Assembly (NCBI GenBank): GCA_015069135.1
Contig: SVJE01000004.1
Span: 186,001-250,000, forward strand
Length of the DNA: 64,000 bases
Direction of reading: 5' to 3'
From: Oscillospiraceae bacterium
GTDB lineage: Bacteria; Bacillota; Clostridia; UBA1212; SIG427
Under the pieces are notes generated by a model. That model did no database searches. It saw nothing but the letters and a program-made list of their open reading frames with translations, and had not been told where the DNA came from. Every line of letters starts with the position of its first letter. The stretch's first letter is position 1. Shown piece after piece: positions 1 to 64,000 of this stretch. A program made the position numbers and the translations under genes.

Positions 1-757
1 AGCTGAGTTAGTAATTACTAAACCTGACGGAACTGAAACAAGAACACTTATTAAAGATTTTGCAGGTTCTGATGGTATTTCATGCGGTATGCATAATACA
101 GATGCTTCCATTGAAAGCTTTGCAAGAGCATGTTTTGAATATGCGCTTTCCGAAAAGTTGAGCCTGTGGTTCTCTTCTAAAGATACAATTTCCAAGATTT
201 ATGATCATCGATTCAAGGATGTATTTAATGACATTTACGAGGCAGAATATAAAGAGAAGTTTGAAGCACTTGGCATCGAATATTTCTATACATTAATTGA
301 CGATGCTATCGCAAGAGTTATGAAGTCCAAGGGAGGCTTCGTATGGGCTTGTAAGAACTATGACGGAGATGTGTTCTCTGACATGTTGGCTACAGCTTTC
401 GGAAGTCTTGCCATGATGACTTCTGTGTTGGTATCACCTAACGGATATTTTGAGTATGAGGCAGCTCACGGAACTATTCCGAGACACTATCACAAATATC
501 TTAAGGGAGAGAAAACATCTACAAACCCAATTGCTACAATTTTTGCATGGACAGGTGCATTCAAGAAGAGAGGAGAACTTGACAATCTTCCTGAGCTTGT
601 TACTTACGGTGAAAAGATTGAGCAGGCTGTACTTGATACAGTTGGAAGCGGTTATATGACCGGAGATTTAGCTTTGATTTCCGACTTACCTGAAAAACAC
701 GTTTTAGGTTTAGAGGAATTTTTAAATAAAGTTGCAGAGAGGTATGGTGAATTATGA
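1..757 (+). CDS. icd: NADP-dependent isocitrate dehydrogenase, C-terminal part (5' end outside window)
   Basis: The enzyme converts isocitrate to 2-oxoglutarate and CO2 with NADP+ in the cytoplasm. The reading frame is open from base 2, so the gene starts upstream of the window; the Met at 89 is internal. About 251 C-terminal residues are visible. They carry the eukaryotic-type (dimeric) IDH block [17 protein letters not shown], then [11 protein letters not shown] and [15 protein letters not shown], which hold metal- and cofactor-contact residues of this family. The last codons overlap the start of pgi by ATGA, which implies translational coupling. Family assignment is firm; coenzyme preference is inferred from family type. 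Confidence 0.93.
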
Positions 758-2100
758 GTTTTTTAAAATTTGATTACAAAAAGGCAGAGCCTTTCCTTAA
801 GGATTATGAGGTTACTGCGCAGCAGGATATGATTACTGCTGCCCATAACATTTTACACAATAAAACTGGTGCAGGTTCTGACTTTTTAGGCTGGCTTGAT
901 TGGCCTGTAAAATACGACAAAGAAGAGTATGACAGAGTAAAGGCGGCTGTTGCTAAAATCCGTAAAGATTCCGATGTGTTAATTGTTATCGGTATCGGTG
1001 GTTCATACTTAGGTGCAAGAGCCGCTATTGAGATGCTTTCTTCTTCTTTCTCAAACCTTGAGAATATGAAGACAAAGAAGAATCCTATGGTGTTCTTTGC
1101 AGGTTGCAACTTAAGTGCAACATACTTAGCTGATCTTATGGATTTGGTTGACGGTTATGATGTTTCTTTGAATGTTATTTCTAAGTCCGGTACCACAACT
1201 GAGCCTGCTATCGCATTCAGACTTTTAAAAGAGAAAATGGAGAAGAAGTACGGTAAAGAAGAGGCTGCTAAGAGAATATATGCAACAACTGATAAAGCAA
1301 GAGGTGCTCTTCGTACGTTAGCTGATAAAGAGGGTTATGAGACCTTTGTTATTCCTGATGATGTAGGCGGAAGATTTTCAGTTCTCACTCCTGTAGGTTT
1401 GTTGCCTATCGGTGTTGCAGGTGCAGACTTGGATGCTATGATGGAAGGTGCTAAAGCTGCTTTTGAGAAATATCAGGATCCTTCTTTGGAGAACAATGAT
1501 TGCTATGCTTACGCTGCAGCAAGAAATGCTCTTTACAGAAAAGGTAAGACAATTGAAATTATGGTTAATTATGAGCCTGGTCTCCACTTTGTAACTGAAT
1601 GGTGGAAACAGCTTTATGGCGAGAGCGAAGGTAAAGACGGAAAGGGTATATTCCCTGCAGGTGTAGACTTTACAACAGACCTTCACTCTATGGGTCAGTA
1701 CATTCAGGACGGCCTCAGAAACTTGTTTGAAACAACATTGTTAGTAGAAAAGCCACGTCGTGAAATTATTATTGAAGCTGACGAAGAGAACCTGGATGGT
1801 CTTAACTTCCTGGCAGGCAAGGATCTTAACGAAGTTAACATGAAGGCTTCTCAGGGTACACTTCTTGCTCACACAGATGGCGGGGTTCCTAACCTCATGC
1901 TTACACTTCCTGAAATGGATGAATATACATTTGGTGCTATGGTTTACTTCTTCGAAAAGGCTTGTGGCATCAGCGGATACTTACTTGGTGTAAATCCATT
2001 TAATCAGCCTGGTGTTGAAGCTTACAAGAAAAATATGTTTGCTTTACTTGGTAAGCCAGGTTACGAAGCACAGAAAGCAGAATTGGAGGCAAGATTATGA
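754..2100 (+). CDS. pgi: Glucose-6-phosphate isomerase
   Basis: Interconverts glucose 6-phosphate and fructose 6-phosphate in glycolysis and supplies fructose 6-phosphate for hexosamine synthesis. The 448-residue length is normal for the short Firmicutes form. Visible family motifs are [11 protein letters not shown] (about residue 80), the phosphate-binding [11 protein letters not shown] (about 142), and [16 protein letters not shown] (about 303) followed by QDG. The ATG overlaps the icd stop as ATGA, and the stop overlaps the nagB start the same way. The three genes therefore form a tightly coupled operon at the fructose-6-phosphate branch point. Confidence 0.97.
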
Positions 2101-2825
2101 GAGTAGTTATTTGCGAAAATTATGCAGAAATGAGCCGCTTAGCAGCTGAAGAAATTGCTGCTGAGATGAAAAAGAAAAAGAATTTCGTTTTAGGTTTGGC
2201 TACAGGATCTACACCTGTAGGTACATACGGAAATCTTATTGAAATGAACAAACAGGGAGAAATTGATTTTACCGATGTAAAAACTTTTAACCTTGACGAA
2301 TATTGTGGCTTATATCCTAACCACGACCAGAGTTTTAACTACTTTATGTATATGAATCTCTTTAACTACATTAACATCAAGAATGAAAATGTACACGTGC
2401 CTTTCGGTTTTGCCACAGATTACGATGCTTGGTGCAAAGGTTACGAAGCTGCTATTGCTGAGGCTGGTGGTCTTGATTTACAGCTTTTAGGTATGGGTAG
2501 TAACGGTCACATTGGTTTCAATGAGCCTGCAGAAGAATTTGCTGAAATTACTCACACAGTTGAACTTACTGAGTCTACAATTAAGGATAATTCAAGATTC
2601 TTTGCCAAGATTGAGGATGTTCCTACTAGTGCAGTAACAATGGGTATTGGTACAATTATGAGAGCAAAGAAAATTGTTATGGTAGTTAATGGTGCTAATA
2701 AGGCTAAGGCTGTTAAAGAAATGATTAACGGACCTGTAACGCCTTCTATGCCTGCATCTGCTTTGCAGAACCATCCTGATGTAACTGTTTTTGTTGAGAA
2801 GGAAGCAGCAAAGGAAATCATGTAA
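2097..2825 (+). CDS. nagB: Glucosamine-6-phosphate deaminase
   Basis: Converts glucosamine 6-phosphate to fructose 6-phosphate and ammonia, the catabolic counterpart of GlmS (encoded at 58612-60423). The 242 residues include [11 protein letters not shown] (about 35-45, phosphate and sugar binding), FNLDEYCG with the catalytic Asp (about 66-73), and [15 protein letters not shown] (about 130). The start overlaps the pgi stop by ATGA. No nagA is visible beside it. The gene ends just before a strong intrinsic terminator. Identification is firm. Confidence 0.96.
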
Positions 2826-2851
2826 ATGAAATATTAATATTTCAAAAACAA

Positions 2852-2887
2852 AAAAGTACAGTACTTTTCAGTGCTGTACTTTTTTTG
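2852..2887 (+). terminator. Intrinsic terminator of the icd-pgi-nagB operon
   Basis: A 13-bp stem (2852-2864 with 2871-2883, one G-U pair) closes a 6-nt loop and runs into seven T residues. It lies 27 bases after the nagB stop. Its T tract abuts the -10 box of the next promoter. Confidence 0.9.
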
Positions 2888-2894
2888 GTATAAT
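2885..2894 (+). promoter_or_regulatory. Extended -10 promoter for the dockerin glycosidase pair
   Basis: TATAAT at 2889-2894 is preceded by TTGG, giving a TGn extended -10 element. No good -35 box lies 16-18 bases upstream because that space is taken by the nagB terminator stem. The ribosome site GGAGGTG and the ATG at 2930 follow. Confidence 0.6.
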
Positions 2895-2929
2895 CAGATT
2901 AGGTTTTTGGATTTTAATGGAGGTGCTCC

Positions 2930-4723
2930 ATGAAAAAACATATTTTATTTTTTGGAATAGTAATTGCTGTTATAATGCTGGGCTGTATTGCTGCTTCGGC
3001 TATAAATATGGATTTTGTAGATGGAAGTTTTTTGTGGCAGGAAGACTCTTATCTGTTGGGCATTCCGGCTAAAAGTTCAGGGGTTTTGGTAAAGTCCAAT
3101 TTTGAATCAACAAATACAACCATAAAGAATGAAATAGGTGCTCTTGTTTCTGACTCTTCATATATTGGTACCGGTGCAACTGTTTCTTCTTCAAAAGTTT
3201 TAACGACTGTTGTCTATGGAGATGTAAACGGAGATGGCAGAGTTACTACCGCTGACTATATAATGATGAAAAAGACTATAACAGATACTGTCCTTTTACA
3301 AGGAGCTTATAAAAAGGCTGCTGATGTAAATAAAGATGGCCAGATTGCAGCTGCAGACTATATGATGGTTAAAAGCAGTATGGGTGGCACAGTTGACTTG
3401 TATGAAAATATGAGTGCAACACCTTACCAATCTCAGTTCGAAAAAAAAGATTATTCTGAGAGAAAAGCCGACTACAGAATGGATCGTAATAAAATTAATA
3501 TCGGACTTTATGGCTATGAAAAAGGTACAGACAGTGCACTAATGAAAGAATCCTATTTTGAAGAAATAAAAAATGATTTTGGTGCTACTTTTATAGCGGG
3601 AGGTAGGAATTCTACAAAAATATATAATTGGTGTAATGAATATCAGCTTGGTGTGATTCCGAAAGCTATAAATTTTACCAAATATACAATTACTTCTGAA
3701 GCAAAACCAACTCTTGGTGATTACAGTGAGTTTGATTGTCTTAAGGATGGTACATATAAGGATTATGACTGCTTCTGGGGCGATGAAGTTTTTGACGAGC
3801 CTGAAGCACAGTATTATCCTTGGTTGGCTGGGGCACAGCAACTTTATGATGGTCACTTTGATGATAAGTTTATATTCTTCAATTTAAATCCTTGTGTAGA
3901 GCCGTATAATGAATCACGGCCTACTGCCTGTTTCGGTGCAACTGACTACCAGACTTATGTAAATGAATATGTTAAACAAGTTGACACGGATTATGTTTGT
4001 TTTGATGTCTATCCGTTTGATAACGGTACAAAAGGTTTTAGAAGAAGTTATTTATATAGTATGGATATTGTGTCAACTGCGGCCAGAGAGTCAGGTCGTG
4101 ATTTCTGGATTATAATTCAGTCTGGTTCCACGGCCCCTGAATACAAAATGACACCTACACAGCTTCAGTGGCAGGTATATACATCTCTTGCATATGGGGC
4201 AAATACAATTATGTATGCCAGCTATATGCCATGGTGGTTCGTTGATGGCACTTGTATGATTAACAACGACGGAAGTAAGAATGATCTTTGGTATGGGGGA
4301 CAAGAAGTTAATAAGTTGGTAAATGCACTTTCTTCTACATATATGGAATATGAACATTTGGGTGTTACTTCTATAGTAGGAGATACTTTTATGACAAAGC
4401 CTCAATTAAGAAGACAGAGTACAAGAAATGCAACCAGAGGATATGATGGGACCAGAGGTTTTAAAGACATTCAATGTGAAACAGGACTTATTGTAGGTTC
4501 TTTTGAAAAGAAGGACAGCAAAGGCTATGCCATGATGCTGGTAGAATCTTGTGACCCTTATGATATGACAGTTTCTTCTGTGGTTACTTTCAAAGTGGCA
4601 GACTCATCCTGCTCCAAGGTTACTGCTTATCCTGATGGAAAGCCACAGGTGTTAACTGCTGTTGACGGGGTTTATACTTTGGAACTGGCATCAGGTCAGG
4701 GTTTATTTGTAACAGTGGAGTAA
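2930..4723 (+). CDS. Secreted dockerin-containing glycoside-hydrolase-like protein, copy 1
   Basis: 597 residues. A signal peptide covers about residues 1-24. A small N-terminal domain (25-95) leads into a type I dockerin-like pair of calcium loops (98-150), with DVNGDGRVTTADY and DVNKDGQIAAADY. A large C-terminal domain then resembles clan GH-A glycosidases (GH42/GH5-like), with GDEVFDEPE around 285-292, where Glu290 is a candidate acid, FDVYPFD around 358, and a Trp-rich segment SYMPWW around 431. I cannot assign a GH family. The dockerin is internal rather than terminal, which is unusual. The gene is followed 19 bases later by a full-length paralogue. Start chosen by GGAGGTG eight bases upstream. 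Substrate unknown; probably a plant or host glycan. Confidence 0.75.
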   Translation: MKKHILFFGIVIAVIMLGCIAASAINMDFVDGSFLWQEDSYLLGIPAKSSGVLVKSNFESTNTTIKNEIGALVSDSSYIGTGATVSSSKVLTTVVYGDVNGDGRVTTADYIMMKKTITDTVLLQGAYKKAADVNKDGQIAAADYMMVKSSMGGTVDLYENMSATPYQSQFEKKDYSERKADYRMDRNKINIGLYGYEKGTDSALMKESYFEEIKNDFGATFIAGGRNSTKIYNWCNEYQLGVIPKAINFTKYTITSEAKPTLGDYSEFDCLKDGTYKDYDCFWGDEVFDEPEAQYYPWLAGAQQLYDGHFDDKFIFFNLNPCVEPYNESRPTACFGATDYQTYVNEYVKQVDTDYVCFDVYPFDNGTKGFRRSYLYSMDIVSTAARESGRDFWIIIQSGSTAPEYKMTPTQLQWQVYTSLAYGANTIMYASYMPWWFVDGTCMINNDGSKNDLWYGGQEVNKLVNALSSTYMEYEHLGVTSIVGDTFMTKPQLRRQSTRNATRGYDGTRGFKDIQCETGLIVGSFEKKDSKGYAMMLVESCDPYDMTVSSVVTFKVADSSCSKVTAYPDGKPQVLTAVDGVYTLELASGQGLFVTVE

Positions 4724-4742
4724 GTAACTTATGAGGGGTGCT

Positions 4743-6524
4743 ATGAAAAAAATTAGTTTGGTTGTAATCTTAGTATTGATTTCAGTTGTGATATTTGGTT
4801 GCCTCAGTGTATCAGCTGCTAATATGGATTTCGTGGACGGAAGCTTTTTGTGGCAAGAAGACTCATATTTGTTGGGCATTCCGGCTAAGAGCTTAAGTGT
4901 ATTTGTAGAATCTAATTTTGAATCTGATAATGTGACAATTAAAAATAAAGAGGGCAATCAGTTTTCTGAATCATCATATGTAGGTACAGGAGCAACAGTT
5001 TACTCAGCAAGGGAATTGACAGTTGTAGTGTATGGCGATGTAAACGGTGAAGGTCGAGTTACCACAGTTGACTACATACTGATGAAGAAAGCTATATCAG
5101 ACACGGACATTTTACAGGGAGCTTACAAAAAAGCTGCTGATGTAAATCAAGATGGCCAGATTGCAGCTGCAGACTATATGATGGTTAAGAAAAGCATGGG
5201 TGGTACTGTTGACCTCTATAAAGGCACGAGTATTACCCCTTATCAGTCAGAATATAAAAAAGAGGAATACGATACAAGCAATTATCGTATGGATCGTAGC
5301 AAAATTAATATTGGGGTATATGGATGGCAAAAAGGCACAGACAGTGTATTCTTGCAGGATTCTTATTTTAACGATTACAAAAATAATTTTGGCGGAGATT
5401 TTATTGTAGCAGGCACTAATTCGGCCAAATACTATAAGTTTTGTGAAAAATATGGTATAGGTTTTTTTGCCAGGGAGAAAAATCTTCCCAGATATACATA
5501 CGGATCAGCTCCGGAAAGGTTAGACCCTACCAGTTTCACTGATGTAGAGTCAAGTCTTGCTGATTATAACGACAATTATACATATTTGTGGGGAGATGAC
5601 GTTTTTGATGAGCCTGTGGCAGACTATTTTGATTGGATGGCAGGGGTAAAGACCAGATATGATGCTAAGTTTACAGACAGGTTTGTATTTTACAACCTGA
5701 ACCCTGTTGCCCCTAATGGTGTTACAAATGGTCATGGAGCAGCAGATTACAGGGACTATATCAGACAGTATGTAAACAAGATTGATACGGACTTTATTTG
5801 TTTTGATATTTATCCTTTTAACAATCAGTTTAATGGAATGCACCCATACTATTTGGAAAATCTTGATGTGGTATCAACAGCTTGTCGAGAAACCGGCAGA
5901 GATTTCTGGATTATAACTCAGACAGGATCCACTGCAGAGGAATATAAAATGACAGCTGCTCAGCTTCAGTGGCAATCCTACACAGCACTGGCTTATGGCG
6001 CGAAAACAATTATATATGCCAGCTATATGCCTTGGTGGTGGGTAGATAATACATGCATGGTTAATAAAGATGGCACTAAAACAGATTTATGGTCAGCCGG
6101 TAAAGATTGCAACGAGGTAATACATACTTTATCTCCTGTTTACATGGAATATGAACATCTTGGAGTTAGTACTATACCTGGAACAACTTTTCTTACTAAG
6201 AGTCAGCTTCGTTTGCAAAGTCGCCGTAATGAAGCTCGTGGTTATGGCGGTATCAGAGGTTTTTCAGATGTGGAAAGTGAAAACGGTATTATCATAGGAT
6301 CTTTTGAAAAGAAGGACGGCAACGGCTATGCCATGATGCTGGTGGAATCTTGCGATCCTTATGATATGACAGTTTTTTCTACGGTTACATTCAAAGTGGC
6401 AGATTCATCCTGCTCCAAGGTTACTGCTTATCCTGATGGAAAACCACAGGTGCTGACTGCTGTGGATGGTGTTTATAGTGTGGAATTGGAGTCAGGGCAG
6501 GGCTTGTTTGTGACTGTGGAGTGA
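4743..6524 (+). CDS. Secreted dockerin-containing glycoside-hydrolase-like protein, copy 2
   Basis: Tandem paralogue of the preceding gene with the same plan: signal peptide, short N-terminal domain, internal dockerin pair, GH-A-like domain with GDDVFDEPV and FDIYPFN, and the same C-terminal domain. The start at 4743 (MKKISLV) is preferred over the in-frame ATG at 4731, because AGGGGTGCT before 4743 aligns with GGAGGTGCT before the ATG of copy 1. In the first calcium loop the fifth position is Glu (DVNGEG) instead of Asp. Most of the catalytic region has diverged, but the last about 70 residues are nearly identical to copy 1. That suggests strong constraint or local gene conversion. No own promoter is obvious, so co-transcription with copy 1 is likely. 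Confidence 0.75.
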   Translation: MKKISLVVILVLISVVIFGCLSVSAANMDFVDGSFLWQEDSYLLGIPAKSLSVFVESNFESDNVTIKNKEGNQFSESSYVGTGATVYSARELTVVVYGDVNGEGRVTTVDYILMKKAISDTDILQGAYKKAADVNQDGQIAAADYMMVKKSMGGTVDLYKGTSITPYQSEYKKEEYDTSNYRMDRSKINIGVYGWQKGTDSVFLQDSYFNDYKNNFGGDFIVAGTNSAKYYKFCEKYGIGFFAREKNLPRYTYGSAPERLDPTSFTDVESSLADYNDNYTYLWGDDVFDEPVADYFDWMAGVKTRYDAKFTDRFVFYNLNPVAPNGVTNGHGAADYRDYIRQYVNKIDTDFICFDIYPFNNQFNGMHPYYLENLDVVSTACRETGRDFWIITQTGSTAEEYKMTAAQLQWQSYTALAYGAKTIIYASYMPWWWVDNTCMVNKDGTKTDLWSAGKDCNEVIHTLSPVYMEYEHLGVSTIPGTTFLTKSQLRLQSRRNEARGYGGIRGFSDVESENGIIIGSFEKKDGNGYAMMLVESCDPYDMTVFSTVTFKVADSSCSKVTAYPDGKPQVLTAVDGVYSVELESGQGLFVTVE

Positions 6525-6542
6525 ATATTTTTATGAGAGAAT

Positions 6543-6661
6543 ACAGTGTTTTTCTGTAAAATGCAGAATCACTACATGAATATACAGTGAGTTGTCTCCA
6601 ATGGATTTGAAAACTGTATGTTTCATGTAGTGATTTTTTATTTTTTAAATAAAACACTGTA
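6543..6661. repeat. Nested inverted-repeat element between convergent genes (likely bidirectional terminator)
   Basis: Outer arms TACAGTGTTTT (6543-6553) and AAAACACTGTA (6651-6661) are perfect complements. Inside them, AATCACTACATGAA plus TATACAGT (6567-6588) pairs with ACTGTATG plus TTCATGTAGTGATT (6614-6635), broken only by a small bulge. A T-rich run follows the right inner arm and an A-rich run precedes the right outer arm, as expected for a terminator working both ways between convergent genes. The 15-mer TTATACAGTGATTTT just outside (6665-6679) recurs at 39672-39686. Confidence 0.75.
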
Positions 6662-6664
6662 ACT

Positions 6665-7402
6665 TTATACAGTGATTTTTAGAAACTTCAACATAAAACT
6701 GTATCTTTCAAGAGAAAAAGCTTTTTTGAGGATCGAATCAATATCTTTACGTTGTATTTCAGTAATTACAAGCAGCCGCTCATTCTCAAAAATGCCTGAT
6801 TGATGATATAACGTTAGTTTCTTATTCCAAGAGTTTAAATATTCTTTAGTATTTAAACCTAAGTATTCTATATATACCTCTTCTCCGTTAAGGGGACTGA
6901 TAACAGTAAAGTCCGGATAGAATATTTTATCCCCGATATATAATCTTTTTTCATAACGATATGATAATCCTAGAAAGAATAATTTGTCTGCAACCAATGC
7001 TTCAGCTCTTGAACGAACAAATTCTCCATGAATAGTTTTTTCTTGTAGCTCATCCATATAGCTGTTTTTTTCACTGTAATAAACATAGGAATCAAATTGG
7101 TAAGGCCTGAAGTTCTGAACTATATGGGTTACAGCCTTGCTGAAGTTAGGCAACATCTTTTTCCAATACATTGCTTCTTTGAAATGATCCGAATATGTTT
7201 TTTTCTTTTTCAGAATATCTATTATTTGTGAATCTTTTTCTGTGTTCAGATATTTTTGTTTGCTTTTTCCATTTATTTGTGTCTGCCAATAGTACTGTTC
7301 CTTTTTACGTGGTTTACGCACTACCAAACTACCCTCCGGCATTTCGCTCCAAATCTTTTCAGCTTCCAGAATCATCTCACACTTACCACGTACAAACTCC
7401 AT
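6665..7402 (-). CDS. Uncharacterised protein with PD-(D/E)XK nuclease-like C-terminal region
   Basis: 245 residues from ATG 7402. A longer reading frame begins at 7480, but that would overlap comEA by 62 bases; the ATG at 7402 lies 16 bases after the comEA stop with a weak AAGGA site. The N-terminal half is Lys-rich and helical (WSEMPEGSLVVRK, then KKEQYYWQTQI). The C-terminal half has a spaced pattern SRAEALVADKL, FYPDFTVIS and EVYIEYLG, matching the E...PDF...E-x-x core of PD-(D/E)XK nucleases. Function is not known. The position directly behind comEA invites, but does not prove, a DNA-uptake role. It ends inside the nested terminator repeat. Confidence 0.6.
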   Translation of the reverse strand: MEFVRGKCEMILEAEKIWSEMPEGSLVVRKPRKKEQYYWQTQINGKSKQKYLNTEKDSQIIDILKKKKTYSDHFKEAMYWKKMLPNFSKAVTHIVQNFRPYQFDSYVYYSEKNSYMDELQEKTIHGEFVRSRAEALVADKLFFLGLSYRYEKRLYIGDKIFYPDFTVISPLNGEEVYIEYLGLNTKEYLNSWNKKLTLYHQSGIFENERLLVITEIQRKDIDSILKKAFSLERYSFMLKFLKITV

Positions 7403-7418
7403 AAAATTATATGTATCC

Positions 7419-8045
7419 TTATCCCACACAGATATCCTCCTTAATGACCATAAACCTGGCCTCTTTAATTCCCGGTACATTCATAATATCTTCAATAGAA
7501 GAGAAAGGACCATTGGTCTCCCTGTAAGCAATAATTTTCTTTGCAGTACTTTCTCCTATTCCCGACAAATTACACAACTCATCAATCCCGGCAGTGTTGA
7601 TATTTATTTTCCCACCGTGGCTACCTGAAGGTTCTATAGGAGACACAAACGTATCACCCACAGCAGGCACATTTATCATAGTATTGGCATAAATAATTTC
7701 TACCATATTTATAGCCTCTGGATTAGCATTTTTCGTGAAGCCTCCTGCCAGAGAAATTACATCTGAAATCATAGAACCGGAGGAAATCTTGTACACACCG
7801 GGATTTTCAACTTCACCTACCACATATACATGAATTTCGACTGGCGGGGTTGGCGGATCGACATAAGCAGAAGGCGATACTGAAGGTGCAGCAGTGATTG
7901 TAATAACATTATTATCTTCTGTTTTGGAAAGGTAAAATCCCAATAAGACAGCAACAACCGCTACTATTCCTATAGCAACATATTTCAGATAACCGGGAAT
8001 AACAAAAATCCTACCCCATAAAGTAAATTTAATATTATTTTTCAT
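7419..8045 (-). CDS. comEA: ComEA-type helix-hairpin-helix DNA-binding protein
   Basis: 208 residues from ATG 8045, which has GGAGGTG about ten bases upstream; the longer frame to 8120 lacks a ribosome site. A membrane segment lies near residues 20-40, followed by a Pro/Ser-rich spacer, an SLBB-like domain (VYVVGEVENPGVYKI, about 75-130) and a C-terminal double helix-hairpin-helix (KININTAGIDELCNLSGIG, about 147-208). In the competence system ComEA is the membrane-tethered receptor that binds incoming double-stranded DNA outside the cell. comEC and other competence genes are not in this window. Divergent from sleB across 112 bases that hold a perfect inverted repeat. Confidence 0.88.
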   Translation of the reverse strand: MKNNIKFTLWGRIFVIPGYLKYVAIGIVAVVAVLLGFYLSKTEDNNVITITAAPSVSPSAYVDPPTPPVEIHVYVVGEVENPGVYKISSGSMISDVISLAGGFTKNANPEAINMVEIIYANTMINVPAVGDTFVSPIEPSGSHGGKININTAGIDELCNLSGIGESTAKKIIAYRETNGPFSSIEDIMNVPGIKEARFMVIKEDICVG

Positions 8046-8084
8046 GTAAAGACACACCTCCTTCTTTAGTTTAATATTAAAAAA

Positions 8085-8119
8085 TGGGAAATAAAAACGG
8101 TGGGTATGATTATTTCCCA
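8085..8119. promoter_or_regulatory. Perfect 10-bp inverted repeat between comEA and sleB
   Basis: TGGGAAATAA (8085-8094) and TTATTTCCCA (8110-8119) are exact complements 15 bases apart, in the divergent control region. The 14-mer ATGATTATTTCCCA (8106-8119) recurs in reverse orientation at 48880-48893 between cwlD and the kinase gene. Operator function is inference. Confidence 0.45.
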
Positions 8120-8157
8120 AAATAAATGTATATACTATTCAAAGAGGTGATTGCAAG

Positions 8158-8889
8158 TTGAAAAGAAAAGCGTGGGTATTATACATCAGTTGGCTGGTTT
8201 TATGTGTAGCAGCAATTATATTTTTATGGGTTTCCTATACAGAACCGTTCTTTACAGAAAAACAAAATGGAGTAAGTTATGAGGATTATCGTCAGGTTTT
8301 ATCAAAAAGGGGAAGCACAGGAAGTGAAGTAAAGCAGATCCAACAAAAACTTAAAAATTGGGGATATTATAAAGGAAATATAGATGGTATTTTCGGAAAA
8401 CAAACAGAGGCGGCTGTGAAAGCCTTTCAGAAGAAAAATGATCTATCAGTAGATGGGATTGTAGGAACTGCAACCTTAGCGGCCATGGGAATATCCACTT
8501 CTTCTCAGACCTCATCTTCTGTTGGGACAAGCTCCTCGGATCTTAATCTGTTGGCCAGAGTTGTCTATGGAGAGGGAAGAGGAGAACCATATGCAGGGCA
8601 GGTCGCCATTGCTGCTGTTGTTCTCAACAGAGTGGAGGATAGCCGTTTCCCAAAGACTATAGCCGGTGTCATATATCAATCAGGTGCCTTTGATGTGGTA
8701 GCAGATGGTCAGATAAATCTTTCGCCAAATTCTACAGCTTACCAGGCCGCCAGAGATGCCTTAAATGGATGGGACCCCACATATGGCTGTGTTTATTATT
8801 ACAACCCCAAAACTGCTACAAATAAATGGATAAAAACATTACCTATTTCTGTAACCATAGGTAAACACGTTTTTTCAAAAGGTAAATAA
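8158..8889 (+). CDS. sleB: SleB-type spore cortex-lytic / cell-wall hydrolase
   Basis: 243 residues starting at TTG 8158, with AGAGGTGA nine bases upstream. One N-terminal membrane segment (about 9-28) is followed by a peptidoglycan-binding domain (about 50-105, with GYYKGNIDGIFGKQTEAAVKAFQ) and a C-terminal Hydrolase_2/SleB domain (about 126-243). Within it, ARVVYGEGRGEP carries the expected catalytic Glu. SleB is a lytic transglycosylase acting on cortex peptidoglycan in germination; vegetative family members also exist, so the exact role is inferred. It sits next to the divergent comEA. Confidence 0.88.
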   Translation: MKRKAWVLYISWLVLCVAAIIFLWVSYTEPFFTEKQNGVSYEDYRQVLSKRGSTGSEVKQIQQKLKNWGYYKGNIDGIFGKQTEAAVKAFQKKNDLSVDGIVGTATLAAMGISTSSQTSSSVGTSSSDLNLLARVVYGEGRGEPYAGQVAIAAVVLNRVEDSRFPKTIAGVIYQSGAFDVVADGQINLSPNSTAYQAARDALNGWDPTYGCVYYYNPKTATNKWIKTLPISVTIGKHVFSKGK

Positions 8890-8901
8890 TATAAATAGGT
8901 A

Positions 8902-8930
8902 TTGCAATTAGAAAACAGCTTTGGTATAAT
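8902..8930 (+). promoter_or_regulatory. SigA-type promoter of rpsB
   Basis: TTGCAA (8902-8907), a 17-base spacer and a perfect TATAAT (8925-8930). Transcription should begin near 8937, giving a leader of about 115 bases before rpsB. Confidence 0.85.
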
Positions 8931-8948
8931 ACTAAGGCTGTTTTATTA
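8912..8948 (+). terminator. Terminator hairpin of sleB enclosing the rpsB -10 box
   Basis: AAAACAGC (8912-8919) pairs with GCTGTTTT (8937-8944), followed by a T/A-rich run. The loop contains the TATAAT of the rpsB promoter, so the termination and initiation signals physically overlap. Confidence 0.6.
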
Positions 8949-8952
8949 CACA

Positions 8953-9020
8953 CGGCAGGCGGATGTACCAAGGGTCCTGAACCGTATCAAAGGTTTTCCC
9001 TGTGCAAATGATTCCTGTCG
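8953..9020 (+). promoter_or_regulatory. Structured rpsB mRNA leader, candidate S2 autoregulatory element
   Basis: Four properly nested helices can be drawn: CGGCAGG 8953-8959 with CCTGTCG 9014-9020; TGTAC 8964-8968 with GTGCA 9002-9006; AGGG 8971-8974 with CCCT 8998-9001; AACC 8980-8983 with GGTT 8992-8995. Such an irregular hairpin just ahead of a ribosomal-protein operon fits autogenous control by S2 or S2-Ts. That role is inference. Confidence 0.5.
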
Positions 9021-9052
9021 GAGGAAAATTTAAAATCAAGGAGGAAATTAAA

Positions 9053-9814
9053 ATGGCAGTTATTTCAATGAAGCATATGCTTGAAGCAGGTGTACATTTT
9101 GGACACCAGACAAGAAGATGGAACCCTAAGATGGCTGAATACATCTTCACAGAGAGAAACGGTACTTATATCATCGATCTCCAGAAAACAGTTAAGAAAA
9201 TCGACGAAGCTTACTACTTCTTAGTAGACGTGGCTAAGAACGGCGGAGACGTTCTTTTCGTAGGTACAAAGAAGCAGGCTAAAGACTCTATCGTAGAGGA
9301 AGCTGAGAGAGCAGGTATGTACCACGTAAGCAACAGATGGTTAGGTGGTATGCTTACAAACTTCAAGACAATCGAGAAGAGAATTGCTAAATTAAAGAAG
9401 TTAACAGAAATGGAAGAAGCAGGTGTATTTGAGCGTCTTCCTAAGAAAGAAGTAATCAAATTAAAGGGCGAAATGGAAAAGCTCGAGAAGAACCTTGGTG
9501 GTATTAAAGAAATGCCAGGTATTCCTGCAGCAATGTTCGTTGTTGACCCTAAAGTTGAGCACAACGCAGTATCTGAAGCAAGAAAGCTCGGTATTCCAGT
9601 AGTAGCTATCGTAGACACAAACTGTGATCCTGATGAAGTTGACTATGTAATTCCTGGCAATGACGATGCTATCAGAGCAATCAGACTTATCGCTGCTAAG
9701 ATGGCTGATGCCATTATCGAAGGCAGACAGGGTGAAGACTTCGTTGCTGAAGAAGTAGCAGAAGTTGAAGCTGAGTCTATCGAAGAAGTTGTAGCTGAAA
9801 CTGAAGAAGCATAA
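9053..9814 (+). CDS. rpsB: 30S ribosomal protein S2
   Basis: 253 residues from ATG 9053 ([19 protein letters not shown]), with AAGGAGG eight bases upstream; an upstream in-frame start at 9002 would add 17 unrelated residues. It has the S2 signatures [13 protein letters not shown] near the N-terminus and [19 protein letters not shown] near residue 190. The acidic C-terminal tail is common in Clostridia. S2 sits on the back of the 30S subunit and is needed for late assembly and initiation. First gene of the long cluster to polC and followed by tsf. Confidence 0.97.
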
Positions 9815-9857
9815 TTTTACTGCGGTAAAAAAGAAAATATATAAGGAGGAAAGTAAA

Positions 9858-10499
9858 ATGGATATAAATTTGATTAAAGAATTGCGTGAAAGAACAGGCG
9901 CAGGTATCAACGAGTGTAAGAAGGCTTTGGCTGAAACAGGCGAAGATATCGAGAAGGCTATACAGTTCTTAAGAGAAAAGGGTGCTGCTACAGCTGTTAA
10001 GAAGGCAAGCAGAATTGCTTCTGAAGGTGTTGTTGAATCTTACATCCACGGCGGCGGAAAGATCGGCGTATTGTTGGAAGTAAACTGTGAAACAGACTTC
10101 GTTGCAAGAAACGAGCAGTTCACATCTTTGGTAAAAGACATTGCTATGCACATCGCTGCTGCTAACCCAAAATACTTAAGCAAGGAAGAAGTTCCTGCTG
10201 CTGACGTAGAGAAAGAGCGTGAAGTATTAAGAGCACAGGCTCTTAACGAAGGCAAGCCTGAGAAAATCGTTGATAAAATGGTTGAAGGTAGAATTTCTAA
10301 GTTCTACAGCGAAAACTGCTTGTTAGAGCAGGCTTTCGTTAAAAATCCTGACCAGACAATCACAGCTCTTATCACAGAGAAGATTGCTACATTAGGTGAG
10401 AAGATCAGCGTTCGTCGTTTCGTTCGTTGGGAGAAGGGTGAAGGTCTCGAAAAGAAGGAAGAGAACTTTGCTGAAGAAGTAATGAGCCAGATTAAATAA
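9858..10499 (+). CDS. tsf: Translation elongation factor Ts
   Basis: Exchanges GDP for GTP on EF-Tu. The 213 residues start [24 protein letters not shown] with the first EF-Ts signature, and [32 protein letters not shown]-type sequence gives the second signature in the core. The length matches the short form of low-GC Gram-positives, which lack the long coiled-coil module. AAGGAGG precedes the ATG, and 43 bases separate it from rpsB. An intrinsic terminator follows. Confidence 0.97.
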
Positions 10500-10524
10500 T
10501 TTACTTATTAAGTACATGATATTG

Positions 10525-10562
10525 AATCCCGGAAGTCTATTAAGACCTCCGGGATTTTTTTG
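10525..10562 (+). terminator. Intrinsic terminator after rpsB-tsf
   Basis: A 14-bp stem (10525-10538 with 10543-10556, one G-U pair) is followed by seven or more T residues. It separates rpsB-tsf from the promoter of pyrH. Confidence 0.92.
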
Positions 10563-10580
10563 CGCACTTTGTTTTTCCCC

Positions 10581-10609
10581 TTGTAACAAAATAAAAATTC
10601 AAGTATAAT
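10581..10609 (+). promoter_or_regulatory. Promoter of the pyrH-to-polC operon
   Basis: TTGTAA (10581-10586), a 17-base spacer and a perfect TATAAT (10604-10609), placed between the tsf terminator and the pyrH ribosome site. From here to the terminator at 20696 no further strong terminator is seen. Confidence 0.8.
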
Positions 10610-10646
10610 ATTTTACAGAAAATAGACATTGGTGGGAGGAATAATT

Positions 10647-11354
10647 ATGAGCAAACCCATATATGAAAGAGTCCTTATTAAAATAAGTGGTGAAGCAATG
10701 GCTGGGGATAATAAATTCGGCATCAACGATGCAACAGTAAACCAGGTTTGTTCCAATATTAAGAAATTAACAGACATGGGTGTTGCCGTGGGTATAGTAG
10801 TAGGCGGTGGCAACTTCTGGAGAGGAAGACAAGGTTCCAATATGGATAGGACAAGAGCTGATCACATGGGAATGCTTGCTACAGTAATAAACGCGTTGGG
10901 TCTGGCTGATGCTTTAGAACAGTTGGGTGTGCCTGTAAGAGTACAGACTGCTATTGAAATGAAGCAGATTGCAGAACCTTACATCAGAAACAAAGCGACA
11001 AGGCATTTAGAAAAGGGTAGAGTTGTTATATTCGGTTGCGGTACAGGTAACCCGTTCTTTACAACAGACACAACAGCGGCTTTAAGAGCAGTTGAAATAG
11101 ATGCAGATGTTATTTTGCTTGCAAAGAATGTTGATGCGGTATATGATAGTGACCCTGCAACAAACCCAGATGCAAAGAAGTTTTCAGAAATTTCTTACAA
11201 AGAAGTGTTGTCCAGAAATCTTAAGGTTATGGATTCAACAGCTACAGCTCTCTGTCAGGACAACAACATGAAGATTCATGTTTTCGGCATTAAAGATCCG
11301 GAGAATCTTGTTAGAGCAGTGTGTGGTGAAAAAATCGGAACTATAGTATCTTAA
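10647..11354 (+). CDS. pyrH: UMP kinase
   Basis: Phosphorylates UMP to UDP, an essential pyrimidine step. 235 residues from ATG 10647 ([18 protein letters not shown]), with GGGAGGA six bases upstream; a TTG at 10629 would only add six residues. Amino-acid-kinase fold motifs are visible: [16 protein letters not shown] near residue 45 and [19 protein letters not shown] near 130. The family is the hexameric bacterial UMPK, regulated by GTP and UTP. The gene precedes frr, as in most Firmicutes. Confidence 0.97.
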
Positions 11355-11371
11355 TTTAGGAGGAGAATTTT

Positions 11372-11932
11372 ATGATTAATAAAAGCGATTATGATGTATA
11401 CAAATTAAAAATGGAAAGTACTTTGGAGTACTTGGATGACGAGTTTGCTAATATCAGAGCAGGTAGAGCAAACCCCGGTATTCTTAACAAATTGACTGTT
11501 GAATATTATGGTGTGCAGACACCTATTACACAGGTTGGCGCAGTATCAGTACCTGAAGCAAGAATGTTGGTATTCCAGCCTTATGATATGAGTGTACTTA
11601 AGGAAGTTGAAAAGGCTATCTTTAAGTCTGATATCGGTATTACACCTAACAACGACGGTAAAGTTATAAGACTGGTATTCCCGCCACTTACAGAGGAACG
11701 TCGTCTTGAACTTAAGAAACAGATTAAGAAATTAGGTGAGGATGCAAAGGTATCCGTAAGAGGAATCAGAAGAGATGCTATTGAAGCCTTCAAAGCTATG
11801 AAGAAAAAGTCTGAAATTACAGAAGATGATGTAAAACAGGCCGAAGGCGATATTCAGAAGTTTACTGATAAATATGTTGAGGAAATCGACAAAAAAGTAG
11901 CTTCAAAAGAGAAGGAAGTTATGGAGATTTAA
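11372..11932 (+). CDS. frr: Ribosome recycling factor
   Basis: With EF-G, RRF splits post-termination ribosomes. The 186-residue length is exactly normal. It has FANIRAGRANPGILNKLTVEYYG near the N-terminus and PPLTEERRLELKKQIKKLGEDAKVSVRGIRRDA in the second half of the three-helix bundle, given here as the family hallmark. GGAGGAG precedes the ATG. It lies 17 bases after pyrH and three bases before uppS. Confidence 0.97.
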   Translation: MINKSDYDVYKLKMESTLEYLDDEFANIRAGRANPGILNKLTVEYYGVQTPITQVGAVSVPEARMLVFQPYDMSVLKEVEKAIFKSDIGITPNNDGKVIRLVFPPLTEERRLELKKQIKKLGEDAKVSVRGIRRDAIEAFKAMKKKSEITEDDVKQAEGDIQKFTDKYVEEIDKKVASKEKEVMEI

Positions 11933-11935
11933 TCC

Positions 11936-12703
11936 ATGGGATTGTTTAATCGCAATAACAAAACAAAGAAAAATAAAGGCACGGCCGAGGGGCAGAACCT
12001 GGTCGTGCCTGCTCATATTGCCATAATTCCTGACGGCAACAGACGTTGGGCAAAGGAGCGTATGCTTCCTGTGGCAGCAGGTCATAAAGAGGGTGCAGAA
12101 GTTTTCCGGAGAATGGTAAGACACGCAGAGAGTTTAGGGGTAAAATACATTACATTCTATGCTTTTTCTACAGAAAATTGGAAACGTGAAGCCTCTGAAG
12201 TAGAGACTCTTATGAAACTTCTTCTGAATTTTCTTGTGAATTCAGAAAAAGAATTGGGCAAAGACAAAGATAAAATCCGTATTAAAGTTATAGGAGACAG
12301 AACAAGACTTTCCGAAGACTTACAGCGAGAAATTGCCAGAGTAGAGAAAGAGACAGAAAACAATACTGCCATTACCGCTAACATGGCAATTAATTATGGC
12401 GGAAGGGATGAACTTACAAATGGTGTAAGGGAAATAGCCGAAAAGGTTAAGAACGGAGAACTTAATCCGGAAGAAATTACAGAAGATACAGTGGAAAGTC
12501 ATCTTTATACAGCAGGTACGCCTGATCCTGATCTTCTTATAAGAACAAGTGGTGAAGAGCGTATCAGTAACTATCTGTTGTGGCAGTTGGCATATACAGA
12601 ATTTTATTTTACCGAAAAGAATTGGCCTGATTTTAATAAACATGACTTAGAAGAGGCAATTAAAGCATATAGTAACAGACACAGAAGATTCGGAGGAGCA
12701 TAA
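11936..12703 (+). CDS. uppS: Isoprenyl transferase (undecaprenyl diphosphate synthase)
   Basis: Condenses isopentenyl diphosphate units into the C55 lipid carrier used for peptidoglycan and wall polymers. 255 residues. The cis-prenyltransferase core has IAIIPDGNRRWAK (catalytic Asp near residue 34), a GRDELTNG block, and RTSGEERISNYLLWQ near the C-terminus. About 22 basic N-terminal residues precede the core. The start follows the frr stop by three bases. Together with the downstream cdsA, dxr and ispG it links precursor and carrier synthesis in one operon. Confidence 0.95.
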   Translation: MGLFNRNNKTKKNKGTAEGQNLVVPAHIAIIPDGNRRWAKERMLPVAAGHKEGAEVFRRMVRHAESLGVKYITFYAFSTENWKREASEVETLMKLLLNFLVNSEKELGKDKDKIRIKVIGDRTRLSEDLQREIARVEKETENNTAITANMAINYGGRDELTNGVREIAEKVKNGELNPEEITEDTVESHLYTAGTPDPDLLIRTSGEERISNYLLWQLAYTEFYFTEKNWPDFNKHDLEEAIKAYSNRHRRFGGA

Positions 12704-12706
12704 TTT

Positions 12707-13549
12707 ATGAAAACCAGAGTTATTTCTGCCATTGTAATGATTGCATTGGCGGCAGTACTTATATATTTTGGGGATATATATTTTGGAGTGGCCATATTCC
12801 TGGTATCTCTTATAGGCTTGTATGAATTCTACAAAGCATTTAAGTCAAAAGGTGTTAAGCCTGTATATGTTTTAGGATATATTTATACATTGCTGATTCC
12901 GGTGGCAACATTTATGAAGCCTTCAAATGCATTGGAGATTCCTGTAAATGGAACAAATATATTCCCTGCAGTGCAGGTTATAATAATGCTTGTGTTACTT
13001 GTTCTTATGGTAGTAGCTCACAAGAAAGTAACTCCTTTAGACGGAGCAGTAACATTACTGGGTGCTTTCTATGTACCATTTCTTTTCAGTTTCTTTGTTC
13101 TTACAAGAAACATGACAGATGGCTTGGTGTTGCTTATTATAGGAATTTTAGGCTCCGTAGCAGCAGATACATTTGCAATATTTGCAGGCCTTTTATGGGG
13201 TAAGAAAAAACTTATTCCTGAAATCAGTCCCAAGAAAACAATTGCAGGAAGTGTAGGTTCATTTGTGGGTTCTGTAATTGCCCTGGTTATCTATGGCCTG
13301 ATACTTCACTACGGCGGGCTTATGGAAGAACCTGTTTCCGTACTGCATTTTGCAATACTGGGTCTTATTATGGGTGGAACATCACAGATTGGTGACCTTT
13401 CTGCTTCTGCAATGAAGAGATATTGTGGTATTAAAGATTTTGGCAAACTTATTCCGGGTCACGGTGGAATTTTAGACAGATTTGATAGTATGTTGTTTAA
13501 TGTTCCTATGGTTTACTGCTACATTCACATTTTAAGAGCATTAAGCTAA
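12707..13549 (+). CDS. cdsA: Phosphatidate cytidylyltransferase (CDP-diglyceride synthase)
   Basis: Makes CDP-diacylglycerol for phospholipid synthesis at the membrane. 280 residues with about seven to eight hydrophobic helices. The C-terminal CdsA signature is clear: FGKLIPGHGGILDRFDSML, containing the metal-binding acidic residues. GGAGGAG lies before the ATG, and the gap to uppS is three bases. Length and signature are normal. Confidence 0.95.
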   Translation: MKTRVISAIVMIALAAVLIYFGDIYFGVAIFLVSLIGLYEFYKAFKSKGVKPVYVLGYIYTLLIPVATFMKPSNALEIPVNGTNIFPAVQVIIMLVLLVLMVVAHKKVTPLDGAVTLLGAFYVPFLFSFFVLTRNMTDGLVLLIIGILGSVAADTFAIFAGLLWGKKKLIPEISPKKTIAGSVGSFVGSVIALVIYGLILHYGGLMEEPVSVLHFAILGLIMGGTSQIGDLSASAMKRYCGIKDFGKLIPGHGGILDRFDSMLFNVPMVYCYIHILRALS

Positions 13550-13564
13550 TAAAAGAGGTTTATA

Positions 13565-14704
13565 ATGGTAAAAACAGTTTCTATTTTAGGTTCAACAGGG
13601 TCCATAGGCACACAGACCCTTGATGTGTTAAGAAACCTTAAAAAGCAGAATATAGAGGTGAAAGTGGTAGCCTTAGCTGCCGGAAGAAATGTGGAACTTA
13701 TTGAAGCCCAGGCAAGAGAATTTATGCCGGGGCTTGTTTCCGTTGAAAGCCCGGATGCTGCAAAAATTCTCAAAGAAAAATTGGCACCACTTGGTATCGA
13801 AGTGGCTTACGGAGAGCAGGGACTTATGGATGTAGCTACATCCGATTGTGAGATTCTGGTTACTGCTATCGTTGGAATGAAGGGACTTCTTCCCACCCTT
13901 GCTGCCATAGAAAAAGGTACAGACATTGCTTTAGCAAACAAGGAAACTATGGTAGTTGCAGGTGAGATAGTAACAGAAGCGGCTAACGCTAAAGGGGTAA
14001 AAATTTTACCGGTGGATAGTGAACACTCTGCCATTTTACAGTGCCTGACAGGCTACAACCACGGGGAAGTACAACACCTTATTCTGACTGCTTCCGGAGG
14101 CCCTTTCAGAACATGGGAGGCCGACAAAATTAAAGACGTGTCTATAAAGGATGTCTTGGCCCATCCTACATGGAAGATGGGCGGTAAAATTACCGTTGAC
14201 TGTGCCGGTATGATGAACAAAGGATTGGAAATAATAGAAGCAAGATGGCTTTTTGATATGCCGTATGAAAAAATAAAAGTGTTGGTTCATCCGCAGAGTA
14301 TAGTTCATTCTATGGTACAATATATTGATGGTGCTGTTATAGCACAGATGGGTGTGCCTGATATGAAGGTGCCCATCCAGTGGGCGCTCTCATATCCTGA
14401 AAGAGTTAATTCTGACTTTGGACGACATGATTTTACAAAGACACCTTTAACTTTTGAGGAACCGGACGAAGTTAAATTCCCATGTTTAAGGCTTGCAAGA
14501 GAAGCGGCAATTACAGGTGGCACCATGACAGCGGTTATGAACGGCGCCAACGAAATTGCAGTGGAGAAATTCTTAAAAGGTGAAATTAAATTTATGGATA
14601 TACCATACATTGTAGAAAAGGCTATGAATGCCCATACTGTAAAATACAATCCTACAGTAGAGGATGTTATTGAAGCTGATCGTATGGCAAGGAGGACTGT
14701 ATGA
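13565..14704 (+). CDS. dxr: 1-deoxy-D-xylulose-5-phosphate reductoisomerase
   Basis: Converts deoxyxylulose 5-phosphate to methylerythritol 4-phosphate with NADPH, the committed MEP-pathway step. 379 residues. The Rossmann start SILGSTGSIGTQTLDV is followed by the ALANKETMVVAG block (about 120), LPVDSEHSAI with the metal ligands (about 148-153), and TASGGPFR. Its stop overlaps the rseP start by ATGA. ispG, a later enzyme of the same pathway, lies two genes downstream, so this operon feeds UppS with precursors. Confidence 0.97.
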   Translation: MVKTVSILGSTGSIGTQTLDVLRNLKKQNIEVKVVALAAGRNVELIEAQAREFMPGLVSVESPDAAKILKEKLAPLGIEVAYGEQGLMDVATSDCEILVTAIVGMKGLLPTLAAIEKGTDIALANKETMVVAGEIVTEAANAKGVKILPVDSEHSAILQCLTGYNHGEVQHLILTASGGPFRTWEADKIKDVSIKDVLAHPTWKMGGKITVDCAGMMNKGLEIIEARWLFDMPYEKIKVLVHPQSIVHSMVQYIDGAVIAQMGVPDMKVPIQWALSYPERVNSDFGRHDFTKTPLTFEEPDEVKFPCLRLAREAAITGGTMTAVMNGANEIAVEKFLKGEIKFMDIPYIVEKAMNAHTVKYNPTVEDVIEADRMARRTV

Positions 14705-15792
14705 GTGTAATCGGTAGCATTTTAACTATGCTGATTATGTTAAGTATACTGGTTGTAGTACATGAATGGGGTCACTATATTGTGGCCCGGATTTTTAAAG
14801 TTAAGGTAAATGAATTCTCGATATTTATGGGACCTGCCATCTATTCAAGGGTAGGAAAGAAAACAGGAACAAAGTTTTCTATCCGTTGCATTCCTTTGGG
14901 TGGTTACTGCGCCATGGCTGACGAAAATGGTGAAAATCCTGAAGAGGAAGAAGGCTCCTTCTTTAAGAAACCTAAGAGGGTAAGGGCGGCTGTTTTTGTG
15001 GCAGGTGCTGCTATGAATATTTTATTGGGTTTGCTCATTATCGTGATTTTGTTTTCTATTGTAGGTTATCAGACTAATGAAATTGGCCTGGTTACTACTG
15101 ATGGTCTTTTTGCCACTTATGAAGATCCTTCTGACCCGAATTTCAAAATAGAAGTAGGGGACAAAGTTGTTTCTTATGACGGATATTCAATCCTTAACGG
15201 AACAGAGTATTCCATGTTCAAGTCTATGGATGAAGACTATATTTCCGTTCTTGAAATAAAGAAACCTGACGGAACAGTTAAGAAATGCACCTTTGACAGA
15301 ACACCGGAAAGCGGAGAAGGTGAAATGAAAATTTTGGGTATGAATTTTATATATATTCAGAAACCTTCTTTCTTTGGTGTATTGGCAGAATCCTTTAAAT
15401 ATCTGGTAACACTTATTAAAATGGTTATATACTCATTATACTGGTTAATAACTGGTACCGTAGGACTGGATGCGGTAGCAGGCCCTGTAGGTATGACTGC
15501 TGTTGTAGGAGATGTTATTACAGCAGAGGTGGCCATAGGTGATAAGATTCTTACACTTTTAAATATGGCAGCCCTTATATCTGTAAACTTAGGTATATTT
15601 AATCTTATTCCATTCCCGGGACTTGATGGCGGACAGTTGGCATTGGTAGGTGTGGAAGCCCTTCGTGGCGGTAAAAAATTACCACCTGAAAAGCAAGGTC
15701 TTATTTCATTTATCGGATTGGCCTTGTTGGTTGTATTGGCTATTGTGGTAATGGGTAATGATATATGGCAGTTGGTATCAGGAGGTCGATAA
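14701..15792 (+). CDS. rseP: RseP-type site-2 zinc metalloprotease
   Basis: Intramembrane protease that cleaves membrane-tethered regulators and remnant signal peptides. 363 residues. The zinc motif HEWGH (residues 21-25) lies in the first membrane helix. A PDZ-like region follows (about 135-200), then the second metal site NLIPFPGLDGGQ (about 302-313) between C-terminal helices. The ATG overlaps the dxr stop. In Firmicutes this family (RasP) also supports sporulation sigma-factor activation and competence; that role here is inference. Confidence 0.93.
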   Translation: MSVIGSILTMLIMLSILVVVHEWGHYIVARIFKVKVNEFSIFMGPAIYSRVGKKTGTKFSIRCIPLGGYCAMADENGENPEEEEGSFFKKPKRVRAAVFVAGAAMNILLGLLIIVILFSIVGYQTNEIGLVTTDGLFATYEDPSDPNFKIEVGDKVVSYDGYSILNGTEYSMFKSMDEDYISVLEIKKPDGTVKKCTFDRTPESGEGEMKILGMNFIYIQKPSFFGVLAESFKYLVTLIKMVIYSLYWLITGTVGLDAVAGPVGMTAVVGDVITAEVAIGDKILTLLNMAALISVNLGIFNLIPFPGLDGGQLALVGVEALRGGKKLPPEKQGLISFIGLALLVVLAIVVMGNDIWQLVSGGR

Positions 15793-15793
15793 A

Positions 15794-16876
15794 ATGTTTG
15801 CACGTGAAAATACCAGCGTTATAAATGTAGGTGGCATTAAAATCGGTGGAGGAAACAGTATTGCTGTTCAATCCATGACAAATAAAGATACCAGAGATGT
15901 GGCAGCCACAGTTGAACAGATAAAGGCATTGGAAGCTGCAGGTTGTAATATTGTAAGAGTTGCTGTCCTGGATATGGATGCTGCTGAAGCAATAAAGGAG
16001 ATTGTAAATAAGATTCATATTCCATTGGTGGCAGATATTCACTTTGACTACAGACTGGCTCTTAAGTGTATTGAATCCGGTGCGGACAAAATAAGACTTA
16101 ACCCGGGCAATATCGGTGACGAAAGTAGAGTGAAGGCAGTGGTAACTGCTGCTAAAGAAAGACATATTCCTATCAGAATTGGCATTAATGGCGGTTCTTT
16201 GGAGAAAGAACTATTGGTAAAATACGGCGGAGTAGCTCCGGAAGCCATGGTAGAAAGTGCTATGGGTCATATCGAAATTCTTGAAAAAATGGATTTTGAG
16301 GATATTGCAGTTTCTTTGAAGGCTTCTTCTGTAAAGAAAACAGTAGAGGCATATAAGTTAATGGCAAAAAAAAGACCATATCCTTTACACGTAGGTGTAA
16401 CAGAGGCCGGTACCGTTTATGGAGGCACTATAAAGTCTGCAGCAGGAATCGGTGCTGTGTTATTGGAAGGTATCGGAGACACTATCAGAGTTTCGTTGAC
16501 CGGAGATCCTGTGGAAGAAGTTAGAGCAGGATTCTCGCTTTTAAGAGCATTGGAATTGGAGAAAAATACATATTCATTCGTTTCATGTCCTACTTGCGGC
16601 AGATGTAAGGTCAATCTGATAGAAATAGCCACAGAGGTGGAAAAAGGTCTGGAGGAATTAAATAAGAAAGGGTATTTTACCAAACCAATAAGCGTAGCGG
16701 TTATGGGTTGTGCAGTTAACGGACCGGGAGAGGCCAAAGCTGCGGATATAGGGCTTGCCGGCGGCGATGGTTGTGCTTTGATGTTTGAAAGCGGAGAGAT
16801 AAAAGGAAAGCTGTATGGCGACAATATAGCTGCACAGTTTATTGAAAAAGTTAAGGAGTATTATGAGCGGGTTTAG
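15794..16876 (+). CDS. ispG: 4-hydroxy-3-methylbut-2-enyl diphosphate synthase (IspG)
   Basis: An iron-sulfur enzyme that turns MEcPP into HMBPP in the MEP pathway. 360 residues from ATG 15794 (MFARENTSVINVGG), chosen because AGGAGG lies ten bases upstream; the longer frame from 15758 lies inside rseP. The [4Fe-4S] ligands are visible as CPTCGRC (about 269-275) and VMGCAVNGPGEA (about 304-315). The N-terminal part is the TIM-barrel with QSMTNKDTRD. The last 14 bases overlap polC. Confidence 0.96.
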   Translation: MFARENTSVINVGGIKIGGGNSIAVQSMTNKDTRDVAATVEQIKALEAAGCNIVRVAVLDMDAAEAIKEIVNKIHIPLVADIHFDYRLALKCIESGADKIRLNPGNIGDESRVKAVVTAAKERHIPIRIGINGGSLEKELLVKYGGVAPEAMVESAMGHIEILEKMDFEDIAVSLKASSVKKTVEAYKLMAKKRPYPLHVGVTEAGTVYGGTIKSAAGIGAVLLEGIGDTIRVSLTGDPVEEVRAGFSLLRALELEKNTYSFVSCPTCGRCKVNLIEIATEVEKGLEELNKKGYFTKPISVAVMGCAVNGPGEAKAADIGLAGGDGCALMFESGEIKGKLYGDNIAAQFIEKVKEYYERV

Positions 16877-19800
16877 CTACATAAAAATCGATACGGTTGA
16901 TATAAAGGACGGTCAGTGCATACATATCAAAGCTCACAGCCTCAGAAAGGTCTCTGTACATGAAATAGAGGCCTTTAAAAAAGCGCTCTGCGAAAAACTA
17001 AATTATGATGATGTGGAGTTGGATCTTACCCAGCCTGAAGAAGAGGAAAAAGATTTATCTCCTTTCTGGAATGTATATCTTGAATATGTGAAAGAAAAAA
17101 GCCCGGCAGTATGGGGGATTCTTGAAGGAAGCAAGGCAGTAGCCGCTGATGATAAGGTGAAAATACTTCTTAAAAAAAGTCTTATTGCAATTCTGAAAGC
17201 TAAAAGGATAGACCATGAAGTAGCGGAACTTTACCATAAGGCCACCGGTAAAAATACCATGGTCGAATTTGTGTATTGCCCCGAGGGGAAAAAGAAGAAT
17301 TCCGTGGATGAAACTGTAAAGGTTAATTTCTCTATTGAGGAATATCAGGCAGCTTCTCAGAAAAGTGCTGTTGCTAAGGACGATTATCAGAAAGTTTATG
17401 CAAAATCCGGTCAGGGAAGAGGCTATAACAAAGGTGACGGTAAGACAAGCAGAAAGAGAAGAATTACTCCTGAAGAAGGTATGGAGCTTCCAAAAGATTC
17501 AGAAGGTTGCACCATTATTATTGGTCGTGCAATTACTGACCCTATTACCAGAATGTCTGAAATTTCTGCAGACTCAGGATACGTAGCAGTTAAAGGTCGT
17601 GTTTTTGGTGTGGAATTAAAACCTATTCCAAGTGGCTCACAGATTGCCTTAATACAGATGACAGACGGCACATATTCCATTACCGCCAAGTTTTTCTTTG
17701 ACCCTTTAGACGAAGATTTTGTTGTTAAGACCTTTAAGAAGGACAAGGAACTTCACCTTAAAGTATATGGTGAAGCTACCATGGACAGATTCAGTGGTGA
17801 ACTTACAATTATGGCAAGAAGTGTGGCTTCTTATCATGTTCAGCCACGAATGGATAATTCGGAGACTAAAAGAGTAGAGCTTCATTTGCATACAAACATG
17901 AGTGCGGTAGACGGCTTAACACGCCCCGGCGACCTGGTTAAGCGTGCGATTGCCTGGGGCCATAAGGCCATTGCAGTTACTGATCATGGTGTAGTTCAGG
18001 CATATCCTGATATGTTTAAGGCAGCAGAAAAAAGTGATCTTAAAATTATTTATGGAATTGAGTGTTACCTTACAAACCAGGAAGGTCCTCTTACTAAAGA
18101 ACAGGCTAAAAAGACACCTCACTACCATTGTATTATTCTGGTTAAAAATCTGGTGGGACTTAAGAATTTATATAAGCTTATCTCTAAGTCTAACCTGGAA
18201 TATTTCTACAGAAGACCTCGCATGCCGAAGTTTGAAATTGATGCCCACAGGGAAGGTCTTATTATTGGTTCAGCTTGCTCTGAGGGTGAACTTTATGATG
18301 CTATGGTAAATGGTGCTTCGGAAGAAGAATTGGAGAAAATTGCGTCTTTTTACGACTATCTGGAAATTCAGCCAACCCTTAACAATATGTACATGGTGCG
18401 TCAGGGTATGGTGGAAAGTTTACAGGATATTGAAAACTTCAACAAGCGTATTGTAGCGTTGGCGGACAAGCAGGGTAAAATGACAGTTGCCACCTGTGAT
18501 GTGCATTTCTTAGATCCTGAGGATGAAATTTACAGATGTGTGCTTCAGGCAGGTCAGGGTTATTCTGATGCAGAGGAACAGCCTCCTTTGTACTTAAGAA
18601 CTACTGATGAAATGCTTAAAGAATTTGAATATTTAGGTGACAGAGCATACGAGATTGTTGTAGAGAATACTAACAAGATAGCAGATGAAATAGAAGTTAT
18701 ACGTCCCGTGCCGGCAGGATTTTATCCACCACATATTCCGGGCTCTGATGATACTTTAAGAAACAGCTCTTATGAAAAGGCTAAACGAATTTACGGCGAT
18801 CCCTTGCCTGAAATAATTGAAAAGAGACTTACAAGAGAACTGGATGCTATTATCGGTAACGGTTATTCCATTATGTATATAACTGCAAAGGAATTGGTAG
18901 CAGAGTCTGCCCGTAATGGGTACACTGTAGGTTCCAGAGGTTCAGTAGGATCTTCTTTAGCTGCATACATGTCAGACATAACAGAGGTTAACTCACTTCC
19001 TGCTCACTACAGATGTACTGAGTGCGGATATTTAGAATTCCATGAAAACGAAGGCTATGACTGTGGTTACGATATGGAGAGAAAGAATTGTCCTAATTGT
19101 GGGAAGCCTTTACAGCGTGATGGTTATGATATTCCTTTTGAAACATTCTTAGGTTTTGAAGGTGACAAGGTTCCTGATATTGATCTTAACTTTGCTTCGG
19201 ATGACCAGCCAAATGCTCATAAATATACAGAGGTTCTATTTGGCGCTGACTACGTGTTCAGAGCGGGTACTATTGCGGGTCTTGCTGAAAAAACTGCCAG
19301 AGGTTATGTACTTAAATATTTAGAGACTACTGGTAAGAGAGCTTCCAATGCAGAAATAAATAGATTGGCTTCAGGGTTTATAGGTGTAAGAAAAACTACC
19401 GGTCAGCATCCCGGGGGAATTATTGTTATTCCAAAAGACCATGATATATATGATTTTACCCCTGTACAACATCCTGCAGATGATCCTACATCCACAACTA
19501 TAACTACCCACTTTGATTATCACTTCTTGCATGATAACATTCTGAAGTTGGATATATTAGGCCATGATGGTCCTGCTATGTTGAAACTGTTGGGAGACTT
19601 TTCTGGTGTTTCCTTTGAAGAAGTGGTACTGGACGATGAAAAAGTTATGTCTCTGTTTAACAGTAGTGATGCTTTGGAACTTAATCATGACATGCTAAAA
19701 AAAGAAATTCCTTTGGGTACTTTAGGTATTCCTGAATTTGGTACCGGCTTCGTTATGCAGATGCTTAAGGAAACAAGACCTACCAGAATGTCAGAGCTTG

Positions 19801-20678
19801 TAAGAATTTCAGGTCTGTCCCATGGTACTGATGTATGGGTAGGTAATGCCCAGTCTTTAATACAGGAAGGCAAGTGTACTCTTTCTCAGGCTATTTGTTG
19901 TCGAGATGATATTATGTTATATCTTATAAAAATGGGATTGGATAAAAAAATGTCTTTTACTATTATGGAGTCTGTGCGTAAAGGTAAAGGTCTTAAACCT
20001 GAGTGGAAGGAAGCTATGATTGCTAACAATGTGCCTGATTGGTATATTGAATCTTGTGAGAAGATTAAGTATATGTTCCCTAAAGCTCATGCTGTAGCTT
20101 ACGTTGTTTTGTCTGTGAGAATTGCATGGTACAAGCTTTATTATCCTATTGCATATTACTGTGCTCGTTTCTCCTTGAAAGCAGATGACTTTGACGGTGC
20201 GTCCATGATTCATGGTTACGAAAAGGCCTACAGTCGGTATCTTATGATTGCCGGCAAAGGCGGGGCTGATGCAGATAGCCAGAGTGCTTCGGGCGAAGAT
20301 GGTGAAGGTGGAGAAGATTCTGCCCCTAAAGGCAAGGCCGGACTTACTGCGAAGGAAATCAGTGCTATGGCCATATATGATCAGGTGTTTGAAATGTACG
20401 GAAGAGGTATAGAGTTTTTACCTATTGATTTATATAAATCAGATGCTAAATATTTTAAGCCGGAAGATGGCAAAATACGTCCACCTTTCTGTGCACTTCA
20501 GGGTCTTGGTGTTGCCGCTGCGGAAAATATTGTTAAGGCAAGAGAAACCGGAGAGCCTTTCTTAACTGTGGAAGACCTTAAAATCCGTGGTAATGTGAAC
20601 AAGGCGGTTATAGAGATTCTGAGAGATGAAGGCTGTCTTGAGGGACTACCTGAGACAAATCAGTTATCATTTTTCTAA
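16863..20678 (+). CDS. polC: DNA polymerase III alpha subunit, PolC type, without the exonuclease domain
   Basis: Main replicative polymerase of low-GC Gram-positives. 1271 residues from ATG 16863 (AAGGAG upstream), against about 1430 for typical PolC. Order seen: N-terminal domain (1-200), OB domain (about 215-325), PHP domain starting VELHLHTNMSAVDG (about 338), four-Cys zinc module CTECG...CPNCG (about 718-750), palm motif PDIDLNF (about 771), then tau-binding/C-terminal regions ending in LSFF. In typical PolC a DnaQ-like exonuclease of about 180 residues interrupts PHP after the IYGIEC strand. Here only about 17 residues separate IYGIECYL from HYHCIIL, and no DxETTG-type motif is present. 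An acidic Gly/Ser linker (about 1131-1161) is another local insertion. Confidence 0.93.
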   Translation: MSGFSYIKIDTVDIKDGQCIHIKAHSLRKVSVHEIEAFKKALCEKLNYDDVELDLTQPEEEEKDLSPFWNVYLEYVKEKSPAVWGILEGSKAVAADDKVKILLKKSLIAILKAKRIDHEVAELYHKATGKNTMVEFVYCPEGKKKNSVDETVKVNFSIEEYQAASQKSAVAKDDYQKVYAKSGQGRGYNKGDGKTSRKRRITPEEGMELPKDSEGCTIIIGRAITDPITRMSEISADSGYVAVKGRVFGVELKPIPSGSQIALIQMTDGTYSITAKFFFDPLDEDFVVKTFKKDKELHLKVYGEATMDRFSGELTIMARSVASYHVQPRMDNSETKRVELHLHTNMSAVDGLTRPGDLVKRAIAWGHKAIAVTDHGVVQAYPDMFKAAEKSDLKIIYGIECYLTNQEGPLTKEQAKKTPHYHCIILVKNLVGLKNLYKLISKSNLEYFYRRPRMPKFEIDAHREGLIIGSACSEGELYDAMVNGASEEELEKIASFYDYLEIQPTLNNMYMVRQGMVESLQDIENFNKRIVALADKQGKMTVATCDVHFLDPEDEIYRCVLQAGQGYSDAEEQPPLYLRTTDEMLKEFEYLGDRAYEIVVENTNKIADEIEVIRPVPAGFYPPHIPGSDDTLRNSSYEKAKRIYGDPLPEIIEKRLTRELDAIIGNGYSIMYITAKELVAESARNGYTVGSRGSVGSSLAAYMSDITEVNSLPAHYRCTECGYLEFHENEGYDCGYDMERKNCPNCGKPLQRDGYDIPFETFLGFEGDKVPDIDLNFASDDQPNAHKYTEVLFGADYVFRAGTIAGLAEKTARGYVLKYLETTGKRASNAEINRLASGFIGVRKTTGQHPGGIIVIPKDHDIYDFTPVQHPADDPTSTTITTHFDYHFLHDNILKLDILGHDGPAMLKLLGDFSGVSFEEVVLDDEKVMSLFNSSDALELNHDMLKKEIPLGTLGIPEFGTGFVMQMLKETRPTRMSELVRISGLSHGTDVWVGNAQSLIQEGKCTLSQAICCRDDIMLYLIKMGLDKKMSFTIMESVRKGKGLKPEWKEAMIANNVPDWYIESCEKIKYMFPKAHAVAYVVLSVRIAWYKLYYPIAYYCARFSLKADDFDGASMIHGYEKAYSRYLMIAGKGGADADSQSASGEDGEGGEDSAPKGKAGLTAKEISAMAIYDQVFEMYGRGIEFLPIDLYKSDAKYFKPEDGKIRPPFCALQGLGVAAAENIVKARETGEPFLTVEDLKIRGNVNKAVIEILRDEGCLEGLPETNQLSFF

Positions 20679-20695
20679 TGTTAATGTAGTGTGAG

Positions 20696-20741
20696 AGGAA
20701 CCCAGTTAAAATGCTTTGTGCGTTTTGGGTTCCTTTTTTTC
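20696..20741 (+). terminator. Intrinsic terminator after polC
   Basis: AGGAACCCA (20696-20704) pairs with TGGGTTCCT (20726-20734), followed by a long T run, 18 bases after the polC stop. Confidence 0.85.
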
Positions 20742-21030
20742 TTGTAATGTGCTTTTTTACTGGTAAAAAGGGCACCCATTGACGTGAGAAGTGTTGGCGT
20801 GGGTTCCTTTTTGGAAGGTGGTGAGAACCCAAACAGTAAAGTTTCTGCTTTATGGGTGTATGGGATTTTTACAAACCTTGTACAAAATGTAAACAGCTTT
20901 GTAAAATATGTGCACAATAAACAAAAAACACAGGAGTTTTTTGTGCGTTTTGCACCTATGAAAAAATATTAATTGGTGGTATCATATAAATCAATAAAGA
21001 CATGATAGATGTAACAGGAGGTTATTGGTA
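20742..21030. other. Intergenic region polC-ugpC with two hairpins
   Basis: No convincing gene. TGGGTTC (20800-20806) can pair with GAACCCA (20825-20831), reusing the word of the polC terminator stem. A second hairpin has arms GTGCA (20910-20914) with TGCAC (20951-20955) and CAAAAAAC (20922-20929) with GTTTTTTG (20936-20943). No good promoter pair was found; AGGAGGT at 21016-21022 serves the next gene. Confidence 0.4.
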
Positions 21031-22143
21031 ATGGCAGAAGTTAAATTAAAGAATATCTACAAGAAGTATCCAGGTGGCGTAACAGCCGTTAATGACTTTA
21101 ACTTGGATATTGCTGACAAGGAATTTATCGTATTGGTAGGTCCTTCAGGTTGTGGTAAGTCTACTACACTTCGAATGATTGCAGGTTTGGAAGAAATTAC
21201 ATCCGGTGAGCTTTTAATTGATGGCAAGCTGGTTAATGATATTGCACCAAAAGACAGAGACATAGCAATGGTGTTCCAGAACTATGCTTTGTATCCACAT
21301 ATGACAGTATTTGAGAACATGGCATTTGGTCTTAAACTTCGTAAGACTCCAAAGGGAGAAATTAAGAAGAGAGTACAGGAAGCTGCTAGAATTCTTGAAA
21401 TTGAGCACTTGCTTGACAGATCAATCAGAGCTTTATCCGGTGGTCAGAGACAGCGTGTTGCTTTGGGTCGTGCTATCGTTCGTGAACCAAAGGTATTCTT
21501 AATGGACGAACCTTTGTCTAACTTGGACGCTAAGCTCCGTGCACAGATGCGTACAGAGATTATTAAATTGCATCAGAGATTACAGACAACAGTTATCTAC
21601 GTAACTCATGACCAGACAGAGGCTATGACCATGGGTTCAAGAATCGTAGTTATGAAAGACGGTTACATCCAGCAGTGTGATGCTCCTCAGGTTCTTTACG
21701 AGAAACCGGTTAACATGTTCGTTGCAGGCTTTATTGGAAGCCCTCAGATGAACTTTATCACAACTCGTGTTGAAAAGTTAGACGGTGACGTATGCTTAAG
21801 AATCGGTAGATTCCCAATCAGATTGCCTGAAACAAAGGGTAAGATTCTTGAAGATATGGGCTACATGGATAAAGAAGTTATCATGGGTATCCGTTCAGAG
21901 AACGTACATGACGAAGCTATGTACTTAGAAACATACAAGGACAGCAAGATTGAGTCCACTGTTGAGGTAGTTGAGCTTTTAGGTTCCGAATCTTTGGTGT
22001 GGATGATGTTGGATGAGTACTTGTTTGTTGCTAAAGTTAAACCACGTAACAATATCTATGTTGGTGATACAATTACATTGGCCATCAACCCTAACAAGAT
22101 TCACGTATTTGACAGAGATACAGAAAACGTAATCTTTAACTAA
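21031..22143 (+). CDS. ugpC: Sugar ABC transporter ATP-binding subunit (UgpC/MsmX/MsmK type)
   Basis: 370 residues from ATG 21031, with AGGAGGT nine bases upstream. ABC ATPase motifs are visible: Walker [10 protein letters not shown] (about 37-45), Q-loop [11 protein letters not shown], signature [14 protein letters not shown], Walker [14 protein letters not shown], and the switch His in [11 protein letters not shown]-terminal TOBE/OB regulatory region follows (about 240-370), typical of the shared ATPase that energises several CUT1 carbohydrate importers. It stands alone with its own terminator, as expected for a shared subunit. The substrate cannot be told from the sequence. Confidence 0.93.
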
Positions 22144-22190
22144 TCCACAAGGATTGAGTTTCGTAGCACAAGCTACATAAAAATGTCACG

Positions 22191-22222
22191 AAGGCATCGG
22201 ATTTATTTCCGATGCCTTTTTA
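22191..22222 (+). terminator. Intrinsic terminator after ugpC
   Basis: AAGGCATCGGA (22191-22201) pairs perfectly with TCCGATGCCTT (22208-22218), followed by a T run. Confidence 0.92.
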
Positions 22223-22253
22223 TGTTTTAAAATATTGAAAGTTGAGTTTAGAA

Positions 22254-22784
22254 ATGACGATAACAGTTAAGAAGTTAGTAATATCAGCAATGTTTATAGC
22301 AATAGGTATTGTGTTACCATTCCTCACAGGTCAGATTCCGGAAATAGGACAGATGTTATTGCCTATGCATATTCCGGTAATGTTGTGTGGTTTTATTTGT
22401 GGTTGGCCTTATGGTTTGGCAGTAGGTTTTATTACCCCTGTTCTCCGATCGTTTATGTTCGGGCAGCCTATATTGTTCCCTATGGCCATCGCCATGGCTT
22501 TTGAGTTGGCAACATATGGAGCCTCCTGTGGCCTTTTATATAAAATTTTCCCTAATAAAAAATGGGCTTTTTATCCAGAACTGGTTATTGCAATGATTTT
22601 GGGAAGAGTTACGTATGTACTGGCTATGACAGTGATTTCAGGAGTATCTTCAGTTGAATTCGGAGCCCTGGCCTGGATTGCATCGGCACTTCCGGAAGCA
22701 GTACCGGGACTGATTCTTCAGATAGTTATAATACCTGTATTAATGATGGTGTTACAGGAATCAAAGCTGACGCCTGTTAAATAG
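22254..22784 (+). CDS. ECF transporter S component (substrate unknown)
   Basis: 176 residues from ATG 22254; a TTG at 22242 is an alternative, and neither has a strong ribosome site. Five or six hydrophobic helices carry the S-component-like segments LPFLTGQIPEIGQMLLPMHIP and GWPYGLAVGFITP. S components are the substrate-binding membrane subunits of energy-coupling-factor vitamin importers and share an ATPase/EcfT module that is not in this window. The vitamin cannot be assigned. The 3' end overlaps by 8 bases the convergent DUF3842 gene. Confidence 0.8.
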   Translation: MTITVKKLVISAMFIAIGIVLPFLTGQIPEIGQMLLPMHIPVMLCGFICGWPYGLAVGFITPVLRSFMFGQPILFPMAIAMAFELATYGASCGLLYKIFPNKKWAFYPELVIAMILGRVTYVLAMTVISGVSSVEFGALAWIASALPEAVPGLILQIVIIPVLMMVLQESKLTPVK

Positions 22785-23169
22785 CATCAATGGCCGCTTT
22801 GATTAATTGGGCAGCCGTTTTGTCTTCTACGCCGGCAACATAATTATTACATTTACTAATGGGAATGAGAATTTTGCGGGCGTCACTGCTTCCTACAGCT
22901 AAAGCCATAGCCGGTGTAATTTCTCCGTAAAGAGAATCGCTGATTGCGATGCCAATAGGCCCCATGATAACATCATTTCTGCGACAGCCTACGATTACTG
23001 CATTTTCCCCGGTGGCACAGTGTGCAGGATTTGCTTTCATCATCTGGCTTGTGGCCAGACTGTTGGTGCCTACGGCGGTGATTTCTGCATCGGGGTATTT
23101 TGATAAAATGTTTTCTATAATCAGACGGCCCATTTTACCGCCTTGCCCATCTATAACTAAAATGTTCAT
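22777..23169 (-). CDS. DUF3842 family protein
   Basis: 130 residues, a full-length member of a small uncharacterised Clostridia family. It begins MNILVIDGQGGKMGRLI, a Gly-rich turn after a first beta strand as in a Rossmann-like nucleotide-binding fold, then CATGENAVIVGCRRNDVIMGPIG and ISKCNNYVAGV near the C-terminus with conserved Cys. No enzymatic role is known to me. It has its own strong promoter (23202-23230) and is convergent with the ECF S component. Confidence 0.85.
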   Translation of the reverse strand: MNILVIDGQGGKMGRLIIENILSKYPDAEITAVGTNSLATSQMMKANPAHCATGENAVIVGCRRNDVIMGPIGIAISDSLYGEITPAMALAVGSSDARKILIPISKCNNYVAGVEDKTAAQLIKAAIDAI

Positions 23170-23201
23170 GTTCTTAAACCACCTTTTTTCGAGATGATTG
23201 T

Positions 23202-23230
23202 ATTCTATGGTAAAAGGGTGGTTTTGTCAA
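23202..23230 (-). promoter_or_regulatory. Promoter of the DUF3842 gene
   Basis: On the minus strand, TTGACA (23230-23225), a 17-base spacer and TAGAAT (23207-23202), 33 bases upstream of the ATG at 23169. Confidence 0.8.
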
Positions 23231-23273
23231 TTTTATTGTGGTAAAATGAATTATCTTTTCAGGGAGGCTCGCT

Positions 23274-24845
23274 ATGAAAAAAATATTTGTAATTATTATT
23301 GCTGTAATAACTCTTTGCACAAGTTATATACCTATAAATGCTATAGAAGCAAATTCGGATCTTATTATCACAGAGATTTGCTATAACTCTCCTAACTCAG
23401 AAGAAACTGAGGAAAAAGATATATGCGATTATGTGGAAATAATGAATATGTCCGATAAAGAAATTGATTTAACCGGAACAGGATTATCTGTAGGATATGA
23501 CGGTTATACAAGCTCTGCACCTCTTATTGAAGGAAATATGAAAATTAAGCCGGGACAGATAATTATAATATCCACGGTAGCAGACAGAGATACTTTCAAC
23601 GAAATTCTTGGTGTGGAAATAGATGAGGAGTCATTTTACCGTGTAGAAAACATTGAACTAAAAAACAAAGGTCAAATTGGAAATGTTATGCTTTTAGATA
23701 AAGAAGGGAGTCTTTGTTCAGCCGACTACAATCCTGAAAAGCACAACGCCAATAAAAAATCAATAATTTTTGGTATCAGTGAAACTCAGGGTTATCATCT
23801 AATGGGTTTAGCTGCCATGACTCCCGGTGAAATTGATCCGGAACTTTTAGGTCTGTCCGAGACAGAAGTATTTGCCGATGAAATGAAATTTATGACCTAT
23901 AATATATGTGTTGACGGAGTTAAATCTGATCTTCCGGGAAAAGTAGAAGGGTTGGAAGGTGTTATGGATCCTTCTTTATATATAGACTTGCGTTATGACG
24001 AAATAGTTGAACTGATACTGCAGGAAAATCCTGATGTTTTGTGCCTTGCTGAACTCAATAAAGAGTGGTGGGAGTTTTTAGCTCCGGAGCTTACCGATAT
24101 ATACGGATACTGGGGCGTTTCTTCAAAAACAGGAAGTGATGTTGCAGACTTATCGGAAGATAAATGGGATACTATTCCGTTGTTGCTTTATAAAAAAGCA
24201 AAATTTAAGGTAATTGACAAGGGAAGCTTCACTTGTCCTCCTGACGAAAGGGGCCTTACTACTCCTGATAACTGGGCAATTCTTAAGAAAAAAGATTCCG
24301 GCGCAACCTTTATGGTTATGACACAGCATCTGGTTGCGGGTTCAGAGGATGTAAGAAATCAGGTGAGGGTGGAATCTGCTGAAGTGATTACCGGTAAAAT
24401 AAAAGAAATTTCAGAAGATTTACCTGTGGTGCTTATGGGAGACTTTAACTGCTACGAAGGTTCGGAACCATACAAAATATTCAGAAAAAGTGGTTTTAAG
24501 GATGCCGCCAGAATGTGGCCGGATGCAGAGCTTAAAGATTCTTGCTTTGGTTTTGAAATAAAAGAGGAGCAGATTTACACACAGTTACCTATAGATATAT
24601 TTATGCTTTCTGACGGTGATTTTAATGTAAATAGTTATAATATAATTGAAACGAACATGGGAAATGGGTTTGCATATTCAGATCACGCACCTGTGGTTGT
24701 TGAAGTGGAAATGCGGAATGTTCAGAAGGGCGGAAGTTGCTTGGTATGGGTGATAGCCGTAGCTCTTGTATTAGTATTTGCTATAGTCGGCACTGTTATG
24801 GTAAAATTTAAAAAGAGAAGAAAAAAATTATCTTTGGAGGCATAG
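23274..24845 (+). CDS. Membrane-anchored lamin-tail / endonuclease-exonuclease-phosphatase protein
   Basis: 523 residues. A signal peptide (about 1-24) is followed by a lamin-tail-like beta domain (about 28-180; ITEICYNSPNS, DYVEIMNMSDKEIDLTG), an EEP catalytic domain (about 205-480), and a C-terminal membrane helix (about 488-510) followed by basic residues. EEP motifs are intact: FMTYNIC, DVLCLAELN (metal-binding Glu), MGDFNCY (Asp and Asn) and YSDHAPVV (Asp-His). The family includes DNases and phospho- or sphingomyelin diesterases; the substrate is open. Predicted to act outside the cell on the membrane surface. GGGAGG lies upstream of the ATG, and one base separates it from a paralogue. 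Confidence 0.8.
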   Translation: MKKIFVIIIAVITLCTSYIPINAIEANSDLIITEICYNSPNSEETEEKDICDYVEIMNMSDKEIDLTGTGLSVGYDGYTSSAPLIEGNMKIKPGQIIIISTVADRDTFNEILGVEIDEESFYRVENIELKNKGQIGNVMLLDKEGSLCSADYNPEKHNANKKSIIFGISETQGYHLMGLAAMTPGEIDPELLGLSETEVFADEMKFMTYNICVDGVKSDLPGKVEGLEGVMDPSLYIDLRYDEIVELILQENPDVLCLAELNKEWWEFLAPELTDIYGYWGVSSKTGSDVADLSEDKWDTIPLLLYKKAKFKVIDKGSFTCPPDERGLTTPDNWAILKKKDSGATFMVMTQHLVAGSEDVRNQVRVESAEVITGKIKEISEDLPVVLMGDFNCYEGSEPYKIFRKSGFKDAARMWPDAELKDSCFGFEIKEEQIYTQLPIDIFMLSDGDFNVNSYNIIETNMGNGFAYSDHAPVVVEVEMRNVQKGGSCLVWVIAVALVLVFAIVGTVMVKFKKRRKKLSLEA

Positions 24846-24846
24846 A

Positions 24847-26832
24847 ATGAAAAAATTAGTAAGAATTTTGTCATTTGTATTTGCAATGGTACTTTTGTGC
24901 ACAAGTTATATTCCAGCAGGAGCTATAACAATAGACAAGTTGTTTATTTCTGAGGTTTGCTATAATCCGGGCAATGTGGATGGCGAAGATTACTGTGAAT
25001 ATATTGAATTTGTAAATATATCATCTCAGCCTGTTGATTTAACAGATGCTACTGTTACATATTCCGAAGACGGTGCAGCTGATAAAGTTAATACTTTACA
25101 CACAGCAGGTAATGGTATTGTACAACCGGGAGAAACAGCGGTAATTGTTATATATCAGAAAAACAACGTAGGGAAAGGATCTGCTTACGGAAATGCAACG
25201 GAGATTAATGCGTTCCGTGGTGTTTTCAATACATATTATGGTTCAGATGTTTCTGAAAATAACTTCTTTGTAGCGCCTAGAGCAAAAAGCGGTAGCACTA
25301 CAAACATTTCAAATACATTCAACTTGGGAAATAGCCATGAGGTTGTAGTTATTAAAATTTTAAATGGTGAAGGTACAGAACTCTGCAGAACCACATATAA
25401 CGCCGGTAAATATAACAAGAATAAGCGTTCTGTTATATTTGGTTTAAGCGAAACAGAAGGTGCGAGATGCATGGGTGCCGCTAATACCACACCGGGAATG
25501 TCTCACAAAGAATTATATACAAAGAGTACAAACAATTTTACCGACAATATGAAATTTATGACCTATAATATCTGCGCTTCAGGTTATGCTACTGACGTGG
25601 TAGCTCCTGACGGATCTTCAAATGCAGAATATATCACGGATGCAGCTCACTATATTTCTGCAAGATATGATGATGTGTTGGCAGTAATTGAAGCTCAGGA
25701 TCCGGACATTCTCTGTCTCAATGAATTGAGCGGTGAATGGTGGTCATATATTGGTGAAACTCTTGCCGGTGAAAACGGAAAATATGGTTTCTATGGTATA
25801 TCTAGTACTACCGGTAAAGAAGCTACAGCTTTAAAAGCCAATTCTGATAAATGGGACACAATTCCAATGTTGCTTTATAACAAAGCAAAGTTTGCGGCTG
25901 TTGACCAGGGTTCTTTCTGGTGTCCACCTGACAACAGAGGCCTTCGCACTCCTAATAACTGGGTAAAATTAGAAAACAAAGAAACAGGTGCCAGATTCAT
26001 TGTGATGACTCAGCATTTAAGAGCAGGTTCAGAAGCTGAAAGCCAGCAGGTTCGTATTGAGTCTGCTAAGCTTATTATTGAAACTATACAGGCAATAAAA
26101 GAGGATTTACCAATGGTAATAATGGGTGACTTCAACTGTTATGATGGCACAGAAGAATATAATATCTTTATTGATGGTGGTTTTACAGATTCTGCAAGAA
26201 TGTGTCCTGACGCTGAGCTTGTTGATACTTGTATAGGTTTTGAAAAGAAGACTGAACAGCTTTATGTGGATTTACCCATAGATTTATTTATGCTCTCAAA
26301 AGGTGATTTTGATGTTAATAACTACAAGGTAATTGATACAACCATGACAGGTGATTATGCTGTTTCTGACCATTCCCCTGTTGTAATAGAGGCTGGAATG
26401 AGAAAGGTTACAAAAGAATTTACCCCATTTGAAATTTTACCAAATTCCAGACACAGTGTTAAAGGTGAGTATTTTATCTGTGGCAAAGACGATGTTCTCA
26501 CCTTGGATTTGTTGAGGGAAACATTTGATGCACCTTTGTTCTACGGTGTAGATGATGCAGGCCGTACAGATACTCCCGGAACAGGTGATAAGATTTACCT
26601 GAAATCTGATGAAAGTCAATTCCTGACAGTGGTTATGAAAGGGGATCTTAACGGAGATGGTTCTGTAAAAGCTGCAGATTACACCAGAATAAAAAATTAC
26701 TTTAAAGGCAAGAGAGTGTTTGAAGCCGCTGAAGCATTAGCTGCAGATGTTAATGAAGACGGAAAGGTTACTTCTACAGACTATATAAGAGTTAAGAGAC
26801 ATATTATTAAAGCTTTAGATTTGTTTGCATAA
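24847..26832 (+). CDS. Secreted lamin-tail / EEP phosphodiesterase with C-terminal dockerin
   Basis: 661 residues, paralogue of the preceding gene with the same signal peptide style (CTSYIPAGA), lamin-tail-like domain and EEP domain (FMTYNIC, DILCLNELS, MGDFNCYDG, VSDHSPVV). Instead of a membrane helix it ends in a linker and a type I dockerin-like pair, GDLNGDGSVKAADY and DVNEDGKVTSTDY (about 598-655). The pair therefore offers one enzyme type in two retention modes. The ribosome site GGAGG overlaps the end of the upstream gene, so coupling is likely. Confidence 0.82.
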   Translation: MKKLVRILSFVFAMVLLCTSYIPAGAITIDKLFISEVCYNPGNVDGEDYCEYIEFVNISSQPVDLTDATVTYSEDGAADKVNTLHTAGNGIVQPGETAVIVIYQKNNVGKGSAYGNATEINAFRGVFNTYYGSDVSENNFFVAPRAKSGSTTNISNTFNLGNSHEVVVIKILNGEGTELCRTTYNAGKYNKNKRSVIFGLSETEGARCMGAANTTPGMSHKELYTKSTNNFTDNMKFMTYNICASGYATDVVAPDGSSNAEYITDAAHYISARYDDVLAVIEAQDPDILCLNELSGEWWSYIGETLAGENGKYGFYGISSTTGKEATALKANSDKWDTIPMLLYNKAKFAAVDQGSFWCPPDNRGLRTPNNWVKLENKETGARFIVMTQHLRAGSEAESQQVRIESAKLIIETIQAIKEDLPMVIMGDFNCYDGTEEYNIFIDGGFTDSARMCPDAELVDTCIGFEKKTEQLYVDLPIDLFMLSKGDFDVNNYKVIDTTMTGDYAVSDHSPVVIEAGMRKVTKEFTPFEILPNSRHSVKGEYFICGKDDVLTLDLLRETFDAPLFYGVDDAGRTDTPGTGDKIYLKSDESQFLTVVMKGDLNGDGSVKAADYTRIKNYFKGKRVFEAAEALAADVNEDGKVTSTDYIRVKRHIIKALDLFA

Positions 26833-26841
26833 GAAAATAAT

Positions 26842-26884
26842 AAAACACCACCGAAAGAATTAAACTTTTTGGTGGTGTTTTTCC
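26842..26884 (+). terminator. Intrinsic terminator after the EEP pair
   Basis: AAACACCACCGAAAG-type left arm (from 26843) pairs with CTTTTTGGTGGTGTTT (26865-26880), followed by more T residues. Confidence 0.88.
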
Positions 26885-26886
26885 AT

Positions 26887-26915
26887 TTGCAATTTACATA
26901 ACTATAATTTATAAT
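26887..26915 (+). promoter_or_regulatory. Promoter upstream of the PucR-type regulator
   Basis: TTGCAA (26887-26892), a 17-base spacer and a perfect TATAAT (26910-26915), 46 bases before the GTG start. It probably also serves ftsE-ftsX and the following genes. Confidence 0.82.
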
Positions 26916-26961
26916 ATATTATGTGTTTATTTATTTTTACTAAGGAAGAGGACTGAATCCG

Positions 26962-28086
26962 GTGAAGAAGATTATCAGTAAAGTACAATTTGATAGGTTG
27001 GCTGCTATTGTAGATGATTCTTTTGGTATTGCAGATAAAGACGGTAAAGTCTTGTTTTCTGTACCTGAAAAGCTTCAGGAAGATGGTCAGTTGAATATTT
27101 CTGAAAGCGATTTTGCTGAAGATGTTTTCTTCAGTAAAGATGGCTTTTATTTTTATCGTTGTAAAATAAAAGAAAAAATACTTTTTCTTTTTAAACGTCG
27201 TGATACAGATGTTGCTTGTACTAAAAGATTGTTAAGACTTATTGCCCATGTATTAGAAAATACCGATGCTTGTGGCAAAAATCCTGAAGTGTTTTACAAA
27301 AATTTATTAACCATAGGACAGACAGGACTCAGTACAGCGGAACTTAAAGAATATGAAATTCCGAAGGTTATGGGATATCTTGTATTATCGGTTTCTTATG
27401 ATGCAAAAGCAGAGTCATCTGAAGACGATTTGGTGAAAGAACTTCTCCTTAGTGTGTTTCCTACTGAAAAAGGTTTTTACACTGTATATATGAGCGAAGG
27501 TAAATTTGCTGTTATTTGTCCTGTTCACAGCCAGAATGATGTATCAGATGTAAAGGTTGTGGCGGAATTGGTAAATGATACGGCGGCTTCCGAAATAATG
27601 ATAACTGTCAGAGTTGCTGTAGGAACTGTTAAATCAAAACTTTCTGAACTGAACATTTCATATGAAGAGGCATTGAAAGCTTCTGAAATAGGAACATTGT
27701 TTGAACTACCATACAGATGTTATTCTTATGATGAATTGGGAATTCATAGACTTGTGTCTGAACTTGAAACGACAACATGTATACAGTATCTTAAAGAAAC
27801 ATTAGGAAATGAATTTTTTGGTGACAAGAGTGGTCCGGAACTTTTAAGTTCATTAAGAGCGTTCCTGAATAGCAATATGAATATTAGTGAAGCCTCAAAG
27901 GCGTTGTATATACATCGTAATACGTTACTTTACAGAATGGAAAAGTTTAAAAAACTTACAGGGTTGGATGCAACTAATTTTGAGGATGGTGTTAAAGTGA
28001 AAATTGCCCTCATGGTAATTAAGTATCTGGAAAAGACAGCACCGGAAGATTTGCTGAGTTATATAGCATTTTACAGAAAAAAGTAG
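26962..28086 (+). CDS. PucR/CdaR-type transcriptional regulator
   Basis: 374 residues from GTG 26962. The C-terminal PucR-type helix-turn-helix is clear (about 305-360): FLNSNMNISEASKALYIHRNTLLYRMEKF. The upstream region (about 130-290) resembles the GGDEF-like cleft seen in this family, and the N-terminal part may be a sensory domain. Ligand unknown. It is directly followed by ftsE nine bases before the frame, so control of the ftsEX cluster is possible but not shown. Confidence 0.75.
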   Translation: MKKIISKVQFDRLAAIVDDSFGIADKDGKVLFSVPEKLQEDGQLNISESDFAEDVFFSKDGFYFYRCKIKEKILFLFKRRDTDVACTKRLLRLIAHVLENTDACGKNPEVFYKNLLTIGQTGLSTAELKEYEIPKVMGYLVLSVSYDAKAESSEDDLVKELLLSVFPTEKGFYTVYMSEGKFAVICPVHSQNDVSDVKVVAELVNDTAASEIMITVRVAVGTVKSKLSELNISYEEALKASEIGTLFELPYRCYSYDELGIHRLVSELETTTCIQYLKETLGNEFFGDKSGPELLSSLRAFLNSNMNISEASKALYIHRNTLLYRMEKFKKLTGLDATNFEDGVKVKIALMVIKYLEKTAPEDLLSYIAFYRKK

Positions 28087-28101
28087 AAAGGAAGGGTGAC
28101 T

Positions 28102-28887
28102 ATGGAAGAATTAACTGCGGTTGAATATGAAATTGAAAATCAGGTTGAAGTTCAGGAAGAACCTGAAGTTCGTACAGAACCACAATCATCTAAAGATGTG
28201 ATGATTTCTTTTGACAGAGTTGTAAAATTGTATCCTAATGGTGTTAATGCTTTAAGGGGTGTTACTTTTAAAATAGAACGTGGCGAGTTTGTTTTCCTTA
28301 TGGGTGCCAGTGGTGCCGGTAAATCTACAATGCTGAAAATTCTTATGAGAGAGATTGATCCTTCCGGCGGCCTTGCTATGGTAGACGGTAAAAATCTTAA
28401 AAAGGTAAAGGGCAGTAAAATACCTAAGTACAGAAGAAACATCGGTTTTGTATTCCAGGATTTCAGACTCTTGCCTAAAAAGACAGTTTTTGAGAATGTA
28501 GCTTTTGCTATGGAAATAACAGGTGCTTCAAGAAGTATGATTAAGAGGCAGGTTAACACTGCTTTATCCCTGGTAGGTCTTCAGCACAAGGCTGATGAAG
28601 TACCTTCTCATCTTTCCGGTGGTGAGCAGCAGCGTGTTGCTATTGCCAGAGCTTTGGTAAATGCTCCTCAGCTTATAATTGCGGACGAGCCTACGGGAAA
28701 CCTTGACCCTGAAAACTCAACAGAAGTAATGCATTTGTTGGACGAAATCAATAAACACGGAATAACAGTTCTTGTAGCAACTCATGCCAGAGACTTGGCA
28801 GAGTCCATGGACAAGAGAGTTATTTACCTTGAAAACGGAAGACTTAAGGACTATGAATATGCGAAGGAGGCCCAAGTAAATGAATAA
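28102..28887 (+). CDS. ftsE: Cell-division ATP-binding protein FtsE
   Basis: 261 residues from ATG 28102 (AAGGAAGGG upstream; a GTG at 28096 is less likely). Walker A GASGAGKST, signature HLSGGEQQRVAIARA and Walker B LIIADEPTGNLDP are intact. With FtsX it forms a type VII ABC machine that transmits ATP hydrolysis to extracellular murein hydrolases. An acidic extension of about 30 residues before the ABC core is longer than in usual FtsE (about 228 residues). It overlaps ftsX by 8 bases. Confidence 0.95.
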   Translation: MEELTAVEYEIENQVEVQEEPEVRTEPQSSKDVMISFDRVVKLYPNGVNALRGVTFKIERGEFVFLMGASGAGKSTMLKILMREIDPSGGLAMVDGKNLKKVKGSKIPKYRRNIGFVFQDFRLLPKKTVFENVAFAMEITGASRSMIKRQVNTALSLVGLQHKADEVPSHLSGGEQQRVAIARALVNAPQLIIADEPTGNLDPENSTEVMHLLDEINKHGITVLVATHARDLAESMDKRVIYLENGRLKDYEYAKEAQVNE

Positions 28888-29776
28888 GCTACGAACTTTC
28901 TTTTATATGATAAAACAGGGCTTTCAGAATATATCAAAAAACGGATTTATGATATTTGCTTCTGTCAGCGTAATATTTGTTTCCTTGTTTATTTTAGGTG
29001 CCATGTTTTTGCTTTCATATAACATTGAGGCAATATTGCAGGACTTAAGTCAGGGCCCGGCTGTAACTGTTAACTGTATGTCTGATCTTAATGCGGAAGA
29101 TGAAACAGATATTTACAACAAGTTGATGGTTGATACCAGAGTTGCCAATGTTAAGGCAGTAAGCAGAGAAGAAAACCTGGCTAACATGAAAGAGCTTTTT
29201 GAAGAGAAAAAAGAGCTTTTTGATGATTATACTGAAGCGGATTTGTTTGCTTCGTTTGAAGTAGAACTTAAAGATATTGATACAGGAGAATCCTTTGTAA
29301 AGGATGCCAAGGCAATGGTAGGAGTTGAAAGTGTTAAAGATACAGTTTCTGTGTTAAGGTTTTTTACTACATTGAAAAAATGGGTATCTATAGGAACTAT
29401 AATAGCAGTTATAGGTCTGGGACTTCTTTCCTATATGCTTACAAGTAATACAATCAAACTCACAGTGGTTGCCAGAAAAACTGAACTTGAAATTATGAAG
29501 TATATTGGTGCCACAAATACATATATAAGAGGACCTTTCGTTATGGAAGGTTTGTTTATAGGGCTTGTAGGTTCCTTCTTGTCGTATTTCCTTTTACAGG
29601 GAGTGTACACACTGATTGCCAAATATATTAACCAGGCTGAAAGTGTGAACAATATGATTAAGTTTGTTGAATTTTCTGAATTTGGTGGTACACTGTTTAT
29701 ATATTTCTTCTTGGCAGCTATTGTTATCGGTGTGCTTGGAAGTATGACAGCTATCAGAAAACATTTAAAGGTGTAA
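28880..29776 (+). CDS. ftsX: Cell-division protein FtsX
   Basis: 298 residues with the FtsX layout: one N-terminal membrane helix (about 24-44), a large extracellular loop (about 50-165) that contacts the murein hydrolase partner, and three C-terminal helices (about 172-195, 218-245, 268-290). It starts within the end of ftsE, has GGAGG before its ATG, and ends one base before an M23 protein, its probable partner. Confidence 0.94.
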   Translation: MNKLRTFFYMIKQGFQNISKNGFMIFASVSVIFVSLFILGAMFLLSYNIEAILQDLSQGPAVTVNCMSDLNAEDETDIYNKLMVDTRVANVKAVSREENLANMKELFEEKKELFDDYTEADLFASFEVELKDIDTGESFVKDAKAMVGVESVKDTVSVLRFFTTLKKWVSIGTIIAVIGLGLLSYMLTSNTIKLTVVARKTELEIMKYIGATNTYIRGPFVMEGLFIGLVGSFLSYFLLQGVYTLIAKYINQAESVNNMIKFVEFSEFGGTLFIYFFLAAIVIGVLGSMTAIRKHLKV

Positions 29777-29777
29777 T

Positions 29778-30914
29778 ATGAAGAACAGTACATTTTTCAG
29801 AGCAGGTATAATTTTGTTTTGTTTAGCCTTCCTTATGGTAGGTATGGTAAGTCATGCCGATTCTCTGTCTGACAAACAAGCAGCTATTGAACAGGAAAAA
29901 GAAGAAATTCAGGAGAAACTTGAAAATCAGCAAGAGATTCTTGAAACAAATCAAAATAAAATTGCTGCTATCGAAAAAGAAAAAGATGCGCGCCAAAGTG
30001 AAATTGACAAAATGGAGGCGGATCTTGAACATATATTTGAAGCTATAGCACAGATAGATGTAACTATTGCTGATGCTGAAAGACAGTATAACGAAAAATT
30101 GGCACTTCTTAAAGAACGTTCTTTGATAATGTATCAAAATGCTAATTATTCTAAAACCCAGATGTTTATTCAGTCTGAAAGTTTGTTGGATTTTCTTAAC
30201 AGACAGAGTTATTACAATGCAATTCTTAAAAGTGATATGGAACTTCTGGAAGAAGTTTCTGCTCTTAAACAAGAACTTGAAAACAAGAAGCGATTGCAGG
30301 TTGAATCAAAAGCCAATATTGAAACATTAAAGGCGGAAAAAGAAGCATTGCTTTCAAATCTCGAATCGGAAGCAGCTAATCTTGAAAACCTTTCAGCTTC
30401 TACAAAGGCTTTGATTGCTGAATTGGAAAAACAGGAAGAAGAAATGCGTGTAGAATCAGATCGAATTGCAGCATTGATACAAAGCAGTTCCTCCTCATCG
30501 TCTTCTTCTAATGTATCTTATGGCGGTGGCCCGCTTTTGTGGCCGGCAGCAGCCAGCAGATATATATCATCCTATTTCGGAATGAGAATGCATCCTATAT
30601 ATCACTATATGAGAATGCATAATGGTATAGATATTGCTGCAGCAGGAGGAACTGATATTTTAGCAGCAGAAGCCGGAACAGTTATTGTTTCCTCCTATAA
30701 CAGCGGATACGGAAACTATATAGTTGTGGATCACGGTGGTGGAATTTCTACTCTTTATGCCCATGCATCAAGACGAATTGCCGGCGTTGGGGATCATGTG
30801 TCAAGAGGACAAGTTATTGCTTTGGTAGGTACTACCGGTAATTCTACAGGAAACCATCTGCATTTCGAGGTAAGAAAAAACGGAAATCCTGTAAATCCGT
30901 TGAATTATCTGTAA
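29778..30914 (+). CDS. Coiled-coil M23 peptidase / murein hydrolase activator (PcsB/EnvC-like), copy 1
   Basis: 378 residues. A signal peptide (about 1-28) is followed by a long Glu/Lys/Gln-rich coiled coil (about 30-230), a Ser-rich linker and a C-terminal LytM/M23 domain (about 250-378). The zinc pattern is complete: HNGIDIAA, a central HGGG...YAHAS block, and GNHLHFEVR. Such proteins are the extracellular effectors regulated by FtsEX, which fits its place right after ftsX. Whether it cuts septal peptide cross-links or activates another hydrolase is not visible; the intact His/Asp set favours an active endopeptidase. Confidence 0.9.
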   Translation: MKNSTFFRAGIILFCLAFLMVGMVSHADSLSDKQAAIEQEKEEIQEKLENQQEILETNQNKIAAIEKEKDARQSEIDKMEADLEHIFEAIAQIDVTIADAERQYNEKLALLKERSLIMYQNANYSKTQMFIQSESLLDFLNRQSYYNAILKSDMELLEEVSALKQELENKKRLQVESKANIETLKAEKEALLSNLESEAANLENLSASTKALIAELEKQEEEMRVESDRIAALIQSSSSSSSSSNVSYGGGPLLWPAAASRYISSYFGMRMHPIYHYMRMHNGIDIAAAGGTDILAAEAGTVIVSSYNSGYGNYIVVDHGGGISTLYAHASRRIAGVGDHVSRGQVIALVGTTGNSTGNHLHFEVRKNGNPVNPLNYL

Positions 30915-30935
30915 AATATACAGGAGCTTATACTA

Positions 30936-32195
30936 ATGAGAAAAAACTCTATGGTAAAAACTTTAATAATATTGTTCTGTATTGCCTTCCTGATGGTAGG
31001 TATGGTCAGTCATGCTGATACTCTTACAGATTTGAATAATGAGAAAACTCAGGTTGAGCAGGAAAAGGCGGATATTAAGGAACAATTAGAAGAGCAGAAA
31101 GATGCACTGGAGAAGAATCAAAGTGAAATGGCTGATATTATCAAAGAACAAGAAGCTCTTACCGATGAAAGAGATGCTATGTTAATGGACATAGAGGAAA
31201 TCTTTGAAAGCATCCAGCAATTAGAAAAAACTATTGAAGAAACAGAACAGGATTACAATAATAAAATTCAGCTTTTGAAAGAACGTTCTCTTGTAATGTA
31301 TCAGAACAGCAACTATTCTGACTTGCAGATGCTGCTTGAAGCTGATAATATTCTTGAGTATATAAACAGAAAAACATATTTTGATGCCATGCTGGAAAAA
31401 GACCATAAGCTTATAGATGAGGTCTTGGCTCTTAAGGCAGATCTAGAATCTAAGAAAGCCATACAGGTTGAAAACAAAGCTGCATATGAAAAGCTTCTGG
31501 CAGAAAAAGAGACTCTGATTTCAAGACTTGATGATAAAAAAGGTGATTTAAGTAAAATATCAGAGTCTACTCAGCAGATGATTGCAAATCTGGAGGCCAT
31601 GGAAGATGAAATGGCAAAGGAATCAGAAAATATAGCTGAAAAAATCAGAAAAGAACAGGAAAGAATAAGAAAAGAAAAGGAAGCGGAAGAGGCTGCTAAG
31701 AAAAAACCTCCTACGCCAAAACCCACCAAGAAACCAACTCCTGCTCCTTCAGGGGATCTTGACAGTCCTCCCGAAGAAAATCCTTCGGAACCAACACTAC
31801 TGTTATGGCCAACCAATCACAAAAGTGCATATATATCCTCTTATTTCGGAATGAGAATGCATCCGATATACAATTATATGAGAATGCATAACGGAATTGA
31901 TATTACAGGTTGGAATATAAACGGAGCAGACATTCTTGCTGCGGAAAGCGGTACAGTGCTTATATCTGAATGGCAGACAAACGGAGGTTACGGACAATAC
32001 GTGGTCATTGACCACGGGGATGGTCTTTCTACAGTTTATGCCCATGCTTCTAAACTTATTGCAAAAGCCGGTCAGTATGTTGAGCGTGGTGATGTTATTG
32101 CGTTGGTAGGTACTACAGGAAATTCCACAGGACCTCATTTGCACTTCGAAGTGAGAGTTGACGGTAATCCTGTGAACCCATTGAATTATTTATAA
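30936..32195 (+). CDS. Coiled-coil M23 peptidase / murein hydrolase activator, copy 2
   Basis: 419 residues, tandem paralogue of the previous gene. It shares the signal peptide ending MVSHAD, a coiled coil (about 30-250), and the M23 domain with HNGIDI, HGDGLSTVYAHAS and GPHLHFEVR. It differs by a Lys/Glu run and a Pro/Thr-rich linker (about 250-285) and by a short insertion (GWNINGA) after the first metal motif. The two copies may act at different sites or times under the same FtsEX, or one may be independent. Co-transcribed with ftsEX, 21 bases after copy 1. Confidence 0.9.
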   Translation: MRKNSMVKTLIILFCIAFLMVGMVSHADTLTDLNNEKTQVEQEKADIKEQLEEQKDALEKNQSEMADIIKEQEALTDERDAMLMDIEEIFESIQQLEKTIEETEQDYNNKIQLLKERSLVMYQNSNYSDLQMLLEADNILEYINRKTYFDAMLEKDHKLIDEVLALKADLESKKAIQVENKAAYEKLLAEKETLISRLDDKKGDLSKISESTQQMIANLEAMEDEMAKESENIAEKIRKEQERIRKEKEAEEAAKKKPPTPKPTKKPTPAPSGDLDSPPEENPSEPTLLLWPTNHKSAYISSYFGMRMHPIYNYMRMHNGIDITGWNINGADILAAESGTVLISEWQTNGGYGQYVVIDHGDGLSTVYAHASKLIAKAGQYVERGDVIALVGTTGNSTGPHLHFEVRVDGNPVNPLNYL

Positions 32196-32212
32196 AACGG
32201 AGGGTAAAAACT

Positions 32213-33700
32213 TTGTCCGGATTTAAACATTATTTTGACAAGTTTTTAGGTAAAAAAGAAAAAAAAGAAACAGAAAAGCTACCTCTGGAAGAGATAGCTC
32301 TTGAGGCGCAGGAAAAAGAAGAGTCTGAAGCTGCGGAACCTCAGGATAGCCTTATTCTGGAGCAGACAGATATAAATAACAGGATTATAGAAGAAAAGTC
32401 TAAGAGAAAATTTTTCTCCAAATTGAAGAAAACAGAAGAGAGTAAAGAGACATTTTACCAAGAAGATTCTGATACCGTTACGGTAAACAAGAATGTGCTT
32501 CTCATATGGGCTATTATTCTTATTGTGATTTGTGTGGGAGCATCTTTCTTTGTGGCCCACAGATTATTCTTTGGCGGGTATTTTATAGACAATTCAAATA
32601 AAGTGTCATTTAATCTAGAGGGTACTGACAATTATGCTCTTGCAAAGCTACAGAGCGTAATTTCTGCAGTGGAAAATGATTTTTACCCCGGCGTTGATAA
32701 AAATGTTATAGCAGAAGGGGCTATTCAGGGTATTGTAGATGCATTAGGTGATGAATATACGGTTTATTATAAGCCGGGCACTATGGAAGCTTATCAGGAA
32801 ATTATAAATGGTGAATATAAAGGTATGGGTGTTGTGGTAAGGTCTGCAGCAACCGGCCTTGAAGTTACTAAAGTTTATGCAGATAGTCCTGCTTCTAAAG
32901 CTGGCGTTTTGGAAGGAGATATTATCACTTCTGTTAATGACCAGTCTGCTATTGGTATGGATAGTGTGAAACTTAAGGAATTACTTGGGTCGGGTGGTAA
33001 AGAGCTTACTCTTAAGTTAACAGATAAAGAGGGTAAAGAGAAAACGGTTACTTTAACTGTGGATACAGTTAAAGTAAAGACTGTTTCTTCTCAGCCGGAA
33101 GGTAACGGAATATACAGGGTTACTATTTCTCAGTTCGACAGTGATACAGGAAATGAGTTCTATACTGAAATTACTGAAATTATGGGTAAAGGTTGTCGTG
33201 CCCTTATTCTGGATTTAAGGAATAATGGCGGTGGCTATGAAAGTGAAGCTGTTAAAATAACTGATATGCTTTTGCCAGAAGGTGTTATTGCTACTTCTAA
33301 AGATAAAAACGGTAAAGTAATTAAAGAGATTCTTTCTGCTGAAAGTCAGCTTGAAATGCCTTTGGCCGTTCTGGTTAACGGAAATACTGCCAGCGCTTCT
33401 GAACTTCTTGCAGGCGCTGTAAAGGATTTTGGAAAAGGTAAAATAGTGGGAAGTAAGACTTTTGGTAAAGCTATAGGTCAGGTTCAGCTTAGTTTCGATA
33501 AAGACGGCAGTGGTCTTGTGATTACTACTGCATGTTACTATACTCCTTCGGGAAATTGTATTCAGGGAAAGGGTATTACTCCTGATTTTCATGTAGAACT
33601 TCCTGAGGAATTTCACAAGACTCCTATAAAGGATATTCCTTCTGCCAAGGATAATCAGCTTCAGAAGGCTATAGAATTAATAACATCAGAATTGGAATAG
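32213..33700 (+). CDS. ctpA: CtpA-type C-terminal processing protease (S41)
   Basis: 495 residues from TTG 32213, with GGAGGG ten bases upstream. An acidic cytoplasmic region of about 94 residues is followed by one membrane helix (95-116), a PDZ domain (about 200-285, SPASKAGVLEGDIITSVND) and the S41 protease domain. NGNTASASELLAGA carries the catalytic Ser, and GSKTFGKAIGQ the Lys. The long cytoplasmic tail is larger than in most family members. ftsEX, M23 and ctpA in this order is a recurring Firmicutes cluster. Confidence 0.92.
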   Translation: MSGFKHYFDKFLGKKEKKETEKLPLEEIALEAQEKEESEAAEPQDSLILEQTDINNRIIEEKSKRKFFSKLKKTEESKETFYQEDSDTVTVNKNVLLIWAIILIVICVGASFFVAHRLFFGGYFIDNSNKVSFNLEGTDNYALAKLQSVISAVENDFYPGVDKNVIAEGAIQGIVDALGDEYTVYYKPGTMEAYQEIINGEYKGMGVVVRSAATGLEVTKVYADSPASKAGVLEGDIITSVNDQSAIGMDSVKLKELLGSGGKELTLKLTDKEGKEKTVTLTVDTVKVKTVSSQPEGNGIYRVTISQFDSDTGNEFYTEITEIMGKGCRALILDLRNNGGGYESEAVKITDMLLPEGVIATSKDKNGKVIKEILSAESQLEMPLAVLVNGNTASASELLAGAVKDFGKGKIVGSKTFGKAIGQVQLSFDKDGSGLVITTACYYTPSGNCIQGKGITPDFHVELPEEFHKTPIKDIPSAKDNQLQKAIELITSELE

Positions 33701-33703
33701 TTT

Positions 33704-34447
33704 ATGTATCAGGCAATTGCGGCATTTTATAACAATAATATTGGTGACACCAATTATGACCACATGGCAAATTTTCTCCATGAGGTATTTTATGAGTATA
33801 ACAAAACAGGGAACAGTGATGAAAAGCCCATTGTGTTGGATGCCGGTTGCGGGACCGGATCTTGTGCTGTAAAATTAGCTGATAAAGGTTTTGATGTTAT
33901 TGGTCTTGATATTTCGCCTGAAATGCTTCAGAAGGCTCAGGAACAGCCTGGTTCTGACAAGGTTCAATGGATTTGTCAGGATATGACGGACATGGATCTT
34001 TTTGGTACCGTGCAAGCTGTTTTTTCTATGACTGACAGTGTGAATCATTTGCTGGAAGAAGAGGAACTACAGGGCTTTTTTAATGGAGCTTCTCTTTTTA
34101 CAGAAAAAGGTGGTCTCTTGGTGTTTGATTTTCTTACAGAGAAATATTTTACCCAGATAATTGACGGAAATGTTTTTTGTCAGGAGGACGAGGATAGTTG
34201 CCTTGTGTGGAGCGGGGAAGTTGAGAATGGTTTTTGTTACTATGACATTACTTGCTTCGAGAGAGAAGATAAACATTTTACCCGGAGTCAGGACTGTGTG
34301 ACTGAACGTATGTGGAGTGTTCCAGAGTTGGAATGTGCTCTTAAGGAAGCCGGCTATTCTGTAGTGTCTAAATTTTCGGATGTAAACAGAACGCCTTGTA
34401 AAAAGGGTGATTTCAGACGATATTATGTGTGCCGTAAGGTGAGATGA
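33704..34447 (+). CDS. Class I SAM-dependent methyltransferase
   Basis: 247 residues. The SAM-binding motif VLDAGCGTGSCAVKLADKG (about 44-62) is followed by VIGLDISPEMLQKAQ. The later fold is normal for Methyltransf_25/11 proteins. The substrate is unknown. It starts three bases after ctpA, ends overlapping the first in-frame ATG ahead of hslO, and is probably in the same operon. Confidence 0.88.
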   Translation: MYQAIAAFYNNNIGDTNYDHMANFLHEVFYEYNKTGNSDEKPIVLDAGCGTGSCAVKLADKGFDVIGLDISPEMLQKAQEQPGSDKVQWICQDMTDMDLFGTVQAVFSMTDSVNHLLEEEELQGFFNGASLFTEKGGLLVFDFLTEKYFTQIIDGNVFCQEDEDSCLVWSGEVENGFCYYDITCFEREDKHFTRSQDCVTERMWSVPELECALKEAGYSVVSKFSDVNRTPCKKGDFRRYYVCRKVR

Positions 34448-34461
34448 AAGGATTTTTGATT

Positions 34462-35349
34462 ATGAGTGATTATTTATATTCTGCTGTGGCAGCTGAGGGT
34501 GCTGTGAGAATTATTGGTGCGGAAACTTCCGGGCTTACCGAAAAGGCACGTAAAATACATAATACTGCTCCTACGGCAACTGCTGCTTTGGGTCGTGTAT
34601 TGACTGCAGCTGTGCTTATGTCTAAGAGTCTTAAGAATGAAGAAGATTCTATGACTATTCAGTTCAGAGGTGATGGCCCTATAAGATGTGTTATTGCAGT
34701 TACTGATGCTTTTGCCAATGTAAGAGGTTATGCGGGGGATCCTGCTTGTGATTTACCGCTTAATGAAAAAGGTAAGTTGGATGTTGGCGGTGCTGTTGGT
34801 AAGGGCTATCTTAATATTATTAAGGACTTAGGTCTTAAGGAACCTTATTCCGGTACTATTCCTTTGGTGTCAGGTGAGATTGCTGAGGATTTGTCTTGCT
34901 ACTTTGCTGTTTCTGAGCAGATTCCTACTGTTGTTTCTTTAGGTGTTCTGGTTGGCCCGGGAAATGATGGGGAGAACCATGTGCTTTGTTCCGGCGGTTT
35001 TATTCTTCAGTTATTGCCGGGAGCATCTGAGGAACTTATAACTGTTCTGGAGGAGAGAATTAATTCTCTTGCTTCTGTTACAACACTTCTTAATGAGGGT
35101 AAGAGTATAAAGGATATTATTGCTGTTTTATTGGAAGGTTTTGATATTACTGATGAAACAGAAACTCCTTGTGGTTATGTTTGCAACTGCTCCAAGGAGA
35201 AAATGGAGAAAGCTTTAATAAGTCTTGGTCGTGATGAACTTCAGGAAATTATTGATACTCAGGGACAGGCTGAACTTACTTGTCAGTTCTGCTTAAGTGC
35301 CCATAGTTTTTCTAAGGAAGAACTGATTTCTCTGGTTGAGAATATTTAG
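34462..35349 (+). CDS. hslO: Redox-regulated chaperone Hsp33
   Basis: 295 residues from ATG 34462, with AAAGGA nine bases upstream; the ATG at 34444 would add six residues. Hsp33 holds unfolding proteins during oxidative stress. Its redox switch, four Cys that bind zinc when reduced, is complete near the C-terminus: CNC (about 238-240) and CQFC (about 271-274). The N-terminal domain (MTIQFRGDGPIR, AVGKGYLNIIKDLG) is typical. Last gene before the tRNA cluster. Confidence 0.95.
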   Translation: MSDYLYSAVAAEGAVRIIGAETSGLTEKARKIHNTAPTATAALGRVLTAAVLMSKSLKNEEDSMTIQFRGDGPIRCVIAVTDAFANVRGYAGDPACDLPLNEKGKLDVGGAVGKGYLNIIKDLGLKEPYSGTIPLVSGEIAEDLSCYFAVSEQIPTVVSLGVLVGPGNDGENHVLCSGGFILQLLPGASEELITVLEERINSLASVTTLLNEGKSIKDIIAVLLEGFDITDETETPCGYVCNCSKEKMEKALISLGRDELQEIIDTQGQAELTCQFCLSAHSFSKEELISLVENI

Positions 35350-35439
35350 TTTTTGGTTGCATAAAATAGGCTGTGGAGGAGTCGGGAAAACCCCGGGAAA
35401 ATTTTTTTGAAAAATTTTTATTTTTTTTGAAAAAAGGGG

Positions 35440-35468
35440 TTGACAACTTACAGTCTGTCGAGTATACT
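35440..35468 (+). promoter_or_regulatory. Strong promoter of the tRNA cluster
   Basis: Perfect TTGACA (35440-35445), a 17-base spacer and TATACT (35463-35468). The short leader that follows holds two small hairpins, one with arms CCACAC and GTGTGG. An AT-rich stretch with long A and T runs precedes the -35. Confidence 0.88.
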
Positions 35469-35533
35469 ATCACATGTCGCTTGACGAGAGCGAACACCAC
35501 ACGGGAAACGGTGTGGGAGGAAAATGGTGGCGT

Positions 35534-35609
35534 GGGAGTTTAGCTCAGCTGGGAGAGCATCTGCCTTACAAGCAGGGGGTCACAGGTTCGATCCCTGTAA
35601 CTCCCACCA
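35534..35609 (+). tRNA. tRNA-Val (TAC)
   Basis: Complete cloverleaf with acceptor GGGAGTT/AACTCCC, anticodon loop CTTACAA with anticodon TAC, T-loop TTCGATC and encoded ACCA end. First of five tRNA genes. Confidence 0.97.
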
Positions 35610-35616
35610 TTTTTAT

Positions 35617-35693
35617 GGCCCGGTAGTTCAGTTGGTTAGAACGCTAGCCTGTCACGCTAGAGGTCGTGGGTTCGAGCCCCATCCGGGTCGCCA
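35617..35693 (+). tRNA. tRNA-Asp (GTC)
   Basis: Complete cloverleaf with acceptor GGCCCGG/CCGGGTC, anticodon loop CTGTCAC with anticodon GTC, T-loop TTCGAGC, discriminator G and encoded CCA. Confidence 0.97.
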
Positions 35694-35717
35694 TTTTTTT
35701 CTCTTTCTCGGCTATCA

Positions 35718-35793
35718 GCCCAGATAGCTCAGTTGGTAGAGCAGGGGACTGAAAATCCCCGTGTCACTGGTTCGATTCCGGTTCTGGGCACCA
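35718..35793 (+). tRNA. tRNA-Phe (GAA)
   Basis: Complete cloverleaf with acceptor GCCCAGA/TCTGGGC, anticodon loop with GAA (CTGAAAA), T-loop TTCGATT, discriminator A and encoded CCA. Confidence 0.97.
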
Positions 35794-35799
35794 ATTAAT

Positions 35800-35874
35800 G
35801 CGGGTTTAACTCAGCGGTAGAGTGTCACCTTGCCAAGGTGAAAGTCGCGAGTTCAAATCTCGTAACCCGCTCCA
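35800..35874 (+). tRNA. tRNA-Gly (GCC)
   Basis: Complete cloverleaf with acceptor GCGGGTT/AACCCGC, anticodon loop TTGCCAA with anticodon GCC, T-loop TTCAAAT, discriminator T and encoded CCA. Confidence 0.97.
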
Positions 35875-35883
35875 TAATGAAAA

Positions 35884-35918
35884 AAGAAAACAGATATTTT
35901 TACAATATCTGTTTTCTT
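35884..35918 (+). terminator. Hairpin between tRNA-Gly and tRNA-Cys
   Basis: AAGAAAACAGATAT (35884-35897) pairs perfectly with ATATCTGTTTTCTT (35905-35918). The U-rich right arm may act as a partial terminator or processing signal, since tRNA-Cys follows only seven bases later. Confidence 0.6.
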
Positions 35919-35925
35919 AATATCA

Positions 35926-35999
35926 GGCGCTATAGCCAAGTGGTAAGGCATGGGACTGCAACTCCCTGATCATCAGTTCAAATCTGATTGGCGCCTCCA
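35926..35999 (+). tRNA. tRNA-Cys (GCA)
   Basis: Complete cloverleaf with acceptor GGCGCTA/TGGCGCC, anticodon loop CTGCAAC with anticodon GCA, T-loop TTCAAAT, discriminator T and encoded CCA. Confidence 0.97.
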
Positions 36000-36002
36000 A
36001 GA

Positions 36003-36047
36003 AGACCGATATTTACCTTGATTTTTGGTAATATCGGTCTTTTTTTA
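36003..36047 (+). terminator. Intrinsic terminator of the tRNA cluster
   Basis: AGACCGATAT (36003-36012) pairs with ATATCGGTCT (36031-36040), followed by seven T residues. Confidence 0.9.
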
Positions 36048-36135
36048 CTCGTTTTGCGAGTTTACCTATTGTTTTGATCTGAATAAGGGGTGGAAACGAT
36101 TGTACAAATACCATGTGGTCATACTACATTGCATC

Positions 36136-36163
36136 TTGTACTTCAATATTGATATGATATAAT
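36136..36163 (+). promoter_or_regulatory. Promoter of the DUF4041/T5orf172 gene
   Basis: TTGTAC (36136-36141), a 16-base spacer and a perfect TATAAT (36158-36163), 34 bases before the ATG. Confidence 0.65.
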
Positions 36164-36197
36164 CATTACAAATGAATTCGTAAAGGAGAATTTTGAA

Positions 36198-37481
36198 ATG
36201 GGATTATTCGGGCCTTCAAAAAAAGAGAAAGCTTTGCAAGCGGAAGTTGATAGGCTGAGTGCATTACTTTTACCGGAACAAAGGGATATTGAAAATCTTA
36301 ATAGACAGATTACTAACTTGAAATTGACAATTTTAGAATTAGAAAAAACTGCAAAAAACAGCAATGATAAAATTTCTCAATTGAACACACAATGTGTCAA
36401 GTTGGATCAAGAAATTTTAGACAAACGAAAGCAACTTGCTGTTTTTGAAGTGGATATTAATGCATTAGAGTACGGATTGTATAAACCTACTTTTGAATTT
36501 GCTAATTCCGATTTATACAAAGAAGAATTAGCAAAATTACGAAACAAGCAAAAACAATGCATTAAAAATGACGATGCTGCTTATGGTAATACAAATTGGC
36601 AGGTTAATGGTAGTGCTTCTCAAGGGCGTACAATGGTAAATAATTATAAAAAATTATTACTAAGAGCTTTTAATGTTGAATGTGATGATATAGTTGCAAA
36701 TGTAAAAGTTTCAAATTTAGATCGGTCAATTGAAAGAATTGAAAAGATTAGCGAACAAATTTCAAAACTTGGAAAAACAATGTCAATTGGAATTTCTCCG
36801 GGGTATGTGCGATTGAAAATTGATGAAGTTAAACTTGCTTTAGATTACCAGCAAAAGAAACAAGAAGAAAAGGAATTGCAGAAAGAACTAAGAGCGCAAG
36901 AACGAGAAGAAGCAAAAGTTCAGAAAGAGATTGAGGAAGAAAGAAAAAAGCTTATAAAGGAACAGACCCATTATGAAAATGCCTTAAAGACAATTTTGGC
37001 GCAGATTGAAAAGAATGGTGCAACAGATGAACTGTTAGAGAAAAAGGTACAATTAGAGAGTCAAATTACTGACACTTTAAAAGCTATTGAAGATGTTGAT
37101 TATAGAGAAGCTAATCGTAAAGCAGGATATGTTTATATCATAAGCAACATTGGTGCTTTTGGCGAAAATGTTTATAAAATTGGTATGACGAGAAGGTTGG
37201 ACCCACAAGAACGTGTGGATGAATTAGGTGATGCATCAGTTCCTTTTCAGTTTGATGTACACGCCATGATTTTCACAGAAGATGCACCTGGATTAGAGAC
37301 GGCATTACATAATGCTTTTGAGGCAAAGAAATTGAATAAAATCAATACACGTAGAGAGTTTTTTGCTGTTTCTTTGGAGGAGATAAAAGCTGAAGTTCGA
37401 AAGAATTTTGGCAAAACAGTCGAATGGATTGACATACCTGAAGCTGAACAATACAGGCAATCACAATTAATAAACAAATAA
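36198..37481 (+). CDS. DUF4041 and T5orf172 (GIY-YIG-like) domain protein
   Basis: 427 residues. An N-terminal coiled coil (about 8-85) is followed by a DUF4041-like middle region (about 90-210), a second charged coiled coil (about 215-305), and a C-terminal T5orf172 domain (about 312-410). The last begins GYVYIISN and continues VYKIGMTRR, the pattern of GIY-YIG nucleases. The family is common in phages and mobile islands and may bind or cut DNA; its function is not settled. More AT-rich than its neighbours, it has its own promoter and a perfect terminator and sits directly behind a tRNA cluster. No integrase is present. This suggests an acquired single-gene cargo. Confidence 0.8.
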   Translation: MGLFGPSKKEKALQAEVDRLSALLLPEQRDIENLNRQITNLKLTILELEKTAKNSNDKISQLNTQCVKLDQEILDKRKQLAVFEVDINALEYGLYKPTFEFANSDLYKEELAKLRNKQKQCIKNDDAAYGNTNWQVNGSASQGRTMVNNYKKLLLRAFNVECDDIVANVKVSNLDRSIERIEKISEQISKLGKTMSIGISPGYVRLKIDEVKLALDYQQKKQEEKELQKELRAQEREEAKVQKEIEEERKKLIKEQTHYENALKTILAQIEKNGATDELLEKKVQLESQITDTLKAIEDVDYREANRKAGYVYIISNIGAFGENVYKIGMTRRLDPQERVDELGDASVPFQFDVHAMIFTEDAPGLETALHNAFEAKKLNKINTRREFFAVSLEEIKAEVRKNFGKTVEWIDIPEAEQYRQSQLINK

Positions 37482-37524
37482 ATATAAAGTGAATTGGTTT
37501 TCAAGGTTAGTTCTAATATATTTT

Positions 37525-37568
37525 CAATCAAAAAGGAACAGAGTTGCGGCTTTGTTCCTTTTTGATTG
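37525..37568 (+). terminator. Long perfect terminator after the T5orf172 gene
   Basis: A 16-bp perfect stem, with CAATCAAAAAGGAACA (37525-37540) and its exact complement (37553-37568). The right arm contains the T run, and the arm composition would allow termination from either side. Confidence 0.85.
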
Positions 37569-37586
37569 AAAGACAGTTGCTTTTTT

Positions 37587-37797
37587 TGCTACTACTAAAC
37601 AACAAAAAGAAGAGCGCAACAGTAGGAATTACACTACTAAACCTCTTAAAATGAAAGCGTTAGTAGTTGAAACCGGGCTTTTTACCATCAAAATGGGATG
37701 TTTTTACCAGAATTCAACTACTAATTTCTGTTTAAATTGGAAGAATAGTAGTTGAATTACTACTAACTATAAACATTTTACCCAAATAGTAGTAACA
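37587..37797. repeat. Intergenic array of inverted CTACTAA words (no gene in 37482-37905)
   Basis: The word CTACTA(A) or its complement occurs about seven times in 210 bases. Pairs include: outer TGCTACTACTA (37587-37597) with TAGTAGTAACA (37787-37797); TTAGTAGTTGAA (37660-37671) with TTCAACTACTAA (37713-37724); the same middle arm also with TAGTAGTTGAA (37746-37756); and TTACTACTA (37757-37765) with TAGTAGTAA (37787-37795). Several pairings are mutually exclusive. The 11-mer GGAATTACACT (37625) is shared with the element at 41779. Confidence 0.65.
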
Positions 37798-37905
37798 GAT
37801 TCCTCAGAAAATGACTTAAATATTTTCTTAACTGTATCTTTACCGCTCTTATGTTAATATGTTAATCGTTGAGATAAAATAATAATGTATTGAGAGGAGA
37901 AATTT

Positions 37906-39591
37906 ATGTCATCGGAGAACATAATGGAATTAATAGGAAGTCTGGTATGGCTTCTTGCCGGAGTGGGTGTATTCATTGTAGGTATGAATTTTTTAAGTGA
38001 CGCCTTGGAGAAAAGTGCCGGCAGCGGAATGAAAAGATTACTTGAGAAAATAAGCAACAACCGTTTTTCAGGAGTTGGAATAGGTGCAGGTGTAACAGCC
38101 ATTATACAAAGTTCATCTGCCACATCAGTTATGGTTATAGGTCTTGTAAACGCAGGTGTTATGACACTTATGCAGGCAACACCAATTATCATGGGTGCCA
38201 ACATCGGTACCACTATAACAGGTGTACTTGTAGCTCTTAAAAATGATTATTTCGATATGTTAATGTATCTTCTTGCCTTTGCAGGAGTTATGATGGGATT
38301 CTTCAAGAAGGAGAAGATTAAACTGGCAGGTAGCCTTTGCTGTGGTCTTGGCCTTATATTCGTAGGCCTTGATATTATGAGCAGTGAACAGGCTTTTGGA
38401 AATGAATTGGTAAAAGGAATGTTTCAGGGGATTTTTGAAGTAGTGGAATTTCCGCCATTACTTATACTGATAGGAGCTATTTTTACCGGTCTTATTCAGA
38501 GTTCATCAGCAGCAACCGGTGTTGTGATTACTATGGTAGGTACAGGCATTTTACCATTGGAACTTGCATTGTTTATTGTGCTTGGTGCAAACATCGGTAC
38601 TTGTGTAACAGCACTTTTAGCATCCGTTGGTGCAAAAGCAAATTCCAAGAGGGTTGCCTTGATACATTTTACGTTTAATGTTATAGGTACGGTAATCTTT
38701 ACAACTTTTATATGGATATTTAAGGAACCCGTTGTAAATCTTCTTGTGTCGTGCTTCCCGGGCAGCGATCCAATGTCCTTACAAATGAGAGTGTCTTTAT
38801 TCCATGTAATATTTAATGTAACTACAACCTTGTTATTGTTACCTTTTGTTAAGCAGTTGGTAAATTACTCCTGTGCAGTTATTAAGGACAAGAAAACTGA
38901 TGAAAAAGTGCGTACACTTAAATATGTTGACGAAAGACTTTTAACTACACCTTCAATTGCTTTAATGCAGGTTAAAAAGGAAATGGACTATATGTTATCT
39001 TTGGTAGAAGAAAATACAAAACTTTCTATGGTGGCGCTGGAAAAAGGTACTCTTGAACACAGCGAAAAAATAGCAGAGAACGAAGCTGTTATTGACTTTA
39101 CGAACAGTGCTTTAACAAAGTTTTTAATTGAAATTTCTTCTACAAATGTTGAGCAAAGTGACGAGCGTGTTATTGGTTCATATTTCCATGTGCTTAATGA
39201 CCTTGAACGTATAGGGGACCATGCTGAAAATTTCCATGAAATTGGTGAAGAGATGCATTCTAAAGAAATTGTTTTCTCCGAGAAGGGTAAGGAAGATATA
39301 ATCAGAATGAGTGAAAAGGTTATGCGTATGTTTGCAATTGCCAAGGATGCCTTTGAGAACCTTAACAGAGATAACCTGGCAGAACTTACTTCTCTTGAAA
39401 ACGAAGTTGATGCAATGAAGAAGGAACTTTCTAATAATCACTTTATGCGTTTGGCTGAGGGTAACTGTAAGATAGAAGTAAGTCCTTACTATTCTTCTAC
39501 TGTAGTTGGTTTTGAGCGTGTGGCTGACCACCTGGTAAATGTGGGTTACAGTATTGTTAACCCTACCGGTTCTCAGAAAGAAACTGAATAA
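37906..39591 (+). CDS. Na+/phosphate cotransporter family protein with PhoU-like tail
   Basis: 561 residues. Eight or more membrane helices form two Na_Pi_cotrans repeats, each with a QSSSA motif: QSSSATSVMVIGLVNAG (about 65-81) and QSSSAATGVVITMVGTG (about 198-214). A PhoU-like helical domain occupies about 340-550. The family (NptA-like/YjbB-like) exports or imports phosphate with sodium. GAGAGGAG precedes the ATG. It stands alone between an inverted-repeat array and its own terminator. Confidence 0.9.
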   Translation: MSSENIMELIGSLVWLLAGVGVFIVGMNFLSDALEKSAGSGMKRLLEKISNNRFSGVGIGAGVTAIIQSSSATSVMVIGLVNAGVMTLMQATPIIMGANIGTTITGVLVALKNDYFDMLMYLLAFAGVMMGFFKKEKIKLAGSLCCGLGLIFVGLDIMSSEQAFGNELVKGMFQGIFEVVEFPPLLILIGAIFTGLIQSSSAATGVVITMVGTGILPLELALFIVLGANIGTCVTALLASVGAKANSKRVALIHFTFNVIGTVIFTTFIWIFKEPVVNLLVSCFPGSDPMSLQMRVSLFHVIFNVTTTLLLLPFVKQLVNYSCAVIKDKKTDEKVRTLKYVDERLLTTPSIALMQVKKEMDYMLSLVEENTKLSMVALEKGTLEHSEKIAENEAVIDFTNSALTKFLIEISSTNVEQSDERVIGSYFHVLNDLERIGDHAENFHEIGEEMHSKEIVFSEKGKEDIIRMSEKVMRMFAIAKDAFENLNRDNLAELTSLENEVDAMKKELSNNHFMRLAEGNCKIEVSPYYSSTVVGFERVADHLVNVGYSIVNPTGSQKETE

Positions 39592-39602
39592 AGGGTTTTT
39601 AT

Positions 39603-39632
39603 AGAGCTGACTTTAGGGTTGGCTCTTTTTTT
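39603..39632 (+). terminator. Intrinsic terminator after the Na/Pi cotransporter
   Basis: AGAGCTGAC (39603-39611) pairs with GTTGGCTCT (39618-39626) using G-U pairs, then a T run. Confidence 0.8.
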
Positions 39633-39633
39633 G

Positions 39634-39686
39634 TACAGTGATTTTTGAAATTTTGATGAATTACTGTAAGATTATACAGTGATTTT
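39634..39686. repeat. Short TACAGTGATTTT repeat pair
   Basis: TACAGTGATTTT occurs at 39634-39645 and 39675-39686 as direct repeats, with the partial complement AATTACTGTA between them (39659-39668). The 15-mer TTATACAGTGATTTT (39672-39686) is identical to 6665-6679 beside the first nested element. Confidence 0.6.
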
Positions 39687-39783
39687 CTGTGTCCCCCAAA
39701 AACACTACAACATCGAATTCAACGAGAGGTAAATTGACTTTTTTTAGAATTTAATATATATATACTAAAGAGGTGAAAGTTTT

Positions 39784-40302
39784 ATGAAGTTGAGAAAATT
39801 TTCTATAGCAGTATTAGTAGTTGGCCTCTTGATGCTGACTGTTTATTTTGTGGATAGATTCAGAAATCCCGGCAGTTACATGACAATACTTTTATCTTTG
39901 GGTGCTTCTTTGTGTATTTCCGGTGTGTTCTGTCTGTTGTTTACAAAAACGGTTAAGCACCATTGTTACATATCAACTTCTGTGATTTCTTTAGCATTGT
40001 CAATGTTTAGCGGCAGTGGTTTTCTTTCCGTCTTCATGTTGCCATTAATTGGATGGGGCGGCATAGATCCAATTAAAAACGATATACAACAATGGGTACT
40101 AACTGTTTCAGGCATTATCAGTCTTGTTTCAATTATTGCATTACTTGTGGTTTACATAATAATCAGAAAGAAAAAGAAATCTTTTTTAGGAGTTGTATTA
40201 GATATTTTAACTACAGTTATGTATTTAAATACATTTATCCTTTCGTTTATATATGTGTATGATGAAGTTGTTGAGTTGATATATTATGGTTTAACCGTTT
40301 GA
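39784..40302 (+). CDS. Unrecognised multi-pass membrane protein
   Basis: 172 residues, not recognised. Five hydrophobic segments are visible (about 5-24, 34-54, 60-90, 103-128, 135-165), with a basic RKKKK stretch after the fourth that should face the cytoplasm. AGAGGTG lies ten bases before the ATG, and TTGACT (39734) with TATATA (39757) can serve as promoter. The next gene is a DNA-binding regulator with its own promoter, so an operon is unlikely. No function is suggested. Confidence 0.6.
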   Translation: MKLRKFSIAVLVVGLLMLTVYFVDRFRNPGSYMTILLSLGASLCISGVFCLLFTKTVKHHCYISTSVISLALSMFSGSGFLSVFMLPLIGWGGIDPIKNDIQQWVLTVSGIISLVSIIALLVVYIIIRKKKKSFLGVVLDILTTVMYLNTFILSFIYVYDEVVELIYYGLTV

Positions 40303-40414
40303 GGTGTAGGTGATTTTTACTCCACTTTCCGTTGTATTTAACTTTCTCTTCTGTTTATTTACGTTTTTTCGGCTATGTGCTATGATGTTTTGTAGTAAAT
40401 AAAGGAGAGAGACT

Positions 40415-41773
40415 ATGGCTATCAGTGATAAAATCAAGCAACATCGTAAAAATTGCAAACTGACTCAAAAGCAACTGGCTGAAAAGCTAGGTGTTTCTCC
40501 TCAGGCTGTTTCGAAATGGGAGTCAGGTGCCGGGGCTCCAGATATTAGCCTGATAGTTCCCTTGGCTAAAGCTTTAAACATATCCAGTGATGAACTTTTG
40601 GAATATAAGGACAACTTAAGTAAACTTACAGGTGAATGGATAGAGAAAAGACGTTTGTGCAAAACAGGTCAAATGCCATGGTCTAAGCTGGTTGAGTTTG
40701 ACAAAGTTGCTTTGAAGCAGAACCACATGGAAGGCGTACTTTTGCTAAGACTTGCAGAAGATATGTACAAAGCGGCCATGGAAACGGATGAACTAAAACT
40801 GCGTGAAGATAGATTGAGATGGTCTGTTCATTATGTCCACACTTATTTAGAACGATATCCTGAAGATGATTATGCCAGGTCTGTTTACGTGGAAATATTA
40901 GTGGCACAGGGCCGCCGCAGTGAGGCGTTTGAACAGGCTGATATGTGTAAAGATAAAGACCGGGTTATGGAGCTCTGCCTTCAGGGGGAAGACCTTAAAC
41001 TTCATATACAAAATGTAGTCAGCAAAAAGTTTTATTCCTTTTTATGGAGCCTTCATAGGCAGGAGCTGGATTTTCTGGATGCGGAAGAGCGTGTTCTAAA
41101 GGCTGTTATTAATGATGGTAACTATCAGCATTTCCATGGAACTCTTATGATGATTGAATATAAGCGAGCTTGCTGTTATGGAGCTAAAGGTGAAAAAGAG
41201 AAGGCGCTGGAGTGCTTAAGAAAAGCTATTGATTTTGCAAAGAAAAGGGATGAAGAACAGTATGGTAAGCTTACCGTACCGATTTTTGACGTAATCCCCG
41301 GGGAGCCTGAAGATATGCCTTCTTACAGCCATCAACTTTATGTTCATTTAGAAGCCGTTAACTCTGACCTTAGTGTTATATACGGCACTCCTGAATATGA
41401 GAAACTGCTGGGGGAGTGTAAAGAACTGGCCGGTAAGTGGCAGATTAATGAGCTTACAACTCGTATACCTATTGTTGCCAATGAGAACATGGGAGAGCAA
41501 CAGACCACCGTACTTATAACCTCCATGCTGAATACAGTTATTACTAAAGATGATTTCACCGGTGAAGTATGTGAAAAATTGAAAAAAGCCGGCACTACAA
41601 AAATATTGAAGACAATTACCATTTGGAAGACCGGCGAGATTGATTTGCCTTCTTATGACTTTAGAAAAGCTTTGGTAGAAATGGACAAGGCAAATTATGG
41701 CACAGAAATTTTAATGAGCAACGGGAATAAGAAACTTGAGAATACTCTTGCGAAAAAGGATGTAGAGATATAG
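40415..41773 (+). CDS. XRE-family transcriptional regulator with long helical C-terminal region
   Basis: 452 residues. An N-terminal Cro/CI-type helix-turn-helix spans about 6-62 (KIKQHRKNCKLTQKQLAEKL, then GVSPQAVSKWESG). The remaining 380 residues look helical, with TPR-like pairs around 120-300 (RRSEAFEQADMC, EKEKALECLRKAIDFAKK). The end region is unassigned. The layout is that of Firmicutes regulators that sense a peptide or metabolic signal through the helical part; the signal here is unknown. Extended -10 TGCTATGAT with TTTACG 17 bases upstream precedes GGAGAGAG and the ATG. Confidence 0.8.
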   Translation: MAISDKIKQHRKNCKLTQKQLAEKLGVSPQAVSKWESGAGAPDISLIVPLAKALNISSDELLEYKDNLSKLTGEWIEKRRLCKTGQMPWSKLVEFDKVALKQNHMEGVLLLRLAEDMYKAAMETDELKLREDRLRWSVHYVHTYLERYPEDDYARSVYVEILVAQGRRSEAFEQADMCKDKDRVMELCLQGEDLKLHIQNVVSKKFYSFLWSLHRQELDFLDAEERVLKAVINDGNYQHFHGTLMMIEYKRACCYGAKGEKEKALECLRKAIDFAKKRDEEQYGKLTVPIFDVIPGEPEDMPSYSHQLYVHLEAVNSDLSVIYGTPEYEKLLGECKELAGKWQINELTTRIPIVANENMGEQQTTVLITSMLNTVITKDDFTGEVCEKLKKAGTTKILKTITIWKTGEIDLPSYDFRKALVEMDKANYGTEILMSNGNKKLENTLAKKDVEI

Positions 41774-41778
41774 GTTTT

Positions 41779-42005
41779 GGAATTACACTGATGTACCTTT
41801 AAAAATTAAATGATTTGTCAGTAATTACACTGCTGTTAGTCTGTTAAAATATGGAGATAGCAGTGTAATTTCATGTTTTCAAAGGTAAAATGGAGCTTTT
41901 TCAGGGGTAATAAAGACTTTTTACACTGACTTTTTCTTCAAAATCAAGGCTCTGTCAGTGTAATTACTGCTAAATTGGATAAAGTTTTTGAAAACAGCAG
42001 TAATA
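41779..42005. repeat. Intergenic array of inverted ATTACACTG words (no gene in 41774-42100)
   Basis: CAGTAATTACACTG (41819-41832) is the exact complement of CAGTGTAATTACTG (41956-41969). Two competing local hairpins use the same arms: AATTACACTGCT (41823-41834) with AGCAGTGTAATT (41859-41870), and TTACACTGAC (41921-41930) with GTCAGTGTAA (41954-41963). Another copy, GGAATTACACT, lies at 41779. The long pairing excludes the two local ones, so the transcript could take two states. Confidence 0.65.
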
Positions 42006-42021
42006 GTTAATAATTAACCCA

Positions 42022-42050
42022 TTGAATTTGCGCCTGCCTTTTGCTATAAT
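42022..42050 (+). promoter_or_regulatory. Promoter of the SulP gene
   Basis: TTGAAT (42022-42027), a 17-base spacer and TATAAT (42045-42050) with an extended TGC. A small palindrome GCACTTTTAAAAGGTGC lies in the leader. Confidence 0.8.
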
Positions 42051-42100
42051 TTCCCGGGCACTTTTAAAAGGTGCATTTTACCAAAACCGAGGTGTTATTT

Positions 42101-43711
42101 TTGAAGTATTTACAGCCAAAATTGTTTTCATGCATGAAAACATATTCCAAAGAACAGTTAATTAAAGATATAGTAGCAGGTATTATAGTAGCAATTATTG
42201 CACTGCCTTTGTCTATTGCCCTGGCCTTAGCTTCAGGTGTTGAGCCTGCCTGCGGTATTTATACCGCCATAGCTGCCGGATTTATAGTTTCCTTCTTAGG
42301 CGGTAGCCGTGTACAGATTGCAGGACCTACAGCAGCCTTTGCGTCAATTGTAGCAGGTGTTGTGGCAACTCAGGGAATGAGCGGACTTATAGTGGCAACC
42401 ATAATGGCAGGTATTATTCTGGTGCTTATGGGTGTGCTTAAGTTAGGCGGCCTTATAAAATACATACCGAATACAATTACAGTTGGCTTTACGGCCGGTA
42501 TTGCAGTAACAATTCTATTGGGTCAGATTAAGGACTTCTTAGGGTTGCAGTATGGTGAAGGAGTAAAGCCTGTGGAAGCCATGGAGAAAATGGAAGCCAA
42601 TTTTGAATTTATAAGCACATTCAGTTGGCAATCTTTGTTGGTGGGAGCTGTGTGTCTGGCGATTCTCATCGTATACCCTAAATTTGAAAAACGTGTACCA
42701 CCGTCACTTATAGCAGTTGTAGTTGGTGCTTTGATGGTAGCTTTTATACCGGGTCTTAATGAAGGTGTGTTTACTATCGGTGAGCTTTATACAATTCCGG
42801 AAGGACTTCCTAAGGTTGACCTGGGAGGACTGGACTTTAGTATAAATAATATGCTGACACTTCTTCCGGATGCCGTAACTATTGCAGTATTGGCAGCTAT
42901 TGAATCTTTGCTTTCCTGCGTAGTTGCAGATACAATGGTGGATTCAAAACACAATCCTAATGCAGAGCTGGTGGCTCAGGGTGTGGCAAATATTGGTTCA
43001 GTATTATTTGGTGGCATTCCTGCCACAGGTGCTATTGCAAGAACAGCAGCCAATGCTAAAAATGGTGGACGCACTCCAATTGCCGGAATGGTACATGCAG
43101 TAGTTTTGTTGTTGGTACTTTTGTTCCTAATGCCTCTGGCAGGTCTTATTCCAATGCCTACCATTGCAGCAATTCTCTTTATGGTTGCCTACAACATGAG
43201 TGAATGGAAGAAGTTTGTGTATATATGCAAGACTGCCCCTAAGAGCGACATAATTGTACTGGTGGTTACCTTTGCACTGACAGTAATTTTTGATTTGGTA
43301 GTAGCCATTGCGGTAGGACTTATTATGGCAGCTGTTTTGTTCCTTAAAAGGGCTTCTGAAGTAACCGCTGTCAGAGAATGGGAAGGAGACTTTCCGGAAG
43401 GTGTGCAAATTTATGAAATCAATGGGCCTTTGTTCTTTGGAGCAGCCGATAAGGTATCTGAAATTACACTTAAAGGAGGCACAAAGAGTCTGGTGCTTCG
43501 CATGCAAAGTGTATCCTCTTTGGACTCCACCGCCATGAATGCTTTGATTACACTTTATAAACAGTGTGAGGAGGCCGGAGTAAAACTGATACTTTCTCAC
43601 GTATGCAAACAACCAATGAAGGTTATGGTGAAATCAGGTTTTTGTAAAATGATAGGTGAAGCAAATATTTGTGAACATATTGGTGATGCGCTGAAGTTGG
43701 CGGTAAAATGA
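42101..43711 (+). CDS. SulP family anion transporter with STAS domain
   Basis: 536 residues if started at TTG 42101, chosen because CCGAGGTG ends six bases upstream; a GTG at 42071 would add ten residues. About 11-12 membrane helices form the SulP core (DIVAGIIVAIIALPLSIALALASG at the first, shown as the family hallmark). A cytoplasmic STAS domain closes the protein (about 430-536, with SVSSLDSTAMNAL). The family moves sulfate, bicarbonate or dicarboxylates; the substrate is not evident. Confidence 0.9.
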   Translation: MKYLQPKLFSCMKTYSKEQLIKDIVAGIIVAIIALPLSIALALASGVEPACGIYTAIAAGFIVSFLGGSRVQIAGPTAAFASIVAGVVATQGMSGLIVATIMAGIILVLMGVLKLGGLIKYIPNTITVGFTAGIAVTILLGQIKDFLGLQYGEGVKPVEAMEKMEANFEFISTFSWQSLLVGAVCLAILIVYPKFEKRVPPSLIAVVVGALMVAFIPGLNEGVFTIGELYTIPEGLPKVDLGGLDFSINNMLTLLPDAVTIAVLAAIESLLSCVVADTMVDSKHNPNAELVAQGVANIGSVLFGGIPATGAIARTAANAKNGGRTPIAGMVHAVVLLLVLLFLMPLAGLIPMPTIAAILFMVAYNMSEWKKFVYICKTAPKSDIIVLVVTFALTVIFDLVVAIAVGLIMAAVLFLKRASEVTAVREWEGDFPEGVQIYEINGPLFFGAADKVSEITLKGGTKSLVLRMQSVSSLDSTAMNALITLYKQCEEAGVKLILSHVCKQPMKVMVKSGFCKMIGEANICEHIGDALKLAVK

Positions 43712-43726
43712 TAAATTGTTGAATTA

Positions 43727-43754
43727 AAAAAACACCACAATGTGGTGTTTTTTT
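43727..43754 (+). terminator. Intrinsic terminator after the SulP gene
   Basis: AAAACACCACA-type left arm pairs with TGTGGTGTTTT across a tiny loop and continues into T residues (43741-43754). Confidence 0.88.
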
Positions 43755-43755
43755 A

Positions 43756-43784
43756 TTGTTCAGAAGCCAACTTGCTGATATAAT
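43756..43784 (+). promoter_or_regulatory. Promoter of the DMT transporter gene
   Basis: TTGTTC (43756-43761), a 17-base spacer and a perfect TATAAT (43779-43784). Confidence 0.75.
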
Positions 43785-43823
43785 ACACATAAAGAAAAAT
43801 ATGGAATTTAACGGAGAAATAAT

Positions 43824-44687
43824 ATGTGGTTAATTGCAGCAATATTTTCAGCACTATTTGCAGGACTTACATCCATATTGGCAAAATGCGGTATAAAGAA
43901 AACAGACCCTGATGTGGCTACTGCTATAAGGACAATAGTTGTACTTATATTTTCCTGGATAATGGTATTTATAGTAGGGTCTCAGGGGACTTTGAGGGAC
44001 ATAAGCGGAAAGTCTTTTCTTTTCTTGATTCTTTCAGGTTTAGCTACCGGGGCATCCTGGATGTGTTACTTTAAGGCTCTTTCCATGGGGGACATAAACA
44101 AGGTTGTGCCTATAGATAAATCAAGCACCATTCTTTCAGTACTGGCAGCTATTATACTCTTTCAGGAAACCAACAACCTGGGGATAAAGCTTATCTGCAC
44201 ATTAGTCTTAGCAGCAGGCATATTCCTTATGGTTGAGAAAAAGAAATCAGAAGGAAGTAAAAATAAAGCCTGGATAATATATGCTTTCTTTGCAGCTATA
44301 TTTGCAGCAGCAACATCAATACTTGCAAAAGTAGGTATCAGCGGTGTAGAGTCGAACTTAGGAACAGCAGTAAGGACAGGAGTTGTACTTATTATGGCCT
44401 GGGGGATGGTGTTTGCCCAAGGTAAACATAAATCAATAAAAGCTATAGACAAAAAAGAACTTCTTTTTATAACTTTATCAGGCTTGGCAACAGGAGCTTC
44501 CTGGCTTTGCTACTATTACGGAATACAGAACGGAATCGTAAGTGTGGTAATTCCAATAGATAAACTCAGCATAATAGTAACCGTAGCTTTCTCATACATA
44601 GTATTCAAAGAAAAACTCAGTCTGAAAGCTTTTATAGGACTATTACTTATGGTAATAGGAACAGTTTGTATGGCAATATGGGGATAA
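43824..44687 (+). CDS. EamA/DMT-family transporter
   Basis: 287 residues with ten hydrophobic helices in two clear internal repeats of about 140 residues. LSGLATGASWMCYFKAL (first half) repeats as LSGLATGASWLCYYYGI, and IPIDKLSIIV echoes VPIDKSSTIL. These are two EamA domains; family members export metabolites or amino acids. Substrate unknown. GGAGAAA precedes the ATG. A weak TATACT promoter lies between it and the sugar kinase, so it may be transcribed separately. Confidence 0.88.
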   Translation: MWLIAAIFSALFAGLTSILAKCGIKKTDPDVATAIRTIVVLIFSWIMVFIVGSQGTLRDISGKSFLFLILSGLATGASWMCYFKALSMGDINKVVPIDKSSTILSVLAAIILFQETNNLGIKLICTLVLAAGIFLMVEKKKSEGSKNKAWIIYAFFAAIFAAATSILAKVGISGVESNLGTAVRTGVVLIMAWGMVFAQGKHKSIKAIDKKELLFITLSGLATGASWLCYYYGIQNGIVSVVIPIDKLSIIVTVAFSYIVFKEKLSLKAFIGLLLMVIGTVCMAIWG

Positions 44688-44730
44688 ATTTGGTATACTA
44701 AACTTATCAATATCCGAAGAGGTGTAAATT

Positions 44731-46302
44731 ATGGATTTAACAAAATGCGTAATAGGTATAGAGCTGGGCTCAACAAGAATAAAAGCAGTGCTTTTAGACG
44801 AAAACAATAACATTATTGCATCCGGCGGTCACGGCTGGGAGAATAAATTTGAAAACGGCATCTGGACATATTCCATAGAAGATATACACGGTGGAATACA
44901 GGCTTGCTATAAAGACCTTAAAAAAGATGTAAAAGAAAAATTCGGTATTACTATTACAACTGTAGGTGCCATGGGCGTATCTGCCATGATGCATGGTTAT
45001 ATGCCTCTTGACAAAGATGATAACTTACTTACACCTTTCAGGACCTGGAGAAATAGAATAACACCTGAAGCATCAGCAGAGTTAACAGAACTTTTTGATT
45101 TTAATATTCCACAGAGATGGACAATTTCCCACATATATCAGGCAATCCTGAATAAAGAAGACCATGTTAAAGATATTGCTTATCTGCCTTCACTTCCGGG
45201 GTATACTCACTATCTTCTTACCGGTAAAAAGGTAACAGGTATCTGCGAAGCCTCCGCTATGTTAGCTGCGGACAGCGATACAAACGATTATGACCAGGGA
45301 ATGTGTGATAAATTCGACGCATTGGTAGCTTCCAAAGGATATGATATTAAGATAAGAGATATTTTCCCGAAAGTATTAGTTGCCGGTGAAGATGCGGGCA
45401 GCCTGACTCCGGAAGGGGCAAAGTTCCTGGACCCTGAAGGGGATTTACAACCGGGAATTCCTTTCTGTCCACCAGAAGCAGATGCGGGGACCGGCATGGT
45501 AGCTACAAACTCAGTAAGAGTACATACCGGAAGTATTTCAGCGGGAACATCCGATTTTGTTTTAATTGTATTGGACAAGAAACTTAAACGCCACAGAGAA
45601 GTGGATGTGGTTTCAACACCTGCAGGTTCAAATGTGGCCTTGGTTCAGTGTAACAACTGTACATCTGATATAAATGCATGGGTACAGCTTTTTTCTGAAT
45701 TTGCAGAGGCAGTAGGGGCTGACTGTAATAAAGAAAAGCTTTATCCTTTGCTCTTCAAGAAAGCCTTAGAGGGAGAAGTTGACGCTGGTGGACTTATATC
45801 CTACAACTACTTCTCAGGAGAAGGTGTAACAGACATAGCCAACGGTTGCCCATTGTTTGTAAGAAGACCGGACAGTAATTTCACTTTAGCTAACTTTATG
45901 AGAATGAATCTTATGTCAGCTATAGCAACCCTTAAAATAGGCATAGACATTCTTAAACAGGAAGAAGTTAAGATTGCCAGCCTCTATGCCCATGGTGGTT
46001 ACTTCAAGACACCTGAAGTAGGTCAGAGAATATTGTCAGCAGCTGTAAATGCGCCTGTTTCTGTTATGGAAAGTGCGGGAGAGGGTGGTGCTTATGGTAT
46101 GGCACTTCTGGCCGCATATATGCTTAGAAAAGAGCCGGGGGAAACATTAGAAGATTTCCTGGATAATAAAGTGTTTGCTACAGCCAAAACTTCTGTGGTA
46201 ATGGCTGATCCTTCAGAAGTAGAAGGTTTTGAGCGTTTTACTGAAAACTACAAAAAAGCATTTCCTGCAGAAAGAACAGCGGTGGAGGCTTTGTATTGTT
46301 GA
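44731..46302 (+). CDS. FGGY-family carbohydrate kinase
   Basis: 523 residues. N-terminal ATPase-fold motif IGIELGSTRIKAVLLDE (about 8-24), an adenosine-site block SAGEGGAYGMALLAAY near 450, and GMVATNSVRVHTGSISAGTSDF in between match FGGY sugar kinases (xylulokinase/ribulokinase group). It phosphorylates a pentulose or related sugar with ATP; the exact sugar is not visible. GAGGTG precedes the ATG, and an extended -10 TGGTATACT (TATACT 44694-44699) may be its promoter. No isomerase or transporter lies beside it. Confidence 0.87.
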   Translation: MDLTKCVIGIELGSTRIKAVLLDENNNIIASGGHGWENKFENGIWTYSIEDIHGGIQACYKDLKKDVKEKFGITITTVGAMGVSAMMHGYMPLDKDDNLLTPFRTWRNRITPEASAELTELFDFNIPQRWTISHIYQAILNKEDHVKDIAYLPSLPGYTHYLLTGKKVTGICEASAMLAADSDTNDYDQGMCDKFDALVASKGYDIKIRDIFPKVLVAGEDAGSLTPEGAKFLDPEGDLQPGIPFCPPEADAGTGMVATNSVRVHTGSISAGTSDFVLIVLDKKLKRHREVDVVSTPAGSNVALVQCNNCTSDINAWVQLFSEFAEAVGADCNKEKLYPLLFKKALEGEVDAGGLISYNYFSGEGVTDIANGCPLFVRRPDSNFTLANFMRMNLMSAIATLKIGIDILKQEEVKIASLYAHGGYFKTPEVGQRILSAAVNAPVSVMESAGEGGAYGMALLAAYMLRKEPGETLEDFLDNKVFATAKTSVVMADPSEVEGFERFTENYKKAFPAERTAVEALYC

Positions 46303-46327
46303 TGTTTTATCATTTCAATGGTAAAAT
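46299..46327 (+). promoter_or_regulatory. Promoter of the two unknown genes at 46361-47937
   Basis: TTGATG (46299-46304), a 17-base spacer and TAAAAT (46322-46327). It begins inside the last codons of the FGGY kinase. Confidence 0.6.
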
Positions 46328-46360
46328 GTAATGTCTAAAATATTTTACAGGATTTAATAT

Positions 46361-47050
46361 ATGAACATTAACTTAAAAACACATTTATTAGGCATGAGAA
46401 GTGCTGTGTATTACTATATTCTTGGTGTGGCAGTAGCATGGGGAGGATTTCCTTTTATGGCTATGCTAACATTGAGAATGGGGGTAACCATCGACAAAGG
46501 TCAGATTTTTTATTCAATATTTGCTACAGTTTGTTATGCAATACTGACTTATCTCGGCATGTATGATATAGGTGTTAAAGACCGTCGTCCTTATAAATGG
46601 GCCAGATATAAGGCAAAAGGTCTTGTAATGGGTCTTATGGCTTTTTTTGCTGTATATATCATAGAGGTAATACTTATTTTCATTGCAGACAGATATGCAG
46701 TGGTGCAGCATCCTGTGTTGGATATAAAGGGTGTCCACGGATATATAACCCAGGTTTTGTACATGACATTTTTCTGGATAAGCAAGATACTGAATCCGGA
46801 TGCTATTATGCCGTCTTTAAACTATTTAACAGCACTTATCCCTGCTGTTTTTGTAGCCGGATTTAATGGTTTTGCCTACTGGATGGGTTACACAGAAAAA
46901 GTGTTAATCAAAAACAAGCCAAAAGGCAGGCTTGCTCAATTCCTTTTCTACGGCCACAGAAAAAAGAAAAAAACAGGCTGGCAGGAAAAGCTTAATGAAA
47001 AATTTTATGATAAAGATAAAAAGCTAAACAGAAAGAGAGATTCAAAATGA
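46361..47050 (+). CDS. Unrecognised membrane protein
   Basis: 229 residues, not recognised. Four to five membrane segments (about 15-37, 48-68, 85-108, 128-146, 155-175) are followed by a very basic C-terminal tail (RKKKKTGWQEKL...KKLNRKRDSK) that should be cytoplasmic and could touch nucleic acid or lipid head groups. No ribosome site stands out before the ATG. It overlaps the next gene by ATGA, so the two products are probably made together in a fixed ratio. Confidence 0.6.
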   Translation: MNINLKTHLLGMRSAVYYYILGVAVAWGGFPFMAMLTLRMGVTIDKGQIFYSIFATVCYAILTYLGMYDIGVKDRRPYKWARYKAKGLVMGLMAFFAVYIIEVILIFIADRYAVVQHPVLDIKGVHGYITQVLYMTFFWISKILNPDAIMPSLNYLTALIPAVFVAGFNGFAYWMGYTEKVLIKNKPKGRLAQFLFYGHRKKKKTGWQEKLNEKFYDKDKKLNRKRDSK

Positions 47051-47937
47051 ACAGAGAAGTTGCAATAAATGCAATCAGAGATTTTAACTATTTTATAGAC
47101 ACAAAAATGGAAGAAAGAATCACTTCAGGAGAGCTTCTTTCTGACACAATGGCTGACATTCAGGAGTTTGCTAAAACAATTGAGCCTGACTGGACAGAGC
47201 AACACAAAGAAGTTTTAGAAGAAGTAAAACAGGCTTCCGATGAAGAGTTTTTAGACCTTTGTTCATACGTAATGCTTAACAATACAGGTGCTATTCCTAC
47301 ATTTATTGAAGAAGGTCTGAAAGAAAGAGGAAAGGCATCAGAAGAATTTCTGACCGGCTATCTGGAATCTGACATTTTACAGGTGGATGTAAACAGCTCC
47401 AGTCTTACAAAAGAGCAGCTGTACGACACAGATATGGTGAACTCAGCTATATATCTGGCCGGTAAAATGGAATCTTCCGCCATGTACGAGAAGCTTACAG
47501 CTTTATTCTTAAATTGTCTTTCTGCCAACGAGATGTTTCTTGAAAAAATGGTAACAGCATTGTCCTCTGAAAAGGCAATAGAGTACATAACAAAACTTCT
47601 GGAAGATGAAAGTCTTAATTCTTCCAAGAGAGCAGATGCTATGCAGATGGTATGCAACTCAGGCGTAAGAAATGATGATTTATTTAAGCTTATGAAGAAA
47701 AACTTTAAAGCGTTAAGTAAAGATCCTGCTACTGAAATTGTGGCTGCCATGCTTATGTTTGATTACGGCGATCCAAGAATTATTCCGGCTTTAAGAAAGC
47801 TTGTTATTGATAAGATTGAAGCAACTTCAGGAATAATCAAATCAGATAACACCCCTATTTATATTCTTCTTTCTATGATTCATAAAATGGGCGGCACCAC
47901 CCAGGACCTTACCGGTGGTAAAGATATTTTCAATTAA
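47047..47937 (+). CDS. Unrecognised all-helical (HEAT-like) cytoplasmic protein
   Basis: 296 residues, not recognised. No signal peptide or membrane segment; the sequence is almost entirely helical with short helix pairs, and the second half (about 150-270) has a HEAT-repeat feel (ALSSEKAIEYITKLLEDESL, KNFKALSKDPATEIVAAMLM). It is acidic, which would complement the basic tail of its ATGA-coupled membrane partner. A scaffold role is only a guess. Confidence 0.55.
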   Translation: MNREVAINAIRDFNYFIDTKMEERITSGELLSDTMADIQEFAKTIEPDWTEQHKEVLEEVKQASDEEFLDLCSYVMLNNTGAIPTFIEEGLKERGKASEEFLTGYLESDILQVDVNSSSLTKEQLYDTDMVNSAIYLAGKMESSAMYEKLTALFLNCLSANEMFLEKMVTALSSEKAIEYITKLLEDESLNSSKRADAMQMVCNSGVRNDDLFKLMKKNFKALSKDPATEIVAAMLMFDYGDPRIIPALRKLVIDKIEATSGIIKSDNTPIYILLSMIHKMGGTTQDLTGGKDIFN

Positions 47938-47962
47938 AAATTAAATAATATATGTCATACAA

Positions 47963-48008
47963 ACACTCCCTCAGGAATATGCTTTATTACGAGCTTGACA
48001 GGGGGTGT
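47963..48008 (+). promoter_or_regulatory. Hairpin that sequesters the cwlD ribosome-binding site
   Basis: ACACTCCCT (47963-47971) pairs with AGGGGGTGT (48000-48008), which contains the only good Shine-Dalgarno of cwlD (GGGGGTG). A T run follows at 48010-48015, so the same hairpin could also end transcription of the upstream pair. Confidence 0.45.
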
Positions 48009-48013
48009 ATTTT

Positions 48014-48781
48014 TTGATTCTGCTTGTAAAAAGAAATAATCTGATATTCTGCGCACTGGTACTTACACTGTGCTTAACAATATTGGGAGTGAATCTTTCC
48101 TATGACAAAGATGCTTTCGAAGCCACAACAGTTTCAACCGTGCCGGTTTTAAGTACTGCCGGTAAAACAGTAGTAATTGATGCAGGTCATGGCGGGGAGG
48201 ATCCTGGGGCAGTCAGTAAGTTTAATGGGGTAAGCGAAAAGGACATAACACTGGTTATTGCCCAAAAAACCAAAGAACTACTTGAAAAAGCAGGGTATAA
48301 AGTTATTATGACAAGAACAGAAGATGTTCTTAATTATAATGATGAAAACGCATCAATGACGGCAAAACGGCGCCAGGATTTGCTTAAAAGAAAAAAGATT
48401 ATGGATGAAAGCAATGCTGATATTGTAGTAAGTATTCACCTTAACAGTTTTCCTGAAACAAAATACAGAGGTGCACAGACATTTTACACAAAAAATTCTT
48501 TGTCCGGTAAGAAGCTTGCCGGGGCTATTCAGGAATCGTTGAAAATTAATGTAGACCCTGATAATGATAGAGAGGCATTGCAGAAAAAAGAAGATATAAT
48601 AATTACAAAAGACTGTAAAGTTACAACTGTTATTGTGGAATGTGGCTTTTTATCCAATGAAACTGAGTGTGTAAAACTTGCCGAAGAGTCTTATCAGACC
48701 AAATTAGCAGAAGGAATAAAGACTGGTATTGATAAGTATTTTACCGCTATGGTGCCGGAAGCAACCGATTCGAAAAAATGA
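48014..48781 (+). CDS. cwlD: N-acetylmuramoyl-L-alanine amidase, CwlD type
   Basis: 255 residues if started at TTG 48014, six bases after GGGGGTG (a GTG at 48005 is the alternative). An N-terminal membrane helix is followed by an Amidase_3 domain (about 50-245): VVIDAGHGGEDPGAV with the first zinc His, SIHLNSFP with the second, and VIVECGFLSNETE with the catalytic Glu. CwlD acts with a deacetylase to form muramic-lactam in spore cortex, a mark of endospore formers, and pairs logically with SleB at 8158. Confidence 0.85.
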   Translation: MILLVKRNNLIFCALVLTLCLTILGVNLSYDKDAFEATTVSTVPVLSTAGKTVVIDAGHGGEDPGAVSKFNGVSEKDITLVIAQKTKELLEKAGYKVIMTRTEDVLNYNDENASMTAKRRQDLLKRKKIMDESNADIVVSIHLNSFPETKYRGAQTFYTKNSLSGKKLAGAIQESLKINVDPDNDREALQKKEDIIITKDCKVTTVIVECGFLSNETECVKLAEESYQTKLAEGIKTGIDKYFTAMVPEATDSKK

Positions 48782-48799
48782 AATTTTCAGGAAATAATG

Positions 48800-48834
48800 A
48801 GCACTTTGTCGAAAAAACGGCAAAGTGCTTTTTT
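48800..48834 (+). terminator. Intrinsic terminator after cwlD
   Basis: AGCACTTTGTCG-type arm (48800-48811) pairs with CGGCAAAGTGCT (48818-48829), then T residues. Confidence 0.88.
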
Positions 48835-48966
48835 GTGCGATGTTATGGGTAGTTTAAAGTTTTTTGTAAAATTTTTCCATGGGAAATAATCATGTTTTTG
48901 TGCAATGTTAAAAAAACTCTTGTAAAATGGCCTTCCCCAAAATAAAAAACAGGAGGTGTAAAATTT

Positions 48967-50430
48967 ATGGACGCAACCGGCAGAATAATTCAGATGGAAG
49001 ACGCAGCAGGTTTTCCGGTGGCAGTTAAGAGATGGGAGAAAAAAGACGGGGAAAAGGCATCACGGGAAGCCGAAATGCTGAAACTTATGGAAGGAAGAGG
49101 TGTTCCCGGGTTTGTCAGGTCTTTTTCAGACGCAGAGTATGTTTATGTGGTTACGGAATGGATTAGTGGTGTCACTCTGGAGAAATTCATTGAGGATTCA
49201 GGAGGTTTTTTAAGAAGTAGTCAGGCCTTAGAGATAGGCAGTCGTTTGTTGGATGTTCTGAAAAAATTACATAATCATAACAAAGGTCCTTTCGTTTATA
49301 CGGATTTAAAACCGGCTAATGTAATGATAAAAGAGGGTGGTGTATATCTTCTTGATTTCGAAAGTGTGGCTTTGGCAGGAGAAGACAGAAAAGACTCCGA
49401 TGGAAGAACTGTGGTGATGGGAACAAGACCTTTTACCGCACCGGAAATTTTTACGGGAAATGTTCAGCCGGAAGCAGATTATTATTCATTGGGAGCACTT
49501 ATGTACTATATGCTCACAGGTAGGAATTGGTGTGGGGATGCAGAATTATTAGAGGCTCATTCTATAGGAGCCGGTGTGCTTGAACTTTTAAATCCTGATC
49601 CGTCTAAAAGAAAAAAGGGGCTTCGAATATTTCCTTCGGAGCATTTTAAGAAACTTATCAGGCAAAAAACTTTAATGGTTGCAGAATCTTCTTTGGTAAT
49701 CGACAGATCAAAAGTGGTTTTTGTTAATGACAACCCACGGTTTGCCGTGGAAATGGCATACGAGGCGGCTACACACATGAATCTTAAAGTAGGAATCTTT
49801 TCTGTACTTGAAGCGGACAACCCATCTTTGGTTGATAGATTGGAAATTAAGGTTAAAGAGTGGCCGGTGTGCGCTTTAGGATCTTCCGAAGAAGAATATG
49901 AGTTTCTGGAAAATTCAAAAACAGATTCATGGCTGGAAAAAGGATACTTGGTAAGAGGTGCAGGGTCTAAAAATTTATATGTATCTCTTATTCAACCAAG
50001 AGAAACATTAAGGCATACTGAAATGAGACAGTGGGGAGTTTTTTGTCAGTGGGCCAGAAATAATTTTGATTTGACAGTACTTATAGGAAGGGCAGGCAGG
50101 GATTATATAGCGTATTTTGCCGATAAAATAATTATGGCAATTCATCCGGACTTGTGGGAGATTCATAGTGCAGAAGGGGACGCAGGTGATCTTGCGGATT
50201 GTGTTTATTACAACTCTGTAAGATATGTTGCATGGGAATACAAAGAAGGAGTAAGCCTGACACCGGAAAGGTTTTCCGATAAAGTGGGTCAGGACAGATA
50301 CATAGGAGAAATATATTATGACAGTAATCGGTTAATTACGGAAAACAGAAGGCAGTTGCCATACTGTTTTAGTATGCCGGATGTTATAAAACAACAGTAC
50401 GAGAGAATAATACGAAAAATTTTTTATTAA
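48967..50430 (+). CDS. Serine/threonine kinase domain fused to a ParA/CpaE-like degenerate domain
   Basis: 487 residues. Residues about 10-235 form a Hanks-type kinase: VAVKRW (Lys21), SREAEM (helix-C Glu), YTDLKPANVM (catalytic Asp113, Lys115, Asn118), LLDFES in place of DFG (metal Asp130 kept) and TAPE. The first strand and Gly loop are short. The region about 244-487 reads like the MinD/ParA/CpaE fold: VVFVNDNPRFAVEMAYEAA at the P-loop position without a Walker Lys, KVGIFSVLEADNPSLVDRL, and FDLTVLIGRAGRD. There is no membrane helix or PASTA repeat. It lies 15 bases before a thioester adhesin, so control of that adhesin or of surface-organelle placement is a reasonable inference. Confidence 0.75.
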   Translation: MDATGRIIQMEDAAGFPVAVKRWEKKDGEKASREAEMLKLMEGRGVPGFVRSFSDAEYVYVVTEWISGVTLEKFIEDSGGFLRSSQALEIGSRLLDVLKKLHNHNKGPFVYTDLKPANVMIKEGGVYLLDFESVALAGEDRKDSDGRTVVMGTRPFTAPEIFTGNVQPEADYYSLGALMYYMLTGRNWCGDAELLEAHSIGAGVLELLNPDPSKRKKGLRIFPSEHFKKLIRQKTLMVAESSLVIDRSKVVFVNDNPRFAVEMAYEAATHMNLKVGIFSVLEADNPSLVDRLEIKVKEWPVCALGSSEEEYEFLENSKTDSWLEKGYLVRGAGSKNLYVSLIQPRETLRHTEMRQWGVFCQWARNNFDLTVLIGRAGRDYIAYFADKIIMAIHPDLWEIHSAEGDAGDLADCVYYNSVRYVAWEYKEGVSLTPERFSDKVGQDRYIGEIYYDSNRLITENRRQLPYCFSMPDVIKQQYERIIRKIFY

Positions 50431-50445
50431 TAAGGGGGGTCAGTA

Positions 50446-53400
50446 ATGTTGAAAAAATATAAGTTAAGAAATTTGATTAAGGTTGCAGTTTCCTTTGCAA
50501 CAGCTGTTGTTTTAGTATTTACTCTTGTTGTTCCGGGTTCAGCAGTAGAGGAAAGAGTGGGAAGATTCGGAGATGTAAATGGTTCAGACGGACTATTTAA
50601 ATGGAAAGAAGACGGAAAAGAAAAGACTCTCAATTATTTTTACGTGGGCGATTCTGTACTGGCCAATCAGGCTTACTGTATAGACCATGCAACTTCTCTT
50701 AATGACGGTACGATACGAACCGGTACGGAATGTGATTTAGGGTACGGATCGGACTTTTGGAAGCGTTTCTCGGAAGAAACCAAAAAAGGTATTATGTATG
50801 CATTGCTTTACGGATACAATGGTAAAGATAACAAGGTTCCGGATCAACTTAAAGCCAGAAACCTTAATATCAGCACAATGGATTATTTAGCTGCAACACA
50901 GTTTTTGGTATGGGAGTATTCTATGGGCTATAGAAAAAATGCCACGACATTAAATAATTCTTTATTCTATAACTGTATAAAAGGCCGTAGAGCAGAAGTG
51001 GCATATAACTACATCCTGGAACAGATAGCGGCTCATGAAGTAAAGGCATCTTTTTTAAGTAAAGCAAATGATAAAGCTTCTGCACAATCTTATGTAATGA
51101 AATGGAATCAGTCAGCAGGCCGGTATGAAACCGTGGTTACTGATGAAAACGGTAACTCTTTTGACTGGACAATTATTGGTTCCGGAAGTGTTAAAGTTTC
51201 AAGGCAGGGAAATAAATATACATTTTATTCTACTGAAAAAATAAGTAACTATACAGTTGAAATAAAAAAATATATTCCGACTGGGGTTATAGCTTCCGGA
51301 AACACATTTAAACTTGTGGTATTTGACGGTAACGGACAGTCGCTTACTCGAGGCAAGTGGGATCCTATGAAGTATTACATGAATTTTTCCACAGAAGAAG
51401 ATGGCAGGATTGTTGTAAATAAAACTTCTGAAGATGGTATTGTAGAAAATGTAAAATTTGTTTTGAGTGGGAAAGGGTTGGCCTCTCCAATTTCTAAAGC
51501 TACAGATGCTACAGGAAAAACGGAGTTTTCGGGACTCAAACCGGGAAAATATACAGTTACTGAGGTGGTAAATGAAGAAAAATATGTGGTACCGGCCCCT
51601 GTGACAATAAATGTGGAAGCCGGAGTGACAAAAGAAATTAGTTTCCATAATGAATTAGTAGAATATAGTTTTAAGATTAAGAAACATGTTATGGAAACTG
51701 AATATAGTGAAGGCTGTGCCACTTTTACTTTTAAGATAACGGGAGACAACCTTCCTGAGCCAATATTTGCCACAACTCATTGGATACAATCTATAAAGAA
51801 TAATACTGTCCAGGTGGGAGAGGTTACTGTAAGAATACCGGGACCGGGACATTATACTGTTGAAGAGGTTGATACCGGGGAAAAATTTACTTCGGAAATT
51901 TTAAATACGGATGTTATCCAAATAACACAAGAAGGTGACAATGGTTCTTTGTGGTTCAGGAATACACCTAAAAAGGGAATCTTGAAGATAAAGAAAACTT
52001 CTGAAGACGGAGTTGTTGAAGGCGTCACTTTTACAATTACCGGGGAAAATCTTTCTTCGCCTTTAAGCCTTGTTACGGATGAAAATGGTGAAATATCAAA
52101 AGATTTATTAATTGGCAAATATACCATAACAGAAACCGCTGCTGATGAATATGTTTCACAAGGAGAGAGAATAGTTGATATTGTTTTCAATGAAACTGTA
52201 GAGTTGAGCTTTGCCAATATACTTAAGAGGGGCGACCTTAAAATAATTAAGACATCAGATAATGGTAAGGTTTCCGGCAAGAGATTTATTGTAACAGCTA
52301 CAAATGGTGGTGAGATTTTGCTTTCAGACGGAAGCCTTGTTGAAAAAATAGAACTTATTACTGATGATAATGGCGTTGCTATGGCAGAAAAATTACCTGT
52401 GGGTGATTATACTGTTTCTGAGACAGACAATTCTGTTGCTTATGAAGATTTTGTTTCAGCTACTGCTAAACTTACGGATGAGGGCTCTGTAGTTACTTTA
52501 TATATGCACAATTCTTTAAAAATGGGTAGTGTGGTATTACATAAAACCTCTGAGGATGGTATTCTTGGCGGACATAGATTTCTCATATACGGCAAAGTGT
52601 TTAATCCTGAAGGTTTTTCTGAATTGGATGTAATAGATTTCAGTGCTGAAGCAGTAACCAACGAAGAAGGATATGCATCATTTAAGGTTCCTGTGAATAT
52701 AGTGTCGAAAAACGGTAAAGTTTATAAAGCTGATGAAAGTGGCTTTACTATAGTAGAAGTTGGTAATGAAAAATATGAAAAGCTTTCACCTATAACGGGA
52801 ATTTTTGTAGAGCAGGATATGGTAGCAAATGGTGGTCCTATAAACATAAATAATATATTAAAGAAAGGTTCTGTGAAAGTTCTGAAGGAAAGCGAAGATG
52901 GAGTTGTTGAAGGTGTTTCTTTTAAATTATCCGGTAGGACTTTCTATGGTAAAGAGGTCTCTTTGTCAGGCATAACAGATAAAAATGGGGAACTGGTATT
53001 TACCGGTTTAGCGCCATCTGATGAAAATGGTTACACAATAACCGAAACAGACACACCGGATTATTATGAGCCTCAAGAATCTGTTTCTGTTAAAATACAA
53101 GTGGATAAAGTGGTCAATGTTGAGTTTAATAATATACTGAAAAAAGGAACTGTTAAAGTGATTAAATCGTCAGAAGATGGCTTTGTTGAAGGCTTTACTT
53201 TTGTGCTGCACGGAACATCTGCTGCAGGAGAAAATGTTATAATGAGATCAACTACCAATTCGGAAGGTACTGCTGTATTTGAAAATGTGCCTATATCTGA
53301 TGGATATGGATATATTTTGGAAGAAGAAAAAGTCCCAGTAAAATATGTGGTTCCGGATAAGGAGTCGGTTGTTGTAAATTGGAATGAAGAAACGTCGGTT

Positions 53401-53952
53401 AAAGTTTTAAATACGCTTAAGAGAATAATATCTCCGGTTGTTAAGACTGATGAAACCGGAAATGTTCTTGAAGGTGCAGGTCTGGCAGTATACACACATG
53501 AAAATGAACTGGTATTTGCAGGTCTCACTGATGAAAAAGGTATGCTTGCAGGACTTGAGCTTGTAGTTGGTAAAAAATATTTTGTAAGAGAATTTCTAGC
53601 TCCTGTAGGATATGTTCTTGATGAAACTTTAAGAGAGTTTGTTGTGCTGGATGATGGCACTGTGGAAGGAGACTATAGTTTTACAAACCAACTAATTCCA
53701 ACGCCTGAACCAACTCCTGTCCCGGTGGAAGCACCTACTGAAGAACCGGCAGTCCCAACGCCTATACCAACAAAAATTCCTGAAATTACGGAACGCCCTG
53801 CTTTAACAGCTCCACCTACAGAAGTTCCACCTGAGACAGGGGATAATAATAACTTTAAACCCTACGTTGTAATAGCATGTGTTGCCATTGTGGCAGGTGT
53901 TGTAATAATGGTAATTCTGAAGAAACATGCTGAAGAGGAAAATGTGGCATAA
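50446..53952 (+). CDS. Thioester-domain surface adhesin with Cna-B repeats and sortase signal
   Basis: 1168 residues. Signal peptide (about 1-34); thioester (TQXA) domain (about 38-210) with AYCID (Cys78) and AATQFLVWEY (Gln152), the pair expected to form an internal Cys-Gln thioester; then a linker domain. Eight Cna-B/SpaA-like beta repeats (about 322-1085) mostly begin KxxKTSEDG and end in FxN, the Lys/Asn pair of isopeptide bonds, with TxTE as the catalytic Glu. A Pro/Thr stalk precedes PPETG, a membrane helix and a charged tail. It should be covalently anchored by a sortase, which is not in this window. It may bind host or plant surfaces covalently through the thioester. Confidence 0.9.
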   Translation: MLKKYKLRNLIKVAVSFATAVVLVFTLVVPGSAVEERVGRFGDVNGSDGLFKWKEDGKEKTLNYFYVGDSVLANQAYCIDHATSLNDGTIRTGTECDLGYGSDFWKRFSEETKKGIMYALLYGYNGKDNKVPDQLKARNLNISTMDYLAATQFLVWEYSMGYRKNATTLNNSLFYNCIKGRRAEVAYNYILEQIAAHEVKASFLSKANDKASAQSYVMKWNQSAGRYETVVTDENGNSFDWTIIGSGSVKVSRQGNKYTFYSTEKISNYTVEIKKYIPTGVIASGNTFKLVVFDGNGQSLTRGKWDPMKYYMNFSTEEDGRIVVNKTSEDGIVENVKFVLSGKGLASPISKATDATGKTEFSGLKPGKYTVTEVVNEEKYVVPAPVTINVEAGVTKEISFHNELVEYSFKIKKHVMETEYSEGCATFTFKITGDNLPEPIFATTHWIQSIKNNTVQVGEVTVRIPGPGHYTVEEVDTGEKFTSEILNTDVIQITQEGDNGSLWFRNTPKKGILKIKKTSEDGVVEGVTFTITGENLSSPLSLVTDENGEISKDLLIGKYTITETAADEYVSQGERIVDIVFNETVELSFANILKRGDLKIIKTSDNGKVSGKRFIVTATNGGEILLSDGSLVEKIELITDDNGVAMAEKLPVGDYTVSETDNSVAYEDFVSATAKLTDEGSVVTLYMHNSLKMGSVVLHKTSEDGILGGHRFLIYGKVFNPEGFSELDVIDFSAEAVTNEEGYASFKVPVNIVSKNGKVYKADESGFTIVEVGNEKYEKLSPITGIFVEQDMVANGGPININNILKKGSVKVLKESEDGVVEGVSFKLSGRTFYGKEVSLSGITDKNGELVFTGLAPSDENGYTITETDTPDYYEPQESVSVKIQVDKVVNVEFNNILKKGTVKVIKSSEDGFVEGFTFVLHGTSAAGENVIMRSTTNSEGTAVFENVPISDGYGYILEEEKVPVKYVVPDKESVVVNWNEETSVKVLNTLKRIISPVVKTDETGNVLEGAGLAVYTHENELVFAGLTDEKGMLAGLELVVGKKYFVREFLAPVGYVLDETLREFVVLDDGTVEGDYSFTNQLIPTPEPTPVPVEAPTEEPAVPTPIPTKIPEITERPALTAPPTEVPPETGDNNNFKPYVVIACVAIVAGVVIMVILKKHAEEENVA

Positions 53953-53984
53953 TAAGTTCCTGTTCCAAGCATTCAAAAAGTAGA

Positions 53985-54012
53985 AAAGAGCTGCTTAAGA
54001 GGCAGCTCTTTA
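53985..54012. terminator. Bidirectional terminator between the adhesin and the minus-strand operon
   Basis: AAAGAGCTGC (53985-53994) pairs perfectly with GCAGCTCTTT (54002-54011); A-rich on the left and T on the right, serving both convergent units. Confidence 0.85.
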
Positions 54013-54207
54013 CTTACCAAACAATGTACAACCCATATCTTTGAAATGCTGTATCTTTTCAGCGATAAGCTCTTGTGATATGTTGAATTTTTTCCCCAGA
54101 CAAAGACAACAGAGGTACTCTGTTGCACCTCTGTTAACCATTTTTTTGTATATTGCAATTTCGTCGGACTTCAATTCAGCCCCGCATTTCATACAATAAG
54201 ATGACAT
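54010..54207 (-). CDS. Small zinc-ribbon-like protein
   Basis: 65 residues. YCMKCGAEL near the N-terminus and LCCLCLGKK near residue 33 give two Cys pairs spaced as in a zinc ribbon. A helical tail follows, ending KDMGCTLFGK. Similar small proteins are widespread in Clostridia but I know of no assigned function. It lies 12 bases after the alpha-galactosidase gene on the same strand and is the last gene before the bidirectional terminator, so it is probably co-transcribed. Alternative: a small DNA- or RNA-binding factor. Confidence 0.65.
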   Translation of the reverse strand: MSSYCMKCGAELKSDEIAIYKKMVNRGATEYLCCLCLGKKFNISQELIAEKIQHFKDMGCTLFGK

Positions 54208-54219
54208 AATAATAACGTA

Positions 54220-55341
54220 TTATAATTTAACAAGCTTAGCTCTGTAAGTACCGCAACGGTGTGATCCCACAGGCATCTTAAACTGACCATCTACCAGGAT
54301 TTTGTCGCCGGAAACCAGGTTTTCCATTTCAAGACCATATCCTGTTTCTACACCAAGACCTAAGTCATAAAGGAAGAAATCGAGCTGCTGAATCTTATCT
54401 GTGAAGTTGTAAATACCAATAGCATAGTCGCCGTCTTCTAAGTGCTTAAAGAGGATTAATGTATCACCTTTACGACCTGAAACAGGAATACACTGACGAA
54501 CTGCAGGGTCCTGATTAATAGCCAACAAGCCTTTGTGCGTAAGAGTATTTTTTGTAAACTCTGTCATGTTACGGATATCGCAACCAATCATTAAAGGTGC
54601 GGACATCATACACCACAGAGAGAAGTGAAGCATATATTCCTGGTCATCACAACCGCCCCAACCAACGTTGCCCTGGTTGTACATGCCTACAACTAACATA
54701 TCAGGGTCGTTAAAGCAGTTAGGTCCATTAAAGCCCTGCTTTGGAATCTGGCTTAAAGCAATGTCTTTAATAAGACCAAAGTTGTCGCCGATGTCACCTG
54801 TAGAACGATACATGTGAGCACCTGTGGAACGAATCCATGTCCATACATCGTCACTACCCCAGTTACAAGCGGAGTAGAGTATATCTCTACCTGTGGCTCT
54901 TAAAGCCATACCCATTTTGTTGTACAGCATCGGGCCGTGAGCATGAGCGGGTTTGTTACAGAAGTCATACTTAAGGAAGTCAACTCCGAAATCAGCAAAC
55001 ATCTGAGCATCTACAAACTCATGGTTAAAGCTTCCCGGATAACCTGCACAAGTTTCAACACCTGCACAAGAGTACATACCGAACTTAAGTCCCTTTGAGT
55101 GGATATAGTCAGCTAAATATTTCATGCCGTGTGGGAATTTAGCAGGGTCTGCTACCATTTTACCGGAAGCATCTCTTTCTCGGAGTGCCCAGCAGTCGTC
55201 AATTACAACATATTCATATCCGGCATCCTTAAGACCTGTAGAAACCATAGCATCTGCAGTTTCCATTAACAGTTCTTCGGAAATGTTTTCGCCGAATGTG
55301 TTCCAGGAATTCCATCCCATAGGTGGCTTTGTTACTATCAT
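54220..55341 (-). CDS. Alpha-galactosidase, GH27 family
   Basis: 373 residues. It starts MIVTKPPMGWNSWNTFG, the typical GH27 opening, followed by YVVIDDCWALRERD, KYDFCNKP with the nucleophile Asp (about 135) and YRSTGDIGD with the acid/base Asp region. A C-terminal beta domain ends the protein. It removes terminal alpha-galactosyl residues from raffinose-type sugars, galactomannan or glycans. There is no signal peptide, so it acts on imported oligosaccharides. GGAGG precedes the ATG. It follows the T-box-led fusion gene by 40 bases and is probably in the same transcript. Confidence 0.93.
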   Translation of the reverse strand: MIVTKPPMGWNSWNTFGENISEELLMETADAMVSTGLKDAGYEYVVIDDCWALRERDASGKMVADPAKFPHGMKYLADYIHSKGLKFGMYSCAGVETCAGYPGSFNHEFVDAQMFADFGVDFLKYDFCNKPAHAHGPMLYNKMGMALRATGRDILYSACNWGSDDVWTWIRSTGAHMYRSTGDIGDNFGLIKDIALSQIPKQGFNGPNCFNDPDMLVVGMYNQGNVGWGGCDDQEYMLHFSLWCMMSAPLMIGCDIRNMTEFTKNTLTHKGLLAINQDPAVRQCIPVSGRKGDTLILFKHLEDGDYAIGIYNFTDKIQQLDFFLYDLGLGVETGYGLEMENLVSGDKILVDGQFKMPVGSHRCGTYRAKLVKL

Positions 55342-55381
55342 AATAAATCCTCCAACAATATAAATTACGTGCCTTTTTTAC

Positions 55382-57913
55382 TTAGGCTGTTTCAATTGAA
55401 TTATCTGCTTTAAGGTTCAATTTGTCAACAGCATTTTCACGCATTTTGTATTTTAATATTTTACCGGCAGCATTCATAGGGAAGCTGTCTACAAAATCAA
55501 CATAGCGTGGCACTTTATGCTTTGCCATATGATCAAGTACAAACTGCTTGATTTCTTCTTCCGAAGAAGTTTCCCCTTCTTTAAGAATTACGCAGGCCAT
55601 AATTTCTTCGCCGTACTGTTTGTCTGGTACACCTATTACCTGTACGTCTTTTACCTTTGGATGAGTATATATAAAGTCCTCGATTTCCTTAGGATAGATA
55701 TTTTCGCCACCACGGATAATCATATCTTTAATGCGGCCTGTGATTTTGTAATATCCGTTAGCATCACGACGAGCCAGGTCTCCTGTGTGGAGCCAACCAT
55801 TTTCGTCAATAGTAGCAGCTGTAGCTTCAGGCATTTTGTAGTATCCTTTCATAATGTTGTATCCCTTGGCGACAAACTCACCATCAACACCATCCGGTAA
55901 TTCGTCGCCGGTTTCAGGATCTACTATCTTACACTCAACACCATACATAGCAGCTCCTACTGTGTTTACACGGGTTTCAATAGAGTCTGTTGTTTTACTC
56001 ATTGTACATCCGGGGGATGCTTCTGTCTGTCCGTAGGTGATACAAATCTCAGGCATGTTCATTTTTTCAATTACTTCACGCATTACCTTGATAGGACATG
56101 GACTTCCTGCCATAATACCAGTACGCATGTGACTGAAGTCAGTTTTAGGGAAGTCTTCGTGGCCAAGCATTGCGATAAACATGGTAGGTACACCATGGAA
56201 ACAAGTAATCTGCTCCTGATTGATACAAGCAAGACCTTTCTTAGGCGAGAATGCAGGAATCGGACACATTGTTACACCGTGAGTCATAGAAGCTGTCATG
56301 GCCAATACCATGCCGAAACAGTGGAACATAGGTACCTGAATCATCATTTTATCTGCTGTGGAAAGATCCATGCAGTCGCCAATAGCTTTACCGTTATTTA
56401 CAACGTTATAGTGTGTAAGCATTACGCCTTTAGGGAAGCCTGTGGTACCTGAGGTGTACTGCATATTACACACATCGTCTTTATTAATTGCAGCGGCTCT
56501 TAATTGCACTTCTGATAAAGGTACTCTTTCAGATAATGCCATAGCTTCATCCCATGTGTAACATCCCTTCTGGGAAGATTCACAGGTAATGATGTTACGA
56601 AGGAAAGGTAATTTCTTCAAATAAAGATGCTGACCCTTTTCAGCTGTTTCCAATTCAGGGCACAGTTCTTTGATAATTCCTATATAATCAGAATCTTTAT
56701 AGCCGTCCACCATAACCAGAGTATGGGTATCAGACTGACGAAGTAAATATTCTACCTCGTGTATTTTGTAAGCTGTATTTACTGTAACCAATACAGCACC
56801 GATTTTTGTGGTTGCCCAGAAAGTCAAATACCACTGAGGAACATTAGTAGCCCAGATGGCAACGTGGTCACCTGGCTTAACACCCATGGCAATAAGTGAA
56901 CGGGCAAATGTATCAACTTCATCTCTGAATTCTTTGTAAGTTCTTGTGTAGTCCATAGTTGTATAACGGAATGCATATTGGTCAGGGAACTCCTCAACCA
57001 TACGATCCAACACCTGTGGAAAAGTCAGGTCAATAAGATGTTCTTTAGGCCATACATACTTACCTGTTTTACGGTTATTGTCCTGAAGTCTGCCGTTGTT
57101 ATCGTCAGTTCCCACATACTCTGACATGTAGTTAGCATAGTGTGGGAATACAATACCTGCATCACTTAACTCTCTGTTATATGCACGAACCCATTCCAAA
57201 GACAGGTAACCTTCGTAGTTAATAGAACGAAGGGCACGGATAACTGCAGGGATAGGAAGATCTCCCTCACCCATAAGCTTGTATACAACTTTGTCCCCAT
57301 CCATGATAGAGTCTTTTGTATGTACATGTTTAATATATGCACCTAAATTCTGCAATGTGGTTTCAGGAGACTCCCCCATAAAACGGTAAGGATGATGAAT
57401 ATCCCACAAAGCACCGATGTTATCGCTTGGGATACTGTTTAACAGATTACGCAAACGATTTGTATCTGCATACACACCATTGGTTTCCACCAACAATGTA
57501 ACATTCTTTTTTTCTGCATAAGAAATTAAGCTGTTAAGCACATCAATAACAACCTGATCGTTAACTTCACCATCAGGAGCAGCATGTTCGTCTCCTAAAA
57601 TTCTTATATATGGAGTACCCAGCTTGTTAGCCAGGTCAATATATTCTTTAAGCTCTGCAATATTTTCCTCTGCCTTTTCAGGATATTTAAGAGCGCAACC
57701 TGAAGAAAGACATGGGATTTCCAAATGTCTATTTCTTAAATGTTCAACAGTCTTGTCAATGTTCTCAGGACAGAAAGGTTTTGCTTTTACAGAGAAAATG
57801 TCGTCACCCAGACCTCTCATTTCGATTCCTCTGAAGCCAAAGTCCTTGGCCATAGAATAGATGTCGGTCCAACCAAAGTTAGGACAACCTAATGTAGAAA
57901 ATGCTAATTTCAT
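55382..57913 (-). CDS. TIM-barrel (xylose-isomerase-like) / acyl-CoA synthetase fusion protein
   Basis: 843 residues from ATG 57913, with AAAGGAGAG nine bases upstream; the open frame runs back to 57997 but through the T-box terminator. Residues about 1-270 are an AP_endonuc_2/xylose-isomerase-like barrel with its metal set in place (LVETNG, WDIHHP, HVHTKD, LSLEW). Residues about 300-843 are a complete acyl-CoA synthetase of the ANL superfamily: QYTSGTTGFPKGVMLTHYN (ATP loop), YGQTEASPG, GWLHTGDLARRD, GRIKDMIIRGGENIYPKE hinge and AAGKILKYKMRE with the catalytic Lys. The substrate is unknown. A leucine-type T-box precedes it, so supply of a leucine-related acyl-CoA (for example from isovalerate) is a hypothesis. 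The fusion of these two folds is unusual to me. Confidence 0.85.
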   Translation of the reverse strand: MKLAFSTLGCPNFGWTDIYSMAKDFGFRGIEMRGLGDDIFSVKAKPFCPENIDKTVEHLRNRHLEIPCLSSGCALKYPEKAEENIAELKEYIDLANKLGTPYIRILGDEHAAPDGEVNDQVVIDVLNSLISYAEKKNVTLLVETNGVYADTNRLRNLLNSIPSDNIGALWDIHHPYRFMGESPETTLQNLGAYIKHVHTKDSIMDGDKVVYKLMGEGDLPIPAVIRALRSINYEGYLSLEWVRAYNRELSDAGIVFPHYANYMSEYVGTDDNNGRLQDNNRKTGKYVWPKEHLIDLTFPQVLDRMVEEFPDQYAFRYTTMDYTRTYKEFRDEVDTFARSLIAMGVKPGDHVAIWATNVPQWYLTFWATTKIGAVLVTVNTAYKIHEVEYLLRQSDTHTLVMVDGYKDSDYIGIIKELCPELETAEKGQHLYLKKLPFLRNIITCESSQKGCYTWDEAMALSERVPLSEVQLRAAAINKDDVCNMQYTSGTTGFPKGVMLTHYNVVNNGKAIGDCMDLSTADKMMIQVPMFHCFGMVLAMTASMTHGVTMCPIPAFSPKKGLACINQEQITCFHGVPTMFIAMLGHEDFPKTDFSHMRTGIMAGSPCPIKVMREVIEKMNMPEICITYGQTEASPGCTMSKTTDSIETRVNTVGAAMYGVECKIVDPETGDELPDGVDGEFVAKGYNIMKGYYKMPEATAATIDENGWLHTGDLARRDANGYYKITGRIKDMIIRGGENIYPKEIEDFIYTHPKVKDVQVIGVPDKQYGEEIMACVILKEGETSSEEEIKQFVLDHMAKHKVPRYVDFVDSFPMNAAGKILKYKMRENAVDKLNLKADNSIETA

Positions 57914-57960
57914 AACTAAAAATCTCTCCTTTTCTTGTAAAATATCTCGGAGTTTTTGGT

Positions 57961-58253
57961 AAAATAAAAATACACCCTCATCTCCGGCTTTATGCAAGAG
58001 ACGAAAGTGTTAACTTCCGCGGTACCACTCTTATTGGTAAACAATACCCACTTTACGGCATCGATATAATGCCTTTCCCTTGATAACGGTGGAATTCTCC
58101 GTCCGCCATTACTTATGATATAACGTTCTTGGCGGAAGCTCCGGGGTGAGTATCGGATTATTTCCATCACTGTCTTGCACCAACCGACAGCTCTCTGCAA
58201 GGTGGTAAAATAATTCTTGGTCCCCATCAAAGCTTTTACATTTTTTAGTTATG
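57961..58253 (-). promoter_or_regulatory. T-box riboswitch leader, probable leucine (CUC) specifier
   Basis: Read on the minus strand. Stem I base AAGCT/AGCTT and GGGG/CCCC; specifier loop before ACCCCGGAGC with CTC at 58150-58148; helix ATTATTT/AAATAAT; AGAGAG bulge; distal helix CTGTC/GACAG with loop GGTTGGTGCAA. The T-box core AAGAGTGGTACCGCGG lies at 58032-58017. The antiterminator pairs AAGAG with CTCTT (58000-57996). The competing terminator pairs ACACTTTCGTCTC (58010-57998) with GAGATGAGGGTGT (57984-57972), then a T run. CUC is a common leucine specifier; ACU (Thr) is the weaker alternative register. Confidence 0.9.
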
Positions 58254-58259
58254 CGGGAA

Positions 58260-58288
58260 ATGATACCAAAACTTTTGCCGGATGTCAA
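58260..58288 (-). promoter_or_regulatory. Promoter of the T-box operon
   Basis: On the minus strand, perfect TTGACA (58288-58283), a 17-base spacer and TATCAT (58265-58260). Confidence 0.88.
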
Positions 58289-58377
58289 CCTTTTATTTGA
58301 CGGTGGAAGGAAATGGTTTACTATATTATTATATAATGCAAATGGTAGTATGGAATCGGTAGCTTTTTTCAATATGC

Positions 58378-58582
58378 CCCCCTAACTACAATCCTGGAAA
58401 CAGAACTATTGTCAGGGGAAATACCCTAACTGAAAACTCTTTTTTAGAGTAATTATCATGGGGAAATGGGCCGAAAACTGCAAAAAATACATGAAACCCC
58501 TAACTGTTATAATGAAAACAAGTAACTTATCAAGGGTATTTCCCATGATAATGCTAATAAATTGAAGCAGATAGTTAGGGGG
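58378..58582. repeat. About 205-bp nested palindromic element with CCCCCTAACTA ends
   Basis: Ends CCCCCTAACTA (58378-58388) and TAGTTAGGGGG (58572-58582) are perfect inverted repeats. Inside, the 20-base arm 58533-58552 can pair by its first part with GGGAAATACCCT (58416-58427) or by its second part with ATTATCATGGG (58452-58462). CCCTAACTG recurs directly at 58424 and 58498. No open frame lies inside. It resembles a miniature inverted-repeat element or a structured RNA locus; no clear target duplication was found. Confidence 0.6.
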
Positions 58583-58585
58583 AAA

Positions 58586-58602
58586 GCAATCAAATGGATT
58601 GC
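58586..58602 (-). terminator. Weak hairpin after glmS
   Basis: GCAATC (58586-58591) and GATTGC (58597-58602) form a short stem. On the minus strand it is followed only by TTTCCCCC, so termination here would be weak unless the adjacent palindrome contributes. Confidence 0.35.
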
Positions 58603-58611
58603 GCGACAAAC

Positions 58612-60423
58612 TTATTCTACCGTTACGGACTTTGCAAGGTTTCTTGGTTTGTCTACATCCAGTCCTTTTGCCACGCTGACATAATAGGCCATAAGCTGTA
58701 GTGGAATAATGGCCAAACTTGCGGCAAAACAGGGTAGAGTAGAGGGAATATATAGGGTAAAATTTGCCACATCCTCAATGTTATAATTTCCATGGCTGGT
58801 AAGAGCCATGACATAGGCACCTCTGCTTTGTACTTCAGTCAAATTACTGACGGTCTTATCGTAAAGTTCCGGCTGTGTAAGCACTCCTATAACCAAAGTA
58901 CCTTCTTCTATAAGACTGATTGTACCGTGTTTAAGTTCTCCTGCTGCGTAGGCCTCAGAATGAATATAACTTATTTCTTTCATTTTAAGACTGCCTTCCA
59001 TACATACAGCATAGTCGAGACCTCTCCCAACAAAGAAAATATCTTTTGTAACTGAATATTTAGAAGCGAACCATTGAAGCCTTTCCTTGTGCTCCAGGAT
59101 TTTTTCTATTTTGCCGGGAAGAGTTTTAAGCTCTTCAAGGTAAGAGTTATACTCATTTTCATTTATATAGGATTTTGCCAGAGCAATCTCTAAACCTAAT
59201 TGATAACAGACAATAAGCTGTGTACTGTATGCTTTTGTAGTGGCTACGGAAATTTCAGGACCTGCCTTTGTATACATTACAAAGTCTGCTTCCCTGGCAA
59301 TTGAAGAACTTTCCACATTGACAATGGCAAGTGTTTGTGCACCTTTTACTTTTGCTTCCCTTAATGCTGCCAGAGTGTCTGCAGTTTCGCCGGATTGGCT
59401 TATGACTACCACCAGTGTGTCTTTTGTAAGACGTGGTCGGTTGTATCTGAATTCAGAGGCAAGCTCCACGAAAACAGGTAAATCACATATCTGGCTATAG
59501 AAACTTTTGGCTACAAGTCCTGCGTGATAAGCAGAACCACAGCCTATTATATATATGGAAGATATATTTTTAAAAATAGGGCATATGTCTTTTTCAAAAA
59601 CCGATTCTATGGTATTACTTATCGCTTCCGGTTGCTGGTGTATTTCTTTAAGCATAAAATGAGGGAAACTGCCTTTCTCTGAAGATTGGCAATCCAGTTG
59701 GAGAGTGATTTTTTCTTTGGGGACAGGCTCTCCGTCTAAATTGTAAAACACAATATTATCCCGGGACACTGCTCCGATTTCCATATTATCTATATAGTAG
59801 AAATCTTTTGTGTGCTGTAAAATGGCAGGTGCGTCGGAAGCAATAAATGCGGCCTTGGGTGTGGTGCCAATTACTAAGGGGCTGTCTTTTCTGGCTACAA
59901 ATATTTTATCAGGATAATCTTTGAACATAACCGCAACGGCATAAGAACCAGTAACCCTTACCATTGTGCGGGCAATGGCGTCTACAGGTCCCAGTCCGTA
60001 TTTTTTATAGTAATAGTCTATTAATTTAGTAAGGGCTTCTGTATCTGTTTGTGAGTAAAATGTATAGTTGTTTTTTACAAGCTTACTCCTGATATCCTTG
60101 TTGTTTTCGATTATGCCATTGTGAACCAACACTACATTTTGGTCATTGCTACAATGGGGGTGGGCATTTTCTTCTGAAGGTATGCCGTGAGTAGCCCATC
60201 TTGTATGACCTATACCTATGTTTCCCTTTAGAAGCTGACCTTTTTTGGTTCTTTCCACAAGAGAAGAAAGCCGCCCTTGGGATTTTATTATATTTATATG
60301 GTTCTCAGTATCTCTGGTGGCAATTCCCGCAGAGTCATATCCTCTGTACTCAAGCTTTGAGAGACCTTCTAAAAGAATGGGGGCAGCTTGCTTGCTTCCT
60401 ACATATCCAACAATTCCGCACAT
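58612..60423 (-). CDS. glmS: Glutamine-fructose-6-phosphate aminotransferase (isomerizing)
   Basis: 603 residues, normal length. Makes glucosamine 6-phosphate from fructose 6-phosphate and glutamine, the first step to UDP-GlcNAc. The N-terminal class II amidotransferase begins MCGIVGYVG with catalytic Cys2, then GHTRWATHG and HNGIIEN. Two SIS domains follow (IGCGSAYHAG, then VISQSGETADT), and the protein ends KSVTVE. It is 19 bases behind glmM. No glmS ribozyme fits in that gap, so its control differs from the usual Bacillus arrangement. It opposes NagB (2097-2825). Confidence 0.97.
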   Translation of the reverse strand: MCGIVGYVGSKQAAPILLEGLSKLEYRGYDSAGIATRDTENHINIIKSQGRLSSLVERTKKGQLLKGNIGIGHTRWATHGIPSEENAHPHCSNDQNVVLVHNGIIENNKDIRSKLVKNNYTFYSQTDTEALTKLIDYYYKKYGLGPVDAIARTMVRVTGSYAVAVMFKDYPDKIFVARKDSPLVIGTTPKAAFIASDAPAILQHTKDFYYIDNMEIGAVSRDNIVFYNLDGEPVPKEKITLQLDCQSSEKGSFPHFMLKEIHQQPEAISNTIESVFEKDICPIFKNISSIYIIGCGSAYHAGLVAKSFYSQICDLPVFVELASEFRYNRPRLTKDTLVVVISQSGETADTLAALREAKVKGAQTLAIVNVESSSIAREADFVMYTKAGPEISVATTKAYSTQLIVCYQLGLEIALAKSYINENEYNSYLEELKTLPGKIEKILEHKERLQWFASKYSVTKDIFFVGRGLDYAVCMEGSLKMKEISYIHSEAYAAGELKHGTISLIEEGTLVIGVLTQPELYDKTVSNLTEVQSRGAYVMALTSHGNYNIEDVANFTLYIPSTLPCFAASLAIIPLQLMAYYVSVAKGLDVDKPRNLAKSVTVE

Positions 60424-60442
60424 AACAAATTCCTTTCATGAC

Positions 60443-61792
60443 TCAGATGGAAAACCCTTTATCTTTAATAATTTTTACCAGAACATCTACAGCTTTATTA
60501 CACTTTTCTGAAGTGTCAGCTTCCGCCATTACTCTTATTACAGGTTCCGTGCCTGATTCTCTCAGTAAGACTCTACCGGAATTTCCTAACCATACGGAAA
60601 CTTCTTTCACTGCATTTTTAATATCAGAGTTTTCAACTACTTCTGTTTTATCAGTAACTCTTATATTTACAAGTTTTTGCGGGTAAATGATTAATCCTTC
60701 GGAAAGCATACTGAGGGTTTTCTTTCTGGCCAGAAGTACTTCCATAATCTTCAGACTGGTAAGAATTCCGTCGCCTGTAGTTGCATATTTTGAAAATATA
60801 ATATGACCGGATTGTTCACCACCTAAGCGGCAACCGTTTTTAGTCATATAATCGTAAACATATTTATCCCCAACAGCTGTTTTTGTGTAGGTGATTCCCA
60901 GTCGGTCAAAGGCTTTATACAAACCAAGGTTTGACATTACGGTGGTAACTACAGTGTTGTTGAAAAGTTCTCCCTGCTCATACATATATTTTCCACAGAT
61001 ATAAAGAATATGGTCTCCTGTTACTACATTTCCCTTTTCATCAACACAGAGACAACGGTCTGCATCACCATCAAAAGCAAAACCCACATCCAGTTTGTTA
61101 TTTTTGACAAATTTCTGCAGCTCTTCAATGTGAGTAGAACCTGCTTTTTCATTTATATTGGTGCCATCGGGTTGCGCGTTTATAACATAGGTGGTTGCTC
61201 CCAGTGCGTCAAAAACAGATTTTGCAATATGCCATGCGCTACCATTGGCACAATCAAGACCGATACGAAGACCTTTGAAGGAGTATACTCCTAAAGAAAT
61301 CAGATATCCCACATATCTGTTACGTCCTGAAACATAGTCAACAGAACAACCGATTTCTTCACCGGTGGCGAAATCCGGCGGAGGAGTGTTACCGTCCAGG
61401 AAGTCCTCTATTTTTTCAATGAGGGACTCTTCCATTTTCTCACCGTAGCGATTTATGAGCTTGATTCCGTTGTCGTAAAATGGATTGTGACTGGCTGAAA
61501 CCATAATTCCGCAATCCAGTCCGTCGGTTCTTACAATGTGTGAAACAGATGGGGTGGTGGTTACATGAAGAAGGTAAGCATCTGCCCCGGAAGAGGTTAT
61601 GCCACTGGCTAAAGCATATTCAAACATATAACTGGAACGACGGGTATCTTTGCCAATGGCAATACGGGGTCTGTCTCCATAGTTTTTTTTGAAATGTGCA
61701 CCTAAAAATCTGCCGATATTGTATGCATGGTCAGCTGTAAGTATTTTACCGGCCTCACCACGGAAACCATCTGTGCCAAAATATTTTCCCAT
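60443..61792 (-). CDS. glmM: Phosphoglucosamine mutase
   Basis: 449 residues from ATG 61792, with GAGGG eight bases upstream; the frame could also begin at a TTG at 61798. Converts glucosamine 6-phosphate to the 1-phosphate. It starts MGKYFGTDGFRGEAG. The phosphoserine loop is GIMVSASHNPFYDNGIK (about 95-111), the metal loop is FDGDADRCL (about 240), and the sugar-binding loop GGEQSGHII is near 323. Its place between the acyltransferase and glmS completes a hexosamine operon. Confidence 0.95.
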   Translation of the reverse strand: MGKYFGTDGFRGEAGKILTADHAYNIGRFLGAHFKKNYGDRPRIAIGKDTRRSSYMFEYALASGITSSGADAYLLHVTTTPSVSHIVRTDGLDCGIMVSASHNPFYDNGIKLINRYGEKMEESLIEKIEDFLDGNTPPPDFATGEEIGCSVDYVSGRNRYVGYLISLGVYSFKGLRIGLDCANGSAWHIAKSVFDALGATTYVINAQPDGTNINEKAGSTHIEELQKFVKNNKLDVGFAFDGDADRCLCVDEKGNVVTGDHILYICGKYMYEQGELFNNTVVTTVMSNLGLYKAFDRLGITYTKTAVGDKYVYDYMTKNGCRLGGEQSGHIIFSKYATTGDGILTSLKIMEVLLARKKTLSMLSEGLIIYPQKLVNIRVTDKTEVVENSDIKNAVKEVSVWLGNSGRVLLRESGTEPVIRVMAEADTSEKCNKAVDVLVKIIKDKGFSI

Positions 61793-61794
61793 AA

Positions 61795-62415
61795 TCAACC
61801 CTCTTTTCTCACAATTAAATCTCTTGATTTGTAAATACTGTTTTCAGGAACAGTGCCTCTTACGCAGGAACAAGGATAGACTGTTGAGTGTCTTCCGATT
61901 ATTGTCCCCGGATTAAGCACTGTGTTGCAACCGATTTCTGCGTAATCGCCTACAATAGCACCGAATTTTTTAAGACCGGTATTGCCTACAGTGCTGCGGT
62001 CACTTTTAACATTGGATGTTATAACACCGGCTCCAAAATGAGCTTTATAGCCCAATAAAGAGTCTCCTACATAGTTAAAATGTGGTATTTGTACATTGTC
62101 GAAAATTATGGAATTTTTAATTTCCGTAGAATTTCCTATAACACAGTTGTTTCCGATAAGTGCGTTTCCTCTTATAAAAGCACAATGCCTTACTTCTGTG
62201 TTGTGACCAATTATGGCAGGGCCTTTTATATAAGCTGTGTCTGCTACAGAAGCGGAAGTTGATATCCAGACCTGTGGTGAAATTTCCCGGTATTCCTTCC
62301 GTGGGAGTTTACAGATGATTTCCGGTAAAATGTCCTTAATTATAGGTAAAATCTCCCAAGGCTCCTTAAGTTTATTCAAATAGTTTTCTGCCAACGTTTT
62401 TGTAAAATTAAGCAT
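61795..62415 (-). CDS. Left-handed beta-helix (hexapeptide) acyltransferase, GlmU-C-terminal-like
   Basis: 206 residues. After about 55 leading residues the protein is built from hexapeptide turns (SVADTAYIKGPAIIGHNTEV, then NALIGNNCVIGNSTEI), giving a left-handed beta-helix. HFNYVGDSLLGYKAHFGAG matches the acetyl-CoA/sugar region of GlmU-type enzymes. It lacks the uridylyltransferase half of GlmU. With glmM and glmS downstream, acetylation of glucosamine 1-phosphate is the likely job; the uridylyl step would need a separate enzyme elsewhere. GGGCGGGTG precedes the ATG. The stop lies three bases before the glmM ATG. Confidence 0.8.
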   Translation of the reverse strand: MLNFTKTLAENYLNKLKEPWEILPIIKDILPEIICKLPRKEYREISPQVWISTSASVADTAYIKGPAIIGHNTEVRHCAFIRGNALIGNNCVIGNSTEIKNSIIFDNVQIPHFNYVGDSLLGYKAHFGAGVITSNVKSDRSTVGNTGLKKFGAIVGDYAEIGCNTVLNPGTIIGRHSTVYPCSCVRGTVPENSIYKSRDLIVRKEG

Positions 62416-62495
62416 TTAATCACCCGCCCTTAATACTAGTTAGAATATGCAGATTTAATCAAAAATATGTTAAGGTGCTAATACAAGGTGGATTT

Positions 62496-62524
62496 TTGAC
62501 AGATATCGTCATAAAGGATATAAT
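62496..62524 (+). promoter_or_regulatory. Strong promoter of the SGNH-like gene
   Basis: Perfect TTGACA (62496-62501), a 17-base spacer and perfect TATAAT (62519-62524), with GAGAGG and the ATG following. Confidence 0.9.
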
Positions 62525-62558
62525 TTTTTCTACAAAATAAAAATGAGAGGTTAAAAAA

Positions 62559-64000
62559 ATGACGAAAAAATTTATTTCAATGATTCTGACTGTTGTTATG
62601 CTGGTAACAATGTGCATTGTTCCTGCTGAGGCTGAACCTTCAGTTGAAACCGGTAGCCCGGAAGAACGATTGGTCGCCATGTACGAAAACTATATGTCTG
62701 TGGTAAGACCAAAAAACAGAGCAGCGGTTGAAGAAGTTGTTGATGAGATTATAGAAGTGGCAAATGGCATTAATGGAGATTCTTTTGAAGAAATCATGGC
62801 GGAATTAATGGCTTACTCAGAAGATACTTCCACAAAGTTATATGCTGCCCGTAAAAAAGCTACGAAAGGCAATTACATACTTAAAGACAACAACTATTAT
62901 GTAGCAATAGGCGGAAATACCACATATGGAATTGGTATCGGAAGAAGAGAAAAATCATACGCAGATCTTCTGAAAGAGGATTTAGGTTTCAAAACTAAAG
63001 TGTTGTCAGAGGAAAACCTTAATGCAAGCAATATAGTAGATTTTATAAATTCTAATTCAGCGGAAATATCTAAAGCTACATTAATTACATATCAGTTGGA
63101 TGCAAGTAGTTTTATTATGTCATTATTTGATGACGGAAAGCCTGACTGGAATGCCTGCCTTTATAATAATTTTGCATTAGCTATACAGTATATTACAGAT
63201 CAGACAGTTGAAATTATAAAAAGAGACTGGACTAACCATGGGGCTCACCTTAATGCCGAAATAATCGCAAACGAGGTAAATACAAAAATTCCGGACAAAT
63301 ACGAAGATGTTCTTGAAAGTGAAAATGTTACAGTTCTCTCTGTTGTTGAGAGAATAACTATGATTTTTGAATTTGTAATTCAGAAATTTACCGGAAACGA
63401 GGAAGCTACATTGTTGAACTTAACACAAGGGGATGCAGACGTACTTACATTAGCGTACAGTTTAGCTGAAAAATTTGTAGTTTCAATTTTTAAGTATATG
63501 GTAAAAACAGTAAGAGCTATGGAGACAATACAGGATATTAATCCTGATGCCCTTCTAGTATGTATAGGAATGTATAACCCCTTGCAAAAACTGACGATTA
63601 CTCTTGAAGGTGAAAGTATTGATGTAACAGAGTTGTGTTCATATCTTATTAAGGTTTTGGATATTTACAACACCACATATGCTTTTGTGGATGGTAAAAC
63701 TGTGTTTGTTGATGTGTCAGATGCTGAAGCAAATGGGATTGATGAAAACATTGCATTAGCTGAGCTTTCTGTAAAGAGTTTGATGGGACTTGTGCAGAAA
63801 ATAGTTACTCTTAACGATGCTATGCATGCAAATGCTGACGGGCATAAATATATATATGAACAGATTAAAGCAGCAGTAACAATAAGAGAACCTGGCTATG
63901 TTGAACCAACACCTGAGCCAACTCCTAAACCTACACCTGTTCCTACAGCTGAACCTACTCCTGTGCCAACTGCGGTTCCGTCTGCAACACCGACGGCTGC
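62559..64000 (+). CDS. Secreted SGNH-hydrolase-like protein lacking the nucleophile Ser (3' end outside window)
   Basis: 480 residues visible, open to the window end. ATG 62559 follows GAGAGG by eight bases. A signal peptide covers about 1-26. From about residue 105 the sequence follows SGNH/GDSL esterases: YYVAIGGNTTYG stands where GDSxTxG is expected, PDALLVCIGMYNPL is typical of the family core, and DAMHANADGHKYI is the Asp-x-x-His block. The nucleophile position is Asn instead of Ser (GGNT), and the GND block is also not recognisable. A pseudo-enzyme or binding role is therefore likely. A Pro/Thr-rich stalk begins near 450, suggesting a wall-linked or multidomain protein. Confidence 0.8.
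   Translation, partial: MTKKFISMILTVVMLVTMCIVPAEAEPSVETGSPEERLVAMYENYMSVVRPKNRAAVEEVVDEIIEVANGINGDSFEEIMAELMAYSEDTSTKLYAARKKATKGNYILKDNNYYVAIGGNTTYGIGIGRREKSYADLLKEDLGFKTKVLSEENLNASNIVDFINSNSAEISKATLITYQLDASSFIMSLFDDGKPDWNACLYNNFALAIQYITDQTVEIIKRDWTNHGAHLNAEIIANEVNTKIPDKYEDVLESENVTVLSVVERITMIFEFVIQKFTGNEEATLLNLTQGDADVLTLAYSLAEKFVVSIFKYMVKTVRAMETIQDINPDALLVCIGMYNPLQKLTITLEGESIDVTELCSYLIKVLDIYNTTYAFVDGKTVFVDVSDAEANGIDENIALAELSVKSLMGLVQKIVTLNDAMHANADGHKYIYEQIKAAVTIREPGYVEPTPEPTPKPTPVPTAEPTPVPTAVPSATPTA

Follow-up and report, generated by a model that had tools for sequence, protein, structure and literature searches.

The window, which is the whole stretch of 64 kb that was analysed, contains at positions 37591-37793 an array of short inverted words designated array C. 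The array is composed of eight half-sites that alternate strictly between forward and reverse orientation and form four inverted-repeat units of 35-36 bp each. Within the units, inverted ACTACTAAA-type half-sites flank a spacer that is not conserved. The starts of consecutive units are separated by 42, 84, and 42 bp.

37591-37626, no strand: array C unit 1, half-site ACTACTAAA, spacer, degenerate inverted half-site AACAGTAGG
37633-37667, no strand: array C unit 2, ACTACTAAA and GTTAGTAGT
37717-37752, no strand: array C unit 3, ACTACTAAT and AATAGTAGT, starting 84 bp past the start of unit 2
37759-37793, no strand: array C unit 4, ACTACTAAC and AATAGTAGT

A terminator-like inverted repeat with a T-run (37522-37571) precedes the array, and a transporter gene (37906-39591) starts about 110 bp downstream of it. 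The gene upstream of the array (36198-37481) encodes a product with DUF4041 and T5orf172 domains, the latter of which we take to be GIY-YIG-like; no link of this gene to the array was shown. Rfam has no gathering-level match at array C, and all permissive matches are under the gathering scores. Elsewhere in the window, Rfam identifies a T-box leader on the reverse strand (57994-58239, 118 bits).

The sequence-only reading had described the region 37587-37797 as an array of about seven copies of a word, in both orientations, that form competing pairings. The existence of the array beyond chance is borne out: the segment 37572-37800 holds 18 inverted 8-mer pairs, compared to a mean of 2.4 in dinucleotide shuffles, and none of 1000 shuffles reaches 18. 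The commonest 8-mer, counted on both strands, occurs five times, which is reached in 5 of 1000 dinucleotide shuffles. Both orientations of the word are present, but the half-sites number eight. Similarly, the 12-bp perfect pair between 37660-37671 and 37713-37724 exists, whereas its rival for the same arm (37711-37723 with 37746-37758) is 13 bp long and not 11 bp. Such competition arises automatically, because eight near-equivalent half-sites alternate, so that a forward word has all of the reverse words as possible partners. The 11-mer that had been noticed in common with the region 41779-42005, GGAATTACACT, is found at 37625 and 41779; it is the flank of one common kind of half-site and no additional element. 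The two regions do share one design, with a similar layout and spacings near 42, 95, and 42 bp in the second region.

Scanning for repeated words without a filter produced too much noise, and scans for the unit geometry were used instead. A word-agnostic geometry scan of the 64-kb window yields four arrays clearly over shuffles (at 6542, 37590, 39634 with two units, and 41787), and nothing else in the window stands clearly above shuffles. The arrays other than array C, and the gene that adjoins one of them, are listed below.

41787-42001, no strand: array A, word ACTGMYAAA, four units at 41787, 41829, 41925, and 41966
6542-6703, no strand: array B, word TRYAGTGWTTT, units at 6542, 6583, 6626, and 6668, adjoining a nuclease gene
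39634-39709, no strand: two-unit array with the B word, directly after the transporter gene 37906-39591
6665-7429, reverse strand: gene of a PD-(D/E)XK-type protein of about 254 amino acids from the GTG start at 7429 (open frame to 7480), one of seven paralogs

The words of arrays A and B recur in the genome, for which the assembly comprises 1.90 Mb in 11 contigs and is 92.7% complete. BLAST with array A identified further A copies, and the junction word CAGTAATTACACTG and its reverse complement lie exactly 137 bp apart at seven places. In the seven copies, the half-sites ACTG-MY-AAA occupy fixed positions, with one or two sites off by one base in two copies. The identity of the copies is 73% in the word columns, from which the shifting fifth half-site is excluded, and 33% in the other columns, where 30% is expected from composition. 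The loops of the solo copies are not alike, and recent copying is therefore not visible. Array B likewise has dispersed siblings: its word pattern, with spacers of 10-18 bp allowed, occurs at 14 places, 13 of which are within six B arrays and all of which have spacers of 15-17 bp, and the backward control of the pattern has no occurrences. The use of array C as a DNA query against the same genome returned nothing useful.

A fixed-geometry scan of 864 kb (about 45% of the genome) detected 24 places above the best shuffle (25.2). We counted 21 of the 24 as arrays, including one of only two units (L119:12313); two looked coding (L117:9832 and L113:4073), and one was unread (L062:3088). The best scores of decoy geometries were 33.6 and 29.2, compared to 75.6 for the real geometry, and several of the decoy matches were the same arrays in a shifted register. 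Further words found in the 864 kb are D (TCGCCGACAAA), E (TCCWACCT), F (TGYTGTAAAA), and G (CCAACCCA). The arrays are intergenic, although some extend a few tens of bases into the end of a gene. This bacterium carries about two dozen evenly phased, putative protein-docking arrays. The proposal of a family with private words and a common architecture holds within the window and genome-wide, and the reading as independent private words that lack a common pattern was rejected. At one D locus (L113:5737-6400, contig C7, about 125.7-126.4 kb), the word is amplified into about a dozen tandem repeats of approximately 53 bp, or five helical turns. A strict detector applied to stretches of four relatives (307 kb) gave top matches that were coding or of low complexity, and the two-junction pattern had no matches across 84,980 genomes.

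The words had been proposed to act as a two-state nucleic-acid switch, in which RNA or single-stranded DNA would adopt alternative hairpins formed by the words. The two arrays on which the proposal was based do fold as RNA better than shuffles (z of -4.8 and -4.5), an energy for which the inverted words alone suffice. However, the two arms of a unit carry the same variable dinucleotide (AC, CT, AT, CC, or AG within the A word) in 9 of 28 units, and the shuffle mean is 9.2. The agreement is at chance level, which indicates that base pairing is not the conserved property. Linker lengths, in contrast, are quantised and differ by whole helical-turn steps. The periodicity over all distinct unit spacings peaks at 10.5 bp, with R reaching 0.68 in this genome and 0.59 elsewhere (22 arrays each), compared to 0.02-0.24 in 16 shuffled sets; no p-value is claimed for this periodicity, because the spacing lists hold a few chance units and spacings within one array are not independent. 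Spacings at multiples of 10.5 bp are as for proteins bound to one face of double-stranded DNA. The sharing of words between dispersed loci and the association of word families with a protein family, described below, further oppose the switch, which we consider most improbable. An RNA switch was rejected on the missing covariation of the arm flavours and the lack of a gathering-level Rfam match. Junctions between units can resemble the 11-6-11 core of a recombinase site, but a Xer/dif reading of the 6-bp junctions is improbable, in that the inverted-repeat unit keeps its length and the junction does not.

The starting clue to the protein was that the reverse-strand open reading frame beside array B resembles the one beside an A array. 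A protein search of the genome identified seven paralogs that are 29-37% identical, and a profile search to E = 1 returned the same seven. The proteins are formed of roughly 250 amino acids, with an N-terminal strand-helix domain followed by a PD-(D/E)XK-type nuclease domain. Each of these seven diverged paralogs adjoins an array with its own word, overlapping it or at most 272 bp away; the words are B, E, H (CCACCCC), D, I (CCCTA-type), A, and G. Some of those words also occur in further solo arrays, positioned elsewhere between genes. The chance of an array near any one gene is about 4%, as estimated from about 21 arrays per 864 kb. The arrays are on one side only of each gene, three at the 5' end and four at the 3' end. 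Array B, which the 3' end of its nuclease gene overlaps, lies between convergent genes. The same nuclease gene starts within the 3' end of another reverse-strand frame (7419-8120), presumably comEA, and from the position of this start the two are probably co-translated. In contig C6, a gene of a XerC/D-like tyrosine recombinase (L151:607-1461) directly adjoins the nuclease with the CCACCCC array.

Six of the seven nuclease genes are preceded by a promoter-like motif, CGACGGACA, with a TATRRT-like box about 17 bp further on (for example at C2:140158, C4:194987, C6:50508, and C1:49678). The motif occurs six times in the sampled 864 kb, four of them before nuclease genes, and its sharing suggests co-regulation of these genes. 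For arrays C and F, the assembly contains no cognate paralog, and there is no nuclease-gene relic near array C. The array C word CTACTAAA is found again beside a homolog in another genome, in the L189 array (TTCTACTAAA, the best match of 30 words). This suggests that a cognate protein of the L189 kind once served array C, or does so from the unassembled part of the genome. Array C is a solo array, and its cognate gene would be lost or unassembled.

The AlphaFold2 model of the protein (pLDDT 85.9, pTM 0.76) consists of a helix, a three-stranded sheet, a long helix, and the nuclease domain. The fold of the nuclease domain matches the catalytic domain of I-Bth0305I (Z 9.5, rmsd 2.7, 89 residues), TnsA (Z 8.5, rmsd 3.5, 112 residues), and Bax1 (Z 8.2, rmsd 3.3, 97 residues). 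In the numbering of the L154 open frame, residues E207, E224, and D237 do not vary among 38 homologs, and E252 is retained in 37 of them; the truncated L190 and L168 are omitted from the count. The N-terminal part in isolation is also predicted confidently (pLDDT 90.2), and its fold matches are weak: prefoldin-like helices at Z 5.5 and Sac7d-like sheets under Z 4. A profile search of the sequences of solved structures gave weak coiled-coil matches only. The array-B protein has no match in Pfam and, in NCBIfam, a single Bax1 match far under the cut-off, and the array-A protein has only a sub-threshold match to ImmE5 in Pfam.

In PADLOC, the C-terminal nuclease domain matches PDC-S68 and similar candidate defence proteins with E of 1e-20 to 1e-32. 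The nuclease might accordingly attack invading DNA while the array titrates or restrains it in the host, and the many paralogs per genome would agree with such a role. However, the match is confined to the nuclease domain, and full-length homologs were found in none of the viral contigs, plasmids, or phages searched, which makes a defence or decoy role unlikely. Searches of viral contigs returned nothing useful.

The array-nuclease pairing is also present in other bacterial phyla. A scan of 84,980 species genomes identified 14 homolog loci, in Candidatus Colinaster, a Firmicutes MAG, Treponema, Fibrobacter, and Clostridia-type MAGs. Scanning combined with visual inspection shows arrays at eight of them (L156, L157 with two units, L158, L160, L161, L162, L164, and L168), and the other six have no array or no clear one (L159, L163, L165, L166, L167, and L169). 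Treponema bryantii has TCCGACTTAAC units that are 95 and 84 bp apart, and no solo arrays with the exact pattern; Fibrobacter succinogenes has four ACAGGCCAAAG-type units at distances of 85 bp.

Within the class, homologs with E <= 1e-15 are encoded in 27 of 391 genomes, including this one, and many genomes have six or more, with at most six candidates scored per genome. Among 28 homolog loci from other genomes of the class, 17 exceed the best of 252 shuffles, and 11 have no array above the threshold. The best shuffle (>= 43.6) is also exceeded by six of 74 control windows. Of the four of these that were read, three look like arrays and come from a genome with at least six homologs (G026), and one is doubtful (G009). 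The array words differ from locus to locus, except for AGTGATACCA in the sister species L181/L205. At one locus of G026 (L146, around 13700-14260), two arrays with the words GTCTAGCAAA and TTCTTAAAAA are interleaved.

The positions of the arrays relative to the genes bear on the main rival explanation, that the arrays are operators to which the protein binds cooperatively without cutting, regulating its own gene and the neighbours of solo arrays. Of the 17 above-threshold arrays elsewhere, 14 are on the 5' side of the homolog gene; cooperative operators typically show helical phasing; and arrays C and A1 are upstream of transporter genes. The operator explanation does not fit as well with this genome, where four of the seven gene-linked arrays are at the gene 3' end and array B is between convergent genes, or with the retention of the nuclease residues in 37-38 of 38 homologs. 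We regard it as possible, though doubtful.

Word similarity tracks protein similarity among 30 proteins (0 of 2000 permutations), but the overall correlation is weak (Spearman 0.13) and stems from a small number of close pairs. The comparison used consensus words typed from the arrays, and L201 was omitted from it and from the spacing sets. The Treponema loci L158 and L161 have both similar words and similar proteins. In the syntenic pair L181/L205, the number of array units differs, while the flanks are 93-97% alike and the gene 86%. Similarity between the syntenic loci L180 and L185 is about 88% in the nuclease half and far lower in the N-terminal half and in the array region; L180 has no array left above the threshold. 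The gain or loss of units between L181 and L205, together with the tandem amplification of the D word, might indicate that slippage and quasipalindrome correction create and homogenise inverted words without any function. Such a mutational by-product would not be expected to have an exact unit length and 10.5-bp phasing, to be linked to one gene family in several phyla, or to conserve words and not loops, and we give this explanation very little credence.

The unit of the arrays consists of two inverted words of about 10 bp and a spacer that is free in sequence and fixed in length, and the units are whole helical turns apart. We predict, with a probability of about 0.65, that the arrays are dimer-docking sites, four of them in array C, for a sequence-specific PD-(D/E)XK-type protein. 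The fast-evolving N-terminal domain would read the word. One dimer would bind to each unit and bring its two nuclease domains together above the spacer, as a TALEN does, and four dimers may assemble on one face of the DNA. With less confidence, the nuclease and its repeats may work in the manner of RAYT and REP: nicking or cutting at the arrays followed by repair could renew, amplify, and spread the cognate sites, and the word and its reader might change together.

PMC2817692 describes RAYT (TnpA-REP) as a fast-evolving gene beside cognate extragenic palindromes, with copies elsewhere, several private families per genome, and gene and repeat changing together. The array-nuclease system similarly pairs a fast-evolving gene with its own repeats, more copies of which are positioned elsewhere, and has several private words; co-change and fast evolution of the gene are seen in a few close pairs. 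The two systems differ in the protein, since RAYT is a tyrosine (HUH/Y1) transposase related to IS200/IS605 and the array-linked protein is of the PD-(D/E)XK type. A RAYT gene is placed between two inverted REPs with a GTAG/CGTC foot, whereas the arrays are one-sided and no such tag was noted. Unlike REP, the array units are long-spaced inverted repeats phased by helical turns, and 1-7 copies per word were seen in arrays, compared to more than 100 per genome for REP.

The homing endonucleases of the I-Bth0305I type (PD-(D/E)XK / EDxHD) and TnsA of Tn7 share the fold of the nuclease domain. However, the array-linked gene is free-standing, was not seen in an intron or intein, and adjoins a multi-unit array of sites. 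Unlike for TnsA, no TnsB/C-like partner was noticed in the flanks that were read, and the arrays are symmetric units and not transposon ends. The artificial TALEN and FokI fusions use inverted half-sites and a spacer of free sequence and fixed length beneath a nuclease dimer. The array system differs from them in being natural, in its four units in phase, and in its DNA-reading domain, and its cutting is putative. The arrays are distinct from CRISPR arrays in that the half-sites alternate in inverted orientation and are not direct repeats with unique spacers, and the neighbouring genes that were read are not recognisably cas. The array-nuclease pairing appears undescribed: no description was found in the open-access literature searched (PubMed Central).

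The intergenic repeats, previously unexplained, are now tied to a protein family that is unnamed in the libraries searched and has matched protein-word pairs in many genomes. These pairs form a natural data set on the specificity change of a DNA-reading domain. Binding and cleavage are simple to test, because the words, the spacer length, and the cognate proteins are predicted. The family may provide new modular site-specific DNA-binding or cutting domains. More tentatively, it might be a natural family of modular site-specific nucleases, each formed of a variable DNA reader and a conserved nuclease and having its own phased target array. The word would diversify faster than its neighbourhood, and the nuclease would renew the array and seed others elsewhere in the chromosome. 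The family would then be a double-stranded-DNA counterpart of RAYT/REP that is distributed among several phyla of gut and rumen bacteria, and would arrive at the RAYT/REP arrangement by a second route, unrelated to the first.

Follow-up and report, generated by a model that had tools for sequence, protein, structure and literature searches.

The closest described relatives of the protein analyzed here are the TadZ/CpaE proteins of Tad pilus systems, exemplified by Eubacterium rectale TadZ and Caulobacter CpaE, which carry an atypical receiver as N-terminal signaling domain and a C-terminal ATPase-fold domain of the ParA/MinD type. TadZ proteins retain a deviant P-loop that binds ATP (PMC6668835, PMC13170226). 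In Caulobacter, six CpaE dimers have been modelled as a ring around the CpaF motor, with the receiver domains thought to link the dimers (PMC13170226), and Gram-positive minimal Tad systems are said to comprise TadA, TadB, TadC, Flp1 and TadZ (PMC11300603). A kinase paired with an FHA protein at an envelope machine is known from T7SSc-f and T6SS, which include the DUF6382-FHA proteins TseJ and TsfJ; in one T6SS the FHA protein has been described as a reader of phosphothreonine, the same role has been proposed in some T7SS, and the T7SS protein EssB is an earlier example of a pseudokinase within a surface machine (PMC11217815). Our search of the literature, which covered open-licence papers, yielded no account of a kinase-TadZ fusion.

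The locus described here lies in a stretch of 64,000 nucleotides (the window) and encodes a 487-aa protein in which a Hanks-type kinase stands where TadZ and CpaE have their receiver domain. In contrast to the genes of TadZ and CpaE, the window gene is located outside any Tad operon and adjoins a gene for a thioester (TED) surface adhesin. The features of the locus are as follows.

46361..47050, + strand: conserved upstream membrane protein (synteny)
47047..47937, + strand: conserved upstream protein, weakly HEAT-like (Pfam, synteny)
48005..48781, + strand: CwlD-like N-acetylmuramoyl-L-alanine amidase, conserved upstream (Amidase_3, 8.9e-46; synteny)
48799..48830, + strand: intrinsic terminator-like hairpin of 13 pairs, between the amidase and kinase genes
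48967..50430, + strand: kinase/TadZ-like fusion gene (487 aa; start codon ATG at 48967, stop codon ending at 50430)
48967..49641, + strand: Hanks-type kinase domain, residues about 1-225 (Pkinase, 1.8e-26; invariant catalytic residues)
49699..50427, + strand: TadZ/CpaE-like (ParA/MinD fold) domain without Walker A, residues 245-487 (AlphaFold2, Foldseek, alignment)
50446..53952, + strand: TED surface adhesin with SpaA repeats and a PPETG anchor motif (PF08341, 2.3e-11; PF17802, 1.2e-50)

An earlier note, made from the letters of the window, had proposed that the C-terminal half of the protein follows the MinD/ParA strand pattern but has no P-loop, and it named the Walker lysine as missing. Pfam gave no match in this half. 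The full-length model (pLDDT 82.9) contains a disordered linker at residues 226-246 and returned only kinases among the Foldseek matches listed, and we therefore modelled the C-terminal domain alone. AlphaFold2 run on a 32-sequence alignment of residues 245-487 gave a model with a pLDDT of 88.3 and a pTM of 0.88, for which the best Foldseek match was MinD (4v02; TM 0.71-0.72, E 7e-10), followed by ParA, FleN, McdA and Soj. An independent profile search of PDB sequences identified the ParA-like PF-32 protein 3k9g (E=1.7e-4). The predicted fold is thus of the ParA/MinD type, as the earlier note had expected, and a chance resemblance of this half to ParA is excluded by the predicted structure together with the family-wide conservation. 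The loss extends beyond the Walker lysine: the alignment contains no P-loop in the window protein or in any other aligned member. In members of the window's order, a short loop with an almost invariant NxxFxxE stands where ParA proteins have Walker A, and the same position reads VWDNAEFGCELAY or similar in most relatives outside the order. A local mutation or a sequencing error is excluded as the source of the loss because every aligned member lacks the P-loop. As judged from the alignment, the C-terminal domain has lost the entire P-loop rather than the lysine alone and is probably a pseudo-ATPase. The moment of its C-terminal helix, which bears on a possible polar or membrane localization, is 0.61, compared with 0.33 in shuffles, 6% of which were as high.

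The N-terminal half is matched by Pkinase at residues 14-192 (Pfam, E=1.8e-26). Lys21, Glu34, Asp113, Asn118 and Asp130 are invariant across 22 aligned family members, as are Glu132, Thr148, the Pro-Glu of APE (Glu160), Asp171 and Arg215; the VAIK lysine, alpha-C glutamate, HRD aspartate, asparagine, DFG aspartate and APE that define a Hanks-type kinase are all present and are invariant or nearly so in the window's order. The catalytic residues listed in the earlier note (Lys21, Asp113, Asn118 and Asp130, with DFE) were found at the positions it gave. The window kinase shares these catalytic residues (Lys, Glu, Asp, Asn, Asp and APE) with Hanks-type kinases such as PknB and PrkC, but it carries a fused ParA-fold domain in place of PASTA repeats or a transmembrane segment, and it has lost the glycine loop, the HRD arginine and the DFG glycine. 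Residues 130-132 read DFE, and all 24 members of the order that were compared have glutamate in place of the DFG glycine. The position of the HRD arginine is occupied by Thr112, which makes the window protein a non-RD kinase, and this arginine is absent in members of the order. In the sequences of the order's members as displayed, the segment ahead of the VAIK lysine has no glycine-rich loop (GxGxxG). In the window kinase beta-1 is missing as well; beta-1 and most of the glycine loop would fall 5' of the start codon. A mis-called start that conceals the loop is excluded by a strong RBS (CAGGAGGTG, at about 48950-48958) just 5' of the ATG and by the length of the open frame, which is 494 aa from stop to stop and so adds just 7 open codons upstream. 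The absence of beta-1 and of most of the glycine loop from the N-lobe of the window kinase is thus genuine. As a separate observation, the same genome holds an ordinary pair of PrpC phosphatase and PASTA kinase genes (G000 contig C7, locus L048, 5449-8518), and therefore has at least two Hanks kinases.

A kinase without its glycine loop, HRD arginine and DFG glycine could be inactive, and this bears on how the protein works. In relatives outside the order the glycine loop and DFG are mostly canonical; the DFG glycine is kept in 18 of 23 and the HRD arginine in 14 of 23. Since the outside copies mostly keep these motifs, the kinase was probably joined to the TadZ-like domain before it changed in the window's order. 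The order-wide losses, set against the mostly canonical kinases outside, the complete absence of beta-1 in the window copy and the precedent of EssB (PMC11217815) are what one would expect if both halves had lost catalysis and the protein were a structural adaptor of a machine, binding ATP as a ligand if at all. We regard this as possible though rather doubtful, because none of the 24 members compared departs from Lys21, Glu34, Asp113, Asn118, Asp130 or the Thr148 of the activation segment, residues that a pure scaffold could do without. Moreover, some kinases without a glycine-rich loop are active.

Class-wide searches together with a kinase profile located the kinase-TadZ fusion in about 18 genomes of other orders and a kinase-free version in about eight. 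A profile built from the order's fusions matched the TadZ-position proteins of ordinary Tad loci (L119 and L121-L123) at 1e-24 to 1e-27, and in three of these (L119, L122 and L123) the gene that follows encodes TadA (T2SSE). Similarly, in L125-L127 the fusion itself is followed by TadA (T2SSE, 4.8e-28, 4.8e-26 and 1.7e-24), with T2SSF proteins also downstream in L125, and the kinase-free relatives outside the order hold the same slot before TadA. Pfam detected no receiver domain in the N-termini of these kinase-free proteins, for which the label 'receiver-type' was given by eye. An alignment-based search for related loci returned 15 loci with titled records, and the same search with the window protein as single query gave no match. 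Among titled records, MAGs of Clostridiaceae and Hungateiclostridiaceae have the fusion, and Lutispora thermophila has the kinase-free version. An alignment query of a phylum-wide sample gave 0 matches in 398 genomes; this query missed the window's own genome too, so absence is not implied.

These results bring the protein closer to TadZ/CpaE than the comparison 'in principle' of the earlier note (profile E about 1e-25 to TadZ-position proteins of other orders, with most of the outside relatives kinase-fused), while the P-loop of TadZ is absent here. The two share the ParA/MinD fold, an architecture of an N-terminal signaling domain followed by an ATPase-fold domain and, among relatives of the window protein, a place in Tad loci immediately ahead of TadA or CpaB; they differ in the Walker A motif, which is deviant in TadZ and absent in the window protein. 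The C-terminal fold and the sequence kinship with TadZ-position proteins were both found. A Tad-locus position was found in nine relatives within the order and in other orders. The window protein itself has no P-loop, no receiver domain and no Tad locus at its site, and for these reasons we do not file it as TadZ; it is best called a TadZ-like kinase.

Two observations made among the outside loci concern further ParA-like genes. Plasmid pHD02 of Paenibacillus (L187, 5788-12573) carries an unannotated kinase that continues in frame into a ParA-like stretch (GVSSGSGATHTA); the frame breaks beyond this stretch, and SAF and T2SS-type ATPase genes lie alongside. The kinase/ParA-like fusion may reach the Bacilli. 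In L118 (689-1564), L120 (8150-8971) and L131 (7451-8821), a second ParA-like protein in which the Walker lysine is Gln (GMGQT, GLGQT) adjoins the TadZ-like gene, which is kinase-fused in L118 and L120. This Gln-type protein could pair with the loop-less TadZ-like one.

Within the window's order the C-terminal domain is present in 26 of 29 genomes by profile search (23 of 31 by single-sequence search), and every copy that we read is kinase-fused. We read the neighborhoods of 24 loci, window included, and 18 of them have surface-structure genes downstream, divided equally between a Tad-type pilus operon and a TED adhesin. In nine loci the fusion is followed directly by a divergent Tad set, whole or partial, with CpaB-, CpaF/TadA-, TadB-, TadC- and pilin-like proteins. 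The ATPase of these sets (~560 aa) matches solved CpaF at 5e-8 and TIGR03819 TadA at 4e-8 by profile, the CpaB/RcpC-like protein matches Pfam RcpC at only 0.003, and the TadB- and TadC-like membrane proteins, which have no T2SSF match, were assigned by size, position and sequence pattern; small pilin-like proteins also belong to these sets. In the other nine loci, including the window, a TED adhesin lies downstream, directly or after one small gene. Neither Tad nor TED follows the fusion in five loci, and one ends at a contig edge. The association of the homologues with surface-structure genes, whose absence would have told against the role suggested by the earlier note, is thus borne out, although the TED adhesin is not the family's usual partner. 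The TED neighbor is an alternative to the pilus operon and probably its replacement. At L030 (2439-5769), and in the same gene order at L029, L032 and L039, SipW-dependent/TasA-type (camelysin family) secreted proteins are encoded behind the TED gene, which suggests a biofilm fiber locus adjoining the kinase-TadZ gene.

The adhesin in the window begins 15 nt past the stop of the kinase gene, directly downstream as first described (PF08341, 2.3e-11). It has six SpaA repeats (Pfam), its thioester motifs hold Cys78 and Gln152, and PPETG is found at residue 1128, near the C-terminus. From the hairpin at 48799-48830 and the 15-nt gap, the fusion and TED genes likely form their own transcription unit, a two-gene operon, in which case adhesin and regulator would probably be produced together. 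An alternative is that the kinase serves the envelope or sporulation in general, with the upstream amidase, HEAT-like and membrane proteins as its real partners and the downstream genes as passengers. This trio consists of a membrane protein (no Pfam match in the window copy), a protein of ~290 aa and the CwlD-like amidase, which in the window scores 217.8 bits against TIGR02883, slightly below the cut-off of 221.55. Many loci from several families of the order keep the trio with the same arrangement and orientation, among them that of G006, where neither Tad nor TED follows the fusion. We consider this reading very unlikely: the 13-pair terminator separates amidase from kinase, genus g11 lacks the trio and keeps the fusion with TED, and outside the order the trio was not seen while Tad genes are constant neighbors.

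It is also conceivable that the protein left the Tad system when the pilus operon was lost and now regulates or localizes only the export of the TED adhesin. TED follows the fusion in nine genomes, the TED-linked members form two separate clades of the fusion tree (on which the TED label needs two changes), the fusion and TED genes overlap in G001, and the operon layout at the window leaves out the upstream amidase. Furthermore, the divergent TadA occurs in nine of 29 genomes and TED in 12 of 29, with no genome carrying both (hypergeometric 0.0024, genomes treated as independent of kinship). Nevertheless, every TED-lineage genome searched retains the minimal Tad ATPase gene, and the alignment shows the ParA-fold domain to be equally conserved in Tad and TED lineages. 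To our knowledge, TED adhesins elsewhere require no cytoplasmic partner of this kind. We therefore judge a complete departure from the Tad system to be unlikely.

The genome of the window contains one Tad locus, on a different contig from the kinase/TadZ-like gene, and no Tad gene adjoins the window gene.

G000 contig C11, L117, 4509-8375, - strand: minimal Tad locus (TadA, TadB, TadC, Flp1-like), whose last gene encodes a DUF6382-FHA protein

The locus was recognized by matches to TadA (9e-54), a T2SSF pair, Flp1_like (5e-17, a 70-aa pilin) and FHA (1e-15), and it has neither TadZ nor CpaB. When the genome was searched with AAA_31, the matches were limited to two CpsD-type kinases, Mrp, FtsY and Ffh. 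A TadZ could have escaped this search, because the genome is 92.7% complete and AAA_31 may not recognize a very divergent TadZ. Since the Gram-positive minimal set includes TadZ and this locus lacks it, the leading candidate for the missing subunit is the window protein. Of the 25 FHA-positive genomes of the order, 24 have an FHA gene at 2.4-3.1 kb from TadA; G006 has the fusion and no FHA match. In G005, about 7 kb separates the fusion from the minimal TadA, and both are encoded on the same strand. Counting against a TadZ subunit, the Tad locus of the window's genome is on another contig, and G002, G007 and G020, which lack the fusion at E<=1e-5, keep a T2SSE-type Tad ATPase.

Overall, we favor by a little over an even chance the reading that the protein is a TadZ/CpaE-type accessory subunit of a Tad machine in which a kinase has taken the place of the receiver and the ParA half is a pseudo-ATPase, so that the machine would be controlled by phosphorylation. 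The ParA-fold half would dock on the Tad motor or platform at the membrane and fix the kinase there, setting kinases around the motor in place of the CpaE receiver domains, and the kinase would phosphorylate a protein of the Tad machine. In the window's genome the likeliest reader of such a mark would be the DUF6382-FHA protein of the separate tadA-tadB-tadC-flp locus. The pilus operon of sister lineages is absent at the window and the TED adhesin occupies its slot; the kinase-TadZ protein and the adhesin are therefore probably made together as parts of one attachment program, although the positioning role raised by the earlier note, phosphorylation and any action on the TED protein are things that we infer. 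Kinase activity and the TED link are the weakest points of the accessory-subunit reading. More broadly, the data suggest that some Gram-positives control Tad pili, or an adhesin in their place, by protein phosphorylation. It is a tentative, and less probable, extension that kinase-TadZ proteins are widespread undescribed Tad regulators of Clostridia, in which a kinase ring borne on pseudo-ATPases around the motor writes phosphothreonine and the FHA protein of the Tad locus reads it as a pilus switch, with some lineages re-using the regulator for a thioester adhesin instead of a second pilus.

The exchange of receiver for kinase provides a direct test of the Tad assembly signal in Gram-positives and of the purpose of the TadZ receiver, and the order offers a locus type in which one conserved regulator is followed by an entire pilus operon in some lineages and by a single adhesin in others. 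If the accessory-subunit reading is true, Tad pili would join T6SS and T7SS as envelope machines that pair a kinase with an FHA protein. The likeness to T7SSc-f and T6SS lies in a kinase and an FHA protein tied to an envelope machine; the difference is that the kinase described here is joined to a TadZ-type domain and has its link with Tad pili instead of an EssC-type secretion system. On a plasmid of Agathobacter rectalis (L186, 7035-10985), consecutive genes encode a PP2C phosphatase, a Ser/Thr kinase and an FHA protein, with a WXG100 type VII secretion gene nearby. Elsewhere in the window, an 871-aa ORF (55382-57997, - strand) joins an AP_endonuc_2 xylose-isomerase-like TIM barrel to an AMP-binding acyl-CoA synthetase, an odd pairing.
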